Shown here: one piece after another, positions 1 to 19,588 of the stretch
Layout: each line of letters starts with the position of its first letter
Position numbering within the stretch: position 1 is the first letter of the stretch
Translations under genes and position numbers: made by a program
Assembly (NCBI RefSeq): GCF_004359215.1
Contig: NW_027152029.1
Coordinates: forward strand, 1,157,950-1,177,537
Direction of reading: 5' to 3'
Source: Bremia lactucae
Taxonomy: Eukaryota; Oomycota; Peronosporomycetes; Peronosporales; Peronosporaceae
DNA: 19,588 bases
Notes under the pieces: generated by a model
What the model saw: the letters and a program-made list of their open reading frames with translations, nothing else
Told to the model about the DNA's origin: nothing
Databases searched by the model: none

Positions 1-844
1 CGATTCGCGTTAAGTTTTTGAAGCCAAGCTTCGCGTCCAATGTCTTTAACATTGCGAATGAACGCACTCCAAGCTTGCATAAGCGAGACTTTATCTCGCT
101 TATTATTGCCACTAAACCATCGATGCTTTAGAAAAGCATCGAGATAGAAATCTTCCTCAGCGCGAAAGTTCTTCGCGCTGGGATCAAGGCCATGTAGCTT
201 TGTCGCAATAAATAAAGGATATTTATTGTGTGGAGTAGTTTCTCCAGACAAGCTATTAATGAGCCTTTCTGGCAAAAGCCACGGCTTCTTTTCAGGGGCG
301 AGATTAGACATTTTACTGTCTTCACTCCCCTGAGTGGTACCCGCTGAAGTAGGGGTACCACGAGGACTTTTCTTACGATGGGTTACGCCACCGTCGTCCC
401 TTGCACAGAGACACGTGCAGGTGACCGTATGGGAGACCGTACGAAAGATCGTACGAGCGATGAGGGATCATCCTCATCGTCGGATCCAATTAGACTGTTC
501 ACACGTCTATCAGAATGAGCCCTCTCATTCGAAGGCTCATAGTCAGCCGCCTGACGGGTATCAGGCAACTGTTCCATCCTCCCCGAGTCGGCCACTTCGT
601 CCGACTCGCACTCGTAGTCGACCTCTAAAAAGGGGTTGTATTCACGTGGTGAATCACCACGTGCACTCGCAACACCAAGTGTTGTGCGAATGGAAAACAC
701 TACGGTAGACGGAACGTCTACCACAAGAGATAGCAATGCGTCACCCGCGGCTGCACGAACCGCAGCCGAAGGTTCAACACTATTATCACCCCGCATGAAT
801 TGTTCTTTCATGCGATGGAATTTTGAAATGATGGATCTGACCAA
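1..844 (-). CDS. Antisense ORF of element A, unknown product, one frameshift, 3' end outside window
   Basis: I do not recognise this protein. A frame opens at an ATG (844, reading left) and runs 153 codons to a stop at 385-383. It is hydrophilic and rich in Ser, Asp, Glu and Arg, with an acidic run (GSDDEDDPSS). A second minus frame overlaps it and stays open from about position 400 to the left edge. That frame reads like folded protein (for example KKPWLLPERLINSLSGET and FLKHRWFSGNN, then AWSAFIRNVKDIGREAWL). The two halves probably formed one product of more than 260 residues, separated by a single frameshift or a short unrecognised intron. It lies between the presumed pol and the 3' LTR, against the element's direction. 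Antisense ORFs in this position are known in some plant gypsy elements. The same start region (FHRMKEQFMRG) is present antisense in element B. It could be an effector-like capture or a regulator; this is unproven. Confidence 0.5.
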
Positions 845-886
845 TCAAAAACAGTTTAAAAATTAAGTGGTCATTTTGCGACCACT
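20..886. repeat. Dense array of perfect short hairpins in element A
   Basis: Consecutive inverted repeats read by eye, given as span and arm length: 20-32 (5), 38-54 (6), 79-103 (10), 120-142 (10), 158-180 (9), 206-228 (9), 323-336 (5), 334-361 (9), 438-455 (6), 458-479 (8), 515-540 (7), 549-566 (6), 584-608 (8), 643-663 (9), 670-684 (6), 704-722 (7), 748-768 (7), 792-814 (8) and 866-886 (7). Examples of arms: ATAAGCGAGA with TCTCGCTTAT, TCGATGCTTT with AAAGCATCGA, and CACGTGGTG with CACCACGTG. Loops are mostly 3-12 nt. They run across the antisense ORF and the 3' non-coding tail alike. Confidence 0.9.
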
Positions 887-918
887 CCATCTAATGACAT
901 TCAGAGTGATTGTCGTTT

Positions 919-931
919 AAGGGAGGGGTGA
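919..931 (+). other. Polypurine tract of element A
   Basis: The purine-rich AAGGGAGGGGTGA abuts the first base of the 3' LTR, where plus-strand synthesis is primed in LTR elements. The identical tract precedes the 3' LTR of element B (15369-15381). It fixes the + orientation. Confidence 0.8.
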
Positions 932-1381
932 TGTAACGGGGTGTATCGTCACATGAAATTAACACTTAAAGGTTTTTATTAATATATTATCTAAAAGGTA
1001 GATAATATTTGGAGGATATTACTTTATATAGTAATGTCCTGAATTCTTATCCATAAATAGGTATAGACCATTATGTCTATTTATTCCGCAGACTAATCAG
1101 CTGTAGAAGTCATCAAAGAGAGTTACAAGATAAGATAGATAAGAATTCATTTACATGTTTAGTATTAGTTTATAGTTAAGTCAGCATTTACAAAGATAGA
1201 TTAAGAGACACTTAACTATATTAATACAGTTTTCATTTTACCCTCTTAAGTTAACTTGTCTTAAGAGAAGTCTTCCTCTGCACGTACAGTGTACATCACC
1301 TAACGAGAGGCACCACTCACAACTGAAGCAGTGTGAAGTGGACTTGTACTGAAACAGTACAAGTCGTAGTGCCCCGTTACA
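932..1381 (+). repeat. 3' LTR of element A (450 bp)
   Basis: It starts TGTAACGGGG and ends CCCCGTTACA, a perfect 10-bp terminal inverted repeat with canonical TG...CA ends. It is nearly the same as the two LTRs of element B and a more distant relative of the LTR of element C. Internal perfect stems lie at 984-1008 (9 bp), 1013-1040 (10 bp with one T.G pair), 1243-1267 (8 bp) and 1341-1365 (10 bp, GACTTGTACT with AGTACAAGTC). Confidence 0.93.
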
Positions 1382-1653
1382 CATCACGTACACAAGGGTT
1401 GGTCAGAAACGTGCACCACACCCGAGTGTTGGGTCTAATTACTATAATTTAGTAATTGACCATCCCCTGAAGAACACCAAGTGTACTTCACGGAGACTGT
1501 GTAACATTAGGGCAACTTTAGCTCAACTGCTACCAAGAGAATTTTGTCTGCGTTCTAAACGCGATAATATAAGTCCTGATTTAGAATAAACACTCAAGCT
1601 ATCCTTTATTTAGACCTCAGATATGTGATTAACCTTTTTGCCGATTTTTCTAG

Positions 1654-2669
1654 ATGACTTCCCAAGGCAACAGCAAGGGGCTGGACGCGCTAGGGCAGGA
1701 GGTGCTCTGGAGCTCCAGTGGACAGCAGGTGATGATGCAGTGGGAAAAGCGTTACATGGAGACTTGCGTGGAGGCATTAGCCATTCAGCCGACTGACCGC
1801 GTGCTGGAAATCGGTTTCGGCTTGGCTTATTCGGGCTCTTGCATTCAAAGATTCCGACCCCGAAGCCACACAATAATTGAGTGCGATCGAGAGACGCTGG
1901 AGCGCACCCGAAAATTTGCTGCAAAATACAACGGAGTCGAAGTCATGGCTGGTACTTGGCAATGTATTCTGCCGACGCTTGACAAATTTGACTGCGTCTT
2001 CTTTGACGATTACCCGCTGCCGGAGTTGCAACAGAAGAAAACATCTGCCAACGTAACAGCAGTCCCTAGGCAGCAGTAAGTTCAATTTTTTTATAAAAAG
2101 CAAGTAGCAATACTGAGTGGTTTACTGCTTCTCTTAGGTCACGGTGGCACGACTTTTTGGATGTTGCGCTGAAGCACTGTCAAGATGGAGCTAGAATTTC
2201 AGGATATCTAGCTCGGAGTCTGGATTTAGAACGTCCTGGCTGTAGCGTCAAAGTTTCAAGGGTGCAAGTTGACGTCCCAGAGCATTGCAATTACTTCCCA
2301 TACAAGACTGCATTGGTGCCAGTGATCACGGTGATGGATCCATTAGCTGCAGCCAGGTTGCCCATTGCCGAAACCGGTTCATTTCATTCACTGCCGCATT
2401 TTTTCATGCAATTTGAACGTGCCTGTCAATATTTAAGCAGTTCTGATCGCGCAAAATTCTCACAGTGGAGAGAACGATTCTGTGGAATTCGAAAATCTCT
2501 ACTGGAACATAAAGTCGATGCGCACTTGCACAAAGACACAAATGTTAAGGAAGAATGCGACGCTATAGATGATGACGAAAAATCAAGCTATTATAGTAGT
2601 GAAGCGATACGGCGCGAATTTTTGCGTACACTCAGGAGCAAGGCAAAATCATCCATAACAAGTGCATGA
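1654..2669 (+). CDS. GAMT-like SAM-dependent methyltransferase, two exons
   Basis: Predicted protein of 317 aa from exons 1654-2075 and 2138-2669. The 62-bp intron has GTAAGT and TTAG ends, and the split codon (phase 2) joins as CAG. The first part has the layout of guanidinoacetate N-methyltransferase and yeast Rmt2-type enzymes: MQWEKRYM (28-35), SAM-binding motif I VLEIGFG (50-56), the acidic post-I strand TIIECD (73-78), and FDCVFFDDY (112-120). Exon 2 supplies the family's C-terminal block, VPEHCNYFPY (about 187-196) followed by TALVPV. The tail from about residue 230 is charged, with an acidic patch, and is not part of the fold. These enzymes methylate guanidino groups of small molecules or of arginine in protein; which applies here cannot be told. 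Neither exon alone makes a complete domain. The bases before the ATG (TTTTTCTAG) resemble a splice acceptor, so a 5'-UTR or upstream coding intron is possible. Element A ends 272 bp upstream. Confidence 0.82.
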
Positions 2670-4361
2670 GTTGTTATCGCCGAATTTGCTTTGCTGTACA
2701 CTGACAATTTCAGGAGGTTTATTCCATCTCCGGAATATTGTTGATCAGCTACGAGCAGATCATTGGCTGGCAGAAAATTAGGTGCTGGAATTGCAGTCCT
2801 TCGGCCGGATAAGCTGCTTAGTACGCGCCCGTATGCGTCAGCTATCTTGCAAAAGCTTTTTGTCCGATATAGCGCAATCCAAAACAATAATTTTTAATTT
2901 TAGGGGATGATGCATTGCAAACTTTCAGGCTGTGTGCAACACATGGAATTACGATCGTTGGAAAAAAAATGTCGTTAATTATATCCTGTTTTATTAACGA
3001 CCAGTTTTTTGCAACAATCTCGCACTATATTTGCTCGTGTTTCGTATTTCTACACTATAAATTGGTAATTCATGTAGCTTAACGTTCGGCACACTGTTGT
3101 ACGAATTAGATACTTCCTGTTTGGCAAATTTGCCCGCCTCAGAAACGTTTTAGAAGCCAGTTGCTATCTATCTGAATTGGCTACTTGTAACTTTAGAGCG
3201 ATGGCGTCGGAATGAATAACCTTCGCCATACAAATAGACTTTCTCATGACTAGAAATGGCGGTATGTCGACCAGCGTCTTCGTCGACAGAGCTGAGTATG
3301 TTTTTGCGCAGATGCTTAAAACCTATGATTCCCATGATCTAAACATTATTCATAATGGAAGCCTTGATGTATGGAAATACTTGAAGCCTCTCTCGGTATA
3401 TTATCTGGGCTGCAGTAGTGGAGCTTGGAAGCGTCAGGATTAAGTTTTGCATTGATTTTTTGGGCCAACGATTTGTGATAAGAGTTTCTTTTGACGTGCA
3501 GCAAAGCGAAATATGTCGATGTGGCTGAAAAATACATTCTACAAGTCGCTTGGTCTACAAATACAGGTGTCAGGCACCAGCTTTTACGCTTGCCCGGCCC
3601 ACGGTGTCAGGGGTCATATTAAACATCAGCTGCAAATAATGACATTTTACGAGTTTGGAAAACTTAAAATAAAGTGGCGTAAAAGACTCTTTTGTTTTTG
3701 GAATTTCTAAGTTATAACAAACAATGTTTAGCATTTTTGGTTCAAAAATTCGTGGTTACAAGGTTGGGCGGTTCTCATTTAACGTAAAAGGTGGACGTTG
3801 TGAGGCTTGCCAGGGCTATCGTAATTAGCTAGAATTGGTTGGTTTTGTTGGCTTATAAGCTACTAGGACAATATTTTTTGGGCCAATATGATAGACGTTC
3901 AAACCATCACTCAGGAACATTTGCTGCTATTGCGATTTCGGATAAAGCTAATGAATTGCTCGCGGGTTATTGGTACTGCAAGTACGTACATCTAATTTAG
4001 TTTACAAGCTTAAATTTATTTTTCAAACATTACTGAACAGCCACGAAAACAAGCATCGCAAGCTGTTAAATTGTGTCTGGCGATAACATAGCATTCCCTT
4101 ACAGTACGGTCATTACATGTGACTACCACACTCCTTGATCTTTATCCGCGGCTTTGCTCACAAGATTCGCTGTCGCAGATTCAATACAAAGCGCAAGTCT
4201 GAGCAATTTTCCAGCGCGATGGTGTCGGGTAAGTGGTCAACACGTGCAAGCAAAGTGCGCGCGTAGCAGAGGCGGACGCCTTATAAAATGGCGGCTCGGT
4301 TTAGGGGCACGGCATTCTTCATTCTGTACGCTATTTATTAGGGCACACTCGCCTTCACAAA
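2670..4361. other. Intergenic region, about 1.7 kb, no supported gene
   Basis: The only open frames here are short (65 codons at 3246-3443 and 3513-3710 on +, and a 98-codon minus frame at 2591-2887 that overlaps the methyltransferase). None has a recognisable domain or a matching splice partner. No RNA gene, tandem repeat or transposon end was found. The right end holds the promoter of the secreted-protein gene. Confidence 0.6.
4281..4336 (+). promoter_or_regulatory. Putative core promoter: TATA-like box and initiator
   Basis: TTATAAAA at 4281-4288 lies 31 bp before TCATTCTG (4319-4326). That sequence matches the first eight positions of the oomycete initiator consensus TCATTYYNCAWTTT, though the second half matches poorly. 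The start codon follows at 4362, giving a short leader typical of these genomes. This is inference from consensus only. Confidence 0.45.
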
Positions 4362-6155
4362 ATGACGAGGATACACCTGGCACTGGCCTTTGCATTTGCA
4401 TTAGCCATCTGTGCACCCATTCGCGCGCAGTCCTATGAAGTCAACGGAAGTGAATCGTCCGTACCAGCATTCCCGGATGGGACTCGCTTTACATCAGATG
4501 ACGTTGCGATGAAGCATGATACAACACAATCCGTTACCAGGTCGGCAGTTGGTGAGGAACGCGATGGTGAAAGCGAAGCAGGCCACGCGTTCGATAGCTG
4601 TTCTTCAGACTGTGATGACAGTGATTCGTCTTCTTCTTTGGTTATCGGCGACAGGCTTCACGCAATAAGCACTATCAAGTCCGAGTACAGAAATTGGGTA
4701 GGAACTCATCTTGGCTCTGCGTCAGATACAGCGTGTTATCGCGAGACACACATAGCGAAGACGTGTCCGCTGGGGTATGACTATAAATTGGGAACATGCT
4801 GGGCACAGTGCCCATATTCCTACCCTGTTGAGTGCGGAATGGAGTGCATACGGCAAAATGACGACTGTGCGCTTGAAATTATTACTAAAATTAGCTCTGT
4901 GGGTCAAGCGGTATTCTCTCTTGCACCGTATAATGTGTATGGAAAATTTGAAGTGATGTCCAAGGCTATGAAGATTGCTCTCAAGTGTACAAAAGAGATG
5001 ATGGGATTAGTGAAAGCACTGTCTAAATTCATTCGTAATATTCAAGTGATTGACCCACAAACTACTCAAAGCAAGCTGCTAGTGCTGCTATATCAGACGG
5101 ACAATGTGGTCTTTGACATTCCGATCACTATCATGACTTGCACTGGAGTTTCATTTAGCGACAGCTTAAAGTACAAAGATAGGCTCGTAAATACGATTGA
5201 GCTTATCCTTCGAGATATTCTTGCTAATACAGCCACTATTGCTTCCAGCTGGACCGCATTTAAGGGCTTTATGAAAAACGTTACGCTCGGTGATACAATC
5301 GACTCACTGAACTCGTCCGAAATTACGTCTTTGCAGTCGGCATTAGAATCTGAGTCAAATTGTGGGTATGACATGAAAAGACTGTTGGACCGAGCGTGGG
5401 TTACCGTGGCAGAAATGCGTCGAAACGACCCAAGTATATCCGAAGACGACATCCGAATCGCTATTGGCAAGTCAAACCTAGTGCTTTATGATATTCCGGC
5501 TGCGACGAACAATTGCATGCCAGAGTTGATCGCCGAGTCAAACTTGGTAAAGGCATATGCCGCAAGAGATACGCTGCGCAAAGGGTTCAGTAGTATTGTG
5601 AATGACTTAATTAAGTCAGGAACGAGTAGCAACGGTACTTTATTAGCGGCAAATGAGTACGCATACGTGATTGCAAATAAGGCGGCATCATTTTACGGCG
5701 TTTGGGACAGGACGAACATCGGTGGTGCAATCTCTGAGTTTTTTCAAACGATTTGTGGACCTACAGAATATGTTGGCGAAATTGACGATGGCACGGCCGA
5801 AGAAGCATTGGGATTAAAGACTGTTCAAGATGCATTCAAGAGCAGTTCTGGTCACTGGTCAAAGAATGGCGACGGCTCGGTAGTGATCCATTTTAAAAGT
5901 GTTGATGTGAAGGATGTGGCCGTGAATATTAATTCCAATGGGAACCAGGTTGATCAAGTGTACGTTTTGGCGGGCCAGAACGTAACATGGAAATCAAATG
6001 TGACGTTTTTGGGGGGCAAGACGCTGTATTTGGATCGCTGGCGACCAGGATTTCTAGGCATTCCTAATAGTAATGGAGGTTCGCTGCTTTTGTGGGTGCC
6101 TCGGTCAACTAAAGGTGGCCATCTGCAGCTCACCGTGAAAATCAATGGCAATTAA
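4362..6155 (+). CDS. Secreted cysteine-containing protein of unknown function, 597 aa
   Basis: I do not recognise a named family. The protein is intronless. It begins with a clear signal peptide: basic MTR, hydrophobic core LALAFAFALAI, and likely cleavage after IRAQ (about residue 23). Residues 24-95 are low in hydrophobics and rich in Ser, Asp and Glu, including a run of DCDDSDSSSS. A compact block at 125-169 holds seven cysteines (CYRE, TCPLGYDY, GTCWAQCPY, VECGMECI, DDC). Residues 170-490 look helical. The last ~110 residues alternate in beta fashion and are rich in Gly, Asn and Val (for example DGSVVIHFKSVDVKDVAV), as in lectin or carbohydrate-binding folds. Several N-glycosylation sequons (NGS, NSS, NVT, NGT) fit secretion. 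No RxLR motif precedes an acidic region, although GEER occurs at about residue 65. The start is supported by the signal peptide and the promoter elements. A role outside the cell or at the cell wall is inference. Confidence 0.8.
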   Translation: MTRIHLALAFAFALAICAPIRAQSYEVNGSESSVPAFPDGTRFTSDDVAMKHDTTQSVTRSAVGEERDGESEAGHAFDSCSSDCDDSDSSSSLVIGDRLHAISTIKSEYRNWVGTHLGSASDTACYRETHIAKTCPLGYDYKLGTCWAQCPYSYPVECGMECIRQNDDCALEIITKISSVGQAVFSLAPYNVYGKFEVMSKAMKIALKCTKEMMGLVKALSKFIRNIQVIDPQTTQSKLLVLLYQTDNVVFDIPITIMTCTGVSFSDSLKYKDRLVNTIELILRDILANTATIASSWTAFKGFMKNVTLGDTIDSLNSSEITSLQSALESESNCGYDMKRLLDRAWVTVAEMRRNDPSISEDDIRIAIGKSNLVLYDIPAATNNCMPELIAESNLVKAYAARDTLRKGFSSIVNDLIKSGTSSNGTLLAANEYAYVIANKAASFYGVWDRTNIGGAISEFFQTICGPTEYVGEIDDGTAEEALGLKTVQDAFKSSSGHWSKNGDGSVVIHFKSVDVKDVAVNINSNGNQVDQVYVLAGQNVTWKSNVTFLGGKTLYLDRWRPGFLGIPNSNGGSLLLWVPRSTKGGHLQLTVKINGN

Positions 6156-7320
6156 AATTATTTAGAACTTTTTTGGAGAGTTTTCATTAACTTGTGTGAA
6201 TGTAAAGTAAATACACAGTGTTCGTATTCAATTCTGTCGTAAAGCAAGGTAAGGTGTAGGCAAGCAGATGGACGACAAACCTGAGTGGTTGTCGCTTGAG
6301 ATGTGCTCTGAGGAGGGGTCAGCATATGGTCGGAACCGTTGCCACCTGAGAGCCAGATAGACTGCAGCCTTTTCTGTTTCTCTTTAATATATATTCATTG
6401 AGCTAATCCATGTGAATGATCTGGCGTCACCACATTCGGTAAACAAGGAATAGACCGTTGTATAGATGTTCTTTTCGATGTATCATTGCATTTTCATTTT
6501 TAAATTCCCAGCTTCACAAACCGCTGCAACCCATTTTCCGTATAGACAACCATGTTTGCAATTCACATGCATGATTACATTTTTACTTACATTAATTTTA
6601 TTCTACCTTCACTTGCTACTTTAACAAAGGCAACCCTTATATTGTCTTAGATTTAGAATCCGAATGTTGCGTCACAGGGTACTATGCCTATGTCACAAAG
6701 ACGTGTCCGTGTTGCTTACTTTTAAGACGCTGCGTCTAGCCGTAATGATGGATTGGCGTCAACGTATTCCGGCTGTAAAACTGCCCTAGTTTCCCATACA
6801 ACATTCGATATGCGAGACGAGTTTGGCTCTCGTAACATCAAGCAAGCTTGGAATTCAACTATATGAGCGTCGCCAATTTTAGCACGCAATCCAGAAAATG
6901 GTACACTTTGAACAGCAATGTAAATTCGAAATGGCTAAGCCGTAAAATGGTACACTTTGAGCAGCAACGTAAATTCAAAATGGCTAAGCCCTAAAACACT
7001 ATTGCAATTACTTAGTGATCATGACATTTACGCAATCATTTCAATCATTTTTAATGGACATGTGCCTTATTAGGGTAAGATTCAAATTATGATCACTATT
7101 GCGTGAACTAGCCATCAAATTTGATATTTTGAGGTCACACTTAACAAACCCAATATATATAGGCCAATACATCAAGAGTAGAGCGGAGAGCCACGTAAAC
7201 TGCATTTAAAGAGGTATCGTTGATGCGCGATGTATTGTTCCAAGTTTTTCCGATTAATCTTAAGAAGTGCCAATTCTCGTGACACAAGTCTGATTGAGGT
7301 TAGGTAAATACAAGCCATAC
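6156..7320. other. Convergent intergenic region, about 1.2 kb
   Basis: It lies between the 3' ends of the secreted-protein gene (+) and the eL13 gene (-). I see no gene. It holds a 49-bp tandem duplication (6895-6992) and, to its right, a dispersed inverted pair, TAGTGATCAT at 7013-7022 and its complement near 7089-7098. That pair might belong to a decayed small transposon, but no terminal repeats or target duplication could be defined. Confidence 0.55.
6895..6992. repeat. Two-copy 49-bp tandem repeat
   Basis: Unit 1 is 6895-6943 and unit 2 is 6944-6992. Both begin AAAATGGTACACTTTGA and end ATGGCTAAGCC plus two bases. They differ at only a few positions (for example AACAGCAATG against GCAGCAACG), so the duplication is fairly recent. 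Confidence 0.88.
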
Positions 7321-8183
7321 TTACTTTTTCTCCTTCTTGTCCGCCAAACGCTTGGCCTGCTTGCCAAAGATACGCTTGTCGGCACGTGCCACACGCAATT
7401 GCGTAAAGACGCTATTTTCCTTCATTTCAGGCGTAATAAAGGCCGTAGTTGATTTGACGCTCAAGCTTTTGATTGGGAGGATCGGGCCCGCATGCTGAAC
7501 GGCATTCTTCACGTCCTCAGAAGCAGCATCGCCATTCTTGGGCTTGTTGCTCTTACGCGGGAATACCACAAGCTTGGCCTTGTAAGCCTTAAGGCGGTGC
7601 ACGTTTGCCTGGAGTGACTCGACAGACTTGTTGGTGCGACGGAAGTCCACAGCAATGCCAATGCTTAAAGCCTGTTTGCGGTTGATGCCGGCCTCCTTAA
7701 GCTCCTCTAGGGTAAATCCTTTGCCTGCGCGAACCTTAGAGCCATACTTAATCGTGGGGCAGTGTACAGCAGGACGCAGAAGACCAGCGGCTGGACGCGG
7801 GGCAACGGCAGCAGCCTTAGCTTTACGTCTCAGACGGCGGGTCTTTTTCTTAGAAGCCTGTAAAATTGAGCATGGTGATTAGTAAAGTTCAGCAGAGAGA
7901 TACTTCAGCCACCCAGAGAGTTATTCGGTTTGCATGACACGATTCGCTCAATCAATACGACCAGCTAGGTGTTATTGTAGCTTTAATGTCATTTTTGGAG
8001 ATGATCTGTATGCATTTCCCTCATTACAGATTTTAACACACAAGTGTGCTTGTGGAATAATCTCCTGGATGGCTGGGCGCATGATAATAAATTAATTCTT
8101 GCCTGGTCGAACCAGGTTTTAATTCGCGATTCCCAGTACTTGTGGAAATGGCCGTTGGGAATGACGTTGTTGTGCTTCACCAT
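7321..8183 (-). CDS. RPL13: 60S ribosomal protein eL13 (L13e), two exons, GC-AG intron
   Basis: Structural protein of the large cytosolic ribosomal subunit, 205 aa (human eL13 is 211). Exon 1 (8183-8103) encodes the hallmark N-terminus [15 protein letters not shown] and ends ...KTWFDQ. Exon 2 (7857-7321) continues [15 protein letters not shown], then [28 protein letters not shown] and [10 protein letters not shown], all conserved eL13 blocks, and ends in a Lys-rich tail. Both exons are phase 0 and join where the family runs from TWFNQ into its basic stretch. The intron (8102-7858, 245 bp) begins GCAAGA after CAG and ends TTACAG, so it is a GC-AG intron; no in-phase GT donor gives the family sequence. 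The gene is divergent from the SAC3-type gene. Confidence 0.95.
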
Positions 8184-8534
8184 ATTTCAGCTGCAGGATA
8201 TACGAAACTTTGAAGGGTGAGCTTCTTGCAGTAAGGCACATTTCAAGAGGGCTGCAGACTTTACCAAAGCGGAAGATGTCGCGGGCAATTTGGAACTTGG
8301 AAAGCAATGAAGGATTGGTGGTGCTCGGCACTCCACTCCTTAAACTAACTCTATTTCGGTATACACGCACCGCAGCCAATCACATTCATGCATGATAATA
8401 ACTAGGTATACCACGTCATTTCAAAAACTCGGCATAAACATATGAAAATTTTATAAAAGAAAACCAAAATTTAAGTGTCTGAAGGGAATTCTGCAAACGT
8501 CAGAAGCGCTGGACACCTCCTGGACGACGTCGTA
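8184..8534. promoter_or_regulatory. Shared intergenic region between divergent eL13 and SAC3 genes
   Basis: These 351 bp separate the two start codons and must hold both promoters. On the minus strand a CCAAT motif and a TTCATTGCTTTCC stretch resemble oomycete promoter and initiator elements for eL13. No TATA box is obvious. Short frames that cross it show no domain. Confidence 0.4.
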
Positions 8535-11500
8535 ATGTTCAGCTCCAGCAGTGCGTCCTGAATTTCATTTGCTTGCCGCCTCCCCCATATTGAGGCTGTT
8601 CTGCGCTTGTGCTCGTTATTATCATGCTAAAACTTTTTTTGCTATTGTTTATAGATCGCGGTGGCAGCTTCGATGGCTTCGGTCTACAAGGCAGCAATCC
8701 CTTTGAGCAGCACCAAGGTACGAAAGTACAGGTGGTTTAAGATACATTGTGTGTGCTGTTGCGGTCAGTACAGGTGGACGAGCAGCTCTTTTAGGGGGCA
8801 AATAGCGCTCTCATCTTTGTTGCGGCCAGTTTTTTGTTAGTCTGCGGGTATTGATCAGTTCCTTCGCGTGTTCAGGATCGATGTCTGCCAACCCGTTTCA
8901 AGCCAGAACAAAAGCTTCTGCCTTAAAGACAACTTTTGGCCAAAGCTCTGGCTATGGAAGCCAGCCGCCATTACCTCCAGGCGGTGTGATGGGTTATCCC
9001 GATAATGGATTTGGCAAGCATCCACCTCTAGCAAAAGCTTCTCCACCATTAGCAAGGGATTATAGTGGATCTTTAAAAAGTGGTTATCCATTCGGCCAAA
9101 CAATGGACAGCAGAAGAAAAATGTCAAACAGCTCAAGTACGCCGTTTGGATCGGCAGCGTCTGAGCAGAACTCCGTCTCAGTCTCGCCGACGTTAGCAAA
9201 TGCGCATGTTATGTTTGGGAGCTCGACGAATGGGGACAGGAAGGCCACAAGCCAAGACTCTGGATTTGCTCATAATAACTCGGCGTCAATTTCGGAAAGT
9301 ATCACTGCGTCTGAACATGGCATTATTGTAAAAACGACACATTTTGGGGCGGATAAGCGCCGAAAGAATTCTTTCCCGATTAAGTCCGGCCGAAATGGCT
9401 TAGGAATCCCAATAACAATGTCATCGTCTGTGACATCGTTTGGAGGCAATGGATTGGATGCTCAACTACGAAACCAGCAAAATGCTTCTCAAGTAATGTC
9501 TGCTGTTCATGCAACAAAATCGAACGGATCTGTAGATAGCGGTGGAGGGAAATTGAAAGGATTTAACACTTGTACAACTTTTGGCAGTGCACCCAATGGT
9601 ATAGGCGTTAAGACTTTTTCGACCTCTGAAAATTCTTCTTCTCATGAACCTGTCATTCACACAGCGTTTGGTGATAAACGACGGCATAGTGCGTTGCAAA
9701 TCGGCTCAGAGACTTCAGTTATAAAGACAAACAAGACAGTATCGCCGATGGAGTTGCGAGCAAGTGGTTTCGAAAAACTACCGCCCGGAAGAGGTAAACA
9801 AACGCAAGGATTTAAAAAGGAAAGAAGAGAAATTATTGCCCAAAATTTATCTCGGCCCAAAAAAGATCTTCAAATTCCATTTGGCCCAAATGCTGATAAG
9901 GAAGTGAATATCCAGAAAAAAAGCTCAAAAAAGGATACGGCTCGAAAGACACGGCACAAACGAGAAAAGGAAAGAGTAGCAAGCATCATCGGCGATGAAC
10001 CTTCGAATCTTCCTGTGCCGTCTTCTGTCTCGTTTCGAGATGATAGCAGCAAAGCTGAACTATCAGCTGCTTTTAATTTAAATGGTCGTTGTGCTGATAT
10101 GTGCAGTCAGGCAGAACGGGACCTGCATATACGGGTGGACGAATTGAGCGTTTTCGAAAAGGACTTTCCGAATCGGCCAGGATCAGAGCGCGACATGATC
10201 ATAAAGCGTTTTCAGCGTAGTTCGGCTGACCACAAATTAGATATACCAGAGGAAATTAGACCTCCTGGTGTTCTTCGACGAACCCAACTCTATATTGAGC
10301 AGGCAATCATGGATTTGGATCAATGTGGCTTGGATTTTCGTTTCCAGACGCCTCGAGTACCAGAGCCGATTGAACTGTACAATTTTTGCTGGGACCGATT
10401 CCGAATGATTCGCAAGGATTTCGTTTTGCAGAACTATCGTGGTGCCGGGGGTCGAGTTCACCCTATCGCTCTGGACGTGCATGAGCGTATCGCTCGCTAC
10501 CATGTGCTCAGCGAGCATGAACTTATCGATACTCCAAGTTTTGTAGCCCAACAAAACATGGAACAACTTGGACAAACACTTAAATCTCTTAACGAGCTGT
10601 ATGATGAAAGTCACAAGGTTGGAAACCCTGCTTATTGTAGTCCATTTGAGGCTGAATTTCGCGCGTACTTTATTCTTTGTACACTAGACAATGGTCGTGG
10701 TATGGATGTGCTGAAGTACGTAAAAAATCTTTCGCGTCGTATTATGGAAAGCGTGCAGATAAAATTCGCCATGCGAGTCTTTATTGCGCGCCATACAAGC
10801 GATTATTTCCAGTTTTTTTCGCTGCTTCGCCAAGCGACATACTTACAGTCATGCTTGCTGTTCCGGTACATCCCAAACGTTCGGTCATCGGCTTTGCTTC
10901 GCATGAATCGAAGTTATCGTAGCCAGATCTATCCACTTGAGGACTTGGTAGAGCAGTTGTGTTTTGACGATATTGAGCATGCGTATTTCGTCTGTCAGGA
11001 GCATCATTTGAGAATAGCCGGTAGACCTGGCGCCGGCGACGATAGTTTAGTTCACGTTAAGTTTGGAGGAGAGTTTGAAACTGGTATGGACGTGCTTGTT
11101 AGATAATTTGAACTGCATCAATTGAATGGATTGACGGGTTGTGTTGTGGCCTTAATTTAGATGCCCAGCTTCGACGAAACAACACGCCATTGCAAACTCG
11201 CAGCTCAAAGATTTATGTCGGGATGAAGCAGGGGTGAGTTTCGAATTGTTAGAGCTTATAGAAGGCCCTTCATGACGTTGTATCTTCTCTCTTGGTATGA
11301 ATAGTAATTATTTAAGGCAAGATATCTGCCGCGGGGTCACGGAATACGCTCGAGATGATTACCCGGCGCTGAGCAAAAGTATACAAGATTTTGAATGTGA
11401 AGAACGGGCACAACTGTATCCGGAGAAGCCTCCGTATGAAGATAGTTACTCTCGTTTTGTCGACTTTAATTTAGATGCTTTGTTGACGACTACAGTGAGC

Positions 11501-13876
11501 GCACAGGCAAATGGAATCTTAAACCAGCACCAATTGATAGAGGTAAACCAGAAACGACATGAGCTCGATGCAATAGCGCGGAAAAAGATAGAGCTTGAAC
11601 GGAAAAAAGTGGCAATGCTGGAACGTATGCGGGAGCTGGAAAAAGCGAAAGAGGAGAAAGATAACCGCGAGCAAGCCAAACAGGTTTTAGCTGAACAGTC
11701 GGCTCATTTCGAAGCGCAGAAGAAGAGGGACTTTATTGCACAATCTTTAGCTAATGAGGAAGTCGCGGAAGCGACGCAATTGCCTAAGCAAACGCAGCAG
11801 CGGGAAGAAAAAGAGGGACATCAAGAGAAAGAGGAATTTGCTCGCGAAGCAGAACAGCATCAAAAGACAGAGGAAGTTGCTCACGTAGCTAAGCATCAAC
11901 AAATTGAAACTTTGAGATTGAGGGCTGTTGAAGAAGAGCGACGTCAAGAGGATGAAAAGCGGCACAAAGAGCTTCGGATAAAGGCAGCACAAGAGCTGGA
12001 GCAACAGCGTCAGCAAGAATTAGCAGAGATGCAAGCGCGCCAAGCTCGCGAAGCTGCACTTGAAGCGCAACGGCTAGCGCAGCTGGCCAAGGAGCAAGCT
12101 GAACAAAAGAGGTTGCACCGTATTAAAAAGCAACGGCTTGGCATTTTGAGGTTTAAGCTGCACTTGTGGAAAAATTATGTTCGTAACTCGCGCGAAGGTC
12201 CTGGACCAGTCTCGCTAGCGTCGAAGCTTCGACTTCAGCAGCCTCATCAAAAGGCAAAAGACAGTATGCAATGGCTATTTCGAGGAAGCACACTAATTGG
12301 TACAAAGCGGTCAAAGCTGGAACCGAGAGTTGTGAGAAACCTTTCATTTTCCATTGCAAATTTGATGTCGCTTTGGCATGCTGAAGATATGTTGGAGTTG
12401 GTTGGCCCTTCTCTTCGTCAACTAAACCCCGACGCTCCATTAGTTGCATGGAAGTTGGTAATTGCTGATCTTCTGGATGAAGCGTCATCGTCATTTGGTT
12501 TGTGGTGTGGTGTTAGAGCGGGAGCACAGGGAGTCTCTACACCCGAGCGCGACTGTTTACGTACATATCATACAAGCACAGGTACAGCACAAGGTGTTGC
12601 TCTTTGCAGCAGGTATCTTGATTCGACGTTTGCTCAGCGAAATACGCGTGAGAAGCAAGTCGAGAAGCTCGCTGCAACATCGGCTATCTTACTTCCAGTG
12701 GACCTCGGCTTACTGCAGGAAGCTAATACATGCATCAAGTGGGAGAGGCAAGTGGTGGATATTTTATCGCTGCTGGACTCAGGATGTCGTGCGACTTTAC
12801 TTGCTGTTGGGTTTGCTTCGGCAGAACTCAAATTGTCGCAAGCATTGGTGTTGAGCACTCTTGAAAGGTGCATTGAACGAGTGCAACGCCAATGTGCAGC
12901 GCAAGTAGCTTATGTCGATGTCGAGCTTGTTAATGCAGGAATTACCCTCCCCGTCACGTTTGGTCAAGTGCTAAAGAAAATAGCAGAATTGTCTCCTCCT
13001 GTTCGCCATTGCAAGAGTGTTGAATTAAAGGAGCTCCTAGAGAGTAATGTTAGAGCGATGATGGATTGCTTTGAGTCGTCCATAGGTATGCAGAGAAGCA
13101 TTTGTACAACATTCGCAAAGTTACGTGACGAAATTTTGTCGTCTGGAGTTTTGGATCTCGTTTACCTACCGCCAGAGCTTCAATTTGCAATCGTGGATTC
13201 TCCGCGTGATTGGAACTCCAAGGAGCGGAAACACGAGATTCAAAATGTAATGACGTCGCTTGAAGTCACCTGTATTGTTTTGGAAACGTCTTCGATAAAT
13301 CGAGGTCTGACATGCGACGTTTACTTTAAAAAATTGGAGAATTTTATCGACCGATTATTCCTGTCGCATGCAGCAAGAGTTGCAGTGTCGACGTATGAGT
13401 TAAAAAGACGCATTTATGGCGCGCTTCTTCCAATTCATAAGAAACTGACTCAAGACGGTAAAACGGAATTGGTGACACCTGAGGATGCAGACGTGCTTTT
13501 GCCATGGCGAAGTATTTACAAGGAGATCTACGAGACATTCTTCGAGACGTTGGAAGACATTATGATTTACTATCCGACGAATTGGCGGATTCCCTTGAGC
13601 TTTGTAAATGATGTGCACCCGCCAGCAGCAAAGCAGCCGCAAACTTCTGTTAGAAGCATAAAGCTTGACCGCCATATCGTGATGCAACCAGTGCAAGTAT
13701 CTGCACAGAGCGTACGAAAAAGCTTTGGGCCGCTAAGTTTGATCGACGAAACGATACAGCAGTATAAAGCCGTTGGCGAGATTAAGCGCCTTCGAGTCGA
13801 GATTGCGAAGGAGCGTGCTGCGACGTCGCAATTTCAACACAATCTCCGCCAGGCTGTAAATCGATGGAACGATTAA
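8535..13876 (+). CDS. SAC3: SAC3/GANP (MCM3AP-like) mRNA-export scaffold, five exons, 1639 aa
   Basis: Family role: scaffold of the nuclear-pore TREX-2 complex, linking transcription to mRNA export. Exons: 8535-8550, 8655-8717, 8876-11083, 11161-11233 and 11317-13876. All junctions keep phase and the total is 4920 nt. Introns (104, 158, 77 and 83 bp) have GT-AG ends. Residues 1-365 carry about 11 FG dipeptides (GFGL, TFGQ, PFGS, MFGS and others) and NPF motifs, like the nucleoporin-type N-terminus of GANP. Residues 370-400 are Lys/Arg rich, a likely nuclear signal. The SAC3 domain spans about 425-760: NGRCADMCS, ERD, RPPGVLRRT, then a helical block ending HLRIAGRPGAGDD. The KIYVGMKQ stretch is built by the small fourth exon. 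Residues 865-1065 form a long Glu/Gln/Arg/Lys coiled coil. The remaining ~570 residues resemble the MCM3AP C-terminal region (WLFRGSTLIGTKRS, APLVAWKLVIADLL). The tiny first exon encodes MFSSS and is the weakest part; without it translation could begin at 8881. Confidence 0.9.
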
Positions 13877-13912
13877 TGCGACATCGGCTTGTACATAACA
13901 TTGGGAAACATT

Positions 13913-13918
13913 AATAAA
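13913..13918 (+). promoter_or_regulatory. Possible polyadenylation signal of the SAC3 gene
   Basis: AATAAA lies 37 bp after the stop codon and only 12 bp before the 8-bp flank of the MULE. The natural 3' UTR may therefore have been cut by the transposon. Confidence 0.4.
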
Positions 13919-13937
13919 AAATTGATCGATAAATATA

Positions 13938-14072
13938 GGGGGCTGCTATATGGACACTCCCCTTCTGCTGCTTGGACACCCCTTACCCATAAATACGTAT
14001 TTGATTGGCTGACGTAAACCTAATAAATTTTTGCTGCGCGCACCACACACCCCTCCCTCAATGGATATTCTG
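13938..14072 (+). repeat. Left terminal inverted repeat of the MULE
   Basis: It begins GGGGGCTGCTATAT and shares long blocks with the reverse complement of 17503-17636, such as TTGGACACCCCTTACCCATA, AATACGTAT and CCTCCCTCAATGGATATTCTG. In the right copy the ATG of that last block is the transposase start. Confidence 0.9.
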
Positions 14073-14087
14073 TGAATGCCGACATGG

Positions 14088-14095
14088 TATAAATA
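14088..14095 (+). promoter_or_regulatory. TATA box of the MULE plus-strand gene
   Basis: TATAAATA lies just inside the left inverted repeat, 44 bp before the ATG at 14139, with a plausible start-site region (CACTTAAAACAACACG) between. Placement fits a promoter carried by the element itself. Confidence 0.5.
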
Positions 14096-14138
14096 CTTCC
14101 GCCTCACACACCACTTAAAACAACACGAGAGTGAAACC

Positions 14139-14338
14139 ATGGCAGTGGTCAAAAGGTGCCTCTTTATTCAACAATTTCCCTCTATATTTTTGCGGTTTCG
14201 CTTGCATATGTTTCCCAGCAGGTGGTCAATGTCAAACAGAATCAGCCTTCAACCATAACGCCTGGTAGTGGAGGCTCTGATATTCCAGAACGATACTTTC
14301 TCTGCTTGGTGGCGTGCAGCGAAACGGCAGGGTTGTAA
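14139..14338 (+). pseudogene. 5' part of a MULE-borne plus-strand gene, frameshifted
   Basis: The ATG at 14139 opens MAVVKRC and then a frame that stops after 39 codons. A second frame, entered by a one-base shift near 14156, gives a signal-peptide-like stretch (STISLYIFAVSLAYVSQQ) and runs to a stop at 14338. I infer a broken gene whose product began with a hydrophobic leader. Element B is inserted 46 bp further on. The product is not recognised. It may be a second MULE gene or a captured host gene. Confidence 0.4.
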
Positions 14339-14384
14339 CGCTTGCCACTTCTCCATAAAACACGACAGCGCGTGACCTCTTTGG

Positions 14385-14837
14385 TGTAACGGGGTGTATC
14401 GTTACATGAAATTAACACTTAAAGGTTGTTAATTAATATGTTATCTAAAAGGTAGATAATATTTGGAGGATATTACTTTATATAGTAATATCCTGAATTC
14501 TTATCCATAAATAGGTATAGGCCATTATATCTATTTATTCCGCAGACTAATCAGCTGTAGAAGTAATCAAAGAGAGTTACAAGATAAGATAGAGATAAGA
14601 ATTCATTTACATGTTTAGTATAAGGTTATAGTTAAGTCAGCATTTACAAAGATAGATTAAGAGACACTTAACTATATTAATACAGTTTTCATTTTACCCT
14701 CTTAAGTTAACTTGTCTTAAGAGAAGTCTTCCTCTGCACGTACAGTGTACGTCACCTAACGAAAGGCACCACTCACAACTGAAGCAGTGTGAAGTGGACT
14801 TGTACTGAAACAGTACAAGTCGTAGTGCCCCGTTACA
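14385..14837 (+). repeat. 5' LTR of element B (453 bp)
   Basis: TGTAACGGGG to CCCCGTTACA ends. It is near-identical to 15382-15832, differing for example by an extra AG in GATAGAGATAAG. Confidence 0.95.
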
Positions 14838-14839
14838 CC

Positions 14840-14847
14840 TGGTAGCA
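14840..14847 (+). other. Primer-binding site of element B
   Basis: TGGTAGCA begins two bases after the LTR, as a tRNA primer site should (TGG complements the CCA tail). TGGTAGCA would pair with an acceptor end of ...UGCUACCA, as in many initiator-Met tRNAs. Element C has TGGTGTTA here (18936-18943), so tRNA identity is uncertain. Confidence 0.5.
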
Positions 14848-14873
14848 CTTTGTAGTCCGTCCAAGGACCACAT

Positions 14874-15199
14874 TTCCCACATTTAACATGGACATGTTAG
14901 ATGGTAGTGGGAATACGCATCACGTTTCCCCTGAAAGCTACTCCTTTCTAAGTGATATAGAAAGGAGTGCGGTTGAACGAATGAGTTCATCCGTAGGAAA
15001 CGATGCAATCCTGGCATTACTGTCCAACTTAGACAGAGATGCCCTCCATTCAACCGTCGCCAAGTTCATACAACATGAACTTGACGAGATGAAGGAAAAA
15101 GTAGCCTTGCTGAATCAGCAAGGCTCTCAACAGGCGGAACTGTTGAGATTACAACAGGTACAGACCCCTGTACCTGGGATGACGCAAACGCGTCGTCCC
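14874..15199. repeat. Back-to-back hairpins through the gag coding region of element B
   Basis: Perfect stems: 14874-14913 (7 bp, enclosing the ATG), 14940-14968 (11 bp, ACTCCTTTCTA with TAGAAAGGAGT), 14974-14989 (5), 15020-15036 (5, inside a second 5-bp stem 15013-15043), 15061-15083 (9, CAAGTTCAT with ATGAACTTG), 15103-15125 (10), 15125-15148 (9), 15155-15176 (9) and 15176-15199 (10 with one G.T pair). From 15103 on they abut almost without spacer. Confidence 0.92.
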
Positions 15200-15207
15200 G
15201 AAACTCT
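14888..15207 (+). CDS. Gag-like N-terminal fragment of element B, truncated by assembly gap
   Basis: About 106 codons from the ATG at 14888 to the gap. The protein begins MDMLDGSGNTHHVSPESYSF, is acidic and helical, and has a coiled-coil-like segment (ELDEMKEKVALLNQQGSQQ), which fits a gag N-terminus. It follows the primer-binding site by about 40 bp. The first ~24 residues match element C (MGISDDSGNTHHVSRDSNSF). No zinc knuckle or protease is visible because the sequence stops at the gap. The frame after the gap is not a real continuation. Confidence 0.65.
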
Positions 15208-15236
15208 NNNNNNNNNNNNNNNNNNNNNNNNNNNNN
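15208..15236. other. Assembly gap (29 N)
   Basis: A run of N joins the gag start to the 3' tail of element B. A gap inside a repeat with several near-identical copies suggests unresolved or collapsed sequence, so its true length is unknown. Confidence 0.97.
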
Positions 15237-15368
15237 TCACCCCGCATGAATTGTTCCTTCATGCGATGGAATTTAAAATGATGGATCTGACCAATCAAAA
15301 ACATTTTAAAAATTAAGTGGTCATTTAGCGACCACTCCATCTAATGACATTCAGAGTGATTGTCGTTT

Positions 15369-15381
15369 AAGGGAGGGGTGA
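15369..15381 (+). other. Polypurine tract of element B
   Basis: Same AAGGGAGGGGTGA tract as in element A, directly before the 3' LTR. The stem just upstream (AGTGGTC with GACCACT) is kept while its loop differs from element A. Confidence 0.78.
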
Positions 15382-15832
15382 TGTAACGGGGTGTATCGTT
15401 ACATGAAATTAACACTTAAAGGTTGTTAATTAATATATTATCTAAAAGGTAGATAATATTTGGAGGATATTACTTTATATAGTAATATCCTGAATTCTTA
15501 TCCATAAATAGGTATAGGCCATTATATCTATTTATTCCGCAGACTAATCAGCTGTAGAAGTAATCAAAGAGAGTTACAAGATAAGATAGATAAGAATTCA
15601 TTTACATGTTTAGTATTAGGTTATAGTTAAGTCAGCATTTACAAAGATAGATTAAGAGACACTTAACTATAATAATACAGTTTTCATTTTACCCTCTTAA
15701 GTTAACTTGTCTTAAGGGAAGTCTTCCTCTGCACGTACAGTGTACGTCACCTAACGAAAGACACCACTCACAACTGAAGCAGTGTGAAGTGGACTTGTAC
15801 TGAAACAGTACAAGTCGTAGTGCCCCGTTACA
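15382..15832 (+). repeat. 3' LTR of element B (451 bp)
   Basis: TGTAACGGGG to CCCCGTTACA ends, preceded by the purine tract and followed by the MULE sequence that resumes at 15833. Confidence 0.95.
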
Positions 15833-15915
15833 TCTGGGATAATTAGCCAAAATGCCCGGTGACAGGGGCCAGCAGTCAATAAGTAGTCCTTTATCCAGGT
15901 AATAGCACTCGTAAA

Positions 15916-16068
15916 ATGGCTTGTTTTACAATAAGTTCTTTGGCCATTTACTTCCTAATGGCTGGTCAATCAGACTCAGAACGTCCTAATGCCACTGCAA
16001 TGGCACGGAATCCACAGTTACCGTCTCCTTCGACATCCAGTACTACTTCGGAAATTGCTTCTATGTAG
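15916..16068 (+). CDS. Small ORF with signal-peptide-like start, 50 aa, within the MULE
   Basis: The ATG at 15916 opens MACFTISSLAIYFLMAGQ, a good signal-peptide profile, followed by a short Ser/Thr/Pro-rich tail and a stop at 16066-16068. It lies in the MULE part right of element B, in the same direction as the broken gene at 14139 and the zinc-knuckle fragment at 16175. It may be a small secreted protein or a piece of that same decayed gene. No family is recognised and no promoter is evident. Confidence 0.3.
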   Translation: MACFTISSLAIYFLMAGQSDSERPNATAMARNPQLPSPSTSSTTSEIASM

Positions 16069-16174
16069 GCTTTTGCTGCAGCGGTTTTTTCCTTGTCGAT
16101 TTGACACTTCATTAGTCGACTCTGCATCAAGCTTAGATGATGATCAATCTATTAGTCTCGAGTGAGGAATGTAG

Positions 16175-16357
16175 CCTGGCAGAAGATGCTACTTTCAAAA
16201 AAGAGCGAAGAAAAAACGAAAATGCGGTGACTGCAAGGGGCAAGGCCATTATCAAACCACATGTCCTTTGCTAGCAACGGGAGATGACATCAAGACTAAA
16301 AGTGTGGGGATTGCCATTGAGAGTGCTTCAGAGGATGAACTTGCGCTTAGGTCGTAA
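16175..16357 (+). pseudogene. Zinc-knuckle C-terminal fragment, MULE plus-strand gene remnant
   Basis: A frame open between stops reads a basic run (KRAKKKRK) followed by CGDCKGQGHYQTTCP, an exact C-x2-C-x4-H-x4-C knuckle, then an acidic tail ending at TAA (16355-16357). Such knuckles end many FAR1/MULE-associated or nucleic-acid-binding proteins. Upstream frames are broken by stops. It is oriented tail-to-tail with the transposase remnant, whose last codon is 45 bp away. Probably the 3' end of the gene that starts near 14139. Confidence 0.5.
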
Positions 16358-16401
16358 TGGTCGAAATGTGATGGGTCACGCTATGTTGACGACGGGTTTT
16401 T

Positions 16402-17514
16402 TTACCCTTTAGGTCGTCCACGAGTACGGACAACATCTGGATTATTCATATTGGTCATTGTTGGTTGGGATGAAAGTAGTCCTTCCGTAGAAGTGCGTAG
16501 CGCAGCCTGCTGGCGTGAATCCATCTCCTGGTAACGGGTTTTGGTTGAGCTTATGATCTCATCAAGACTTTGCTGTATGGTATGCGGAGGCAGCGTTTCT
16601 TGTAATCTCCGGTGTCGCAGGAGCACATCGTTTCCGGTGTCCTGCGTAAAGTTCGCAACTGTGCGTGTACCCCAGTCTATCCATGGTTGGTACTTTGAAA
16701 CTGTTGAAGGACCCAAGCGTAATCAGCTACTGATTCTTCCGAAAGAAAAACAAACGCCAGTGATATTGTCTGGTTTGTTGACGCAACTCCAACGATGTGC
16801 AAGAGTGTCATTTTATACTTATTCGTTTTATGAGTGGAATCCATTATAGAAGCCGCATATTTAGAGAAGTCAATAGCGACGGAAATACCAGTCTTTGGCG
16901 CGAAGAACAGTCAGCGCAATCCACCACTATCATTTGTGAGAAGCCTATGGAAGATGTCATCTTCTTGAAGTCGGGTCAGGAGTGCCTCAATCAGACGACG
17001 AGCGTTTAATGCTGAATTTCCCCTTTTGAGCTTTGCATTGTAATGTCTTTGCTGATTAGGTTACACTCTGGATCATGCTGACATAGCATTGCCAGAACAA
17101 CACGCGGCATGGCTCCGGCCTTCGTCATTTCAATTACTTGACGTCGTTGTTGCGGCCGTATTACTCGGTTAGCAGCATACGCAGAGGGATCTTCCGCAGG
17201 GTTATGACCAATATGCTCATCATTAACAATGTTACAGTTCCTTGTAACATTGTCCGTGTGGATCTTTTGCAGTATGGTTCCTTGCCATTCAGAGCCAGTT
17301 TTCAAGTTAGACGTGCGACGAATTTTACCCCCTGAACCCTCATGCCCCCTGGTGTGTACGCACTTCAGCCACACTTTTCGAACTTCCGTGCCAGCTTTAT
17401 TCGTTTTTGAACGACCCCGATTGATGCTAAATCCATTTTGAATGGCATATGATTTTACAGCTTTTTTTTTGCTTCGTCGAGAGAGCGATACGTTGTGGCG
17501 TGCAGAATATCCAT
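16402..17514 (-). pseudogene. FAR1/MULE transposase, frameshifted and missing much of its catalytic core
   Basis: Cut-and-paste transposase of the Mutator superfamily, now inactive. It starts at an ATG (17514-17512) inside the right inverted repeat. A FAR1-like DNA-binding region follows (EVRKVWLKCVHTRGHEGSGG, EWQGTILQK), then AANRVIRPQQRRQVIEMTKA and CQHDPECNLISKDI, typical of MULE transposases. Breaks seen: a 9-T run (17462-17470) that is one base short of keeping frame, a stop near 17006, a further shift, and an in-frame TGA. The core resumes at about 16860-16690 with LFFAPKTGISVAIDFSKYAA, MDSTHKTNKYKMTLLHIVG and AFVFLSEESVADYAWVLQQF; the Asp of MDST is the first of the catalytic triad. 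The block with the second Asp and the Glu is deleted. The tail (WIDWGTRTVANF, RTRGRPKG) ends at 16402. It could not mobilise itself. Confidence 0.88.
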
Positions 17515-17636
17515 TGAGGGAGGGTTGTGTGGTGAGCGCAGCAGAAATTTATTAGGTATACGTTAGCCAATCAGATACGTATTTATGGGTAAGGGGTGTC
17601 CAATCAGCAGAAGTAGAGTGTTTATATAGCAGCCCC
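17503..17636 (-). repeat. Right terminal inverted repeat of the MULE
   Basis: Reverse complement of the left repeat with scattered changes. It contains the transposase start codon at its inner edge. The outer flank TAAATATA (17637-17644) repeats the left flank. Confidence 0.9.
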
Positions 17637-17644
17637 TAAATATA

Positions 17645-18466
17645 TATTGCATCTAAACTTTTTAAGTTTCTTAAAAGCAATAAATTTTAGAATCGCACGT
17701 TTGTTAATGTACCGATGTAAAGATAAAATTTCAAGGTTTCACAAAGAGAAATATAACTTTGCAGAAGTCATAGAAAAAACGGTTTGCCTAGCATACTATG
17801 TAGCTGCAGGACGTTTCGGGACACTTTTTATCCAAAGCGTCCCGTGCCATTTTAAGGCTTCGCAGTGTTCGGTAAGAGTTGAATGCCTTCTAAAGGCACA
17901 TACTCTTGAGCACTAGCTGCCGTGTGATTCTACGAAGCTTTAGACTCTTGAACCAGGTTTAGACTGCTCTGCAAGCTCTTACGACTCTCCGAGTTGTTAC
18001 TTTATACATTTACTCAGAACTTTATATATTAACTTAGAACTAAGTGGCTCTTTGAGCCGATAAGTCTTCCCCCGACTTAACGAGCTAGGTAGCTCCGCAA
18101 CACTTTGCAGCACTTGTAGTCAATCTACGCCTCAGTCTGGACATTCTGTTCCTCCGTGGGAATGGAATCGCTAACGAACCTTTCGGAAGCTGAACGGTTT
18201 GCTTACATAAGCTGAAAACTTTAGTTGGGGACAACAGATGGACGTAATTTCTGTCTCAGGAGCCAAGAGTTCTTGGTCCGCGGCTTAAAGGTTTTTTTTA
18301 ATGCAATTTCAGCCCTCCCTATTTAAACAATTTTATGACCCTTTGCAGCATATATGTTTAATCGGTACATCCCCGTTCCTGGTGTTGAGCTAAGGGCTTG
18401 CCCTCTTGTCTTGAGGGCTAAGGCATATGAGGGCAAGGGAGAAGAAAATCTTTTTCTTGGGTTGGA
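17645..18466. other. Unassigned region, AT-rich then hairpin-rich, about 0.8 kb
   Basis: One 89-codon plus frame (17647-17916) shows no recognisable domain. From about 17860 the sequence carries short inverted repeats like those of elements A-C: 17874-17907 (AAGAGT arms around a nested TGCCTT/AAGGCA stem), 18032-18045, 18046-18058, 18061-18079, 18082-18095, 18263-18276 and 18397-18437 (CTTGCCCTC with GAGGGCAAG). It may be part of a related retroelement into which element C inserted. No LTR ends could be fixed. Confidence 0.4.
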
Positions 18467-18933
18467 TGTAAAGGGGTGTATTGTTACAGGAAATTAACAC
18501 TTAAAGGTTCTTAATTTTTTTTAATTATTATTTTTTTAATTAATATATTATCTTAAAGGTAGAGAATATTTGGGGGATATTACTTTACATGGTAATACTC
18601 TAAAAGCTTATCCATTGGTAGATATATACCATTAAATATACTTTTTTCGCGGTCCAGTCAGCGCTGAATGCGCGCAAAGAAAAAGACAGATAAGACTTTT
18701 AGTCATATTTTGTATTAGTTTATAATTAAGTTAGTATTAAATAGATAGACAAGAAGAACTAAATTATATATTAATACAGTTTTTTAATTAACCCTCTTAT
18801 AAGCAAGTGTTTTAAAGAGTGTCTTCCTCTGCACGTACTAGAGTACGCGAAGTGACATGAGGCACCACTCGCACTGAGGCAGTGCGAAGTGGACTTGTAC
18901 TGAAGCAGTACAAGTCGGCAGTGCCCCGTTTTG
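18467..18933 (+). repeat. 5' LTR of element C (about 467 bp)
   Basis: Begins TGTAAAGGGG and aligns along its length to the A and B LTRs (shared TTAACACTTAAAGGTT, CTTCCTCTGCACGTAC, GTACAAGTC). Stems are kept with changed bases or loops, for example CGCACTG with CAGTGCG at 18870-18886. Confidence 0.88.
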
Positions 18934-18983
18934 CCTGGTGTTACTTTGTAGTCCGTCCAAAGACCACAGTTCCATCATCTAAC

Positions 18984-19127
18984 ATGGGCATCTCAGATGA
19001 TAGTGGGAATACGCATCATGTTTCCCGTGATAGCAACTCCTTTCTAAATGACATAGGAATCTGCGTTGTGGTAGAATCAAGCAGATCTGTGTATTGTCAC
19101 AGAGGACGAATACGTAACCGATATTAG
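18984..19127 (+). pseudogene. Gag N-terminal remnant of element C
   Basis: ATG at 18984, 47 codons to a stop at 19125-19127. The first ~24 residues match the gag start of element B; after FLNDIG the similarity is lost. The start codon sits in the loop of a 7-bp stem (18974-18980 with 18995-19001). Confidence 0.7.
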
Positions 19128-19159
19128 GTCAGCGGTAATTTTTGCAGAGATTGAACGGG

Positions 19160-19335
19160 TTTTCATTTGAAGTTAAAGCCCCTACTGGACATAAATCTAC
19201 TAAATTACCAGAAAATTCTGAATTAAAATTTTTTGGATAATAGAAATTAATCTCGGTATTACCACCCCTACCGGTTGTACCTAGGTCATCAACTCCACAG
19301 ATTTCATTAGCAAATCTTACACATCGAGTACACTC
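19160..19335 (-). pseudogene. nad11: Mitochondrial nad11 fragment (NUMT) inside element C
   Basis: Reading the minus strand, about 57 codons match the iron-sulfur region of NADH dehydrogenase subunit 11 (the 75-kDa complex I subunit): [20 protein letters not shown], then TGRGGNTEI, then [17 protein letters not shown], with the cysteine and Gly-rich motifs intact. The part is AT-rich with A/T-ending codons, unlike the neighbouring sequence, as expected for mitochondrial DNA; oomycetes encode nad11 in the mitochondrion. Both edges pass into unrelated sequence, so no full gene is present. Boundaries are approximate. A nuclear-encoded subunit is much less likely, given the truncation and position between gag and reverse transcriptase. 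Confidence 0.85.
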
Positions 19336-19375
19336 ATCGATGGACGAAAGTAGTGGCCACTGCCTCGTGAACAAG

Positions 19376-19588
19376 TCTTGCGATCGATAAATGCTTTATC
19401 GATCGATTAAAAGCGGGCCATGTGTGGGAGTCAACCTCCCCACATAGCTCTCTGACCTTCTGTGTGCGAAAGGCCACAGGAGGGTGGCGGATAGTGCACG
19501 CATTCAATAAACTGAATGCTGCAACGGTACCGGCTCAAACGCCGATACCTAGAAAAGACGTAATCATAGATGGTATGTCTAAGAGTAC
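19376..19588 (+). pseudogene. Ty3/gypsy reverse transcriptase, N-terminal part (runs off window)
   Basis: The plus frame reads DRLKAGHVWESTSPHSSLTF, CVRKATGGWRIVHAFNKLNA and ATVPAQTPIPRKDVIIDGMS. This is the first conserved part of gypsy-type reverse transcriptase (fingers region with K.GGWR, the N-K-L-N motif and P-x-P-R). The catalytic YxDD box lies beyond the edge. A stop lies just upstream in frame and the start of pol is absent, so this copy is not functional. It establishes that the LTR family is Ty3/gypsy-like. Confidence 0.85.
19381..19549. repeat. Hairpins within the reverse transcriptase region of element C
   Basis: 19381-19405 has 11-bp arms (CGATCGATAAA with TTTATCGATCG, loop TGC). 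19423-19444 has a GTGTGGGAG-type arm with one bulge. 19500-19519 has 7-bp arms (GCATTCA with TGAATGC). 19526-19549 has 9-bp arms with one mismatch (GGTACCGGC with GCCGATACC). The stems overlie a conserved protein-coding region. Confidence 0.88.

What the first reader, a model, noticed from the sequence alone, without database searches (positions are those of the whole stretch)
20..886. Retrotransposon tiled with perfect short hairpins (element A)
Nine perfect stems with arms of 8-10 bp and about ten more of 5-7 bp lie in under 900 bp, spaced about every 45 bp. With equal base frequencies and loops of 3-12 nt, a rough expectation for stems of 8 bp or more is about 0.1-0.2 in this length. The neighbouring genes, read the same way, do not show it. 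The pattern ignores reading frame and strand, so it is a property of the nucleic acid. Possible roles: packaging or protection of the RNA genome, small-RNA triggering or evasion, or a by-product of quasi-palindrome correction by strand-switching during reverse transcription. I know of no described retroelement family with such tiling.
Basis: partly seen in the sequence, partly recalled or inferred. Interest (0 to 1): 0.9.

Follow-up and report, generated by a model that had tools for sequence, protein, structure and literature searches.

The report
Hairpin-tiled retrotransposon of an oomycete
A jumping gene with many copies in what is probably a downy mildew genome is written as a dense run of perfect short hairpins laid over its protein-coding sequence, and these hairpins appear to be kept intact while the element is active, likely because its RNA or DNA copy has to fold up for packaging or protection.

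Summary
Window 20-886 has 10 perfect stems of 8 bp or more, against 0.12 in 1000 dinucleotide shuffles (maximum 2). It is the tail of a Ty3/Gypsy chromodomain element just upstream of its 3' LTR. The tiling recurs in the other readable parts of the family: gag-position ORF, pre-RT region, integrase, chromodomain region, LTR. Host genes and one unrelated gypsy gag-protease are at chance. Folding excess averages about 40% over 3.6 kb; the highest whole-genome value in one paper on vertebrate RNA viruses is 23.4% (PMC7642675).

The tail also holds an antisense gene conserved in downy mildews; its stems exceed synonymous shuffles 12-fold. With stems defined on relatives, changes fixed in lineage A avoid them (2 of 180 columns against 40 of 583), as do variants shared among copies (0 of 180 against 19 of 583); private decay does not. 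So the stems are constrained during transposition rather than in integrated DNA.

The cause is inferred. I favour selection for folding of the element's nucleic acid. The lack of G-U excess and weak covariation leave arm-copying during reverse transcription a real rival.

The parts
1..931 (+). 3' end of the internal region of retrotransposon element A (element on the + strand, cut by the window start), tiled with perfect hairpins: 14 stems of 7 bp or more in 1-932
   Evidence: in copy L024 the same tail follows integrase and chromodomain frames
79..814 (.). ten perfect hairpins with arms of 8-10 bp: 79-103, 120-142, 158-180, 206-228, 334-361, 458-479, 584-608, 643-663, 704-722, 792-814
   Evidence: conservation in relatives
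3..844 (-). antisense gene between pol and the 3' LTR. In this copy it is split over two frames (386-844 and 3-467); copies with a longer open frame exist (400 aa in L007; P0001, 559 aa)
   Evidence: homologues in Hyaloperonospora and Peronospora; Pfam finds nothing above its cut-offs
919..930 (+). purine-rich tract next to the LTR, a likely polypurine tract (assigned by eye)
   Evidence: read directly
932..1381 (+). 3' LTR of element A (TGTAACGGGG...CCCCGTTACA), with hairpins (3 stems of 7 bp or more against 0.36 in shuffles)
14385..15832 (+). element B: a short copy of the same family, LTR 14385-14837, internal 14838-15381 with a masked stretch at 15208-15236, LTR 15382-15832; the LTRs differ at 5 of 449 aligned bases. 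Its start (ORF 14888-15205, called gag by position only) is hairpin-dense
   Evidence: at least 40 scored copies identical over 370 bp
18469..19588 (+). element C: related LTR (18469 to about 18935; about 72% identical to LTR A by BLAST) and a broken internal start, less dense (2 stems of 7 bp or more in 653 bp against 0.34)

Best explanation
The finding is the tail of an abundant Ty3/Gypsy chromodomain retrotransposon whose readable sequence is tiled with perfect short hairpins laid over coding sequence on both strands, and these are likely held by selection so that the element's RNA, or the DNA copied from it, folds into a compact, shielded form during transposition. Shown here: the tiling, its presence in the gag-position ORF, pre-RT region, integrase, chromodomain region, antisense gene and LTR, its encoding through codon choice, and the avoidance of stems by fixed and shared changes while private changes hit stems as often as other sites. 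Inferred: that selection rather than a copying mechanism keeps the stems, that the folded molecule is the RNA genome or its cDNA, and that packaging or shielding is the benefit. It would work like the genome-scale ordered RNA structure of some RNA viruses, in a stronger form.
For: Stem excess over dinucleotide shuffles in the readable parts of the family and none in host genes or in one unrelated gypsy gag-protease. Excess over synonymous shuffles: antisense ORF 18 against 1.5 (max 5 of 200), integrase 7 against 0.62 (max 3), gag-position ORF 4 against 0.52 (max 3). Folding excess about 40% in 350-nt windows over 3.6 kb; host genes -0.1 to 1.1%. Stems lie on conserved residues as often as elsewhere (0.464 against 0.422 identity over 89 homologues). 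With stems defined on non-A relatives, A-derived fixed changes 2 of 180 stem columns against 40 of 583 (p=0.0013); variants shared among 20 A copies 0 of 180 against 19 of 583; private variants 6 of 180 against 21 of 583. Third codon positions of the antisense frame: fixed differences at 6 of 92 stem and 33 of 162 other columns. Pair-keeping double changes in LTR stems above control in two of six comparisons (5 against 1.2, P 0.002; 4 against 1.4, P 0.03). Single-step change with intermediates in stems 79-103 and 704-722.
Against: No wobble signature: G.T is no commoner than A.C on the sense strand (9 and 8; 12 and 23; 12 and 26 in sense-coding pieces, p=0.03; 9 and 9 shared), whereas selection on sense RNA alone should spare G-U. 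Covariation in the tail is hardly above control (12 against 10.6), and four of six LTR comparisons show no excess. Diversity among nine non-A relatives is only slightly lower in stems (0.112 against 0.124; 0.088 of mask shifts as low), and with union stems over all relatives columns with shared variants differ little (42 of 354 in stems, 50 of 323 outside, 9 of 73 in loops). One copy has a snap-back insertion. Both strands fold alike. No experiment shows that the RNA folds this way in the cell.
Confidence: 0.5

Rival explanations
1. A copying by-product: during reverse transcription or second-strand synthesis the polymerase switches template inside hairpins and rewrites one arm from the other, so that chance stems are perfected and kept perfect without any use. 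The correction would act only in the transposition cycle.
For: Arms are almost purely Watson-Crick with no G-U preference. Fixed and shared changes avoid stems while private ones do not, which correction in the cycle also predicts. Copy L076 carries an insertion at stem 158-180 that is the exact 12-nt reverse complement of the sequence just before it, a snap-back product. Repeat conversion by template switching is proposed for coding palindromes of Nematomorpha mitochondria (PMC6649704, passages).
Against: Template switching between arms also inverts spacers (PMC8604942, abstract), yet of 140 equal-length loop comparisons 129 are forward-like, 5 inversion-like and 6 ties. Stem changes between lineages include single-step intermediates. 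Stems sit on conserved residues through codon choice, which block copying would often damage. One other gypsy gag-protease in the same genome lacks the tiling.
Confidence: 0.3
2. Selection acts on single-stranded DNA, the minus-strand cDNA, rather than on RNA: hairpins would protect the cDNA or assist strand transfer, so that G-U tolerance on the sense strand is not expected.
For: No sense-strand wobble excess, and in sense-coding pieces A.C exceeds G.T (26 against 12, p=0.03), which reads as G.T on the minus strand. Both strands fold equally well.
Against: The A.C excess is one of several comparisons and is absent in antisense-coding pieces (9 A.C, 10 G.T) and reversed in LTRs (0 and 3). No direct evidence on cDNA.
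Confidence: 0.12
3. Chance, low complexity, or many inserted mini-palindromes: the hairpins would be composition effects or small inserted elements.
For: Hairpin 438-455 of A is absent from all 10 relatives compared, which lack 12 nt there, so at least one stem came with an insertion.
Against: Dinucleotide and synonymous shuffles do not reproduce the excess. The stems listed have unrelated sequences, and stem codons are no richer in alignment gaps than others (occupancy 0.90 against 0.89).
Confidence: 0.03

Closest known systems
[quoted passage not shown]
   Same: Many consecutive stem-loops throughout coding sequence, raised folding energy over dinucleotide-preserving shuffles, less diversity at paired sites.
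   Different: Folding excess about 40% here against 15% for SARS-CoV-2, 7-9% for HCV and 23.4% for the highest coronavirus genome (single windows of SARS-CoV-2 exceed 50%); perfect Watson-Crick stems; stem positions are conserved among relatives, whereas GORS pairings are described as poorly conserved; and it is a retrotransposon.
Coding palindromes in Nematomorpha mitochondrial genes (PMC6649704, passages seen)
   Same: Perfect inverted repeats inside protein genes, with arms that encode conserved residues.
   Different: Those have arms of at least 15 bp and up to 142 bp in organelle genes; here arms are 7-12 bp, denser, in a mobile element, and on both coding strands.
Antisense additional ORFs between pol and 3' LTR (Grande, RIRE2, Retand; PMC7264820, passages seen)
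   Same: Same place and orientation as the antisense gene here, conserved, function unknown.
   Different: 'Hairpin' does not occur in that paper's text; the protein here has homologues in downy mildews. A relationship to the plant proteins was not tested.
Template-switch mutagenesis between inverted-repeat arms (PMC8604942, abstract and outline seen)
   Same: Could perfect the arms of inverted repeats; one snap-back insertion is present in L076.
   Different: It also inverts spacers, which is hardly seen here, and here the low variation in stems is confined to changes made while the element is active.

Membership tests
Ty3/Gypsy chromodomain LTR retrotransposon | LTRs with TG...CA ends flanking an internal region | tested here: met
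   element B 14385-15832 has both LTRs; element A shows its 3' LTR
Ty3/Gypsy chromodomain LTR retrotransposon | integrase with zinc-binding and core domains, and a chromodomain | tested here: met
   Pfam Integrase_H2C2, rve and Chromo in L024, SH3_Tf2-1 in L007
Ty3/Gypsy chromodomain LTR retrotransposon | reverse transcriptase placing it in a gypsy clade | tested here: inconclusive
   the core of copies is largely withheld; a related-family piece (L066, L067) reaches the start of RT by tblastn to L059, whose frame holds RVT_1, but Pfam gives nothing for the L066 piece itself; no tree was made
Ty3/Gypsy chromodomain LTR retrotransposon | primer binding site and polypurine tract | not tested
   a purine tract at 919-930 was seen by eye; the primer site was not matched to a tRNA
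Genome-scale ordered RNA structure | folding energy well above dinucleotide-preserving shuffles across coding sequence | tested here: met
   in the readable parts only
Genome-scale ordered RNA structure | less diversity at paired sites | tested here: met
   fixed and shared changes; weak or absent in other comparisons
Genome-scale ordered RNA structure | pairings that shift between relatives (described for HCV and sarbecoviruses) | tested here: not met
   65 of the 110 stem pairs of A recur in at least 3 of 9 relatives
Genome-scale ordered RNA structure | folded RNA in the cell | not testable with these tools
   needs chemical probing
Template-switch (quasi-palindrome) product | inversion of loops along with arm homogenisation | tested here: not met
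   129 forward-like, 5 inversion-like, 6 ties
Antisense additional ORF of LTR retrotransposons | conserved ORF antisense to gag-pol, between pol and 3' LTR | tested here: met

The most novel reading that the evidence does not exclude
A retrotransposon lineage whose whole genome is under selection to be an array of perfect hairpins: a folding code written over proteins on both strands, more structured than any whole-genome RNA virus value in the paper I read, and used to pack or shield its genome.
Probability: 0.4. Interest if true: 0.87.

Novelty: new variant of a known kind. Interest (0 to 1): 0.74.

Why it matters
If selection holds the hairpins, a retrotransposon has carried genome-wide folding further than the RNA viruses in the paper I read, over coding sequence on both strands, and its many copies let constraint be separated from decay. 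If arm-copying holds them, the element is a visible record of strand switching during reverse transcription acting over most of its length. Either way it makes testable why some genomes fold along their whole length, in a group where LTR elements can fill most of the genome (74% of contig sequence masked in Bremia lactucae, PMC6570648, passages seen).

Tried and rejected
Wobble test for selection on sense RNA alone: no G-U excess. Covariation over the tail: hardly above control. My first divergence figures (stem 10.9%, loop 28.1%, outside 19.3%) and the third-position figures (12.7% in stems, 29.9% outside) are biased, because stems were defined on the copy being compared. I replaced them by stems defined on the relatives; among those relatives alone the difference is weak, and with union stems over all relatives shared variants differ little. 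The first copy comparison was redone with union stems for the same reason. Even spacing rejected. Inserted mini-palindromes rejected as the general explanation. Relatives in viral contigs: none found with the integrase piece. Antisense protein: Pfam gives nothing above its cut-offs; predicted structure has mean pLDDT 57.5 and no PDB match at E <= 0.001. One synonymous control (window 11298-13871) was read in a wrong frame and is not used; another (gag of L010) has 2 stems against 0.39 (max 3), slightly above its mean. Rows dropped: L001 (same place as the window) and L021-L027 (places already covered) from the copy comparison; L069 (near-identical to L068); L064 left out and used as outgroup. 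The 20 copies are the best hits of at least 40 scored among 2575 candidates. Loops of unequal length were left out of the inversion count.

Full report
WHAT THE REGION IS. The window lies in a 115.9-Mb genome of 220 contigs. The named homologues of the antisense protein in the list are from downy mildews (Hyaloperonospora, Peronospora), and a published Bremia lactucae assembly is 115 Mb and mostly LTR elements (PMC6570648, passages seen); that the host is Bremia is an inference. Window 1-931 is the end of an internal region, followed by a purine tract (919-930) and an LTR (932-1381). In copy L024 the same tail follows integrase and a chromodomain on the + strand, so the element is a Ty3/Gypsy chromodomain element and the long minus-strand frames in the finding belong to an antisense gene.

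THE OBSERVATION. In 20-886 there are 10 perfect stems of 8 bp or more against 0.12 in 1000 dinucleotide shuffles (max 2), and 13 of 5-7 bp against 5.9 (max 13). Stems of 7 bp or more, observed against shuffled: finding 14 against 0.53; LTR A 3 against 0.36; start of element B 4 against 0.22; integrase 7 against 0.37; chromodomain region 14 against 0.61; a C-family piece reaching the start of RT 7 against 0.42. The gypsy gag-protease in L024 3844-5373 has 1 against 0.76, two other gag pieces 1 against 0.28 and 2 against 0.42, and five host genes 0-2, at or near chance. Over 3,591 contiguous bases of L024 there are 41 such stems (11.4 per kb), covering 26% of the sequence, with spacing no more even than random placement. 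Five of six sampled loci (L059-L063) hold remnants related to this or other elements and lie between (1.9-3.8 stems per kb); the sixth, L058, has no such match and 0.5 per kb.

FOLDING. Mean excess of folding energy over dinucleotide shuffles in 350-nt windows: 38% in the finding, 40% over L024 5554-9144, 44% in the pre-RT piece, 64% in the one gag-position window, 33% in subfamily D; three host genes -0.1 to 1.1%, the other gypsy 5.7%. Passages of PMC7642675 give 15% for SARS-CoV-2 (with windows above 50%), 7-9% for HCV and 23.4% for the highest coronavirus genome. Both strands score alike.

CODING. The antisense gene looks real: 138 homologues at E <= 0.001, the named ones from other downy mildew genera at about 39-60% identity (120 listed), and fixed changes concentrate at third codon positions (39 of 77). 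Its hairpins are written in codon choice: 18 stems against 1.5 in 200 synonymous shuffles (max 5); integrase 7 against 0.62 (max 3); gag-position ORF 4 against 0.52 (max 3). Controls read in frame have 0-2 stems against 0.2-1.5. Stem codons are no less conserved in protein than others (0.464 against 0.422 over 89 homologues) and no richer in gaps; one 10-bp stem spans SREAGLPCLTW. In subfamily D the longest antisense open stretch is 77 (L068) or 91 (L069) of 254 codons, yet 16 of 40 scored hits have the same score as these copies, so the antisense protein may be dispensable for spread.

CONSTRAINT. I compared 20 copies of A with relatives 77-86% identical to A. All 11 relatives are tiled (5-10 stems of 7 bp or more in 644-778 bp, shuffles 0.2-0.5; A copies 12-13). 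With stems present in at least 3 of nine non-A relatives, changes fixed on the A branch fall in stems at 2 of 180 columns and outside at 40 of 583 (p=0.0013), with L064 as outgroup and 31 of 77 fixed differences not polarised. Third codon positions with fixed differences: 6 of 92 stem columns and 33 of 162 others. Variants shared among A copies: 0 of 180 and 19 of 583; private variants 6 of 180 and 21 of 583; with stems present in any one of the nine relatives, shared 3 of 293 and 16 of 470. With union stems over A copies: 0 of 22 shared variants in 285 of 933 columns (p=5.5e-4), private 13 of 285 and 23 of 648. So stems appear to be kept while the element moves and to decay like the rest once integrated, which argues against upkeep by host DNA replication or repair. 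Against this, diversity among the nine non-A relatives is only slightly lower in stems (0.112 against 0.124; 0.088 of mask shifts as low), and with union stems over all relatives columns with shared variants differ little (42 of 354 in stems, 50 of 323 outside, 9 of 73 in loops).

SELECTION OR COPYING. For selection: codon-choice encoding over conserved residues; single-step change with T.G and A.C intermediates in stems 79-103 and 704-722; double changes in LTR stems above control in two of six comparisons (5 against 1.2, 4 against 1.4; the other four 0-1 against 0.2-0.6); hardly any loop inversion (129 forward-like, 5 inversion-like, 6 ties). For copying: pairs are almost purely Watson-Crick with G.T no commoner than A.C, and L076 carries a snap-back insertion at 158-180. 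Double changes in the tail are hardly above control (12 against 10.6). I put selection for folding at about 0.5, copying at 0.3 and selection on the DNA strand at 0.12.

LITERATURE. Ten searches of an open-access library listed no hairpin-tiled retroelement; several lists were capped and I judged them by titles and the starts of abstracts. I saw passages of PMC6570648, PMC6649704, PMC7642675 and PMC7264820 and the abstract and outline of PMC8604942. The closest analogues are GORS in RNA viruses and the coding palindromes of Nematomorpha mitochondria; neither matches in host, scale and conservation of position together, so I rate this a new variant of a known kind.

Noticed in passing
L063 3103-3703 and 3989-4324: A homologue of the antisense protein (residues 269-383) lies in the same orientation as the integrase just upstream of it, unlike in element A. 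It could be another insertion.
   Followed up: no
window 14380-14384 and 15833-15837: Flanks of element B, TTTGG and TCTGG, may be a 5-bp target duplication with one change.
   Followed up: no
L076, aligned to window 158-180: An insertion in a hairpin is the exact 12-nt reverse complement of the bases just before it, as a snap-back copying event would leave.
   Followed up: partly
window 432-457: A-specific hairpin 438-455 lies where all 10 relatives compared lack 12 nt, in what looks like a 12-nt tandem repeat coding for S-P-x-R-like units of the antisense protein.
   Followed up: partly
window 1654-2077: Gene with weak matches, below cut-off, to RrnaAD and PCMT methyltransferase families, directly downstream of element A.
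   Followed up: no
window 4362-6152: Open frame of about 600 aa with a signal-peptide-like start (by eye) and no Pfam match.
   Followed up: no
window 7324-7878 and 8881-11103: Ribosomal protein L13e (minus strand) and a SAC3/GANP-family protein: ordinary host genes used as controls.
   Followed up: yes
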